Below are positions 1-27,699 of a DNA stretch of 27,699 nt, piece after piece. Under the pieces are notes generated by a model. That model did not search any database and was not told the DNA's origin. It worked only from the letters and a program-made list of their open reading frames with translations. The DNA comes from a virus. Positions within the stretch are counted from its first letter, which is position 1. Each line of letters begins with the position of its first letter. A program made the translations under genes and the position numbers. The DNA lies in the IMG/VR virus record IMGVR_UViG_3300009529_000037, positions 1 through 27,699 of that record. One strand, written 5' to 3'.

Positions 1-2066
1 GTGTCGAACGGCTGCGGGTTCATCAAGTATTTCACCAACCACTCGCAGACCATAGAGTTCCATTTCGTGCCGGTCATCAGCATCCGATGCATTTGCGACA
101 CGTCGCCTTCGACCCAAAACCTTTTACCCGGTTCTTTGACCTCGTGATTCTCTGCCAGCCATAATGCATGCTCGGCGATTTTATAATTCAACCAATCTAT
201 CTTCTTCTTGCGCGGCAAAGTATCGAGGTAGTCGGAAGCGGTTTGCGAAATAGGTACGTACAGAAATCTTTGGGCGATGGCCTCGAGGTCCTGGGCGGAC
301 GATACTCCCGAGCTGTCGAGCAGAAAAGCATTGTTAGCGGCGATGATCAACCGAATCGCTCCCTTCAAGTCGCTGGTCGGTTTGTATTTCTGTTTGAGGG
401 TGCGCTGCGTGGTCGTCAGCATCGCCCGCAAAGTTGTCGTGACCGTCTGCCGGCCATATCGCTTCGGCATCTCCTCGTCGGCGAATATCAGAGGACATCT
501 TACGATCTCATCGTTGAAGTCGGACAAGGCCTTTTCGATTTCCGCGGGCCCGCCTTCGCTCCATATCTTCGCGAGGCCGTGAGCGAACATGGTCTTCCCG
601 GTGCCTTTCGGTCCTTCGAAGTAAACCGCGCACAGCAACTTGTCCAAATCGGGCACGCACGAAATCAAATCAATGAGCTTGCTGTACAAGATGCCACCTA
701 ATAAATGAAGCCATTGGTCTATCTCTTTATCGAAAGTCGGAGTCAAGTCCGTCCGTATCGGACTCACGGCCGCGTGAATCGTCTGAGTAGTAGGCTCGTA
801 CGTCGTAAACTGCTTGGTCATGTCGCTGATGACACGACTCGCCAACGACCCGCACTCTCGAACGACGTCGGAGATCGCGCGGTATCGAAATCCGGATTTG
901 GTCAACTCGATAAGCCGCACGGGCGCGGGCGCCAGGATTTTCGACGCGGCCAGAGTCAAGTCGTCTCGCATATACGGCCCGAGGTACTCCCCGGTACCGT
1001 CCAAAAACCAGGCCGACCCGTCGCGCTGTATCACCCAACGATCCTGGAGCTCGGGTGCTTCCCAACCCTGCCGGGTGGCGATGCGTTTGAGGTCGTCGTC
1101 TGCGTAAGGCACGCCGTCGCCGATCTGGTTCTTCTTCAGCTGCTCTTGTTTGTACGCGCGGGACTTCTCGACTGCACCGGCGTACGCGGTCCAAACCTCG
1201 TCGGTTGTCGGTGCGCCAGGAGATACTGACTGCATGATCGTGAGGCTGGGAGAAAAGATTTCAGTCAGGGTGGACTCGAACAGGTCCTCGTTTGCTCGAG
1301 CAAACCACATGGTGAGCTGCAGGACGACTTGATGCCGGTCACCGGGCTCGGCGAACGGTTGTTTGTTGAGAAGTGCGGTCATCGATTTCCTAAGCGGGTC
1401 TTCTTTGCGTATCGCCCGCGCTTTGTTTCGGATGGCGACGAGTTGGTCGGTCTTTGCGAAATCGGTTTCGTCGGCGGATGCTGGCGCGGGGAGCTCGTCA
1501 GGCAGGTCCTCGGGTTCGAGCCACTTGCCGGGATGATGTATAGACTCGGCGACGTTCGAGTCAAAGGTAGACGGCAAAAAGTGCAAGCGTGAGATGTCTT
1601 TGGTGTGAGGATCGTTGACAGAGCCCACAAGGCGATTGAGGGCGTTCCATACGTCGGGGTAGGCAGAGGGGTGTACGGAGTTGAGAAACGGCAGCACGAC
1701 GCGGATACGGGGCCTTCCTCGGGCTGAGGAGGATCTATGCTTGTGGGTGGTGTAGGCGACGTATTCGAATTGCTTGAGACGATCGAGGGTCTCAAGTAAG
1801 TCGGATTCGGGTATTGAATCGATGTCCAGGGCAATGGCGTTGGCGGCAACGACGTTCGATTTCCTACGAGGTCCGTTGACTTCGCCGAGAATGACCGCGG
1901 GGCCGTTCTTGTTCTTCTCGAGCCGGTCTTTTCGTTTGGCATCCGATGGACTCCCTCGCTGCTCGTGCGTGGTGAAAATTTGAACCCATTCACTCCAAGG
2001 GCGCGTAACGGGCCTGGACTCGACATCCTGTGCCGAGGAATAAAGTGTCAACGTGATGTCCCGCAT
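1..2066 (-). CDS. Primase-helicase (AEP primase plus SF3/D5-like ATPase), 3' end outside window
   Basis: Probable replication initiator that makes primers and unwinds phage DNA. Read on the minus strand from an ATG at 2066-2064 preceded by GGGGA, the frame stays open for 688 codons and leaves the window. The N-terminal part resembles archaeo-eukaryotic primases of phages and plasmids: NGPAV near residue 54, the metal-binding ALDID at 79-83, YTTHKH at 105-110, GRPRIRVVLP at 117-126 and SRLHFLP at 159-165. The C-terminal part is a P-loop ATPase with Walker A EGPKGTGKT at 484-492, Walker B PLIFADEE at 525-532 and a sensor-like LIIAANN at 573-579, as in D5/SF3 helicases. It is transcribed away from the rest of the window, so it belongs to a separate leftward replication transcript. 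The C-terminus is not visible. The primase plus helicase call is firm; the exact subfamily is not. Confidence 0.88.
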   Translation of the reverse strand, partial: MRDITLTLYSSAQDVESRPVTRPWSEWVQIFTTHEQRGSPSDAKRKDRLEKNKNGPAVILGEVNGPRRKSNVVAANAIALDIDSIPESDLLETLDRLKQFEYVAYTTHKHRSSSARGRPRIRVVLPFLNSVHPSAYPDVWNALNRLVGSVNDPHTKDISRLHFLPSTFDSNVAESIHHPGKWLEPEDLPDELPAPASADETDFAKTDQLVAIRNKARAIRKEDPLRKSMTALLNKQPFAEPGDRHQVVLQLTMWFARANEDLFESTLTEIFSPSLTIMQSVSPGAPTTDEVWTAYAGAVEKSRAYKQEQLKKNQIGDGVPYADDDLKRIATRQGWEAPELQDRWVIQRDGSAWFLDGTGEYLGPYMRDDLTLAASKILAPAPVRLIELTKSGFRYRAISDVVRECGSLASRVISDMTKQFTTYEPTTQTIHAAVSPIRTDLTPTFDKEIDQWLHLLGGILYSKLIDLISCVPDLDKLLCAVYFEGPKGTGKTMFAHGLAKIWSEGGPAEIEKALSDFNDEIVRCPLIFADEEMPKRYGRQTVTTTLRAMLTTTQRTLKQKYKPTSDLKGAIRLIIAANNAFLLDSSGVSSAQDLEAIAQRFLYVPISQTASDYLDTLPRKKKIDWLNYKIAEHALWLAENHEVKEPGKRFWVEGDVSQMHRMLMTGTKWNSMVCEWLVKYLMNPQPFD

Positions 2067-2099
2067 TTTCCCCGCTTGTCAATCTTGTCATTGAGGGTT

Positions 2100-2174
2100 C
2101 CCCGGCAATTGACTGATATGATGCAATATTTTCAAGACGAGGAGACTTGAAAGACGGTCAGTCAATCGCCGGGG
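2100..2174. repeat. Inverted repeat, 17-bp arms, upstream of primase
   Basis: The left arm CCCCGGCAATTGACTGA (2100-2116) is matched by the right arm TCAGTCAATCGCCGGGG (2158-2174) as an inverted repeat with one mismatch. The arms are separated by 41 bases. They lie 34 bases upstream of the primase start codon. The spacing is long for a single dimeric operator and for a terminator hairpin, and no T-run follows. Paired protein-binding sites or an origin structure are more likely. Confidence 0.6.
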
Positions 2175-2240
2175 GTTTACCCAAAAACTGTATGTGTTGG
2201 AAATTTCTCGTCTTTTGCATCATGGGATCATCCTATCAGC

Positions 2241-2273
2241 TTCCAATGGGCAAGTCAAGCTCTTTCCAATGGG
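2241..2273 (+). repeat. Short direct repeat TTCCAATGGG
   Basis: The 10-mer TTCCAATGGG occurs at 2241-2250 and again at 2264-2273, 23 bases apart, about two helical turns. It directly precedes the TGTGAC-type repeat cluster. Its function is unknown; two same-face protein-binding sites are possible. Confidence 0.4.
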
Positions 2274-2517
2274 GTGTCACACGTCACAGCATATATACTC
2301 CGTATCTTCTTCTTAGGGCGATCAATTAGAATTTTTCCCACAATGACACGTAAAGCGATGGAATATAGGTGTTTATTTCCTACCTCCCTCGCGCGTACTA
2401 GTAAGAAAGTAAGGGTGTGACAGTGTGACGATCATATTTAAATCGTCGCAATTATTAAGCAATCGATGTCACCGAAAGCGTCACAAAAGCGTCACATAAT
2501 AAATAATAGGTGTGACG
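2274..2517. repeat. Cluster of TGTGAC/GTCACA repeats (iteron- or operator-like)
   Basis: The core GTCAC, or its complement GTGAC, recurs across about 245 bases: GTGTCACACGTCACA at 2274-2288, GTGTGACAGTGTGACG at 2415-2430 (two copies 8 bases apart), GTCAC at 2468-2472, two abutting 11-bp copies of AAAGCGTCACA at 2475-2485 and 2486-2496, and GTGTGACG at 2510-2517. A related TGACAC lies at 2344-2349. The last copy sits just upstream of the predicted promoter at 2531. Multiple short repeats in both orientations are typical of replication-initiator iterons or of clustered repressor operators. The adjacent ribbon-helix-helix-like gene is a natural candidate ligand, but that is inference. Confidence 0.6.
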
Positions 2518-2530
2518 TTCCCCATAATTC

Positions 2531-2558
2531 TTGACATTTTTTCGCAAATACTTATTAA
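2531..2558 (+). promoter_or_regulatory. Predicted sigma70-like promoter for the modification cassette
   Basis: A perfect -35 hexamer TTGACA (2531-2536) is followed after 16 bases by TATTAA (2553-2558), a 4/6 match to the -10 consensus. Transcription would begin at about 2565, only a few bases before the ATG at 2568, giving a leaderless or nearly leaderless message. The site follows a TGTGACG repeat, so regulation by a protein bound there is plausible. Confidence 0.5.
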
Positions 2559-2567
2559 CTTATTCAC

Positions 2568-2732
2568 ATGAGGCTCAAAAAACCAAAGGTATTTTCGTTC
2601 TGGTTGGACCAACGGCATATCGATTTTCTGGAATTGTTCAAAGATTTCCATAATCTATCGTCGAGAGGAGCCGCGTTGCGTGCCATCATCGATATTGTAT
2701 CCAAACTATTTCAAAAAGGAGAAACACAATGA
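2568..2732 (+). CDS. Small ribbon-helix-helix-like protein, probable regulator (54 aa)
   Basis: The 54-codon frame begins ATGAGGCTC and ends in the TGA that overlaps the next gene's ATG (ATGA at 2729-2732). The protein has a short N-terminal strand-like segment KVFSFWLD (7-14), a helix around QRHIDFLELFKDF (15-27), and a second helix starting at SSRGAALRAIIDIV (31-44). That order and length match MetJ/Arc-type DNA-binding proteins, though no family was identified with certainty. No Shine-Dalgarno precedes the start, consistent with leaderless translation from the promoter just upstream. Its position as first gene of the cassette, next to the TGTGAC repeats, suggests an autoregulator. It could also be a spurious small frame, but the exact overlap with the next gene argues against that. 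Confidence 0.6.
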   Translation: MRLKKPKVFSFWLDQRHIDFLELFKDFHNLSSRGAALRAIIDIVSKLFQKGETQ

Positions 2733-3352
2733 CCAATGTCAATTGCTCATATACTAAAATGGTACCAATAGATCAATTGAAAGAAAATCCAGTCAACCCG
2801 AATACCCATCCGTTCAGGCAAATAGAAATATTGGCCAAAATCATCAAAGAGCTGGGGTGGAGAGCCCCCATCACCGTCTCGAACCAGTCGGGATTCATCG
2901 TCCGCGGGCACGGCCGGCTCGAAGCTGCAAAAATGCTCAACCTCACCGAGGTCCCCATCGACTTCCAGGACTACCCAAACGAAACCGCAGAGCTCGCAGA
3001 CCTGGTCGCCGATAACCGAGTGTCAGATCTGTCCGTGTGGTCCGAGGCCGACCTCCTGCCCATCCTCAACGAGCTGTCCGAGTCGGGAGTCGAAATAGAA
3101 AACCTGGGATGGAAGGAAGAAGAGCTCGAAGCCATGCTCGCGCAAATGGATACCGAATCGCCTCCCGAAGACCCAGGCCAACCAGAACAACCAGACGATC
3201 GATTCGTGCGATTCCAGTTCGGAGATTATCGAGGCCTGGTCGCTCGCGAAGTCTATGAAAAGTTCGTGAACCATTATAAACGCATCCAGCTCGATACCGG
3301 GCAGCCGATGCTCACCGACATACTCAAGGAGTTATTCCATGGGGATCGTTGA
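2729..3352 (+). CDS. ParB/Srx-fold N-terminal domain protein
   Basis: A 207-residue protein with a ParB-like N-terminal domain: the region starting PVNPNTHP (21-28), the strongly conserved VRGHGRLEAA (58-67) and the following ADNR (94-97). In phages this domain is often encoded beside, or fused to, DNA methyltransferases, where it is thought to guide or support DNA modification rather than partition. The acidic, proline-rich linker around 131-146 is followed by a short C-terminal domain of unknown role. The start is set by AAGGAG at 2716-2721, seven bases before ATG, and overlaps the upstream stop. The C-terminus overlaps the methyltransferase start by 14 bases, implying translational coupling. 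No catalytic residues specific to a nuclease could be confirmed. Confidence 0.85.
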   Translation: MTNVNCSYTKMVPIDQLKENPVNPNTHPFRQIEILAKIIKELGWRAPITVSNQSGFIVRGHGRLEAAKMLNLTEVPIDFQDYPNETAELADLVADNRVSDLSVWSEADLLPILNELSESGVEIENLGWKEEELEAMLAQMDTESPPEDPGQPEQPDDRFVRFQFGDYRGLVAREVYEKFVNHYKRIQLDTGQPMLTDILKELFHGDR

Positions 3353-4346
3353 TTCGCTCAAACAGTCGGCCGTCAACAAGAAGGCCATGCTCAAAAGGTT
3401 CGGGTTCATACCGTATTCCATCCTGAAGATGTCCAGAGGCCCTCTATCCAAAAAGGTATTCACCCTGCAACATGAATATCCAGAGCGAGGTACAGTCTCA
3501 ACCGGGTTCGGGGATGTCGTTACCGACAAGGCCAAAGAATCTCTCGAAGTAAGAAAGCAAAAAGGGCTTCTCGGAGGAGTCATATCGAAACGAGCGGAAG
3601 GTGTCGCACTTCGGCAGCAACGAGAAGAACGAAACAAAGCCCCGCAAGACGAAGGCGGGAAGATGTTCGTGCCGCAATACGATGGAGGTGCCCCGGTCCG
3701 AATGAATGCTACAGTCATGCCGGCCGAGCTCGTCGAGTTCTTCATCAAGTACTACTCATCCCCAGGCCAGGTGTACCTCGATCCGTTCATGGGGCAAGGT
3801 ATCCAAATGCAAGTGGCCAAAATGTACGGCCTCGACTACTATGGGTACGACATCTCGGAAGAGTTCTTCAACTATATCAAATCGACCAAAGACAAAATCG
3901 ACGACGGCGCCACCGTCATCCAAACAACCCTCGGGGACTCTCGATACCCGACCGAAATACCCGACGACATCGGCGACTTCTCGTTCCACTCCCCGCCCTA
4001 TTGGGACATCGAGTACTATGGCGATGAGCCGGAGCAACTCGGTCGAGGAACCTACGAAGAGTTCCTCGAATCGATGTCTCAAGTCTATAAAAGCTGGTTG
4101 CCGAAATTCAAACCGGGTGCCTACCATATCGCCAATGTCAACGACTTCCGAAGAAAAGGAACCTATTATTCATACCACGCCGACACCATCCAGCTTTTCA
4201 AAGACGCAGGATGGGAGTTGTACGATACCTGGATAATCGATGGGCTCGTCGGGGGGTTGCCGAAAGGATTCGCCGTCTCTTTCAACCTCAAAAAAATAGC
4301 ACCCAAAGTCCACGAGTATGCTCTCGTGTTCAGGAAACCAGAATGA
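3339..4346 (+). CDS. DNA methyltransferase-like enzyme (SPPY motif)
   Basis: A 335-residue AdoMet-dependent DNA base amino-methyltransferase homologue. The AdoMet-binding motif I appears as YLDPFMGQG (146-154), followed by GYDISEEF (169-176) and the catalytic motif IV SPPYW (218-222). The order is motif I before motif IV. SPPY is most common in N4-cytosine enzymes but also occurs in others, so the target base is uncertain. The first 110 residues, including RFGFIPYSIL (20-29) and SRGPLSKK (32-39), form an extra N-terminal module of a type found in phage methyltransferases beside ParB genes. The start is backed by AAGGAG at 3326-3331. The gene overlaps both neighbours, the downstream GNAT gene by ATGA. 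No partner restriction endonuclease is present, so this is a lone modification enzyme, probably protecting or marking phage DNA. Because an AdoMet decarboxylase follows, its cofactor may not be ordinary AdoMet (inference). Confidence 0.87.
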   Translation: MGIVDSLKQSAVNKKAMLKRFGFIPYSILKMSRGPLSKKVFTLQHEYPERGTVSTGFGDVVTDKAKESLEVRKQKGLLGGVISKRAEGVALRQQREERNKAPQDEGGKMFVPQYDGGAPVRMNATVMPAELVEFFIKYYSSPGQVYLDPFMGQGIQMQVAKMYGLDYYGYDISEEFFNYIKSTKDKIDDGATVIQTTLGDSRYPTEIPDDIGDFSFHSPPYWDIEYYGDEPEQLGRGTYEEFLESMSQVYKSWLPKFKPGAYHIANVNDFRRKGTYYSYHADTIQLFKDAGWELYDTWIIDGLVGGLPKGFAVSFNLKKIAPKVHEYALVFRKPE

Positions 4347-4777
4347 AATATGCCACCATCGAAGACCTCGATGCCATAATGGACATCGTGAAAAAATACC
4401 GAAAAACAGTTTTTCCCTATTTTCGAGAGGACAAATTAAAAGAAAAAATACAGCGATCGGAAGTCATGCTCGATAAACAAACGTTTATCATTTTCGGTAC
4501 ATATCGAAAACGAACTTGGTTGGGTGAGGTATGTGCTCATAAAGGAGATATGGCAATCCACGAAATTGGCACTGAGGAACAAGGTTCTGGTTGTGCGCAC
4601 GATGTCTTGGCCGAGTTCATCGACAATTTTTCTGGAAAAAAGATATGGTTGACTGTGCGCAAAGAAAACGAGCGAGCAGTTCGATTCTATATAAAACACG
4701 AATTTGAAATAGTGGGAGGTATTCTGTGGTCGGATGGAAAGTTGCCGGGTTGCGTAATGATGAGGAGTCCAAAATGA
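4343..4777 (+). CDS. GNAT-family N-acetyltransferase
   Basis: A 144-residue GNAT-fold acyltransferase. The acetyl-CoA pyrophosphate-binding loop is visible as EEQGSGCA (78-85), followed by helix HDVLAEFID. The later motif TVRKENERAVRFYIKHEF (104-121) matches the conserved N-x-x-A-x-x-F/Y-Y segment of motif B. I chose the ATG at 4343 because it overlaps the methyltransferase stop as ATGA; a longer in-frame reading would lie wholly inside the methyltransferase. The acceptor cannot be read from sequence. Context between a DNA methyltransferase and an AdoMet decarboxylase suggests an amine acceptor: either a polyamine or an amino group placed on DNA. Phage Mu Mom, a DNA-modifying enzyme, also has a GNAT-type fold, which is a precedent for the fold acting on DNA, but this protein shows no clear Mom resemblance. 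Confidence 0.83.
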   Translation: MKYATIEDLDAIMDIVKKYRKTVFPYFREDKLKEKIQRSEVMLDKQTFIIFGTYRKRTWLGEVCAHKGDMAIHEIGTEEQGSGCAHDVLAEFIDNFSGKKIWLTVRKENERAVRFYIKHEFEIVGGILWSDGKLPGCVMMRSPK

Positions 4778-5094
4778 AGTTAGCTGAACATCTATTCATC
4801 ACAATAATCGGCGATGTCGCTGACGAACGGAAAACATTTCACACCCTGCTCGATGCGTGCCACAAAGCTAATGCGCGAGTGTGCGGGACCTCAAAGCACG
4901 AGTTCTATCCACGAGGGTTTTCAGCCATTGTACTCATCAGTGAGTCGCACGCAAGCGTCCACACCTGGCCGGAAAGCAACGTCGCGCTCGTGGATTTTTT
5001 TACTTGCGCAAACCCTACAGGATTCGATAATTTCATCGAAGCGTGGGAGGATGCGGGATACACAATTGCCACAAAAGAGGTGCTAAATCGATAA
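4774..5094 (+). CDS. speD: S-adenosylmethionine decarboxylase proenzyme (SpeD/SpeH-like)
   Basis: A 106-residue pyruvoyl-dependent decarboxylase of the short bacterial/archaeal AdoMet decarboxylase class. The signature ISESHASVHTWPE lies at 55-67. Self-cleavage is expected between Glu57 and Ser58, turning Ser58 into the pyruvoyl cofactor. His63 and Cys78 (in DFFTC) occupy the positions of the processing and catalytic residues of the Thermotoga enzyme. The family usually runs about 115-130 residues, so this is compact at both ends but complete in active-site residues. The product in the canonical reaction is decarboxylated AdoMet, the aminopropyl donor for spermidine synthesis. No aminopropyltransferase is in the window. 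ATG 4774 overlaps the GNAT stop and has AGGAG at 4763-4767. Some SpeD homologues decarboxylate ornithine or arginine instead, and this cannot be excluded here. Confidence 0.92.
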   Translation: MKLAEHLFITIIGDVADERKTFHTLLDACHKANARVCGTSKHEFYPRGFSAIVLISESHASVHTWPESNVALVDFFTCANPTGFDNFIEAWEDAGYTIATKEVLNR

Positions 5095-5095
5095 T
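5066..5095 (+). promoter_or_regulatory. Possible promoter before the packaging/structural genes
   Basis: TTGCCA (5066-5071) is followed after 18 bases by GATAAT (5090-5095), a 5/6 match to the -10 consensus. Both lie at the end of the decarboxylase gene and just before the 24-base gap that precedes the small terminase, the first gap in an otherwise overlapping run. The small terminase start has only a weak ribosome site. The call rests on sequence match alone. Confidence 0.3.
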
Positions 5096-5118
5096 TGTGT
5101 TATATTGAATAATAGAAA

Positions 5119-5733
5119 ATGGGTAACTATCGTAAAAAATTTGTGGCTGTGAACGACCGAAAGGAACACGAGCGCCAGCCAGGCGAACCCGATAGAGCTT
5201 GGAAAGGATTCACTATTTACCGAGACATCGGTTTTACTCGAACGCTTTTGAAAGCGGCAATCGAGTACCGCAAAATAGTCGGTGTCACGGAAAGTAAAGA
5301 GAAATCTACTCATCGGAACTTCCAAAATTGGTCTATCAGATGGGGTTGGGTGCGTCGATGCGAAAGCTGGGATCGCGAGGTCGATAAGCAGCGACGGAGA
5401 ATAGCTCTTGAAGAAGTGAAGAGGATGCGGGATCGGCATGTGCAATTGAGTATGTCGATGCAGCAAGTAGGGGCGACAGAGCTTAATAAATTATTGAAAG
5501 ATGTGAAGGCAAAAGCCGAAGAAGGGCTTTTGGGTGCGACGGACATCCGATACCTGATTGAAACGGGAATGAAGTTAGAGCGCATGAGTCGCGGTGAGCC
5601 TGATTCGATAACAGAGGAACGAAAAGAAATTTCGGGAGATGCTGCACGCGAGGAGTTGAGGGCGTTGTTCGAGGACAAGGAGTCGCGTGATAATCTGCGA
5701 GAACTTGCAAAGAAATTAGTCGAAAAAGAATGA
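5119..5733 (+). CDS. Terminase small subunit (probable)
   Basis: A 204-residue, highly charged, helical protein immediately upstream of the large terminase and overlapping it by ATGA. The segment FQNWSIRWGWVRRCESWD (about residues 69-86) matches the tryptophan- and arginine-rich pattern common in small terminase or phage DNA-recognition proteins, where an N-terminal helix-turn-helix binds packaging sites. The following 100 residues look like a coiled-coil oligomerization region. The protein would recognise phage DNA and deliver it to the large subunit. Position and composition support the role; no single diagnostic catalytic motif exists for this family. Confidence 0.75.
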   Translation: MGNYRKKFVAVNDRKEHERQPGEPDRAWKGFTIYRDIGFTRTLLKAAIEYRKIVGVTESKEKSTHRNFQNWSIRWGWVRRCESWDREVDKQRRRIALEEVKRMRDRHVQLSMSMQQVGATELNKLLKDVKAKAEEGLLGATDIRYLIETGMKLERMSRGEPDSITEERKEISGDAAREELRALFEDKESRDNLRELAKKLVEKE

Positions 5734-7154
5734 ACGAGTTAGCGCACGCCGACCGCGAGATATTAATCGAAGAGAATGTTTGGCGGTCGGGGCTTGCGTC
5801 TTATGCGGTTTACGCTTCGCATTGGCGGCAAAAATGGAAACCTTATAAGTTCCTCATCAAACTCGCTGACGCAATCGAAGACGCTGTCCACACTCCTAAC
5901 TCCCGTCTGATAATCAACGCCCCGCCCCGACACGGCAAGAGCCAGCTCGTGTCGCACTGGTTGCCGGTTTGGTATCTCGATTGGTTCCCGGAAAAACGGA
6001 TCATCTTGGGTGCATATGGTGATTCACTCGCACGCGATTGGGGGCGAATTGTACGTGACGAGTTTTTGATGAATGAGAAGTGTTGGACAGCTCTTCGACG
6101 CGATACCCAGGCGGTTGACGACTGGAGAACGACACGCGATGGGGGAATGAGGACGGCCGGTGTCGGGGGGCCCATCGTAGGCAAAGGCGCCGACCTCATT
6201 ATCATCGACGACCCGCACAAGTCGTGGGAGGATGCGATGTCGCCGACGTCGCGTCAGCGTCTAATCGATTGGTTCAACGGCACTCTTTATCACCGTGCTG
6301 AGCCTGGCGCTTCTATCATCATGATTATGACTCGATGGCATGAGGACGACTTGACCGGGTATTTTCTTGACCGGCATGCGGACGATTGGCAGTCGGTCAG
6401 TATGCCTGCCTTGGCTGATGGGGATGACGACATACTCGGGCGTGAAGAGGGCGAGCCGTTGTGTGAGGAGAGATTCGATGCAGAGCGACTTGGAAAGATA
6501 AAATTGGCGATGGGTTCGCACATGTTCGCAGGTCTATATCAGCAGCGCCCGAGCCCTCTTGCAGGCGGTATGATAAAGCGCGAATGGTTTCAGCGATACA
6601 GCGAGATTCCGGAAAACCTTGAGGAATACATTCAATCATGGGATTTGACTTTCAAGGCTACCGGCCGCAGCTATGTCGTCGGGCAAGTATGGGGTCGGAA
6701 GGGCTCTAACTGTTATTTGATGCCCGATCAAACGCGCGAGCGCATGGGATTCCCTGAACAGCTTCGAGCGATTCGTATGATGTCGAGTCGATGGAAGCAG
6801 ACGACCGATATATTGATAGAGGATGCGGCCGACGGACCGGCTGCGGTTGCGACTTTAAAAGATGAAATATCGGGCATACTTCCGAAACCGCCTAGAGGTA
6901 GCAAAGAGGCGCGACTCGCTGCGGTGTCGGGTATGATCGAAGCAGGTAACGTACATCTGCCTGATGCATCGCTCGCACCTTGGATTGACGACTTTATCGA
7001 AGAGGTGGTAGTGTTCCCCAACGCGGTTAACGACGATCAGGTGGATGCGATGACAATGGCACTCAACCATCTTCGGCAAAACACATACAACGTGGATATA
7101 GCTTTACCGGACACGGGCGTGCGCTCAAGTCCTTGGGAGTTTGCACATGTCTAA
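5730..7154 (+). CDS. Terminase large subunit (packaging ATPase-nuclease)
   Basis: A 474-residue packaging motor. The ATPase half has Walker A APPRHGKS (64-71) and Walker B LIIIDDP (156-162), with the coupling-type segment MTRWHEDDL near 200-208. The RNase H-like nuclease half has acidic residues in SWDLTF (D305), ILIEDAADG (361-369) and NDDQVDAM (434-441). Length and motif order are complete and typical. It cuts concatemeric DNA and pumps it through the portal. It overlaps the small terminase by ATGA at the 5' end and the portal gene by 8 bases at the 3' end. Confidence 0.96.
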   Translation: MNELAHADREILIEENVWRSGLASYAVYASHWRQKWKPYKFLIKLADAIEDAVHTPNSRLIINAPPRHGKSQLVSHWLPVWYLDWFPEKRIILGAYGDSLARDWGRIVRDEFLMNEKCWTALRRDTQAVDDWRTTRDGGMRTAGVGGPIVGKGADLIIIDDPHKSWEDAMSPTSRQRLIDWFNGTLYHRAEPGASIIMIMTRWHEDDLTGYFLDRHADDWQSVSMPALADGDDDILGREEGEPLCEERFDAERLGKIKLAMGSHMFAGLYQQRPSPLAGGMIKREWFQRYSEIPENLEEYIQSWDLTFKATGRSYVVGQVWGRKGSNCYLMPDQTRERMGFPEQLRAIRMMSSRWKQTTDILIEDAADGPAAVATLKDEISGILPKPPRGSKEARLAAVSGMIEAGNVHLPDASLAPWIDDFIEEVVVFPNAVNDDQVDAMTMALNHLRQNTYNVDIALPDTGVRSSPWEFAHV

Positions 7155-8589
7155 AATAGACTTCGGTGTAATCGGGTTCTCAGGTCTCAAAGAATACGGC
7201 GGATATATCGATGAAGAGTGGCACCCCAAACTTCGAGGTTATTACGGGCCGAAGTTGTATCGAGAAATGGGCGACAACAGCTCGGCAATCGGTGCTATCA
7301 AGTACATCATTCAAGCTCTCGTGCGGCAAGTCGAGTGGAGGGTTGAGCCCGCAGACGATTCGAAAGAAGCGCAAGAACAAGCAGAGTTTCTTGAAACGTG
7401 CGTAATCGATATGTCGATAACCTGGGAGGATTTCATCTCCGAGGTATTGAGTTTCCTTGAATATGGTTGGTCCTATTTTGAAATCATTTACAAGTTGCGT
7501 AAAGGGTTGGACACAAAAAACCCGAGGACACGCAGCCAGTTCGACGACGGCAAAATCGGTTGGAGGAAGCTGGCACTCCGGGCCCAGGATACTCTTGAGC
7601 GTTGGCAGTTTGACGAGGACGACAACGGCCTTCGCGGCATGCATCAATCGAGCGAGTACACAGGCAAAGCGGCGTTCATCCCTATCGAGAAGGCTTTGCT
7701 GTTTCGGACGGTGACTCGCAAAGACAATCCCGAAGGGCGCAGCATCTATCGTAACGCGGTCGTCGATTATTTCTATCTCAAGCGAATCAGCGAGATCGAG
7801 GCCATCGGCATCGAGCGCGATATGACCGGCTTGCTGACCATGGAAGTTCCTTTGCAGTTGCTTCATCCTGACGCTGATGCCAAGTCGGTCAGCCTTCGAT
7901 CGGCTTTCGAAAAGATGCTGTCCGAGTTGAAACGAGACGAGCGCGAATATGCTTTGGTTCCTCCTGAAATAGACAAAGACGGAAAGCCGACCGGATACAA
8001 ACTCAAACTTCTGAGTTCAGGCGGTCGTCGACAGATAGATACAAACGCGGTGAAGCTGTATTACAAGGTCGGCATCCTTCAATCAGTGCTCGCGCAGTTC
8101 ATCCAGCTCGGCATGAGCGGGGTCGGGTCGTTTGCTCTTGCATCGACTCAAACCGATATGTTCGCGGTGGCTCTCGGGTCGTACCTGAACACGATAGCGT
8201 CGGTCATCAATCGCTTCGGCGTATCGCGCTTGATGGCGGTCAACAGCGTAAAGCAAGATTTGTGGCCCGAGCTGGTTCACGGTGACATCGAGAGCCCGCC
8301 TCTTGCGGAGATAGGTGCATACGTGCAAGCGCTTGCTTCATCGGGTCAGTTGCCTGAAGATGAGGCCATACAACGCAAGCTTTTAGAGATCGCCAATCTG
8401 CCGATGCCCGAGAAAGAAGAAGGAGAGAAGGCAGAGAAACAGAAAAAGTCTAAAGGCGGGTTTGTACGAAAAGTAATACCTGGTCTTCACCTCGTACAAC
8501 CTTCTGGAAAATGCCCGTATTGCGGCAAGCCGGTACGAGGTAAACCAGAGCGATGTCCTCATTGCGATAGGTCATTAGTGGCAGCATGA
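7147..8589 (+). CDS. Portal protein, Mu gp29/DUF935-like, with C-terminal zinc ribbon
   Basis: A 480-residue portal that forms the DNA channel at the head vertex. Recognisable stretches are the N-terminal GPKLYREMGDNSSAIGAI, the ITWEDFISEVLSFLEYGWSYFEI region and the central RISEIEAIGIERDMTG, all in the pattern of DUF935 portals. I start it at ATG 7147 (GGGAG seven bases upstream) rather than the TTG at 7141. The tail is unusual: CPYC at 456-459 and CPHC at 470-473, separated by 10 residues rich in Lys, Arg, Gly and Pro, make a typical zinc ribbon that Mu-type portals do not normally carry. It follows a Lys/Glu-rich linker (about 423-436). The ribbon might contact DNA, the terminase or a head protein. 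Confidence 0.9.
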   Translation: MSKIDFGVIGFSGLKEYGGYIDEEWHPKLRGYYGPKLYREMGDNSSAIGAIKYIIQALVRQVEWRVEPADDSKEAQEQAEFLETCVIDMSITWEDFISEVLSFLEYGWSYFEIIYKLRKGLDTKNPRTRSQFDDGKIGWRKLALRAQDTLERWQFDEDDNGLRGMHQSSEYTGKAAFIPIEKALLFRTVTRKDNPEGRSIYRNAVVDYFYLKRISEIEAIGIERDMTGLLTMEVPLQLLHPDADAKSVSLRSAFEKMLSELKRDEREYALVPPEIDKDGKPTGYKLKLLSSGGRRQIDTNAVKLYYKVGILQSVLAQFIQLGMSGVGSFALASTQTDMFAVALGSYLNTIASVINRFGVSRLMAVNSVKQDLWPELVHGDIESPPLAEIGAYVQALASSGQLPEDEAIQRKLLEIANLPMPEKEEGEKAEKQKKSKGGFVRKVIPGLHLVQPSGKCPYCGKPVRGKPERCPHCDRSLVAA

Positions 8590-10394
8590 CTTTCGTTCAG
8601 TACTACAAACACGAGCGCATATTAAAAGCTCGACGTAAAAGAAAACCAGAATGGCAGAAGCGTCTGCCTCATGATACTCCGGCCGGTCGCGAGGCATACG
8701 CGATAGCGGCGAAGCACGAGAACAAATTCGCGCGCGCGTTTTTAGAAGCGACACAATCGCTTCTCACCAACAGAATAGCGGCGGATTTTAACGCGGTATG
8801 GCGAGCGGGCGGCGGGCCTGAGAAAGTCATGGCGACGTTGCCTTTCTTCGGCACGGACATCAAACCGGAAGTGTGGGACGATTTCATCGAGCGCATATTG
8901 AAAGCATATTCAGCAGTGATTCAAGAAGCAGGCGAAGAAAACACTGAGGAGATGAATCGCAAATTCCGAACGAACATGAAGTTCTCGCTCGAAGATAAAG
9001 AAGAAATTCCAGTCGTGCCTATCAACCCATACTCGATAGAATGGGTTCGCAATCGTTCATTAGAACTTGCGAAGCAAGGCATCTCCGACCAGCAACGCGA
9101 GGTAGTGCGCGACATCATTGATCGCGGGTTTTCTGAAGGCGTGCGTGCTGAAGAAGCATACGGCGCGATAAAGAAAAATATTGGTTTGACTCATCGCGAA
9201 TACAACGCAGTTATCAACCGCGAAATAATGCTCGAAGAAGCGGGATGGGCCGATGCCGACGTGAAACACCTGACTGAGAAATATCGTGATGAGCTTTTAG
9301 GAAAACGAGCGATGCGCATTGCGCGAACCGAAACGATGTTTGCTCAAGCACAAGGGCGGAATGCCAGTTGGCAGATGGCGCAAGATTCGGGCATTTTGCC
9401 TCCCGTCGTGCGCGAGTGGGTAGCAGTGCCAGGCGCGTGCGAAATATGTGGAGAGCTTGATGGACAGGAAGCACCGGTGGGCGGGGCGTATGAGAGCACT
9501 GAGGGTCCGGTTGAGTCTCCCCCCGCTCATCCGAACTGTTTACCGGGGGACGCGGCAGTATTGGCCTCGGGAGTTTCGGCCTCGAGTAAACGTTGGTACG
9601 ATGGAGATTTGGTCATCTTGACTACTGCCCTGGGCAACAAGCTCGCCTGCACCCCGAATCATCCTATACTCACAATGAGTGGGTGGAAAGCTGCGCATTT
9701 GCTTAACGTAGGAGATGACGTAATCAGTTACATCGGAGGAGAGAGCGTGCCCTCTTCTTGGTTCGGACATAATCAAAAGAACATGCCAGTCGTTCGAGAT
9801 AAGATATCGAATCTTGCGAAGAAGCTGGGTTTGACGTCGTCCGTACCAGTGCCAGGAACCTCCAAGGATTTCCACGGCGACGGGAACGATGCCGATGTCA
9901 CAATTATACGGACCAAGAGCTTGTTGTGGTCGAACTTCAAGTCCTCGTTGTTCAAGCATTTTGGCAAACTCAAGTTCTTCAGTCGTCGCATGAGTGAGAT
10001 GCTTTTCGCATGTAAACGCTCTTTTAAGTTTCTCTTCATGAGTTCGCGGCTTGCCTCGAACGGCATCATGAGCAGCCTTTGCTCTTTGCAGCCGTTCGCT
10101 TTTGCTCAGGCTTTGCATGTAGATTCTACCGGCTTCGCTTTGCCCTCGAATGCAAATTCCTTTGATTTTGAGAAGTCGCCGAATAACATTCCGGCTGACG
10201 CCCCAGATTTTAGCCAACGACTTCTCGCTAGTTCCAGCGATATAGTCGCCGACAATGTCATCAATGTGGATGTCCAAAGATTTTCTGGCCATGTGTATAA
10301 CCTCCAATGTTTGTCTGGTTACTATATATCACAAAACATAATTAGCCACAACTGCGCGTGTACTGAAATCTTGAAAAGAGCGAAAGGGCGATGA
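8586..10394 (+). CDS. Mu gpF-like head morphogenesis protein containing an intein
   Basis: The 602-codon frame encodes a minor head protein of the Mu gpF/SPP1 gp7 family, needed in early head assembly and found beside the portal. Typical parts are RAMRIARTETMFAQAQGRNA, CEICGELDGQEAPVGG and PPAHPN. The family's C-terminal HPNCxC motif is split: HPN ends at residue 317, a 272-residue intein occupies 318-589, and CACTEILKRAKGR follows. After splicing the protein would be 330 residues, a normal length, with HPNCAC restored. The gene overlaps the portal stop (ATGA). The frame is uninterrupted through the intein, so splicing happens at the protein level. Confidence 0.92.
   Translation: MTFVQYYKHERILKARRKRKPEWQKRLPHDTPAGREAYAIAAKHENKFARAFLEATQSLLTNRIAADFNAVWRAGGGPEKVMATLPFFGTDIKPEVWDDFIERILKAYSAVIQEAGEENTEEMNRKFRTNMKFSLEDKEEIPVVPINPYSIEWVRNRSLELAKQGISDQQREVVRDIIDRGFSEGVRAEEAYGAIKKNIGLTHREYNAVINREIMLEEAGWADADVKHLTEKYRDELLGKRAMRIARTETMFAQAQGRNASWQMAQDSGILPPVVREWVAVPGACEICGELDGQEAPVGGAYESTEGPVESPPAHPNCLPGDAAVLASGVSASSKRWYDGDLVILTTALGNKLACTPNHPILTMSGWKAAHLLNVGDDVISYIGGESVPSSWFGHNQKNMPVVRDKISNLAKKLGLTSSVPVPGTSKDFHGDGNDADVTIIRTKSLLWSNFKSSLFKHFGKLKFFSRRMSEMLFACKRSFKFLFMSSRLASNGIMSSLCSLQPFAFAQALHVDSTGFALPSNANSFDFEKSPNNIPADAPDFSQRLLASSSDIVADNVINVDVQRFSGHVYNLQCLSGYYISQNIISHNCACTEILKRAKGR
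9540..10292 (-). CDS. Antisense Vsr-like (EDxHD) homing endonuclease nested in the intein
   Basis: A 250-residue protein encoded on the strand opposite the intein. ATG 10292-10290 is preceded by GGAGG (complement of 10301-10305), eight bases away, so the longer TTG start at 10307 is not needed. Residues about 24-44 (KSLAKIWGVSRNVIRRLLKIK) form a helix-turn-helix. Residues 105-180 follow the Vsr-like fold: TEELEFAKMLEQRGLEV, then CDIGIVPVAVEILGGSWHW with Asp132, Glu141 and His148 as likely catalytic residues, then RKIRYLISNDWHVLLI. This matches the EDxHD homing endonucleases first noted in introns and fractured intein genes of phages. It would cut intein-free copies of the head gene and drive spread of the intein. 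Its stop codon (TTA on the plus strand, 9540-9542) abuts intein Cys1, and its codons lie in exact register with the sense codons. Confidence 0.85.
   Translation of the reverse strand: MARKSLDIHIDDIVGDYIAGTSEKSLAKIWGVSRNVIRRLLKIKGICIRGQSEAGRIYMQSLSKSERLQRAKAAHDAVRGKPRTHEEKLKRAFTCEKHLTHATTEELEFAKMLEQRGLEVRPQQALGPYNCDIGIVPVAVEILGGSWHWYGRRQTQLLRKIRYLISNDWHVLLIMSEPRRGHALSSDVTDYVISYVKQMRSFPPTHCEYRMIRGAGELVAQGSSQDDQISIVPTFTRGRNSRGQYCRVPR
10323..10351 (-). promoter_or_regulatory. Candidate antisense promoter for the nested endonuclease
   Basis: On the minus strand TTGTGG (plus 10351-10346) is followed after 17 bases by TATATA (plus 10328-10323), preceded by TGA so that it forms an extended -10 (TGnTATA). 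Transcription would start near 10316, about 24 bases before the endonuclease ATG, leaving room for the GGAGG site. The promoter lies in the codons of the intein's last block, so the whole expression unit is inside the intein. The -35 match is weak. Confidence 0.4.
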
Positions 10395-10397
10395 CCA

Positions 10398-12404
10398 ATG
10401 CCTGAGTTCACACGAGAATTTTTAGAAGAAGTATATCGATTAGCAAAGAAGACATTGCCGGGCTGGGCGTATGCGACACTGCGCGCGCAGGCCAGGGCGG
10501 TATCGGGCGGGCGTGCAGCGCACCGAACGGATATTCCTAATGTGTTCGAGAAGGTATCGTTAGGAGTATTGAATTCCGAATCGATGAAGGACTTGTCCGA
10601 TGTTGAGGTGAAGGCCATTTGGGATCGATTGAACCAGTGGCACGCCAACGCCTTGAAGAAGAAAGGGCCGACCGATGTCCTTGTAACTGCTGCTCGTTCG
10701 GTGTTCGACATCATCCAAGATCGGAATATCAAATTCAAATCAAGCCCTTTGTGTGACCTGTTAGAGACTCCTGACAACATACCTGACGTAAAGAAATTGG
10801 TAGCATTTCTACCGATGACGGGTCCGGACGGGGCGTCGATAGCTTTTGTCGGTGCTTCTCCAAGCAAAATAGAGATCGCTCGGAATGAACCGTATGTTGG
10901 GCCGATTCGCAAGACATTCGAATCCAAATACCTGGTTCCTCTCGAGGTGGCTCGTGATGAAGTGATATTGGGGTATGCATGCCCTGAAGCATTCGCCGGA
11001 GAAAAAGGAAAAGTTAGAGAGCCGACCGATGAAGAGATAGCGATTTGGAAAGATTGGCTGTTCGACGAGCTCGACAAGGCGAGACCTCAAATTGTTATTG
11101 CTCTGGGACAGACCGCGCGCAAAGCGTTAGGCGATCGTGCTGATTTTGTCATGCCTCACCCATCTGCGGTAGACCGATTCGGAGATTCGGGAGAAGTCGC
11201 ACGCAAGATTAAACGCATCAAAGAGGCTTTATCCGATATTGAGAAGGCCGACCTCGGTGCAAAATGGTTCGAGATTTTTCCGAAAAGCGGCAAAGGTAAG
11301 TTCTCGTATCAGCATCATTGGCGAGGGCTCAGCGAAGATGAGACAAAATTATCTGATAAAGAATTGCTTGCTACAGATCATTCTTTACACGGGGACTTGA
11401 GGTTGGGCGGGGACAAAGGTCTTTGGGGTTGGACGATATTCCTGGGGGAGACAAAAGAGAATCGTGGGAAGGATGGCGATAAATTCATTTCGATGAAGCC
11501 TGGTGGCAGTTTGCGAGTTACGCCGAAGACGATTCATCCAGAAGAATGGCTTCGGGTCGGGTCGCAATTGGCTGGTCAAATAAACAAACCAGGAGAGCCG
11601 GGTTCGGGTCCTGAATCGCATTCAAAATTCTTTGTAGAGGATTCTGGGACGTACGAATTGGGAGTGGCGACAGAGCACTCTATTGAAATTTTCCTTGACG
11701 GCAAGCATTTAAATGGTAAATATTTGTTAATATATCCTCGATTAGGCGGGGAGCGAGTTTGGCTGATTGACAAGCCGAAATCTCAAACGCCGCGAGCCGA
11801 GGAAGAAAAACTCGCTGATGTCATAAGCGAGCAGCGCAAGAAGGGGCGGCAATATGTCGTCTGGGCAAAGCCGGGAATGAAACCGGTTTTATACAACACG
11901 CGCTCTGGCGAAGTGGTCAAAGGCGAAATGATTCCCATCTCGAAAGCAGATCCCCTCAAAAAGATTGTCTACGGCATTGTTGCCGATCCCTATGGCGTCC
12001 GAGGTGCCCAGGCCGATGCACATGATGACTGGATGATGCCATCCACTGTCGAAGGCATGGCGCACGATTACATCGGAAAAGACATGGTGATCGGGTTTCA
12101 ACACAATAAAAAAGCTGATGCTTGTCCCGTAGAAAGTTGGGTCGAACAGTATCCCAGCCCAGAGGATTATCTCAAGGCGATGAAGGGTGAACCGCATAAA
12201 GTCTATCGACGTAAATTCGGAGATGACGTGATTCATTCAGGTTCATGGGGTCTTGGTGTTCGACTCGGCGAAAAAGAGTGGGGTGCTTACGAGAAAGGCG
12301 AAATCAATGCGTTCAGCCCGGGCGGGCTGGGTCTTCGCACGCCTATCACTCCATCTCAAATGCCGAAGGTCGAGTTCATCGATCTTGTACCGAAAGGAAT
12401 CTAA
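10398..12404 (+). CDS. Fusion protein: UDG-like domain, LigD phosphoesterase-like domain, XkdF-like prohead protease
   Basis: A 668-residue multidomain head gene. Residues about 133-278 resemble family 4/5 uracil-DNA glycosylases: IAFVGASPSK (148-157), EPYVGP (164-169), RPQIVIALG (229-237) and MPHPSA (252-257). The cysteines that hold the iron-sulfur cluster in family 4 are not evident. Residues about 300-460 resemble the 3'-phosphoesterase domain of LigD: FSYQHHW (302-308), DHSLHGDLRL (327-336) and VWLIDKP. Residues about 517-650 match the XkdF/S78_2 putative phage serine protease: IVYGIVADPYG (523-533), QADAHDDWM (538-546), VIGFQHN (564-570) and INAFSPGGLG (636-645). The protease would mature the prohead. 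The two DNA-repair-like domains in a capsid gene are unusual. N-terminal residues 1-130 are helical and unassigned. Confidence 0.78.
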   Translation: MPEFTREFLEEVYRLAKKTLPGWAYATLRAQARAVSGGRAAHRTDIPNVFEKVSLGVLNSESMKDLSDVEVKAIWDRLNQWHANALKKKGPTDVLVTAARSVFDIIQDRNIKFKSSPLCDLLETPDNIPDVKKLVAFLPMTGPDGASIAFVGASPSKIEIARNEPYVGPIRKTFESKYLVPLEVARDEVILGYACPEAFAGEKGKVREPTDEEIAIWKDWLFDELDKARPQIVIALGQTARKALGDRADFVMPHPSAVDRFGDSGEVARKIKRIKEALSDIEKADLGAKWFEIFPKSGKGKFSYQHHWRGLSEDETKLSDKELLATDHSLHGDLRLGGDKGLWGWTIFLGETKENRGKDGDKFISMKPGGSLRVTPKTIHPEEWLRVGSQLAGQINKPGEPGSGPESHSKFFVEDSGTYELGVATEHSIEIFLDGKHLNGKYLLIYPRLGGERVWLIDKPKSQTPRAEEEKLADVISEQRKKGRQYVVWAKPGMKPVLYNTRSGEVVKGEMIPISKADPLKKIVYGIVADPYGVRGAQADAHDDWMMPSTVEGMAHDYIGKDMVIGFQHNKKADACPVESWVEQYPSPEDYLKAMKGEPHKVYRRKFGDDVIHSGSWGLGVRLGEKEWGAYEKGEINAFSPGGLGLRTPITPSQMPKVEFIDLVPKGI

Positions 12405-13366
12405 TGGGACGCGAAGGATTAGACGCCATGACCCGGTTGGATGCGAGCGAAGTGAGTTTGGTTAGACGTGGGGCCAATAAAAAGAAGAGGTTCCCAATTT
12501 TCAAATCGGAGGAGGAGGATATGTCCGATAATCAAGAAGTCTTGAAGGCTGTCCTTGAAACCGAAATCGATGGTGAAGAGACTCTAAAGGAGTACTTCGA
12601 AAAAGCCAAAGTTTCGGACAAAGGTATTGCCGCGGTCAAAGGCGCGCTCCGAATTTTGTCGTCGTTCAAGGATGAGATGCCCGGCGACATCATGGGCAAG
12701 CTGGCGGCAATCGCGGGATACAAACAGGAGAAGCAAGAAGAAGAGCCTCCCATGTATCCCGAGCCGAAAGACAAGAAAAAAATCAAGAAGTGGCTCGACG
12801 AAATGCCAGAAGATCTGCGAAAGCAGTTCGAGCTGAAAGAAGAGTCAGAGGAGGAGCCAGTGAAAAAAGAAGATCTGCCCGAAGAGGTTCAGAAGGCGAT
12901 GGAGGACCAGGATAAGAAACTGGCCGACATGCAAGCCGAGAACGAGAAGATCAACAAGGCTCTGGAAGCGGAGAAAGACAAGCGCGAGCTGGAAGAGTGG
13001 ACAGCGAAGGCGAGAACCGACCTGGGCCACTTCCCTGGCAAATCCGCAGAGGAGCTCGGCCAGATGCTCAAAGACCTGAACGATGCCAATCCAGAAGTGG
13101 CAAAGACTCAGTTCGACAGCATGAAAGCCGCAAGCGAAGCCATGAAATCATCTGAACTCCTGACCGAAGCCGGAGTCATCGCCAAGTCGGGTCTGTCGGG
13201 TTCGACATGGGAGAAGGTGAACAAGATGGCGGACAACCTGGTCGAGAAATCGGAAGACCTCGGCATGACCAAAGAGAAGGCGATTACCAAGGTATTGGAC
13301 AATCGGCCTGACCTTTACGAAAAATACCTCGAGGAGCATCCTCGCCAGGTAGCACCATCGGTGTAA
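12404..13366 (+). CDS. Scaffold-like acidic coiled-coil protein
   Basis: A 320-residue, strongly charged helical protein between the protease and the capsid genes, where scaffolding proteins normally lie. A long heptad-like stretch covers about 156-200 (EDLPEEVQKAM to KDKRELEEW). The start ATG overlaps the upstream stop (TAATG), with AAAGGA ahead. Residues 11-25, RLDASEVSLVRRGAN, match a short sequence usually found at the C-terminal edge of XkdF-type proteases, suggesting the gene boundary has shifted relative to related phages. A second in-frame ATG at 12521, behind a very strong purine run, could yield a 281-residue form. The scaffold role is inferred from composition and location. Confidence 0.7.
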   Translation: MGREGLDAMTRLDASEVSLVRRGANKKKRFPIFKSEEEDMSDNQEVLKAVLETEIDGEETLKEYFEKAKVSDKGIAAVKGALRILSSFKDEMPGDIMGKLAAIAGYKQEKQEEEPPMYPEPKDKKKIKKWLDEMPEDLRKQFELKEESEEEPVKKEDLPEEVQKAMEDQDKKLADMQAENEKINKALEAEKDKRELEEWTAKARTDLGHFPGKSAEELGQMLKDLNDANPEVAKTQFDSMKAASEAMKSSELLTEAGVIAKSGLSGSTWEKVNKMADNLVEKSEDLGMTKEKAITKVLDNRPDLYEKYLEEHPRQVAPSV

Positions 13367-13376
13367 GGAGGGAGTC

Positions 13377-13769
13377 ATGGCATACGAAGGCAATCTCGAA
13401 TGCATCCCTGGGCTAGTCGCGTCAGGTGACTTGGAGAGTGACCAGTTCAAGTTCATGGTCATCGACAGCAATGGGGAAGTCGCAAAGAACACAACCGGTG
13501 GCGCGTTTATCGCAGGGGTACTTCAAAACAAACCGAGCGCTCAAGGCCAGGCCGCGAGCGTTGCGTACGATGGCGTTTCCAAAGTCGTCGCCGGGTCGTC
13601 CGTGTCGAAGGGTGATCCAGTCAGAAGCGATGTCGATGGGAGAGCCGTGGTTAATGCGGGTGCGGCAGCTCCTGGTTATTTCACTCGTGGAATAGCGTTG
13701 GAGAGTGGCGCTCAAGACAATCTCATTTCGGTGCAGTTATCCCCCACGGGCTATCTGCACAACGCATAA
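13377..13769 (+). CDS. Capsid decoration-like protein (DUF2190-type)
   Basis: A 130-residue beta-rich protein directly upstream of the major capsid gene. The pattern MVIDSNGEVAKNTTGGAFIAGVLQN, followed by VVAGSSVSKGDPVRSDVDGRAV, fits head decoration proteins of the DUF2190 type, which have alternating short strands and glycines. A strong GGAGGG lies six bases before ATG. It likely binds the outside of the mature shell. Confidence 0.72.
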   Translation: MAYEGNLECIPGLVASGDLESDQFKFMVIDSNGEVAKNTTGGAFIAGVLQNKPSAQGQAASVAYDGVSKVVAGSSVSKGDPVRSDVDGRAVVNAGAAAPGYFTRGIALESGAQDNLISVQLSPTGYLHNA

Positions 13770-13780
13770 GGAGGTGAGCG

Positions 13781-14740
13781 ATGCCTCAGCCAGTACCCAG
13801 TGACGTACATGTCAACGCACCGCTGACCAACATCAGCATTGCGTACATGCAAGACCAGAACGACTTTGTCGCTGACAAAATGTTTCCGAACGTTCCTGTC
13901 CGCAAGCAAAGCGATTTGTACTACAAATACGAACGGGACAATTGGTTCCGTTCCGAAGCAAAGCTGAGAGCGCCGGGAACCGAGTCGGCCGGAAGTGGTT
14001 TCGAGATCACTACCGATTCATACAGCGCGCTCGTGCAAGCGCTCCACAAGGATGTCGATGACCAGCTCAGAGCGAATCAAGATGCTCCTCTGAACATGGA
14101 CCGCGATGCGGCCGAGTTCGTCACGAGAGGCCTCCTGCTCCGCAAAGAGAAAGACTGGGCGGCAAAGTACTTCATCGCGAGTCTTTGGACCGGTTCGGAT
14201 ACGGGAAGCGATATCACCCCAGCCGCTCTGTGGGACACGACTTCGACTCCCATCACTGACATTCGCGAGCAGATCGCATCGGTGCACAAAAAGACCGGCA
14301 TGCGTCCCAACAAGCTTCTGCTTGCCGAGGATGTATGGGTCAAGCTTCAGGACAACGATGACTTCCTCGATCGCATCGCGATCACTCAGAGGAAGATCGT
14401 GACTAAGGAGCTGCTCGCAGCGGTGTTGGACATCGATGAAGTGCTGGTCGCCAGCGCCATCGAGAACACGGCCAAAGAGGGAGCGACTCTGTCGATGAAT
14501 TGGATTTACTCCAAGAACGCGCTGCTCGTGTATGCGGCTCCGCGTCCGAGTATCATGCAACCTTCGGCGGGTTACACGTTCTCCTGGACCGGGCATCTCG
14601 GAGCGAGCGATCGCGGTCTGCGAACGAAGAGGTTCCGCATGGAGCATCTCGCGAGCGACAGGATCGAAGGAGAGATGGCATATGACCAGAAGGTCGTGGC
14701 CGAGGACCTCGGGGTCTTCTTCAAGGATGTCATCTCATAA
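13781..14740 (+). CDS. Major capsid protein
   Basis: A 319-residue protein with the features of a HK97-fold capsid subunit of the kind found in Mu-like and related phages. It begins with NISIAYMQDQNDFVADKMFP, typical of this family, continues with AAEFVTRGLLLRKEKDWAAKYF in the spine-helix region, and has the conserved KKTGMRPNKLLLAEDVW and VLVASAIENTAKEG segments. A strong GGAGGTGAG ribosome site precedes ATG. There is no long cleavable N-terminal delta domain, which fits the separate scaffold gene upstream. Confidence 0.9.
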   Translation: MPQPVPSDVHVNAPLTNISIAYMQDQNDFVADKMFPNVPVRKQSDLYYKYERDNWFRSEAKLRAPGTESAGSGFEITTDSYSALVQALHKDVDDQLRANQDAPLNMDRDAAEFVTRGLLLRKEKDWAAKYFIASLWTGSDTGSDITPAALWDTTSTPITDIREQIASVHKKTGMRPNKLLLAEDVWVKLQDNDDFLDRIAITQRKIVTKELLAAVLDIDEVLVASAIENTAKEGATLSMNWIYSKNALLVYAAPRPSIMQPSAGYTFSWTGHLGASDRGLRTKRFRMEHLASDRIEGEMAYDQKVVAEDLGVFFKDVIS

Positions 14741-14760
14741 GCCAGCAAGGGAGGTGATAC

Positions 14761-15036
14761 ATGCCTTGGATTGCAGCCAAACCGCATAAGATCACGCGGG
14801 ATGGGAAAGCTGTGCAAGTGGAAGTCGGCGACGAAGTTCCAGAAGCCGAGTTCCTGTCGAATCGAGCAATGTGGGTTCGCAAAGGCTATTATCGCTGGCT
14901 TGAGCGCGCGAGCGCGCCGGTCAAAGTGAAGAAAGTCAAACCCATAGCTGCGAAAATCGAAACACAGCCCGAGGAGGAAGAAGAACTGAAACCATCAGTG
15001 ACCAAAAAGAAGAAGGCGAAAAAGAAAATCAAATGA
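14761..15036 (+). CDS. Small lysine-rich head protein of unknown function
   Basis: A 91-residue protein. Residues 1-50 form a small globular part (PWIAAKPHKITRDGKAVQVE and a RAMWVRKGYYRW segment); residues 53-91 are a low-complexity tail with an acidic EEEEE patch flanked by Lys-rich runs. GGGAGGTGAT precedes ATG, and the stop overlaps the next gene (ATGA). Short proteins of this kind often sit between the capsid and connector genes in this phage group. No specific function recognised. Confidence 0.65.
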   Translation: MPWIAAKPHKITRDGKAVQVEVGDEVPEAEFLSNRAMWVRKGYYRWLERASAPVKVKKVKPIAAKIETQPEEEEELKPSVTKKKKAKKKIK

Positions 15037-15500
15037 CTTGGAACTACTACACAGGCGAGATAAACAAAGACCGCGACAAAGTGCGCTTTTATGTCGGCGA
15101 TACCGACCCCGAAGATCCTCTCGTACAGGACGAGGAGATTCAATTCGCTATCGACGAGCAACCGACGCTTCAATTTGCAGCGGCAGTTGTATTGCGTGCA
15201 CTCGCGGCCAAGTTTTCTCGTCTTGTATCGTCCCGAGTCGGCGATATTGCGACCAGCAATGCCGCGGCTGTTGCCAAAGCATACGCTGACCGGGCCAAGG
15301 AGTTTGACCCATTCGATATTTCGATTGGTTCAAGCTCCTTGGTCTTGCCTTCATTTGGTGGACTGAGCATTTCGGAAAAAGAAACGTTAGACGAAGACAC
15401 CGATGCCGTACAGCCGAGTTTCAGAAAGGGATTGAACGATATTCCTGGAGGACCTGGCGATGTGTACGACGATACAGACGATCGCATAAGAAATGGCTAA
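15033..15500 (+). CDS. Head-tail connector/adaptor protein (probable)
   Basis: A 155-residue protein in the usual position of the first connector after the capsid gene. The N-terminal part VRFYVGDTDPEDPLVQDEEI and the following helical AAAVVLRALAAKF resemble the helical gp6/gp15-type adaptor proteins that bind the portal. The C-terminal part is Asp/Gly-rich and likely flexible. It overlaps its upstream neighbour by ATGA and its downstream neighbour by 8 bases. The assignment rests mainly on position and the N-terminal pattern. Confidence 0.68.
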   Translation: MTWNYYTGEINKDRDKVRFYVGDTDPEDPLVQDEEIQFAIDEQPTLQFAAAVVLRALAAKFSRLVSSRVGDIATSNAAAVAKAYADRAKEFDPFDISIGSSSLVLPSFGGLSISEKETLDEDTDAVQPSFRKGLNDIPGGPGDVYDDTDDRIRNG

Positions 15501-15981
15501 GGTAAAAGTCATAGACAAGGGTTGGAAGAAGCTTCAAAAAGGTTTCAAAAAACACCTTGGTGGAACTGTTGCAACCGTAGGCATTCAAGGAGCAGAGGGC
15601 CAAGAAGTTGATTCGATGTATCATGGCGATTTGACGGACGTCTATCTTGGGGCCATTCATGAATTCGGATGGGGAAACAACCCAGAGCGATCATTTATCC
15701 GAAGCACGTTTGATGAGAAGATGAGCAAGTACAAAAAGGAATCGGACAAGATCGCTCGCGGGATATTCGGAGGAGGGACAGCGGAAGGTGCGTTGATGCT
15801 TCTCGGCGAAATGTTTCGCGGAGACATTATCAAAAAGATCAATTCAGGAATCAAGCCTGTATTGCAGCCAGGATCATTAATCAATCGACCTGGTGCTGGT
15901 TCGACTCCATTGCGCGCATCTGGACAGCTTGTCAATTCCATTTCGTCTGTCGTGCAAGACCGGAAGAAGGTCCAAGACTGA
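15493..15981 (+). CDS. Tail completion / virion morphogenesis protein (HK97 gp10-like)
   Basis: A 162-residue basic protein. The core YLGAIHEFGWGNNPERSFIRSTFDE matches the IHEFG...P.R.F.R motif of phage neck or virion morphogenesis proteins that join tail to head. A C-terminal PLRASGQLVNSISSVV also recurs in the family (L..TG.L..SI). The stop overlaps the next ATG (TGATG). Confidence 0.8.
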   Translation: MAKVKVIDKGWKKLQKGFKKHLGGTVATVGIQGAEGQEVDSMYHGDLTDVYLGAIHEFGWGNNPERSFIRSTFDEKMSKYKKESDKIARGIFGGGTAEGALMLLGEMFRGDIIKKINSGIKPVLQPGSLINRPGAGSTPLRASGQLVNSISSVVQDRKKVQD

Positions 15982-16358
15982 TGTCGAGTCTCAACAGACT
16001 GCGAGGTCTCGAACGAGTGATTCCGAACTTCGCTAAAGATCATTCTATTCTACGTTATTCGAAAACGGGTTACGACAAAGGTGGGCGTGAGAACGCACAG
16101 AAGCCAGAGAAGATAACCATACGAGCTGTGATTCAAACGGCGACGGATGAGGACTTGCAAAAGGTAGACGAAGGGCGCCGGACAAAAGGTGGTATTCGAG
16201 TCTTCACAGCAAGCGAACTCCGTACTGCTTCGGTAGAAGGTCAGCATCAGCCTGATGTGGTGTTGTGGGAAGGTAGAAAGTGGCAGGTTGAAAAAGTGGA
16301 TAATTGGGCCGACTATGGCTTTCATTTCAAATCCATTGCAATAAAGATGGGACAATGA
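15981..16358 (+). CDS. Neck / head-closure-like protein
   Basis: A 125-residue protein between two neck genes. The pattern ITIRAVIQTATDEDLQKVDEGRR, then IRVFTASELRT, then DVVLWEGRKWQVEKVDNWADYG fits small beta-barrel head-closure proteins, which show a 'grid of strands plus W..G.....Y' arrangement. AAGAAGG lies ten bases ahead of ATG. Ends in an ATGA overlap with the next gene. Confidence 0.6.
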   Translation: MSSLNRLRGLERVIPNFAKDHSILRYSKTGYDKGGRENAQKPEKITIRAVIQTATDEDLQKVDEGRRTKGGIRVFTASELRTASVEGQHQPDVVLWEGRKWQVEKVDNWADYGFHFKSIAIKMGQ

Positions 16359-16930
16359 CCAGACCAGTAGCAGACCCGATCGATATGCAAACTTTCCAAG
16401 ACGCTGTGCATCGGTGGTTTTGGGAAGCGACGAATATCGAGACTATCTGGCGACGTCAATCGAATGTCCAGCCCAAATACCCGTACGCCACTTTGATGAT
16501 AACTGACGGTCCAAATCCCGTCTCTCCCGTCTGGGAAGATCGATACGAAACTGATTTAGACCGACCGGCTGGTGAAGAAGTCAAGATAACGGTTTGCGTT
16601 CCGTGCCATTTCACGGTGTCTTGTCAATCGTATGTAGGGAGACCAGATGGAAAAGATCCCGATTACGATGCTCAAAATTATATGAACAAAGCCCAATCGT
16701 CGCTGATGCTCCCATCGGTGCTTGCGATGCTTCGGGAAAAGGAAATATCTGTTGTCCGACCGGGCTCAGTTCAGAACATAGGACTTTTGGTTGAAGATGC
16801 TTTTGAATCGCGAGCGAACATGGACGTCGTGTTTGGTGCGAGTCTATCGCTTGATGATTATGTTGGCTACATCAAGACGGTTCAAGTGATTTCGGAATCT
16901 TTAGGGATAGATGAAATCATTGGGCTATAG
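16355..16930 (+). CDS. Neck terminator / tail terminator protein (gp12-like)
   Basis: A 191-residue protein. I start it at ATG 16355 (ATGA overlap), since the upstream in-frame extension lies in the previous gene. It contains QPKYPYATLMITDGPNPVS, KITVCVPCHFTVSCQSYVG, ADNA-like spacing, and the C-terminal FESRANMDVVFGASLSLDD pattern (R...D..f........), all typical of phage neck-terminator proteins that cap the tail tube. It directly precedes the sheath gene, as expected. Confidence 0.75.
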   Translation: MTRPVADPIDMQTFQDAVHRWFWEATNIETIWRRQSNVQPKYPYATLMITDGPNPVSPVWEDRYETDLDRPAGEEVKITVCVPCHFTVSCQSYVGRPDGKDPDYDAQNYMNKAQSSLMLPSVLAMLREKEISVVRPGSVQNIGLLVEDAFESRANMDVVFGASLSLDDYVGYIKTVQVISESLGIDEIIGL

Positions 16931-16941
16931 GAGGAAATCAC

Positions 16942-18258
16942 ATGTCTTTAGATGACATTGTCCGAGTTACTATCACGGCTCAGACTACCGCACCAACTCG
17001 GGTGGGATTCGGCATTCCGCTGGTCATGGCATACCACACTGTGTTCCCAGAGCGGGCGCGCGAATACACAGAAGTGGCTGACATGATTACGGACGGATTC
17101 ACTGCGAATGATGCGGCAGTCCGTGAGGTGACTGCGCTGCTTTCGCAGAACCCGAAACCGACGAAGGTGGTTGTCGGCCGCGAAGAGAACACGCAAAAGC
17201 AAAAAATCAATATCGTGCCGGTAAGCACTAACTTGATTGCGAACTACGATTACACCGTATACGTGAACGGGTTAGCGGCAACGTATACGTCCGATGCGGA
17301 CCCGACGGTTGCGGAGATCACCGCGGGTTTGAAATTGGCAATCGATGCCTTGGCTCAACCGGTGACGACAACCGACAACCTCGTCGCCATCCGAATCGAG
17401 AGCAATGCGATTGCAGACCAGTTCCGATTCACCGTTGCCGAGCGTCAGATTCTCACGCAGACGAACGAGACTCCAGATGGGACTCCGAACGGCATAGTGG
17501 CCGACATCACAGCGGTCAAAGATGCCAATGACGAATGGTACACCTTGCACTTGACTACGCTATCGAAGGCAGTCATCAAAGCCGCGGCCGTGTATGTCGA
17601 GACCCTCATCAAGCTGATGGTCGTGTCGAGTGCGGATGACGCCATTTACGATTCGGGTTCGTCAACCGATGTCGCGGCCGAGCTCCAGACTGCCGGATAT
17701 GGCAGGACCGTTCTGATGTACCATCCGAAAGCGCTTGAGCAGTATCCAGGAGCGGGATGGGCCGGGCTCGCATTGCCCAAGGACCCAGGTTCGATTACCT
17801 GGAAGTTCAAGACCATCGCCGGGGCCGACTACACCGAGTTGACATCGTCTGAGGAAACAGCCATCAAGAACAAGGATTGTAATTCTTACGTCCGAATTTC
17901 TGGTGTCAGCATGACTCAGGAAGGTGTTGTATCCGGTGGCGAGTTCATCGACGTGGTTCGAGGGCTCGACTTCATGCGCGCACGCTTGCAGGAATACATC
18001 TTCGCAAGATTGGTCAACCTCGACAAGGTGCCGTACACTGACAGGGGCGTGGGTGTGATCGAAGCTGAAGTTCGGGCGGTGCTGGACTTGTGCGTCGGCC
18101 AGGAAATCATTGTAGAGGGATACACTGTCACCGTGCCTCTGGTTGCGGACATCTCCACGACGGACAAAGCAAATCGACTGTTGCCCGATGTGAAATTCAG
18201 TGCGACGCTTGCTGGCGCTATCCACGCAACTGAGGTGGATGGCACGGTTTCGGTATAG
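16942..18258 (+). CDS. Contractile tail sheath protein (DUF3383-like)
   Basis: A 438-residue sheath subunit that polymerises around the tail tube and contracts to inject DNA. Evidence includes the N-terminal handshake-like region (VRVTITAQTTAPTRVGFGIP), KPTKVVVGRE, the central AELQTAGYGRTVLMYHPKALEQ, and the C-terminal FSATLAGAIHATEVDGTVSV that would exchange strands with neighbours. An AGGAGG site precedes ATG. The presence of this gene establishes the phage as a myovirus type. Confidence 0.92.
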   Translation: MSLDDIVRVTITAQTTAPTRVGFGIPLVMAYHTVFPERAREYTEVADMITDGFTANDAAVREVTALLSQNPKPTKVVVGREENTQKQKINIVPVSTNLIANYDYTVYVNGLAATYTSDADPTVAEITAGLKLAIDALAQPVTTTDNLVAIRIESNAIADQFRFTVAERQILTQTNETPDGTPNGIVADITAVKDANDEWYTLHLTTLSKAVIKAAAVYVETLIKLMVVSSADDAIYDSGSSTDVAAELQTAGYGRTVLMYHPKALEQYPGAGWAGLALPKDPGSITWKFKTIAGADYTELTSSEETAIKNKDCNSYVRISGVSMTQEGVVSGGEFIDVVRGLDFMRARLQEYIFARLVNLDKVPYTDRGVGVIEAEVRAVLDLCVGQEIIVEGYTVTVPLVADISTTDKANRLLPDVKFSATLAGAIHATEVDGTVSV

Positions 18259-18267
18259 GAGGATACA

Positions 18268-18693
18268 ATGCCTTTGAGAAACTTTGACCCCAACCAAGTG
18301 TCTGTCATATTCGGCAGCATCATTGGCGGGTATGCTGACGGGACATTCGTCAGCATCGAGCAGAATGAAGACAGCTTCGCGTTGACTATCGGGACGGATG
18401 GCGAGGGTTGTCGCGCGCGTTCGAACAATCGTAGCGCCCGCATGACCCTCACTCTAGGTCAGTGGAGTGCTTCCAATCAAGCGTTGTCTGCGCTTCACAA
18501 TGCAGACATTCTCACTCCTGGCGGGGACGGGATTGCTCCCTTTGTCATGAAAGACAACTCGGGAACAACCATCTGCTCGGCTGAGAAGGCGTGGATCACG
18601 AAGCCTCCGGCAGTCAGCTATGGTCGCGAGCCCGAGAATCGCGAATGGGTGCTCGAAACTGACAACATGATCTGGAACGTTGGAGGTAACTAA
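18268..18693 (+). CDS. Tail tube protein (DUF3277-like)
   Basis: A 141-residue beta-rich tube subunit directly after the sheath gene. The pattern NFDPNQVSVIFGSIIGGYADGTFV, then RSNNRSARMTLTLGQWSASNQAL, and the C-terminal REWVLETDNMIWNVGGN fit tube proteins of this group. AGGAGG lies upstream of ATG. The stop overlaps the next ATG (TAATG). Confidence 0.9.
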   Translation: MPLRNFDPNQVSVIFGSIIGGYADGTFVSIEQNEDSFALTIGTDGEGCRARSNNRSARMTLTLGQWSASNQALSALHNADILTPGGDGIAPFVMKDNSGTTICSAEKAWITKPPAVSYGREPENREWVLETDNMIWNVGGN

Positions 18694-19211
18694 TGTCTCA
18701 ATTAGAGGCAATCTCCGAAGTCATCGACGGTAAGCAGTACGACATGTACATGCTCGAGCCGTTGACCAGTCACGACCTGTTCATGGACGTTGTGAAGATG
18801 GTAGGTCCTACTCTCGGTCCGATATTCGATGCGGCTTTTGCTGGAAGAGGTTCAGCCGAAGGCCTCGAAGATTTATTGGAACGGGAGATAGGGCCCGACT
18901 TCTTTTCGAATGCGACGACCAAGCTATTTGGAGCTATTGACAAAGCGGTCTTGAACAAAGTCATTGCCGAGTTTCGCAAAGTGACGTTGGTAGATGGAGT
19001 GGAATTGAATAAAACATTTGATGTCCATTTCAAAGGCGAAATTCACAACATGTACAAATGGCTTTTGTTTGGCATGAAAGCGCAATGGGGAAAGTCCTTC
19101 AGCGCCTTGGTGAGCGGAGTAATGACCCAAGGCGCAAAGACGATGGCAAAGAAAAAGAAGGAGTCCCAATCCCAGACCACTTTGTTAAAGACTGGCTCAA
19201 ATGGAGGTTGA
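18693..19211 (+). CDS. Tail assembly chaperone, short form
   Basis: A 172-residue helical protein between tube and tape measure, the place where tail chaperones that coat the tape measure are encoded. It includes FDVHFKGEIHNMYKWLLFGM and KSFSALVSGVMTQGAK, typical of this group. Near its end a lysine run (AKKKKES) coincides with an A-rich tract and a second open frame in -1 register. GGAGG precedes the start, which overlaps the tube stop (TAATG). Confidence 0.8.
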   Translation: MSQLEAISEVIDGKQYDMYMLEPLTSHDLFMDVVKMVGPTLGPIFDAAFAGRGSAEGLEDLLEREIGPDFFSNATTKLFGAIDKAVLNKVIAEFRKVTLVDGVELNKTFDVHFKGEIHNMYKWLLFGMKAQWGKSFSALVSGVMTQGAKTMAKKKKESQSQTTLLKTGSNGG

Positions 19212-19348
19212 TCGTCGAGCAAGTCGCGACCTTGAAAGAGGTTGATAAGTACTACGACCTTGTGGACGTTATCGATGCTCACTACGCCCTAGACTTAAGA
19301 CACGCAGCGGAAAAAGACGCAATCGATAACCCAGGGTCAGGGAGTTAG
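19148..19348 (+). CDS. Tail assembly chaperone C-terminal extension, reached by -1 frameshift
   Basis: A -1 frame continues 137 bases beyond the short form's stop: from about KEKEGVPIPDHF through DWLKWRLIVEQVATLKEVDKYYDLVDVIDA to its stop at 19346-19348. It has no ribosome site or ATG of its own. The composition (tryptophan- and charge-rich, helical) is like the T domain of lambda G-GT-type proteins. The likely slip site is AAAGAAAAAGAAG at 19148-19160, reading Lys codons AAG AAA AAG AAG in frame 0. It is not a perfect X-XXY-YYZ heptamer. The fusion would be about 218 residues. The exact shift point is uncertain. Confidence 0.65.
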   Translation, partial: KEKEGVPIPDHFVKDWLKWRLIVEQVATLKEVDKYYDLVDVIDAHYALDLRHAAEKDAIDNPGSGS

Positions 19349-19351
19349 GCT

Positions 19352-21181
19352 GTGGTTGTTCGAGAACTAGTTGCTCTACTCGGAATAAAAACCGACAAGA
19401 AGTCGATGGACAAAGCCGAAGGCGGGATGAAGAAGCTTATCTCGTTTGCGAAGGCTGCGGCCGTTGCTTTTGGCGCGTTTAAAATTGGGCAATGGGCGAT
19501 CAAAGCTGCCGAGAGTGTGGCGAAGATTGGCGACCAGTTTGATAAGATGTCTCATCGAACTGGTGTGGCGTTCGACGCATTGCAGGGATTTTCTCATGCA
19601 GCTCAGTTGTCGGGCGCTTCTATTCAAGATGTCGAAATGTCCATTAAACGACTGCAAGCGAGCCAGGCTGATGCAGCGTTCGGACTCAAGACATATACAC
19701 GTGAGTTTGAACGGCTTGGTATCGAAATAAAAGACACTGATGGGAATTTCAAAGACACGACAACGTTGCTTCTTGAAGTCGCTGATGGGATGAAGAACCT
19801 TGATAGCGACACCGAACGAACTGCCGTTGCGGTAAAGTTGTTGGGACGAAGCGGTACGAATCTCATTCCACTACTCAAACAAGGGAGTGGTTCAATAAGA
19901 GAAATGATGGAAGAGGCACGCGACCTTGGCGCCATCATGGACGAAGACTTGCGAAAAGCAAGTGTCGATTACATCGATAATCAGCAGCGTTTAAATATGA
20001 TGTGGCAAGGCGTGTCGAACGTACTTGGCCAGGAATTACTTCCATTATTCAATCGCATGACCAACGCCACAATCGATTGGTGGAAAGCAAATCGTAAATG
20101 GATAATGGAGCGCATCGCTCCCAAGATAAAAGAAATCGTGATGACTGCCTCCCGATTTATAAAGACGATTGGGAAGATGGTTTTTTGGGTCGTCAAATTA
20201 GTGAAGAACTTGCCAGCCGGTGCGAAGATTGGATTGATTGCAATAGCCTTTTTAAAATGGGGTAAAGCTTTACGATTCTTATTTTCTCCATTCGGCAAAT
20301 TGTTGATATTAATTGGTTTAATTGTATTGATTATTGACGATCTGATTACATTTGTCGAAGGCGGCGACTCTGTTTTCGGAAAATTTTTTGAGACACTTGA
20401 TGAACTGACGGGATTGCCCATCAGTGACATGATGAAAGACATTATCAAGTGGTTCCAAAAGTTAGCCGAAGATCCTGCTGCGGCATTCCAAGACCTTGTT
20501 GATATGATGGAAGGAGTTATCGGCTGGTGGGCCGATATGTTCGAAGGTATTTGGCAAGATACGGTCGAATTTTTTAAAGGGCTTTGGAACGGACTTCTTG
20601 AATGGTTCCAATCTTCAGTGGTTCAACCCATTGTCGATTTCTTTACGAGCATGTGGGAAGACCCCATGGCTGCCGTTGAGGGCTTTCTTGATTTCTTGAT
20701 GGATATAGGCGAGCGTATTATCGAATTGATAATGGCCCCCTGGAAAGAAGCTCTTACTTTTATCAAGGATGTTTTTGAAGTTGGTATTGTCGAAGCTCTT
20801 AATCGTCTTGGTGAAAAGGTTCGTAATTGGGCGAACGGATTGCTTGATACAATTGCTGCTCCATTCAAAAAAGCTGCATCGTTTTTGGGATTAATGGATG
20901 AAGAACCGAAGGGGGCAGTAGGTGGGGCGGTAGGAGCTGGTGCTCGAACTGCGCTGGCGGCGGGGGCCATGGGTCAAGGAGTAATACCAGGGGCAGCGCG
21001 CGCAGCGGCTACAGCGGGTGTATCAAACATCAATCAAAAGACAGATGTACAAATAAATGTCAAAGGAACTCCGGGTATGTCCGAAGCGAAGCTGGGTGGT
21101 GAAGTTGCAAGGCAGGTAGGAGCAATGCTTGAAAAGCAGAATAGAGCGGCAATGAATGCGCTCGTACCAAAGGCGAGCTGA
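19352..21181 (+). CDS. Tape measure protein
   Basis: A 609-residue protein with the usual tape-measure pattern: an N-terminal helical region containing DQFDKMSHRTGVAFDALQGFSHAA, then hydrophobic stretches around 275-335 (MVFWVVKLVKNL, IGLIAIAFLKWG, LLILIGLIVLIIDDLI) that could insert in the host membrane, then helical amphipathic repeats with many Trp and Phe. The start is GTG 19352 with AGGGAG seven bases upstream. Using the usual rule of roughly 1.5 angstrom per residue, the tail would be about 90 nm. The C-terminus is Ala/Gly-rich. Confidence 0.9.
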   Translation: MVVRELVALLGIKTDKKSMDKAEGGMKKLISFAKAAAVAFGAFKIGQWAIKAAESVAKIGDQFDKMSHRTGVAFDALQGFSHAAQLSGASIQDVEMSIKRLQASQADAAFGLKTYTREFERLGIEIKDTDGNFKDTTTLLLEVADGMKNLDSDTERTAVAVKLLGRSGTNLIPLLKQGSGSIREMMEEARDLGAIMDEDLRKASVDYIDNQQRLNMMWQGVSNVLGQELLPLFNRMTNATIDWWKANRKWIMERIAPKIKEIVMTASRFIKTIGKMVFWVVKLVKNLPAGAKIGLIAIAFLKWGKALRFLFSPFGKLLILIGLIVLIIDDLITFVEGGDSVFGKFFETLDELTGLPISDMMKDIIKWFQKLAEDPAAAFQDLVDMMEGVIGWWADMFEGIWQDTVEFFKGLWNGLLEWFQSSVVQPIVDFFTSMWEDPMAAVEGFLDFLMDIGERIIELIMAPWKEALTFIKDVFEVGIVEALNRLGEKVRNWANGLLDTIAAPFKKAASFLGLMDEEPKGAVGGAVGAGARTALAAGAMGQGVIPGAARAAATAGVSNINQKTDVQINVKGTPGMSEAKLGGEVARQVGAMLEKQNRAAMNALVPKAS

Positions 21182-21777
21182 TGGCACTTGCTGAACTCAT
21201 ATTCAAACGAGTGAAAGCGCAAATAGGGATCATCCAATTCGACGCGTCCGTATCTGAATCGCACAACAGTCCGTCGGAAGTTACCGACCATCCTGTGGAA
21301 GAAGGCTCGACCGTATCGGATCATATACGCAAACTTCCAAAAGAATTCGAACTGAATGGTCTTGTCACCAATACTCCGATTGTATTTCTTGCGACGACTC
21401 TTGCCGAATCCCCCCTCACTGTCGATTCGAATCCGACAGATAGTCGAGTCGAGTCAGCTTATTCAGAGCTTGAACGAATACAAGAAGCAGGAGAAACGGT
21501 CGATGTCGTGACCAGCCTTCGCGAATATACCGACATGGCAATCACTAACGTGTCGGTCACTCGCGAAAAAGCCACCGGTCAAATATTAGATTCGACTATC
21601 AGTCTTCGTGAAATTCTTTTTGCAAAAGCATTGACGCTTGAGCTTCCTGTTCCTTTGAATGTTGCGAACAAGGCAGCAAAGAACAAAGGCAAAAAACAAA
21701 AACAAGATTCGACATCGCAGCAAGCGGCAAAAAATGAATCGATGTTTACCAAAGCTTTGAATGCAGTAGGATTGTAA
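21181..21777 (+). CDS. Dit-like baseplate/tail protein
   Basis: A 198-residue protein after the tape measure. The opening VKAQIGIIQFDASVSESHNS, then VEEGSTVSDHIRKLPKEFELNGL, then YSELERIQEAGETVDVVTSLREYTDMAI matches the Dit-like domain that forms the hub-side ring at the tail end. The C-terminal 45 residues are Lys/Gln-rich and low complexity. Joined to both neighbours by overlaps (TGATG upstream, TAATG downstream). Confidence 0.82.
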   Translation: MALAELIFKRVKAQIGIIQFDASVSESHNSPSEVTDHPVEEGSTVSDHIRKLPKEFELNGLVTNTPIVFLATTLAESPLTVDSNPTDSRVESAYSELERIQEAGETVDVVTSLREYTDMAITNVSVTREKATGQILDSTISLREILFAKALTLELPVPLNVANKAAKNKGKKQKQDSTSQQAAKNESMFTKALNAVGL

Positions 21778-22127
21778 TGACGACCACAATCATACCAACC
21801 GAAGAAGCAGCCCAAGATGGAATTTTCTTCGAATCTGTTTCTTTAGACGGCGTGGATTATCAATTGTATTTCAAATACAATTCGCGAGAAGGTTTTTGGT
21901 ATTTCGATTTGAACGATGTCGAAGGAAATCCGATCCGAACGGGAATAAAAGTAGTTGTAAATTACCCTCTCACTTTTTTGTGTGCATGCCCAGAGAAACC
22001 GGCAGGCGAGTTGTCCTGCATCAATACAGAAGACGAACCTCAAGATCCTGGATTAAATGATTTGGGATTGAATGCTTTAATGGCATACCTGAATGAAGAA
22101 GGAGTAGATGGGTTATCTGTTCAATAG
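21777..22127 (+). CDS. Baseplate plug-like protein (Pam3 gp18-type)
   Basis: A 116-residue protein. The segment YQLYFKYNSREGFWYFDLNDVEG, with NPIRTGIKVVVNYPL after it, is the typical short signature of the small baseplate plug protein of simple contractile-tail phages. It sits between the Dit-like and hub genes, its usual place. TAATG overlap with the upstream gene. Confidence 0.8.
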   Translation: MTTTIIPTEEAAQDGIFFESVSLDGVDYQLYFKYNSREGFWYFDLNDVEGNPIRTGIKVVVNYPLTFLCACPEKPAGELSCINTEDEPQDPGLNDLGLNALMAYLNEEGVDGLSVQ

Positions 22128-22986
22128 GGATTTTTCGATGAGAATCGGAACAGCAGTGATAAATATGCAAACAACCGACCCGATAACGGATAGGACGTTC
22201 CCTGCTTTGCGTGTTTCATTTCATGTCGAGAAGTCCGACAATAGAGATCCCAATAAAGTGACTCTTGAAATCATTAATTTAAATGAGTCGAATAGGCGCG
22301 TATTGCAAGAAGGATCTGAACTGGCCGAGAAGACTCCCAATTACGATTGGCCTTTATCAATAGAAGCCGGGTATGTCGGCAATCGCTCGCAGATATTTTC
22401 AGGCGATATTATCAAAGCAGACAGTTTCAAAGAGGGAGTCAATTGGGTCACGCAGATAGAAGCGGGCGATGGTCAAAACAACTACCGCTCGGCACGCATG
22501 AGCAAATCATTCGGCCCTGGTACGACGATGACTCAGCTCTTAACACAAGCGGCTGTGGCTCTAGGTGTAGGGCTCGGCAATTCGGCAACGAAGTTCGCGG
22601 TGTCGCCGAGGGGGTTGCTCAACTTCAAAAAAGGAGTCGCTGTCAGCGGCCGGGTCACTGACGTTTTAGACAAATACATCACATCGGCAGGTTACGATTG
22701 GTCGATTCAAGACGGTAATTTGCAGGTGTTGGGTCCTGGTGAAATACTCATCGGCGAGGCGGTCGTATTAAACAAATCGTCTGGGTTGGTAGGGTCGCCG
22801 GAGCCAGGAGAGAAGGGCGAAATAAAAGTGTTGAGTTTGCTTCAAGGCGCTATCAGTCCTGGGCGGCAAATCATTATCGATTCATTGACGGCAAAAGGTT
22901 CGTTCAAAGCTCGTAAGGTTGTGCATGTCGGCGACTCGTGGGGTCAAGATTGGTACACTGAGTTCGAGGGGAAACCTATACAATGA
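22108..22986 (+). CDS. Baseplate hub protein (gp27/protein D-like)
   Basis: A 292-residue protein with LRVSFHVEKSDNRDPNKVTLEI early, WPLSIEAGYVG, IFSGDIIKADSF and VTDVLDKYITSAGYDWSIQDG, the pattern of phage baseplate hub proteins related to T4 gp27. It would form the ring that holds the spike. Two starts are possible: ATG 22108 (AAGGAG only three bases away, overlapping the previous gene by 20 bases) and ATG 22138 (AGGGA seven bases upstream). I keep the longer because its LFNRDFSMRIG segment resembles the family start, but the shorter is credible. Confidence 0.82.
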   Translation: MGYLFNRDFSMRIGTAVINMQTTDPITDRTFPALRVSFHVEKSDNRDPNKVTLEIINLNESNRRVLQEGSELAEKTPNYDWPLSIEAGYVGNRSQIFSGDIIKADSFKEGVNWVTQIEAGDGQNNYRSARMSKSFGPGTTMTQLLTQAAVALGVGLGNSATKFAVSPRGLLNFKKGVAVSGRVTDVLDKYITSAGYDWSIQDGNLQVLGPGEILIGEAVVLNKSSGLVGSPEPGEKGEIKVLSLLQGAISPGRQIIIDSLTAKGSFKARKVVHVGDSWGQDWYTEFEGKPIQ

Positions 22987-23684
22987 GCAAGCTCGAAAAG
23001 AGCCGATCGCCTGAACTGGTCGAAGTGCTTCGAGCAGTGATGGACAAGGCTTTGTCTGATGTCTATGTGGCGTTACCAGGTAAGGTCGAGAAGTACGACG
23101 CACAACTACAGAAAGCCGATGTCAAGCCATTGATTCAAGAGCCGTATATCAATGAAGACGGAACGGAAGGTCTCGACGATTTACCGGTGCTGACTGACGT
23201 TCCTGTTTGGTTCCCTCGAGGAGGCGGATATTTTCTATCGCTGCCAGTTCAGACGGGCGATAATGTGCTTCTCATCTTCAACGATTTATCGATTGACAAT
23301 TTCATGGCGAGTGTGGGATCGCGAAGTTTGGACCCGGTCGATTTGAGGAAGCACGACATCTCCGACGCTGTGGCGATACCTGGGTTCTATCCATTTCCAA
23401 AGAACATCAAAGACACGATTGCATCGGGTGCGGCATTTGGCAAAGAAGGCGGCGCAATGATGCGCGCGACGGGCGCGGCGATGGAGGCGGTGACGGGCGG
23501 CGCGCCTGCTGCTGCCGATTTTGTAGCGCTCGCAGCAAAGGTGTTGGCAGAGCTTACAAAAATCCAAGTGGCTCTCAATACTCATGTGCATACTGGAGTA
23601 ACAACAGGTGTCGGCAATACGGGAACTTCTGTTTCTGGATATTCTCCAGACCCGGTTGCGTCCTCCAATTTAAAGGCTGATTGA
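22983..23684 (+). CDS. Baseplate spike / Gp138-like assembly protein
   Basis: A 233-residue protein. The N-terminal part (YVALPGKVEKYDAQLQKADV, then DLPVLTDVPVWFPRGGGYFL and LPVQTGDNVLLIF) is the OB-fold of phage Gp138/gpV-type spike proteins. The C-terminal end, LNTHVHTGVTTGVGNTG, carries the closely spaced histidines found near the tip of such spikes, which often bind metal. It would pierce the outer layer of the host. ATGA overlap upstream, TGATG downstream. Confidence 0.85.
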   Translation: MSKLEKSRSPELVEVLRAVMDKALSDVYVALPGKVEKYDAQLQKADVKPLIQEPYINEDGTEGLDDLPVLTDVPVWFPRGGGYFLSLPVQTGDNVLLIFNDLSIDNFMASVGSRSLDPVDLRKHDISDAVAIPGFYPFPKNIKDTIASGAAFGKEGGAMMRATGAAMEAVTGGAPAAADFVALAAKVLAELTKIQVALNTHVHTGVTTGVGNTGTSVSGYSPDPVASSNLKAD

Positions 23685-24043
23685 TGGCGGATATTAAACT
23701 AGACGAAGACGGCGACATACTCATCGAGGACGATGATCTGGTTCTTGTTGAAGGTGTCGATGCAATAGCACAAGATGTCGAGGTCCGTCTTACGTTTTTT
23801 CAAAGCGAGTGGTTCCTCGATACCCGTCTCGGAGTGCCTTGGTTTCAAAAGATTTTGGGACAGAAGCCGCGGCTCGATGTCGTCAAAAGCATCATTCGAA
23901 AAGCGATCATGACTACACCCGGCATGCAAGGCATTTCCGACTTTGTTGCTGAATACGATGGGCGGACTAGATTATTATCTGTATCCTTTAAAGGTCAGTC
24001 GGTTGAGGGTGAGTTCGAGTTCGATAAGGAGTTAATCGTATGA
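23684..24043 (+). CDS. gp25-like baseplate wedge protein
   Basis: A 119-residue protein of the T4 gp25/Mu gp46-like group. Key features are the acidic N-terminus, VDAIAQDVEVRLTFFQSEWFLDTRLGVPW, the segment KSIIRKAIMTTPGMQGI and a final short strand region. ATG 23684 is preferred over the TTG at 23681 because AAAGG lies seven bases ahead and it overlaps the spike stop. It nucleates wedge assembly and sheath polymerisation. Confidence 0.88.
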   Translation: MADIKLDEDGDILIEDDDLVLVEGVDAIAQDVEVRLTFFQSEWFLDTRLGVPWFQKILGQKPRLDVVKSIIRKAIMTTPGMQGISDFVAEYDGRTRLLSVSFKGQSVEGEFEFDKELIV

Positions 24044-25503
24044 CAACCTATGGCGTGACTCTAACTGGTTTTATAAAGAAGACTCTGTCGGTTATCACGG
24101 CCGAAATAGGCGACGATCAGCGCGATACAATAAAATCCACGCTCAACCTTCTGGCTTCTGCATTGTTCGGCCAAATGAACGGCATTTTTGGTGACAAGTT
24201 GCGAGAATTATGGGACGTCGCTGAAGCGGTCTATCGTTCAGCCTATCCGAGCTCGGCCTCGGGCGACGCACTTGACCAGGTCGCGTCGATAACGGGTGCT
24301 GTGAGGCTGCCTGCGACCAAGAGTGAAGTCACTCTCGATAAGTTGTTGATATACGATGGGACAACTGTGCCGGTTGGGAGTATTGTTAGTGTAGATGAGA
24401 ACGGCAACAGGTTCGTGTTGACTGAAGCCGTTGTCAATTCACTTGGGTATCCGGATATATTTTCCGCTCTGGCTGAGTCGGAAGAATATGGACCTATCAA
24501 TGGCTTAGCAAAATCGATTACTGCTATACAGACTCCGGTTGTAGGATGGGTTGCGGCAGCTTCTTGTAAAGCAACTAATCCAGAGAACTACACGCTCGAT
24601 GGAAAAGCTCTTACTATCAAGACGTATGGGGGCGTCGAGCAGACGGTCAATTTTTCAGGTGGCGACCCTTGGACTGCGCTCACTGCTGGTGCTGAAATAG
24701 AGAGTCAAGTTCCTGAGATGACCTATTTTGATGCGGGTAGTTATCTCGGGTTGACTACTAATGTTTCATCTTCGGCAAGTCGCTTTGAGATAACCGGTGG
24801 CACAGCGAACGCCGAGTTTGGATTTCCGACTGACGAGCAAAAGGGATTCAATACTACCGATGCCGATGTCGGACGTAATGTCGAAACAGACCCAGACTTC
24901 CGACTTCGCCGTCTTGAGTTGCTGCAACGCACAGGCGCGGCGACTGTTGATGCTATTCGCGCGCGTGTGCGCGAGCTGGCCGACGTCGTCCAGGCTTTCG
25001 TGTTGGAGAATGTAGACATCGTGACATCACCAGAGGGGTTACCACCGAAGTCGTTCGAAGCAATAGTGCTCGGTGGCGATGACCAAGAGATTGCCGATAC
25101 GATTTGGGATGTCAAGCCGGCCGGTATTGAAACGTACGGTTCGACATCGAAGACGGTTGAAGATTCGGCGGGGTTCAGTCACACCATTGAATTCTCTCGT
25201 CCGACCGAGATTCCTATTTATATGGAATTCACTGTATTGACCGATCCTGTTTTGTTCCCGACTGATGGAGTTGACCAAATCAAAGTGGCGATGAAATTAT
25301 TCGGCGATGCGATACAGGTTGGCGAAGATGTGATCGCTTTGCAATTCAAATGTGTTCCGCTCGATATAGCGGGAGTTATCGATGTGACGATATTCTTAAT
25401 AGATGACGTCGATCCTCCTGTCAGCTCGGCTAACATCGTTATCGACTACCGAGAGATCGCAACGTTCGATACTGGCGATATGGATGTGACGGTGACACCA
25501 TGA
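24040..25503 (+). CDS. Baseplate J-like wedge protein with an inserted domain
   Basis: A 487-residue protein of the P2 gpJ/Mu gp47 group: the N-terminal LRELWDVAEAVYRSAYPSSASGDALD, and the later ETDPDFRLRRLELLQRTGAATVDAIRARV, are diagnostic. Between them, about residues 185-270, lies an extra domain with the pattern NYTLDGKALTIKTYGGVEQ, FSGGDPWTAL and RFEITGGTANAEFGFP, a beta-rich module that recurs in phage tail and fibre proteins. It would form the wedge arms that carry fibres. ATGA overlaps at both ends. Confidence 0.88.
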   Translation: MTTYGVTLTGFIKKTLSVITAEIGDDQRDTIKSTLNLLASALFGQMNGIFGDKLRELWDVAEAVYRSAYPSSASGDALDQVASITGAVRLPATKSEVTLDKLLIYDGTTVPVGSIVSVDENGNRFVLTEAVVNSLGYPDIFSALAESEEYGPINGLAKSITAIQTPVVGWVAAASCKATNPENYTLDGKALTIKTYGGVEQTVNFSGGDPWTALTAGAEIESQVPEMTYFDAGSYLGLTTNVSSSASRFEITGGTANAEFGFPTDEQKGFNTTDADVGRNVETDPDFRLRRLELLQRTGAATVDAIRARVRELADVVQAFVLENVDIVTSPEGLPPKSFEAIVLGGDDQEIADTIWDVKPAGIETYGSTSKTVEDSAGFSHTIEFSRPTEIPIYMEFTVLTDPVLFPTDGVDQIKVAMKLFGDAIQVGEDVIALQFKCVPLDIAGVIDVTIFLIDDVDPPVSSANIVIDYREIATFDTGDMDVTVTP

Positions 25504-26051
25504 CGCTGACGCAAAAAACGGATCACGTCACCGAAGCTCTGGCGAATTTTATAGAGCGATTCAAGGACAAGCCGAACCTCGCGGCGTGGTTGACTTCGTA
25601 CATCAATCAAATTCAAGATCTCGAAGATACATACTTTGACATCATGGCCCAGCGTTGTTTGGATACAGCAGTTGGTGTTCAATTGGATGGACTAGGAGAA
25701 ATAGTTGGAGAAAGCAGACAAGGTCGAGATGATGATACATACAGAGTTGCAATTCGTGCAAGGCGATTGCTCAACGCTAGCGAGGGTACTCCCGAAGAGT
25801 TAATGAACATTATCTCGGCCTCTCTTGATTTTTCAGTTACTGTTCATATTCGAGAATATTATCCTGCTGCCCTGACTGCCGAGGCGGTTGAGACTTTTCC
25901 AACTGGCTATGACCCGGCTCAGATTGGAACCATATTACGTTTGGGAAAACCGGCAGGAGTAAAAGCCCATTTATTGACTCATCCAGCCGACCCATTTCAA
26001 TTTGATACTGGATTGGGTTATGACGAAGGACATTACGGAGGTGCTTGGTAA
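25500..26051 (+). CDS. Baseplate protein, DUF2612-like
   Basis: A 183-residue protein. LEDTYFDIMAQRCLDTAVGVQLDGLGEIVGE followed by YRVAIRARRLLNASEGTPEELMNII is the characteristic opening of DUF2612 proteins, which follow J-like genes. The C-terminal end, LGYDEGHYGGAW, is Gly/Tyr-rich and probably contacts the fibre. It overlaps the fibre-like gene by TAATG. Confidence 0.82.
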   Translation: MTLTQKTDHVTEALANFIERFKDKPNLAAWLTSYINQIQDLEDTYFDIMAQRCLDTAVGVQLDGLGEIVGESRQGRDDDTYRVAIRARRLLNASEGTPEELMNIISASLDFSVTVHIREYYPAALTAEAVETFPTGYDPAQIGTILRLGKPAGVKAHLLTHPADPFQFDTGLGYDEGHYGGAW

Positions 26052-27115
26052 TGGCTGCGACATATTCAAAACCGACTGGTATACCGCGATGGGCCGATAC
26101 TTCTGGCAACGTGGTCGAGCCGAGTTCGGCAAAGAAAGATGAAGGGTGGGTGTACGAAGAAATCCCGCCGTCGAGTTATGAGAACTGGCGCACTCGAGAG
26201 ATCGGTCGTTGGTTCAAATGGCTCGATGAGAGGCTATTCGACGGCACTACCAAAGATGCTTTCGTTCTCAAAGAGCCGGGTGGTGGCCTGGAGATGCTGC
26301 GTCTCGAAGACACGGTCACCAATTTGCCGACTGTGTACATGCCGCAGGGTTATGCCGAACTCGTCAATACCGGTAATGGTGCTTCTGCTGGATGCCGCGT
26401 CCGTTGGTTAAATGCCGACAGGACAACTCAAGACGATGCCATGTGGATGCTTCAAACCGCTGGAGATCCCGATCATGTTTTAAAGTTCCTACATGCTGAT
26501 GATGGAGGATCGGGTGTTGTTGATGTGATGGTATTAGCTGGTCATTTTTCTGGTATTTGGGCTACACCGCTTGTGGCTTTTGGCGCTGATATTTTATTGC
26601 TTCCTCTTGGAGGGGGCACGAACAACATTGGGCTTGATACATATCCGTGGTCTAATTTACATGTTGACAATGTCTACCAAAACAATGTCCCTCATATTTC
26701 TTCATACGATGACCTCACTGCCACGCCTATTGAAATCACTGCGGGTGGAGTTGCATTGACTCCTGTCACCATCGATAAATCCCAATTGATGAGTGCGACA
26801 GCTTCACCTACTCGACGAATTACATTCTCTCGGAATGGAATCTATCAATTCATCGCCAACATTACGTGGATGGCAGACGGCAATGATTCAGAAAGCGCAT
26901 TCTGGGGTACGTTTAATGCAGGAGTAGTTCCGGGTTCGTACGTGAAAGCCTTCATCAAGAAGGATAATGTAGAGGCGGTTACGACAGTTTCGTTCATGGT
27001 CACTGTATCAAACCCATCAACCGATTATGTCGAGATTCGAGGACAGTTCCTCGGTGGCGGTGGGACAGATGAAGCCACTCGGATGAACTTGCAAGCGTTC
27101 ATCATTAAGGAGTAG
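26051..27115 (+). CDS. Tail fibre-like protein with possible C1q-like tip
   Basis: A 354-residue protein. The opening KPTGIPRWADTSGNVVEPSS, then KKDEGWVYEEIPPSSYENW and IGRWFKWLDERLF, is a common N-terminal attachment module of phage tail fibre or baseplate accessory proteins. Residues about 235-354 look like a small jelly-roll: ISSYDDLTATPIEITAGG, then RRITFSRNGIYQFIANITWM and a last strand ATRMNLQAFIIKE, as in C1q/TNF-like receptor-binding tips. The tip assignment is weaker than the fibre call. ATG 26051 is used because it overlaps the upstream stop. Confidence 0.7.
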   Translation: MAATYSKPTGIPRWADTSGNVVEPSSAKKDEGWVYEEIPPSSYENWRTREIGRWFKWLDERLFDGTTKDAFVLKEPGGGLEMLRLEDTVTNLPTVYMPQGYAELVNTGNGASAGCRVRWLNADRTTQDDAMWMLQTAGDPDHVLKFLHADDGGSGVVDVMVLAGHFSGIWATPLVAFGADILLLPLGGGTNNIGLDTYPWSNLHVDNVYQNNVPHISSYDDLTATPIEITAGGVALTPVTIDKSQLMSATASPTRRITFSRNGIYQFIANITWMADGNDSESAFWGTFNAGVVPGSYVKAFIKKDNVEAVTTVSFMVTVSNPSTDYVEIRGQFLGGGGTDEATRMNLQAFIIKE

Positions 27116-27122
27116 TAGTCAC

Positions 27123-27473
27123 ATGACAAAGAATGAAGCGGTAGTTCAGCAAATGATCGAGAAGCGCAATGCCGAACCCGAGCCTGTGGAAGAAGTTTCC
27201 AGCATTATAGGGGAATACGATCTCGAAGAGATTGAACAGCTAAAGATGGAGAACATCGCGCTCAAAAAGGAACATTTGCGGTTTGAAGAGATGCAATTGA
27301 TGGGCGTGCAAGAACAACTCATGAAAAGAATTCGAGAACGGCTGGGGGTTACAGACGAATATGGGATCTCATTCAATTTGCCGATGACAAAAGTCAAGGT
27401 GGAAAAAAGGAGGGCATCAAATGAGCAACGAGAACAAGAACAGCCTACCGCCAGCGATGAAACAGGGACGTAA
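27123..27473 (+). CDS. Coiled-coil protein of unknown function
   Basis: A 116-residue protein, acidic at the N-terminus, with a predicted coiled coil about residues 31-73 (EYDLEEIEQLKMENIALKKE onward) and a polar, Glu/Gln-rich tail. AAGGAG lies ten bases ahead of ATG. Its last 53 bases overlap the next gene in another frame. Function not recognised; its position after the fibre gene suggests an accessory tail or lysis-region gene. Confidence 0.6.
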   Translation: MTKNEAVVQQMIEKRNAEPEPVEEVSSIIGEYDLEEIEQLKMENIALKKEHLRFEEMQLMGVQEQLMKRIRERLGVTDEYGISFNLPMTKVKVEKRRASNEQREQEQPTASDETGT

Positions 27474-27699
27474 ATGGGGATTGATAATTGCAGGTATTCT
27501 TGCGGTTGCTGCGCCCGCTTGGACCGGCGCGGTCCAGTCGATGAATTCCGGGTCGGTTGCTGGACAAGCTGTTGCCCAATCGGCTGAGGCTGTCGAGAAG
27601 ACCCAGCTCTCGTACGAATTGCTCAATCAGAAGGTGACCTTGGAAATCGCCGGGCTCATCAAAGAACTTGAGCGCCAGGACAAACGCATGGATAGGATA
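27421..27699 (+). CDS. Membrane-anchored coiled-coil protein, 3' end outside window
   Basis: The frame starts at ATG 27421 behind a strong AGGAGGG (27408-27414) and runs off the right edge after 93 codons. A single transmembrane-like segment lies at about 19-37 (WGLIIAGILAVAAPAW), followed by a helical polar region (AEAVEKTQLSYELLNQK to ELERQDKRMDR). One N-terminal membrane segment plus a coiled coil is the layout of inner-membrane spanins and of some holin-region proteins. The role is therefore a guess. It overlaps the previous gene by 53 bases in a different frame. Confidence 0.6.
   Translation, partial: MSNENKNSLPPAMKQGRKWGLIIAGILAVAAPAWTGAVQSMNSGSVAGQAVAQSAEAVEKTQLSYELLNQKVTLEIAGLIKELERQDKRMDRI

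Follow-up and report, generated by a model that had tools for sequence, protein, structure and literature searches.

A gene for a ParB-type DNA methyltransferase-fold enzyme (ParB-MTase) and a gene for AdoMet decarboxylase (SpeD) formed a widespread phage cassette, which occurred in two deep MTase clades, usually with overlapping genes and near the terminase genes. Decarboxylated AdoMet (dcSAM) made by SpeD is probably used by the ParB-guided MTase to aminopropylate a DNA base, and the modified pocket found whenever the pair forms suggests a previously undescribed DNA modification.

The cassette in the window and in other phages

The window was a 27.7-kb IMG/VR virus contig (IMGVR_UViG_3300009529_000037; 27,699 nucleotides), and all genes described here were located on its plus strand. 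A 54-aa open reading frame (ORF; 2568..2732), which matched no Pfam family and was presumed to be the first gene of the transcription unit, overlapped by 4 bases the gene for a ParB-like N-terminal domain protein (2729..3352), followed by those for an N6_N4-type (exocyclic amine) MTase-fold enzyme (3339..4346), a GNAT-like acetyltransferase (4343..4777), and a 106-aa SpeD (4774..5094). The overlap of the latter four genes, described in the initial annotation, was confirmed from the ORFs: 14 bases for ParB/MTase, 4 bases for MTase/GNAT, and 4 bases for GNAT/SpeD, with two chosen starts: (i) ATG 4343 for GNAT in place of the listed ORF from 4211, giving an ATGA overlap with the MTase, and (ii) ATG 4774 for SpeD in place of the listed ORF from GTG 4726. 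The cassette lay just ahead of the packaging genes: 25 bases separated the SpeD stop from the ORF start of the terminase small subunit (TerS; 5119..5733), followed by the terminase large subunit (TerL; 5730..7154).

The ParB-like protein, the presumed DNA-guiding part, matched Pfam ParB_N at 1.2e-4 (22.5 bits, below the Pfam cut-off of 26.3) and PHROG ParB/MTase families down to 1.5e-37; it was encoded by a separate gene in the window and was fused to the MTase in many cassettes of clade A (see below). The MTase, assigned by profile and motifs, matched N6_N4_Mtase (PF01555) at 1.1e-17 (65.2 bits, above the cut-off of 26.7) and carried motif I DPFMGQGIQ (residues 148-156) and motif IV SPPYW; paired MTases generally kept motif IV of amino MTases (SPPY, SCPPY). 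Its AF2 model had a confident core (mean pLDDT 82.8), and the closest solved folds among the matches listed were the exocyclic-amine tRNA MTases Trm11/TrmN/Trm14 (Z 18.3-19.5, rmsd 2.0-3.1 over 172-184 residues); bacterial DNA methylases were absent among the matches listed, which is no argument against kinship with them. The window MTase had no Spermine_synth (PF01564) match in Pfam, and spermidine synthase (SpeE, PF01564) was found in 0/49 paired phage records, the control detecting SpeE in 11/14 known genomes; the window MTase was thus not filed as SpeE. SpeD matched Pfam AdoMet_dc at 7.7e-20 (71.7 bits, above the cut-off of 25) and NCBIfam TIGR03330 at 69.9 bits, below the equivalog cut-off of 75.65, so that the latter match established kinship and not equivalog status. 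In the alignment to 1tlu, it kept the catalytic Ser63, His68, and Cys83 of the Thermotoga maritima enzyme, the cleavage Ser being held in ESH, and it was predicted from family and catalytic residues to be a class 1b AdoMet decarboxylase.

A tblastn search with the window MTase led to Croceibacter phage P2559S, in which the ParB-MTase gp66 overlapped the AdoMet decarboxylase gp67 by 38 bases close to the terminase. The P2559S SpeD restores spermidine in an Escherichia coli speD deletion strain and is thus a true AdoMet decarboxylase, as given in the main text of PMC9992855. Pseudomonas phage ZRG1 had the same pair with an 11-base overlap, followed by genes for the terminase and for an Nmad5 nucleotide-modification protein. 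A ParB-MTase was present in 72 of the 80 viral-contig loci found with the P2559S SpeD; four of the eight MTase-less loci had an adjoining second SpeD-like (SpeDC-like) gene, a polyamine-like context. Querying with members of the window clade added pairs from 11 distinct phages, and clustering at 75% identity left 44 distinct MTases with a paired SpeD, of which clade A (P2559S type) contributed 33 and clade B (window type) 11. For 42 of the 44 cassettes, a SpeD start could be assigned; it overlapped the MTase stop in 26 and lay within 60 bases in 34, and therefore the two products are probably made together. The catalytic Ser, His, and Cys were kept in 78/80 distinct SpeD ORFs from paired loci. 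A search with the window-type SpeD gave 35 loci, none with an MTase match, so SpeD as such was not tied to MTases.

The GNAT showed only weak profile matches (best Pfam match 0.008, 16.6 bits, below the cut-off of 23.6; NCBIfam RimI 4.1e-7, below its cut-off), and a poor model (pLDDT 45.7), built from the single sequence, was set aside. No GNAT relatives were found by viral pattern search, by tblastn in phages or in plasmids, or by phmmer over the fetched ORFs except the window's own copies. As a conserved partner, the GNAT was rejected, being absent from every other locus examined. The four-gene device (ParB-MTase-GNAT-SpeD) proposed in the initial annotation thus found no support, and of the expectation that the same neighborhood would occur in other phages, the MTase-SpeD pair recurred and the full foursome was not conserved. 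N-acetylation would accordingly be at most a local addition: in this phage, the window GNAT may use the new amine as its acetylation target, or it may be unrelated.

A motif I residue tracking the pairing

The sequence comparison of paired and unpaired MTases revealed a split in motif I; a Lys in motif X, also considered as the distinguishing residue, was rejected. Motif I was mostly DxFAGD[ST]xFG in paired vs. mostly DPFAGGSVRG in unpaired MTases of clade A, and GQG[IVA]Q in paired vs. G[QH][GN]xR in unpaired MTases of the window clade. Position 9 of this motif, in the SAM-binding loop, was Arg in 147/150 distinct unpaired MTases (with two Lys and one Gln) and Phe/Ile or Gln in 44/44 paired MTases; the window MTase had Gln156 in place of the Arg of its unpaired relatives. 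Over all sources at 75% identity, pairing was found for (i) 33/33 Phe/Ile, 0/113 Arg, and 0/2 Lys enzymes in clade A and (ii) 11/12 Gln (L312 counted; see below) and 0/34 Arg enzymes in clade B.

The same split was seen in the MTase-only searches, in which SpeD was not used as a query and the motif of four ORFs was unreadable: SpeD lay within 1.5 kb in 13/13 Asp..Phe, 0/143 Gly..Arg, and 0/2 Asp..Lys enzymes. In the 75% rows of these searches, 8/8 non-Arg/Lys enzymes were paired vs. 0/106 Arg/Lys enzymes in clade A (Fisher p 1.8e-12), and 10/11 vs. 0/34 in clade B (Fisher p 3.4e-9), both p values being made too small by kinship. At the level of whole records, SpeD was found in 0/50 of those with Arg-type clade A MTases, and 11/42 of the clade B records scored above the SpeD cut-off, 10 with Gln enzymes and one (L343) with an Arg enzyme and its SpeD more than 30 kb away. 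Ten ORFs whose motif was unreadable by pattern were left out of the tree and the 75% counts; six had no parsed motif, and the other four fit the residue rule, namely, L078 and L089 (DNFAGDTVFG), which were paired, and L171 and L266 (DPYAGG..R), which were unpaired. The same exclusion applied to L001, which is a copy of the window itself, and to any match weaker than 1e-25. A blind scan of the domain (193 rows, without L312), scoring each column by its information about pairing, placed motif I position 9 first in both clades and as the sole perfect column in each, with position 6 within the top seven columns of both; other columns also separated the paired and unpaired groups in clade A.

The tree contained 121 rows with the motif masked, including 40 of the 113 distinct Arg-type clade A rows as a random draw. 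SpeD changed seven times and the charge changed seven times, concordantly in every row except the set-aside L312. Independent pairs on strongly supported branches agreed in 4/4 cases (sign test p 0.125, too few for significance alone). Pairing in clade A had a single origin on the tree, so the 44 cassettes are for the most part not independent of one another. Sub-lineages with a lost or catalytically dead SpeD reverted to Arg or Lys: (i) L278 and L289, inside the Phe clade and without SpeD, had Lys; (ii) L037, L307, and L316, inside the Gln clade and without SpeD, had Arg; and (iii) L317 had Arg and a downstream SpeD homologue with the cleavage Ser changed to Gly and the catalytic His to Leu. 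Two exceptions were observed: L312 had Gln without SpeD, its MTase lacked the conserved C-terminus and TerS started 64 bases on, as if one deletion had removed both the MTase C-terminus and SpeD; L329 was paired, though its SpeD had Ser for the catalytic His.

In M1.HpyAVI, H168, T200, and S198 contact the AdoMet carboxyl, according to the structural description in PMC5173035. S198 corresponded to motif I position 6, which was mostly Gly/His in unpaired and Asp/Gln in paired MTases, and T200 to position 8, the neighbor of position 9; in profile alignments to 2zie and 8s9n, the Arg/Phe/Gln of position 9 fell on the second Thr of GTT. By these alignments, position 9 adjoins, but is not itself, a residue named as a carboxyl contact. 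Paired MTases thus lack a positive charge, and those of clade A carry an added negative one, at the predicted place of the SAM carboxyl. The loss of charge beside this site when the maker of carboxyl-less SAM arrives looks like a change of cofactor, and the pocket residue of the window MTase would argue against SAM as its cofactor.

Proposed mechanism and competing explanations

Taken together, the pairing, the pocket switch, and the reversals make dcSAM the most likely cofactor of the paired MTases. The initial annotation had suggested that the MTase-fold enzyme uses its neighbor's product, and this now draws strong comparative support from the recurrence of the pair in two clades, the pocket switch, the reversals, the proven P2559S SpeD, and the lack of SpeE in all 49 paired records. 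In the proposed mechanism, SpeD would convert AdoMet into dcSAM, and the neighboring ParB-guided MTase-fold enzyme would bind this product instead of SAM. It would then attach the 3-aminopropyl group of dcSAM, probably in place of a methyl group, to an exocyclic base amine in DNA, perhaps cytosine N4 or adenine N6. The modification would follow replication and precede or accompany packaging, and its benefit could lie in altered charge for packaging plus nuclease protection; the cassette may also have an anti-restriction role. Besides the single origin of clade A pairing, the exceptions L312 and L329, and the position of residue 9 beside a contact residue, it counts against this explanation that dcSAM also carries a methyl group and that host spermidine synthase could use dcSAM.

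In an alternative explanation, dcSAM would be a private methyl donor, the MTase methylating DNA with a cofactor untouched by host enzymes, SAM-destroying defenses, or counter-defenses. The pairing and the pocket switch would be explained equally well, and the retained amino-MTase motif IV would fit; however, keeping SAM would be a simpler route to methylation, and dcSAM is not known as a natural methyl donor. It is described instead, in the relevant part of PMC2933235, as an aminopropyl donor and an inhibitor of methylation, and this alternative is considered unlikely.

It is likewise improbable that SpeD feeds host spermidine synthesis for DNA condensation and packaging, with the MTase being an ordinary DNA methylase that shares the terminase-proximal spot. 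The cassettes were indeed TerL-proximal, phage SpeD serves polyamine synthesis in the account given in the main text of PMC9992855, and the SpeDC-like second gene in half of the eight MTase-less loci points the same way. However, Arg-type clade A MTases were equally near the terminase (TerL within 5 kb in 60/82, median 816 bases, vs. 23/25, median 784 bases, for paired ones), yet SpeD accompanied none of their 113 distinct members or 50 whole records; moreover, spermidine supply leaves the pocket switch and the reversals unexplained, and no SpeE accompanied the pair in the 49 records searched.

The association of residue and SpeD would be a by-product of shared ancestry, irrelevant to the cofactor, in a further reading that the single origin of the clade A cassettes and the additional separating columns of that clade would allow; it is judged very unlikely, since one and the same column ranked top in both of the deeply separated clades, each of which also had SpeD-less sub-lineages with a positive residue. 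Finally, SpeD might deplete SAM to starve host restriction or defense, like phage SAM lyases, with the MTase protecting phage DNA, and the probable joint production of the two proteins would suit this, but when SAM is scarce an MTase should grip it tighter rather than drop charge near the carboxyl site, which leaves this reading with hardly any probability.

If the dcSAM explanation is true, the paired MTases would be the first nucleic-acid-modifying enzymes acting on dcSAM and would make the first aminopropylated DNA base, as far as the open-licence literature searched shows; no report of such a system was found there (dcSAM/aminopropyl phage DNA modification; ParB-MTase with SpeD or PLP). 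There would further be a new reason for speD in phages, one pocket residue would become a readable rule predicting the cofactor of a DNA MTase, and the system would provide an orthogonal pair of cofactor and enzyme, potentially usable for labeling DNA with a reactive primary amine. Arg-type MTases were also found paired with a PLP enzyme in 10 distinct loci (clustered), as well as in Vincenzo gp2 and Pam4 (inserted in the MTase). A broader and rather doubtful proposal is that ParB-MTases are a general phage hypermodification platform whose partner gene sets the cofactor: with SpeD, they would have shifted at least twice to dcSAM-dependent aminopropyl transfer to DNA; with a PLP enzyme, the group attached by the Arg-type MTases may be the 3-amino-3-carboxypropyl moiety of SAM, to be processed on DNA by the PLP enzyme.

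Comparison with known systems

The phage ParB-DNA MTases of PHROG 498 (e.g., Enterococcus phiFL3A gp36, Listeria B054 gp77, and HCTV-2 gp11) shared with the window enzyme the fold, the ParB domain, the motif order, and often the pre-terminase place, but these examples had motif I Arg and no SpeD, while the window enzyme had Gln and SpeD. The aminopropyltransferase SpeE has an MTase-like fold and uses dcSAM to aminopropylate an amine; its acceptor is a small polyamine, while the acceptor proposed for the paired MTases is DNA. The m2G tRNA MTases Trm11/TrmN/Trm14, closest in fold to the window MTase model among the matches listed, act on RNA with SAM as the cofactor and carry a THUMP domain rather than ParB.

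The window SpeD resembled the phage class 1b AdoMet decarboxylases (cyanophage SpeD and P2559S gp67) in family, size, and catalytic Ser-His-Cys. Published phage SpeD proteins have been treated as polyamine enzymes, while that of the window was paired with a ParB-MTase; the main text of PMC9992855 does not contain the word "methyltransferase" or mention a ParB-MTase pairing.

The alpha-putrescinylthymine of phage PhiW-14 was similar to the proposed modification in placing an amine side chain on phage DNA, but it derives from hydroxymethyluracil and putrescine at the thymine methyl position, while dcSAM and an exocyclic amine are proposed here. As summarized in the PhiW-14 section of PMC5977210, this base alters restriction and is needed for the packaging of full-length DNA, and acetylating the putrescinyl groups brings the melting temperature down to that expected. 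By analogy, the logic of PhiW-14 could extend to an aminopropyl base produced next to the terminase genes.

A PLP-dependent partner of Arg-type ParB-methyltransferases

A PLP-dependent (PALP) enzyme was a repeated companion of Arg-type ParB-methyltransferases (MTases; Arg at motif I position 9, as opposed to Gln in the SpeD-paired enzymes of the window's clade), and it lay immediately 3′ of the MTase in 10 distinct loci (one cluster). The combination was found at L175:1612-2310 (L-numbers denote fetched comparison loci, followed by positions within each), in Vincenzo (gp2; L140:1406-2275), where the two overlapped, and in Pam4 (L048:4003-6492), where the PALP enzyme sat inside the ParB-MTase, between motifs I and IV. 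The PLP-dependent enzyme is a second kind of partner for this ParB-MTase family, which also pairs with SpeD (AdoMet decarboxylase).

Head-region ORFs of the window

A Mu F-like head protein (8586-10394) contained an intein splicing domain (residues 330-589). Within the single ORF at 10398-12404, a domain of the uracil-DNA glycosylase superfamily (residues 141-261) was combined with a phage head protease domain (residues 514-643), which is an odd fusion.

Variant cassettes and their neighbours

Radical-SAM proteins adjoined ParB-MTases of the window's clade at L316:3907-5511 and L329:6400-7320; that of L316 had a B12-binding domain as well and occupied the place expected for SpeD. The SpeD homologue adjoining an Arg-type MTase at L317:4349-4732 had lost both the cleavage Ser and the catalytic His, and it was apparently a dead decarboxylase retained at its site. 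Two tandem Gln-type MTases preceded a single SpeD at L304:4707-7341. The SpeD of the type named after Croceibacter phage P2559S was adjoined at L075, L079, L085, and L103 by a second SpeD-like gene, which looked like the ornithine-decarboxylating form. Pseudomonas phage ZRG1 encoded an Nmad5 nucleotide-modification-associated protein (L135:11479-12078) a few kb 3′ of its MTase-SpeD pair.

Follow-up and report, generated by a model that had tools for sequence, protein, structure and literature searches.

The window analysed here, a complete IMG/VR virus record of 27,699 bases that is possibly a genome fragment, contains a Mu-like structural module in which terminase, Mu-type portal, MuF and XkdF protease could be recognised by family matches. 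The MuF-like head gene of this module carries an insert of 272 codons that is in frame with it and resembles an intein, and the strand opposite the insert holds a second long open reading frame. The sense-strand features are as follows.

8586-10394, + strand: ORF of the MuF-like head gene, 602 aa, open throughout
8586..9536, + strand: N-extein, MuF-like head morphogenesis protein (PHROG head morphogenesis families, Phage_Mu_F)
9537..10352, + strand: intein of 272 residues, Cys1-Asn272 (Pfam Intein_splicing, profile matches to solved inteins, AF2 model), with Cys1 at 9537-9539 and Asn272 at 10350-10352
10353..10394, + strand: C-extein from Cys+1 (10353-10355), including the stop codon (ORF translation)

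The insert matches Pfam Intein_splicing (6.4e-10, above the family cut-off), contains the motifs TPNHPIL and GHVYNL...ISHN, and displays the intein hallmarks of Cys1, a block B TxxH, blocks F and G, and a terminal Asn preceding Cys+1. A profile of 28 intein homologues could be matched to solved inteins, namely KlbA (6.5e-11) and Mtu RecA (2.3e-8), and among the homologues C1, T39, N41 and H42 are invariant and N272 is nearly so. The splicing halves extend approximately over residues 1-66 and 232-272 with a linker between them; in the AlphaFold2 (AF2) model of the sense intein these halves are confident and most of the linker has a pLDDT below 50. A Hint fold is evident from the modelled halves, from the profile matches and from the PDB inteins retrieved by Foldseek, with whole-chain scores that are depressed by the low-confidence linker. 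There is no sign of a group I intron, because the insert continues the reading frame of its host gene and its family matches are to inteins.

The original prediction described this intein as intact in the sense frame and as lacking a sense endonuclease in its middle, and both points are borne out by a reading frame that is open throughout and by Pfam/PHROG-type family searches in which the sense linker matched no endonuclease or nuclease family. The canonical maxi-intein arrangement, with an endonuclease in frame with the splicing domain, is thus not found in this intein. A degenerate sense endonuclease in the linker was also considered and is ruled out by the absent family match together with the low-confidence model of the linker.

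The antisense nuclease gene and its product

The opposite strand encodes a protein of 250 residues, whose gene covers 753 of the 816 nt of the intein and has the following features.

9540..10292, - strand: gene of an EDxHD/Vsr-like nuclease (putative homing endonuclease), 250 codons followed by TAA, each codon facing one sense codon in exact register
10300..10305, - strand: Shine-Dalgarno sequence GGAGGT, 7 nt before the ATG, under the intein codons Asn-Leu-Gln (sequence)
10290..10292, - strand: start codon ATG, complement of the sense His252 codon CAT in intein block F
10164..10265, - strand: helix-turn-helix (HTH) region, residues ~10-43 (HTH families in many homologues; helices in the model)
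9762..9983, - strand: catalytic core, residues ~104-177 (3r3p alignment over this stretch; conservation)
9975-9977, - strand: Glu106, catalytic core, near-invariant
9897-9899, - strand: Asp132, catalytic core
9870-9872, - strand: Glu141, catalytic core
9849-9851, - strand: His148, catalytic core
9540..9542, - strand: stop codon TAA, complement of the intein Leu2 codon TTA

The frame thus starts opposite sense His252 and stops opposite sense Leu2, in agreement with the proposal that it reaches from just after Cys1 to His252. In block F, VYNL is preceded by His in 129 of 155 loci (CAT in 113, CAC in 16; the exteins, for comparison, have 339 CAT and 540 CAC), and the antisense start at this position is ATG or GTG in 129 of the 155. 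About 26 of the 155 loci do not have ATG or GTG exactly at the His position, and in three loci (L012, L022 and L070) the sense His is displaced and the antisense start has shifted with it by one codon. A Shine-Dalgarno-like GGAGG or GAGG precedes the antisense start in most loci and is kept even in several that have different sense residues there (for example, DASSL, DISSQ and SVTSS).

Searches with the lone antisense protein gave only a weak match in Pfam (MTES_1575, 0.0033) and none in the PDB, so that a family profile was needed to identify the nuclease. This profile matches the catalytic domain of the EDxHD homing endonuclease I-Bth0305I (PDB identifier 3r3p; E 3.4e-6 and 1.1e-5), the DUF559-like endonuclease 3hrl and, weakly, Vsr (1cw0, 0.098). 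The AF2 model of the antisense protein, computed from 45 aligned sequences, has a mean pLDDT of 92 and a pTM of 0.73, and a Foldseek search against the PDB initiated with this model places 3r3p first (probability 1.00, TM-score of 0.62 normalised to the target, E 1.1e-3). The Pfam MTES_1575 REase family was found in 10 of 21 antisense homologues, among which HTH families are also common; a defence-system library yielded no match. The original prediction of a Vsr-like nuclease is therefore upheld by both profile and fold.

The catalytic residues are strongly conserved among 166 homologues (Glu106 in 163, Asp132 and Glu141 in 164 each, and Tyr129 in 163-164). The E and the first D of the EDxHD signature correspond to Glu106 and Asp132, an assignment to the signature letters that is our own, and the second, final Asp could not be located from the conservation of the 166 homologues. 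Of the EDxHD core as originally proposed, Asp132, Glu141 and His148 do occupy the positions given for them; the signature as a whole could be only partly retraced, with the second Asp missing from it and His148 present in 116 of 166 homologues, that is, absent in ~30%.

Selection on the two strands

The two genes lie in an opposite register in which sense position 3 pairs with antisense position 1 and vice versa, and the wobble positions therefore reveal which strand is constrained. Over 15 independent pairs of loci, differences at sense positions 1/2/3 are distributed as 27/19/54% in the N-exteins, 36/13/51% in the N-inteins and 31/15/55% in the C-inteins, and as 50/17/34% in the linkers. Selection was also estimated as omega from 14 pairs, each single change being scored for what it does to the sense and to the antisense reading (kappa set to 2, with 95% confidence intervals from a bootstrap). 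Omega for the antisense strand is 0.12 (0.10-0.15) in the linker, 0.24 (0.14-0.38) in the N-intein and 0.22 (0.10-0.46) in the C-intein, and 1.27 (0.88-1.98) in the extein control, as expected where there is no antisense gene. The corresponding sense values are 0.34 in the linker, 0.13 in the N-intein, 0.08 in the C-intein and 0.11 in the extein, and the picture is unchanged at kappa 1 and 4. On account of these regional values the linker is chiefly nuclease gene and the splicing halves are coding on both strands; in these halves, purifying selection acts on both strands. A comparison of the phages Keitabear and Sampson points the same way, with 79% identity between the nucleases and 65% between the sense inteins.

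Codon usage carries a further trace of the overlap. The nuclease codons TTA, CTA and TCA read as stops on the sense strand, and loci with an intact sense frame use none of them among 3,028 codons for Leu and 2,743 for Ser, where the exteins of the same loci lead one to expect ~556 Leu and 453 Ser (~1,009 of 5,771); this zero is partly a matter of definition, as intact means that the sense frame is open, though the loci were not chosen for sense openness. The sense intein is missing from Acinetobacter phage P1068 and from its relative L046, and there TTA or CTA accounts for 9 of the 19 Leu codons in the former and 11 of the 22 in the latter.

Distribution and mobility

A tblastn search with the antisense protein retrieved 130 phage records from INPHARED and two plasmid records. 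Of the 23 regions that were fetched, those bearing the intein have the sense protein as their sole annotation at the element; the records of Snoke and KMB36 note an intein, and the nested antisense gene is annotated in none. Scans of viral contigs with the single protein found nothing, and further loci were collected by profile searches with subgroup alignments over IMG/VR and GTDB contigs, giving 208 loci of which 166 are unique. A sense ORF of at least 300 aa lies exactly opposite the codon register of the nuclease in 161 of the 166, the other two opposite frames being usually short, and this continuity of the sense ORF differs from a fractured gene, in which host gene and intein are split around the nuclease. 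A set of 77 diverse sense ORFs gave 67 matches to Intein_splicing, 62 to Phage_Mu_F, five to Phage_min_cap2 and one to a dCMP deaminase.

Since the 166 loci had been found through the nuclease, an independent sample was drawn from IMG/VR in which the query was limited to residues 1-70 of the sense intein. In this sample, which comprises the best 80 matches to the window of 560 confirmed and from which more distant relatives could differ, all 66 unique loci have the antisense nuclease in register and intact; apparent in-frame stops in nine of them fall at the natural C-terminus of the nuclease. The original prediction had proposed a search of phage genomes for other inteins with a reverse-strand nuclease, which did uncover them, and had named as adverse evidence an antisense frame broken where the sense linker is conserved. 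The opposite was seen, in that the linker evolves as antisense coding sequence and the nuclease stands free where the sense intein is absent.

Such free-standing relatives of the nuclease are found in P1068 (L014, 2309-3202) and in the loci L046 (2384-3394) and L199 (2453-3169), where the sense intein is missing and the nuclease gene is convergent with, and lies directly after, an uninterrupted muF. They may represent an ancestral or an escaped state. In Virus Rctr197k (KX853510; L013, 616-1968), an intein of the same kind interrupts a dCMP/cytidine deaminase gene.

Exact empty sites are present in phages related to intein carriers. A joined-flank query matched 900 of 900 nt in Geodirt, Sanjuju and other Gordonia phages, the filled counterparts being Vivi2 (948 bp) and Nordenberg or Lennon (825 bp), and 767 of 767 nt in many Kagunaviruses, the filled counterpart being Snoke. 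The muF flanks of Geodirt are 95% identical to those of Vivi2. These empty sites belong to homologous elements, and no empty-site relative of the phage of the window was found in the sequences searched. Vivi2 and Keitabear have exteins that are 99.5% and 98% identical and inteins that are 36% identical at the same site; the exteins of the Kagunaviruses Snoke and KMB36 are 95-96% identical and their inteins occupy different sites. Judged from sequence comparison, the empty sites, the divergent versions at one Gordonia site, the two Kagunavirus sites, the deaminase host and the free-standing copies, in what is a sporadic distribution, indicate a mobile element.

Several database entries touched by these loci merit comment. 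The deaminase gene of Rctr197k is annotated as 'putative head morphogenesis protein', a label that probably came from the intein. The GenBank mat_peptide of the Snoke intein (L002, 2405-3034; MK931441, 4329-4958) has 210 codons, where a note in the same record gives 273 residues (Cys244-Cys516) and the present analysis 272 codons; the feature agrees with neither. Salmonella phage GE_vB_M5 (L015; MG969410), an UNVERIFIED record, has disrupted frames on both strands through sequencing error or decay, and it was left out as evidence of decay. The PHROG 'head protein' model phrog_15127 contains the intein, as the isolated intein aligns to its positions 244-489 (5.5e-34); the shadow sequence is therefore now inside a reference library, and the model may be taken as a warning that such libraries store the shadow.

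Interpretation and relation to known systems

The evidence supports the reading of the locus as an intein with an EDxHD/Vsr-like nuclease nested antisense within it. We consider it very probable that the element is a mobile intein that divides its two functions between the DNA strands, a mini-intein of the Hint type in sense and a free nuclease that drives homing in antisense. On the sense strand of muF, the contiguous mini-intein would splice itself out of the head protein, making the insertion harmless. An antisense transcript would yield, from its own initiation site, a free nuclease with an N-terminal HTH region and an I-Bth0305I/Vsr-like core. In co-infecting phages with an intein-free muF, this enzyme would cleave at the insertion site, and repair by recombination would then copy the whole element. 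The timing of such a free nuclease could differ from that of muF, which is expressed late; if so, the enzyme would follow a schedule of its own, uncoupled from the late structural gene it inhabits.

An alternative that we regard as improbable accepts the nuclease as real and made, and assigns it the exclusion of co-infecting phages by muF cutting, or Vsr-like DNA repair, as its main work, with the spread of the intein as a by-product. Its Vsr and DUF559 relatives include repair and other nucleases, homologues stand free beside muF genes, and homing nucleases in phages are known to act in exclusion. However, the nuclease remains nested in an intein that is optional and confined to defined sites, with precise empty alleles and with divergent versions at one site; this is the signature of homing, with which exclusion is in any case compatible. 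It is more improbable still that a former homing nuclease has fallen silent and stays open only through the constraint of the sense frame. A simple consensus scan, with a consensus that may not suit the host, detected no sigma-70 promoter-like site just upstream on the antisense strand. Against silence stand the strong purifying selection on the antisense codons, with the sense linker as the less constrained strand, the catalytic residues kept in 163-164 of 166 homologues, and the absence of any interrupted nuclease among the 66 loci sampled through the N-intein (from the best 80 of 560).

Next to no credence can be given to the view that the antisense ORF shadows the sense intein by coincidence. 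The register does favour long shadow ORFs, the chance of one this long being ~0.3% given the extein codon usage of the window and that of a fully open opposite frame a median of ~0.7% per locus, which is not negligible in GC-rich genomes; sense conservation is also genuinely mirrored, the sense DFHGDG lying opposite the catalytic core. The 0.3% figure is weak by itself. However, the codon-position and omega tests with their extein control reject a shadow artefact, as linker changes fall at the antisense wobble and antisense omega is 0.12 there against 1.27 in exteins. Moreover, the antisense model has a pLDDT of 92 against less than 50 in most of the sense linker, the antisense family matches I-Bth0305I, the Shine-Dalgarno sequence and start are conserved, and free-standing homologues exist without any sense frame. 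Homology, substitution pattern and structure thus confirm that the antisense ORF is far more than chance. An equally negligible prospect, that the sense insert does not splice and is a tolerated insertion serving only as a nuclease gene in muF, is countered by sense omega of 0.13 and 0.08 in the splicing halves, confident Hint halves, the conservation of C1, of TxNH and of the terminal N before Cys+1, and a sense frame that is open in 161 of 166 loci.

The antisense nuclease resembles I-Bth0305I and the EDxHD enzymes of phage group I introns in its catalytic profile and fold, in the conserved Glu106, Asp132 and Glu141 and in a separate DNA-binding region. It differs in that its gene occupies the antisense strand of an intein and not an intron, that no second Asp could be located, and that His148 is only partly conserved. 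Mobile inteins with in-frame nucleases are known, and such maxi-inteins with LAGLIDADG or HNH domains share with the present element the Hint halves, insertion at a conserved motif and optional presence at exact sites; here, in contrast, the nuclease is a protein of its own, encoded by the other strand in a gene that extends across the splicing halves. Fractured genes, in which split inteins occur with free-standing EDxHD endonucleases, were reportedly described by Dassa et al. in 2009. The present element likewise pairs an intein with an EDxHD-type nuclease as a separate protein, but neither its host gene nor its intein is broken, and the nuclease is nested in antisense orientation, not placed between gene halves.

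An antisense homing gene within a self-splicing element has a precedent in nuclear group I introns, for example, Dir.S956-2 of Didymium (PMC3679873); there the gene lies in a peripheral part of the ribozyme, whereas here both strands code for protein, including the splicing domain, in one register. The intein of the capsid morphogenesis gene of Escherichia phage Snoke, absent in K1ind2 (PMC6776784), is a homologue of the same element; its record does not annotate the antisense nuclease, and the portions of that publication that concern the intein do not mention one. We found no earlier report of an antisense endonuclease in an intein in the open-access literature; one elsewhere is possible but unlikely. 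The parts come from known families, and the architecture of two strands in one register is new as far as checked.

It is likely that these loci form a widespread and unrecognised class of double-coded mobile elements, in which a splicing domain and an independent homing endonuclease share two strands and one codon register, with ribosome-binding site, start and stop in conserved intein codons. In-frame fusion and split or free-standing pairs would then not be the only ways for an intein to carry a homing endonuclease. The arrangement is common in phages (130 INPHARED records and 560 confirmed N-intein loci in IMG/VR), the nested gene being unannotated in the records examined, and it offers a clear natural case of long antisense double coding with both products assayable, which bears on the origin and upkeep of overlapping genes. 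As empty target sites have already been sequenced in Gordonia and Escherichia phages, homing is directly testable.

Two further regions of the window deserve mention. In the gene after muF (10398-12404, + strand), a uracil-DNA glycosylase superfamily domain (1.1e-12) is joined to an XkdF-like phage serine protease (2.2e-11), and we know of no other such fusion in a capsid module. Upstream of the terminase, positions 2729-5091 (+ strand) encode a ParB_N protein, an N6/N4 DNA methylase, an S-adenosylmethionine decarboxylase (5.5e-20) and a probable acetyltransferase, the last recognised by eye without a Pfam match.

Follow-up and report, generated by a model that had tools for sequence, protein, structure and literature searches.

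A predicted homing endonuclease gene antisense to the intein of a phage head morphogenesis gene, with start signals in the C-terminal splicing block

Inteins that carry an in-frame homing endonuclease domain are self-splicing, mobile at the DNA level, and encode their endonuclease inside the element. A different arrangement, the fractured gene, was reportedly described by Dassa and colleagues in 2009; it is said to consist of split inteins with a free-standing Vsr-related endonuclease between the two halves.

Endonuclease genes overlapping or opposing other elements have been described elsewhere. In the ShiLan domain, a phage methylase conceals an HNH endonuclease in another reading frame (PMC11855218), and some group I introns, such as Didymium squamulosum L2066, carry their homing endonuclease gene in antisense, an own promoter having been proposed and expression shown (PMC9548176). 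The EDxHD homing endonucleases, including I-Bth0305I, have also been described (PMC3943268). In turn, the intein of phage Snoke has been reported, the available text of that report making no mention of an antisense gene (PMC6776784). In the literature searched, mostly at the level of titles and abstracts, no intein with an antisense endonuclease was found; a 2025 preprint by Gosselin on actinophage inteins may overlap with this subject.

Here we describe an intein in a stretch of viral DNA of 27,699 nucleotides (IMG/VR record IMGVR_UViG_3300009529_000037), hereafter called the window. Taken together, the evidence makes it very likely that this is a mobile intein with an antisense endonuclease expressed from its C-terminal block.

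The intein and the gene opposite to it

The head gene, its intein and the opposing gene are organized as follows, with the evidence in brackets.

8586-10394, plus strand: MuF-like head morphogenesis gene, 602 aa, split in frame by the intein (PF14890, PF04233, PHROG)
9537-10352, plus strand: intein, 272 aa, from Cys1 to His271-Asn272 and followed by Cys+1 (sequence, PF14890)
9537-9734, plus strand: N-terminal splicing half, residues 1-66 (AlphaFold block means 80-98)
9735-10241, plus strand: sense linker, residues 67-235 (AlphaFold confidence mostly low; the DNA mainly encodes the endonuclease opposite)
10242-10352, plus strand: C-terminal splicing half, residues 236-272 (AlphaFold block means 85-98 for residues 241-272)
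9540-10292, minus strand: predicted homing endonuclease gene, 250 aa plus TAA (homologues, profile, predicted fold)
9867-9881, minus strand: VAVEI strand of the endonuclease, with the invariant Glu141 (alignment, sequence)

The product of the head gene matches the Pfam families Intein_splicing (PF14890, 4.8e-9) and Phage_Mu_F (PF04233, 3.5e-6), as well as PHROG head-morphogenesis families. The insertion site is HPN/CAC of the MuF motif (the slash marks the junction), Cys1 being encoded at 9537-9539, Asn272 at 10350-10352 and Cys+1 at 10353. This in-frame insert, with a nucleophilic first residue and a Cys after its C-terminal Asn, is a Hint-type intein as judged from its sequence, splicing itself being predicted. 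In the AlphaFold model of the sense intein, based on 42 sequences, only the two terminal splicing halves are confident and the middle lies mostly at about 60 or lower; within the linker, the block means are mostly 33-63 and reach 77 only at residues 231-240. On this evidence, the middle resembles a linker dictated by the gene on the opposite strand.

Some observations concern annotation and neighbouring genes. The family phrog_15127, labelled as a head protein, matches the intein part in several loci and may thus annotate inteins as head proteins. The gene that follows the MuF gene (10398-12404) carries uracil-DNA glycosylase and XkdF-type protease domains (PF03167, PF14550), and an S-adenosylmethionine decarboxylase is encoded at 4774-5094 (PF02675, 5.3e-20).

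On the opposite strand, an open reading frame begins with an ATG at 10292 and runs in codon-on-codon register with the intein down to a TAA stop (9540-9542) that faces intein Leu2. Its product is predicted to consist of an N-terminal helical, helix-turn-helix (HTH) region followed by a Vsr-like nuclease domain. A tblastn search with this protein gave matches in 129 of 50,697 phage records, 122 of them covering at least 80% of the query, and also in two plasmid records; the overlapped feature, where the phage records name it, is in most cases a head or minor capsid gene. Scans of viral contigs with exact peptide patterns from the single protein gave no relative, the queries being probably too divergent. 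In none of the 17 annotated loci having the overlap is an endonuclease gene annotated on the opposite strand.

Several layers of evidence point to the nature of the antisense product. A profile of 58 relatives, compared with solved structures, matches the endonuclease-like 3hrl (9.8e-7) and I-Bth0305I (3r3p_A, 1.4e-5). Among these 58 relatives, Pfam matches are to MTES_1575 (41), resolvase HTH_7 (30), HTH_58 (27) and Vsr (2), the window endonuclease's own MTES_1575 match (0.0033) falling below the curated cut-off. AlphaFold predicts the protein with pLDDT 92.6 and pTM 0.78, with helices across residues 10-115 which, together with the HTH_7 and HTH_58 matches of the relatives, indicate a DNA-binding region linked to the nuclease. 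In VIA-align, Vsr ranks first (Z 11.7) and I-Bth0305I (3r3p) third (Z 9.8); the Vsr-like catalytic fold is thus indicated by profile and VIA-align, while Foldseek E-values are weak, the best being 2.2e-3. Four residues (E106, Y129, D132 and E141) are invariant in 19 sequences. Altogether, the antisense frame probably encodes a homing endonuclease similar to Vsr and I-Bth0305I, as judged from these profiles and models. As a side observation, reading the complement of the VAVEI codons yields exactly DFHGD, a sense peptide recurrent in these inteins; this shadow motif may mislead the annotation of the sense strand.

Both frames are kept open well beyond this locus. We assembled 158 loci: the window, 19 annotated loci and 138 from viral and genome contigs, one search contributing its best 80 out of 249. 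All but one of them (157) keep the in-register sense frame open over the full length of the endonuclease match, with zero TTA, CTA or TCA in 39,001 codons; the other two sense registers of the same loci hold means of 18 and 8 of these triplets. The head gene is accordingly not broken into two open reading frames by the endonuclease gene, and in the window it is continuous over its 602 aa. The lone exception, from Acinetobacter phage IME285, contains 12 TTA/CTA/TCA in 297 codons. For the quantitative comparisons, one locus was kept per cluster at 60% identity, and four of the 157 overlapping loci, without a match to the C-terminal block, were dropped, which left 106 of 109 clusters. In the endonuclease frame of these 106 loci, TTA, CTA and TCA account for none of 3,949 Leu and Ser codons, against 614 expected from codon usage.

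The endonuclease stop lies near the first intein codons in nearly all of the approximately 40 loci listed, although in one of them (L041) the frame may extend further; in another locus (L145) the open stretch on the sense strand is short, at 86 aa. When the sense intein was used as the query, the antisense frame was present in all of the best 80 of 494, on contigs partly shared with the first set. No decayed member appeared among these 80, the ranking by full-length match favouring intact ones. Furthermore, in 25 related pairs, substitutions in the overlap are distributed over sense codon positions 1, 2 and 3 as 46, 19 and 35%, compared with 29, 23 and 48% in the N-extein. The peak at sense position 1 means that the antisense third position is the freest. 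Two of the pairs (L013/L109 and L106/L107) are duplicate phages, one of which recurs in a third pair, and the pattern is independent of them.

Putative expression signals within the C-terminal splicing block

The C-terminal splicing half of the window intein contains, on the minus strand, the following elements.

10290-10292, minus strand: start codon ATG, facing intein His252 (CAT)
10301-10305, minus strand: Shine-Dalgarno sequence GGAGG, opposite Asn255-Leu256-Gln257 (AAC CTC CAA)
10321-10328, minus strand: -10 region, TATAGT (10321-10326, the register of the relatives) overlapping TATATA (10323-10328, the register first proposed)
10346-10351, minus strand: weak -35-like TTGTGG, 17 nt before TATATA (not above the synonymous null)

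The original prediction, made from the window, had placed the ATG on the complement of the His252 codon and a perfect GGAGG eight bases upstream, and the sequence bears out both; the spacer of 8 nt reads TTATACAC. It had also proposed a promoter with an extended -10 at 10323-10351. The complement of this segment does read TTGTGG-N17-TATATA, with a TG one base before TATATA, but in the window it does not rise above a null in which the peptide is kept and its codons are shuffled among synonyms according to local usage. By this measure the Shine-Dalgarno sequence of the window alone is suggestive (p ~0.10), while the -10 element (p ~0.64) and the full -35/-10 score (p ~0.58) are not significant. 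In the register of the relatives, the -10 element is better read as TATAGT, which ends 28 nt before the ATG. The claim of a promoter in the window thus rests on its position and on the relatives. In addition, the other genes identified in the window are all on the plus strand, which makes it plausible that the endonuclease would have a promoter of its own.

Among the relatives, the signals are kept beyond what the amino acids require. The start site faces a His in 84 of the 106 loci, encoded by CAT in 75 and by CAC, which gives GTG, in 9; local codon usage would predict 37.2 CAT (z 8.8). At the nearby penultimate splicing His (HN/C), used as a control, CAT is at chance level (28 of 61, 26.9 expected). 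In the remaining 22 loci the residue is not His (one has CAA, giving TTG, and the other 21 lack such a start), so that the start there must lie elsewhere or use a weaker codon. The Leu facing the Shine-Dalgarno sequence is CTC in 73 of 93 cases (19.9 expected, z 14.2), and in 12 of 19 even in GC-poor phages, where 1.4 would be expected. Upstream, 43 of the 106 loci have TATAAT and 20 have TGnTATAAT, where synonymous shuffling predicts 9.5 and 1.1. With clustering at 40% identity (35 clusters) the signals are still kept: CAT in 24 of 25, CTC in 23 of 29 and TATAAT in 14 of 35.

The scores of the -10 element follow the same trend, with 7.68 on the antisense strand against 4.83 for the null (t 14.6). 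Three controls show no excess: the sense strand (t 0.1), the interior of the intein (t 0.7) and the C-extein, whose score in 58 loci falls below the null (t -4.0). When the -35 element is included, two of the 106 loci being left out, the score is 9.89 against 6.18 (t 13.7, n = 104) and 51 of the 104 loci reach p < 0.05; in this full score the sense-strand control shows a small excess of its own (5.99 against 5.44, t 3.4). Moreover, the best -10 sites stand at fixed distances from the ATG, 45 nt in 44 of the 106 loci and 26-30 nt in 40, and 11 loci hold TTGAC(A/T)-N15-18-TATA(A/G)T.

This codon excess in the relatives, with little or no excess in the sense-strand and shifted-region controls, indicates that the splicing block doubles as an expression cassette for the endonuclease. 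The idea that one short segment would serve both protein splicing and antisense expression is thereby supported, CAT, CTC and TATAAT all exceeding the synonymous null. The comparison of synonymous sites among relatives that had been suggested as a check favours the dual role: the start, Shine-Dalgarno and -10 bases are not free to vary, although the exact TATATA and TTGTGG of the window are not conserved. Likewise, the proposal that the mobile unit carries its own promoter gains from the -10 excess in relatives, but not from the window alone (p ~0.6).

Mobility, proposed mechanism and alternatives

A sign of mobility comes from the relative Snoke, whose intein occupies the same HPN/C site as that of the window. 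Snoke and K1ind2 have near-identical proteins around this site, and the 272-residue intein is cleanly absent from K1ind2 at AHPN/CRST. (The Snoke record, L003:2405-3034, gives an intein mature peptide of 630 bases and a note of 273 residues; 272 were found here.) Escherichia phage Ec1-ASingh (L014, 2063-4054) has an intein of this antisense architecture in the head gene that is also occupied in Snoke, but inserted at a different place (STTC ... KN/CRAR). Most C-terminal junctions read N/CxC, as in the MuF motif.

We propose that the intein is mobile and that its homing endonuclease, instead of being a domain of the spliced protein, is encoded by a gene of its own, which faces the intein codon on codon from the opposite strand. 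The head gene would give a precursor from which the intein splices out by means of its two terminal blocks, the long linker owing its existence mainly to the endonuclease that has to be encoded opposite to it. This enzyme would be transcribed from right to left by the host RNA polymerase, from a promoter at the C-terminal end of the intein, and translated from the Shine-Dalgarno sequence and ATG inside the C-terminal splicing block. Since promoter, Shine-Dalgarno sequence and ATG all lie within the intein, the whole cassette would move with it. In mixed infections the enzyme would cut intein-free MuF genes, leading to homing, and its antisense placement would free its timing from the schedule of the head gene. 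On a wider scale, it is likely that a widespread group of phage inteins are double-coding mobile elements, in which the C-terminal block has been shaped into the promoter and ribosome site of the endonuclease through the start His, the Shine-Dalgarno Leu and the -10 codons, the enzyme being expressible independently of the head gene.

Other explanations deserve consideration. The antisense frame could make no protein and be a fortuitous reflection of a genuine domain encoded by the sense strand. Indeed, a codon-on-codon antisense frame stays open fairly easily, and for the window endonuclease alone the probability of having no TTA, CTA or TCA (1.8e-3) is not negligible in a large scan; nevertheless, the confident antisense model with its Vsr-like match, set against the poorly modelled sense middle, and the antisense third position as the most variable in the overlap make this extremely improbable. 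It is further contradicted by the above-mentioned phage IME285 (L012, 455-1348 and 1342-2055), where a homologue of the endonuclease stands alone, opposite a closed sense frame, and converges on a MuF gene that appears to lack an intein; such an arrangement may possibly represent a stage before or after the overlap. As for the signals, they might be by-products of conserved C-terminal amino acids, expected in any intein with HVYNLQ. The values obtained for the Shine-Dalgarno and -10 elements of the window alone would fit, yet we hold this to be very unlikely given the excess of CAT, CTC, the Shine-Dalgarno sequence and TATAAT over synonymous shuffles across the set, also at 40% clustering, and given that ordinary inteins use CTC in only 4 of 25 Leu codons. 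None of these 35 distinct ordinary inteins has His at the start site, an absence that may partly reflect ancestry, of which the codon tests are independent, as the controls come from genome assemblies and lie outside the MuF clade. They were collected with a looser text pattern, profile picking having given 17 usable rows, 4 of them from this family.

A real endonuclease gene could also be transcribed by read-through from outside promoters, the embedded -10 mattering little. The weak promoter of the window is compatible with this, as are Klebsiella RCIP0015 (L005:422-2211) and Edwardsiella MSW-3 (L013:320-2180), where small genes oriented like that of the endonuclease extend as far as the intein and read-through from them could also express the endonuclease. 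However, the fixed distances of the -10 sites and their scores above the null, the 11 loci with the TTGAC(A/T) arrangement and the uniform plus orientation of the genes identified in the window render it unlikely. Finally, any antisense transcript would presumably overlap the host mRNA, and its main role might be to regulate the head gene, as antisense RNA or through transcriptional collision, rather than homing; since this leaves the conserved nuclease-like protein, its ATG and its Shine-Dalgarno sequence unexplained, we give it very little weight.

Significance and comparison with known systems

If this explanation is correct, a selfish element would leave its host protein by splicing and yet express its endonuclease on its own schedule, from a bacterial-type promoter hidden inside catalytic codons, in two genes overlapping on opposite strands. 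The loci form a large natural collection of genes overlapping in sense and antisense, each backed by evidence at the level of codons; the annotation of these head genes should change, and the expression of intein endonucleases becomes directly testable.

Like inteins with an in-frame endonuclease, the element of the window is a putatively self-splicing, mobile insert in a conserved gene, with the endonuclease encoded within it; unlike in them, the enzyme is encoded by the opposite strand, has start signals of its own and is no part of the spliced protein. With fractured genes it shares a Vsr-related endonuclease that accompanies phage inteins as a separate gene, but the intein of the window is unbroken in the sense frame, the endonuclease gene being superimposed on it and not inserted between two halves.

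The ShiLan domain is similar in that a hidden endonuclease frame overlaps an open insertion of a phage gene. Nonetheless, it is encoded on the same strand and is of the HNH type, no splicing domain having been found by its authors and no detectable ribosome-binding site having been reported in the account available (PMC11855218), whereas the element of the window has the opposite strand, a Vsr-like fold and the PF14890 splicing domain. I-Bth0305I (3r3p; PMC3943268) also combines a Vsr-like catalytic domain with a DNA-binding region in a phage setting; the endonuclease of the window differs in its sense/antisense overlap with an intein, and the likeness is one of fold and profile. The group I intron of Didymium squamulosum L2066 likewise has its endonuclease on the strand opposite to the spliced element, but this element is an RNA intron with the gene in a peripheral segment (PMC9548176), while the gene of the window overlaps a protein-coding frame.

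Follow-up and report, generated by a model that had tools for sequence, protein, structure and literature searches.

A uracil-DNA glycosylase-like domain, a LigD-type 3'-phosphoesterase-like domain and a prohead protease joined in one head gene of uncultured phages

A single gene in the head operon of a virus joins a uracil-DNA glycosylase (UDG)-like domain and a LigD-type 3'-phosphoesterase-like (PE) domain to an XkdF prohead protease. The gene lies in a 27,699-nucleotide stretch of DNA, IMG/VR record IMGVR_UViG_3300009529_000037, the whole of which is referred to here as the window. Its product is a shortened member of a large, apparently undescribed protein family of uncultured phages. Longer members of the family have a DNA ligase as well, and this suggests that a DNA-repair kit is built into the phage head and perhaps injected with the genome.

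Domains, active-site residues and domain borders

The initial annotation had read this gene as a combination of UDG-like, LigD-type PE-like and XkdF domains, and we confirm all three. When the window protein is used as a single sequence, the Pfam models for UDG (PF03167, residues 141-261, E 1.1e-12) and XkdF (PF14550, residues 514-643, E 2.2e-11) both pass the Pfam cut-off. We count XkdF as an assemblin-like peptidase. LigD_N (PF13298, residues 330-445) reaches an E value of 0.06, which is under the cut-off, and the PE assignment is therefore weak from the single sequence; the profile of its relatives makes it firm. Compared with the PDB, a 12-member PE profile matches 3p43 (1.3e-9) and 3p4h (3.3e-7), as well as 5dmp, 3n9b and 2lj6, and besides these five LigD-PE-type chains none is found at E < 0.01, the next chain standing at 0.08. 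The corresponding profile of 15 UDG domains matches the solved uracil-DNA glycosylase 4zbx (2.4e-17) and UdgX (about 1e-14), and among NCBIfam models the window domain is nearest to UdgX and family 4, with scores far under their cut-offs. An assembly chimera is ruled out as the source of the fusion because dozens of other contigs show the same succession of domains within the same succession of genes. Judged from sequence, the fusion is real.

Table 1. Features of the fusion gene and its surroundings in the window
Feature	Position	Strand	Remarks
ParB-like gene, N6/N4 DNA methyltransferase gene, weak GNAT match	2729-4777	+	before terminase; ParB-like E 1e-4, under cut-off
Large terminase	5730-7154	+	upstream head gene
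Portal	7141-8589	+	upstream head gene
MuF with intein	8586-10394	+	upstream head gene
MuF intein	9537-10352	+	272 aa
Antisense ORF	9540-10307	-	255 aa, spanning nearly the whole intein; weak restriction-endonuclease-like match PF18741, E 0.003
Whole fusion gene	10398-12404	+	668 aa: N-terminal domain, UDG-like, PE-like, XkdF protease
N-terminal domain	10398-10793	+	residues 1-132; family-conserved, without Pfam match
UDG-superfamily domain	10794-11252	+	residues 133-285; Pfam E 1.1e-12, family alignment
UDG motif A, GASPS	10851-10865	+
GYACP	10971-10985	+	relatives' Asn lost
UDG motif B, PHPSA	11154-11168	+
Candidate cleavage site EK/ADLG (SDIEK/ADLG)	11241-11258	+	UDG-PE border; putative
LigD-type PE-like domain	11253-11897	+	residues 286-500; profile match to LigD-PE structures
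PE His in QHHWRG	11310-11327	+
PE His in HGDLRL	11388-11405	+
PE His in HPEEWL	11535-11552	+
XkdF (Peptidase_S78_2) prohead protease domain	11922-12401	+	Pfam E 2.2e-11, alignment
Candidate cleavage site ISK/ADP (PISK/ADP)	11937-11954	+	PE-protease border; putative, may be first protease strand
Presumed catalytic His in GFQH	12093-12110	+
Presumed catalytic Ser in AFSPGG	12309-12326	+
TAATG	12402-12406	+	fusion stop overlapping next gene's start
Next gene, presumed scaffold	12404-13366	+	N-terminus EVSLVRRGAN (12449-12478), then PIFKSEEED
Cement protein	13377-13769	+	downstream head gene
Presumed major capsid protein	13781-14740	+	by position, without Pfam match

Family-4 UDGs carry a GE(A/G)PG motif A, and UdgX, whose hallmarks are GEQPG at motif A and a KRRIH loop with a cross-linking His, holds uracil through Asn91 and His178 while Glu52 activates the nucleophile (PMC10359453). 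These enzymes are the nearest solved relatives of the phage domain, and they share with it the motif-B His, which is found in 29 of 31 aligned sequences including that of the window. In contrast to them, the phage domain lacks the motif-A Glu, the Fe-S cysteines and the KRRIH loop. The Glu position is occupied by Ala in 24 of the 31 sequences, Ser in four, Asp in two, Gly in one and Glu in none, giving a family motif of GASPG in place of GEAPG, which in the window reads GASPS. The base-holding Asn is present in 25 of 31, and Tyr stands at that position in the window. The earlier remark that the domain has no obvious iron-sulfur cysteine set proved correct, as it contains one Cys in the window and zero to three in the other aligned relatives. 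The window domain thus has neither of the two family-4 features, the motif-A Glu and the four 4Fe-4S cysteines, and a UdgX-type covalent trap is ruled out by GASPS and KVREPT, with no GEQPG and no KRRIH loop. Because it has no Fe-S cysteines, belongs to a family with GASPG for GEAPG and has lost the Asn, the window domain may only read bases; a base reader or an enzyme of altered specificity is possible. The suggestion of a non-catalytic binding domain is accordingly plausible for the window, given the family-wide absence of the motif-A Glu and the local loss of the Asn. The domain does not resemble a decaying remnant, since it is up to 60% identical to its relatives and the same is true of the PE domain beside it.

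In LigD, the PE domain binds metal through His42, His48 and Asp50 and phosphate through Arg52, His84 and Tyr88 (PMC8656161). All three metal ligands are present in the window, and among 54 sequences compared the first His is kept in 52 and the second His and the Asp in every one. The equivalent of Arg52 is likewise found in 54 of 54, window included. At the His84-like position 46 of the 54 have Gln, where the window has His; at the Tyr88-like position 53 have Trp, window included. The retained His, His, Asp and Arg, taken with the changed His84 and Tyr88 positions, point to a metal site that probably functions next to a modified phosphate pocket.

The His (GxxH) and Ser (FSxGG) of the protease, which we take to be catalytic from prohead proteases in general, are kept in nearly all members of the alignment. 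Candidate release sites are concentrated at the borders between domains. The pattern [ILVF]xK[AS][DE] occurs six times in 20,537 residues of domain core, seven times in 1,622 residues of the UDG-PE border and 30 times in 1,178 residues of the PE-protease border (30 of 39 sequences). The two border enrichments have P values of 1e-5 and 1e-32, for a motif that was picked post hoc and by a calculation that ignores relatedness; at the PE-protease border the motif may instead belong to a strand of the protease. In the same family, altered motifs, such as one with Lys changed to Arg, show no comparable border excess. HK97 protease likewise cleaves after Lys, and we regard [ILVF]xK/[AS][DE] as a border-enriched candidate cleavage motif.

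A family of head-operon fusions in uncultured phages

Searching IMG/VR with only the window protein as query gave no matches. The motif pattern HxDLRLx5LxGWT detected 28 loci in IMG/VR, and a search with an alignment of four PE domains detected 52, a few of them on contigs from the pattern scan. The order of N-terminal domain, optional insert, UDG, PE and XkdF is seen again in many loci. Among 41 members, which were chosen by their PE domain, Pfam detects XkdF in 40, UDG in 30, an ATP-dependent DNA ligase in 29, Methyltransf_11 in 15 and LigD_N in nine, and a 2H phosphoesterase, a D12 methyltransferase and a metallo-beta-lactamase in two each. A simple pattern search finds a nucleotidyltransferase-like GS...DxD pattern in 23 of 40 relatives, an assignment that is weak because Pfam backs a nucleotidyltransferase in one member only. 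The ligase-bearing insert is absent from the window protein and from those of L036, L055 and L071; these four short forms measure 668-729 aa, and the window fusion carries neither ligase nor nucleotidyltransferase. Some other PE-containing phage proteins are long: one matches radical-SAM and pyrimidine-dimer-glycosylase models (L003, 2456-7687), one has a metallo-beta-lactamase and two PE domains (L061, 3429-5966), one a metallo-beta-lactamase (L047, 1806-6020) and one a 2H phosphoesterase (L062, 1470-6164). Against isolated phages, tblastn with the whole window protein matches the protease end only, the PE domain of L018 matches only ANMV-1, and the UDG domain of L060 matches other phage UDGs and DNA polymerases.

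With the window's neighbours as queries, a shared gene order of terminase, portal, MuF, fusion, scaffold, cement and capsid is found. Of about 50 loci, 27 show the portal, 30 MuF, 37 the scaffold, 35 the cement protein and 29 the capsid gene, counts that are limited by contig ends. A scan of genome contigs gave one match only, to a contig listed as part of a Bacillota MAG, and this contig has the same head operon.

The gene that follows the fusion (12404-13366) has EVSLVRRGANKKKRFPIFKSEEED in its N-terminal part. EVSLVxxGAN, a motif expected near the end of such proteases, lies at the start of the next ORF in most loci; a strict pattern places an EVSLV-type motif there in 37 of 44 loci and inspection by eye adds four, for 41 of 44. 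In the cultured phages HJ05, RcTiptonus and RHph_I4 the following ORF likewise carries a motif of this kind, and in Lactococcus phage 28201 the protease ORF itself has it, at the N-terminus. The recurrence of the split before EVSLV in 41 of 44 loci and in cultured phages excludes a sequencing-error frameshift that divided the protease, and since those cultured phages share the split, the idea that it is peculiar to the fusion was dropped. By analogy with HK97-type proteases, the scaffold may contribute this motif to the protease as a strand.

The MuF intein immediately upstream is spanned by an antisense ORF. Its protein has matches in 130 isolated-phage records, of which 123 cover 80% or more of the protein, and where checked these run antisense to the head gene. 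When close pairs drawn from five of these phages are compared, most mismatches fall at third codon positions of the antisense frame (one comparison gives 9, 3 and 22 at positions 1, 2 and 3), an excess that suggests the antisense ORF is a real gene. We consider it a candidate homing endonuclease gene inside the intein.

Proposed packaging of repair enzymes and competing readings

On balance we lean, by a modest degree, towards the fusion being a head polyprotein whose nucleic-acid enzymes would be packaged, released by the protease and put to healing the ends and lesions of phage DNA. The C-terminal XkdF would bring the fusion into the prohead alongside the scaffold. During maturation, the protease would cut sites of the Lys/Ala-Asp type at the domain borders and leave the nucleic-acid enzymes free inside the capsid, and the freed enzymes could then work on phage DNA ends and lesions, either during packaging or once they have been injected along with the genome. 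Across the full family the cargo would amount to an end-healing and sealing kit of nucleotidyltransferase-like, ATP-dependent ligase, UDG-like and 3'-phosphoesterase parts; that of the window would be a reduced kit of UDG-like and 3'-phosphoesterase domains, the former perhaps reading bases and not excising them. The initial annotation had proposed packaging and liberation by the protease, which fits the head-gene slot, the kept protease residues and the border motif, and it is from these that we infer both steps. A broader claim would be that widespread uncultured tailed phages carry a kit for excision, end healing and ligation on the head protease, which is cut in the capsid, injected and repairs the genome before expression. 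This is more tentative, and we rate it below an even chance.

Alternatively, the repair-like domains could be assembly or packaging factors of the prohead that bind ends or nicks near the portal, aid packaging or trigger the protease, and are then removed without being delivered. The constant slot between the MuF and scaffold genes is in keeping with such a role, and a UDG that lacks the customary catalytic Glu might bind DNA and leave it uncut. However, the enzyme residues are conserved, and the domains ahead of the protease differ greatly between members (ligase, methyltransferases, metallo-beta-lactamase, 2H) although the neighbouring genes stay constant. Such variation in front of an unvarying protease is more in keeping with a cargo than with a structural part, and we regard an assembly role as fairly unlikely. 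To a different possibility, that the domains are packaged counter-defence effectors reversing nicks, 3'-phosphates and base changes made by the host in phage DNA, we give less weight still and consider it improbable. Polyvalent proteins have been proposed to act in host conflict (PMC5512222) and nicking would be reversed by end healing and ligation, but such a function overlaps general repair and the present results do not separate the two.

A further notion, raised earlier as a link to the modification cassette, is that modified phage DNA is recognised by the UDG and PE domains and that these are tied to the window's own DNA-modification genes. The ParB-like gene, the N6/N4 methyltransferase and the weak GNAT match before the terminase speak for it. 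However, no link between the fusion and these genes was found, and what relatives most often add is a ligase and not a modification reader, leaving the proposed link to the modification cassette unsupported. The DNA ligase present in most relatives makes repair or end sealing likelier than modified-DNA recognition, which we consider very improbable.

Should the cargo be packaged and then set free, as the favoured polyprotein reading holds, these phages would bring their own DNA repair into the cell, resembling a viral LigD or base-excision kit, and this would change the view of early genome survival and of resistance to DNA-nicking defences. On this reading, virions should contain the repair parts as separate fragments that terminate at the Lys/Ala-Asp sites. 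The family also points to an unusual UDG subfamily, marked by GASPG, and to a natural enzyme cargo that a protease may release.

Relation to LigD, ANMV-1 and other head-peptidase fusions

The phage proteins share the PE metal ligands of bacterial LigD, and the phage relatives also pair PE with an ATP-dependent ligase; they differ from LigD in being joined to a head protease, in showing no primase-type polymerase domain and, in most relatives, in the residues of the phosphate pocket (PMC8656161). A similar arrangement is found in the archaeal virus ANMV-1 (KP703175), where AJP62006.1 combines a ligase, a PE-like domain and a nucleotidyltransferase-like motif in one protein and follows directly on the portal gene. 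Unlike the phage family, no XkdF or UDG is detected in AJP62006.1, and Met occupies its Arg52-like position. Pfam identifies the product of the ANMV-1 gene at 1913-3193 (L088), which is annotated as 'MutT-like phage hydrolase', as a portal protein (PF06381, E 3e-22).

In the open-access literature we found no description of a UDG, LigD-PE or ligase domain on XkdF. A single-enzyme parallel is that of Nudix domains fused to a capsid-processing serine peptidase, which are proposed to be packaged (PMC9503650). Both cases place a nucleotide-active domain on a head peptidase; the enzyme is different, and the passages on the Nudix fusions describe no DNA end-healing set. The closest general precedent is the polyvalent proteins with a C-terminal assemblin-like peptidase, which are predicted to be packaged in the head (Iyer et al. 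2017, PMC5512222). As far as searched, the set of UDG, LigD-PE and ligase is new relative to that text, in which the word 'glycosylase' does not occur and the few mentions of ligase include none of a ligase fused to a head peptidase. The plan of the fusion is nevertheless the same as theirs, a multidomain protein in which unrelated effector domains are combined with a C-terminal assemblin-like peptidase.
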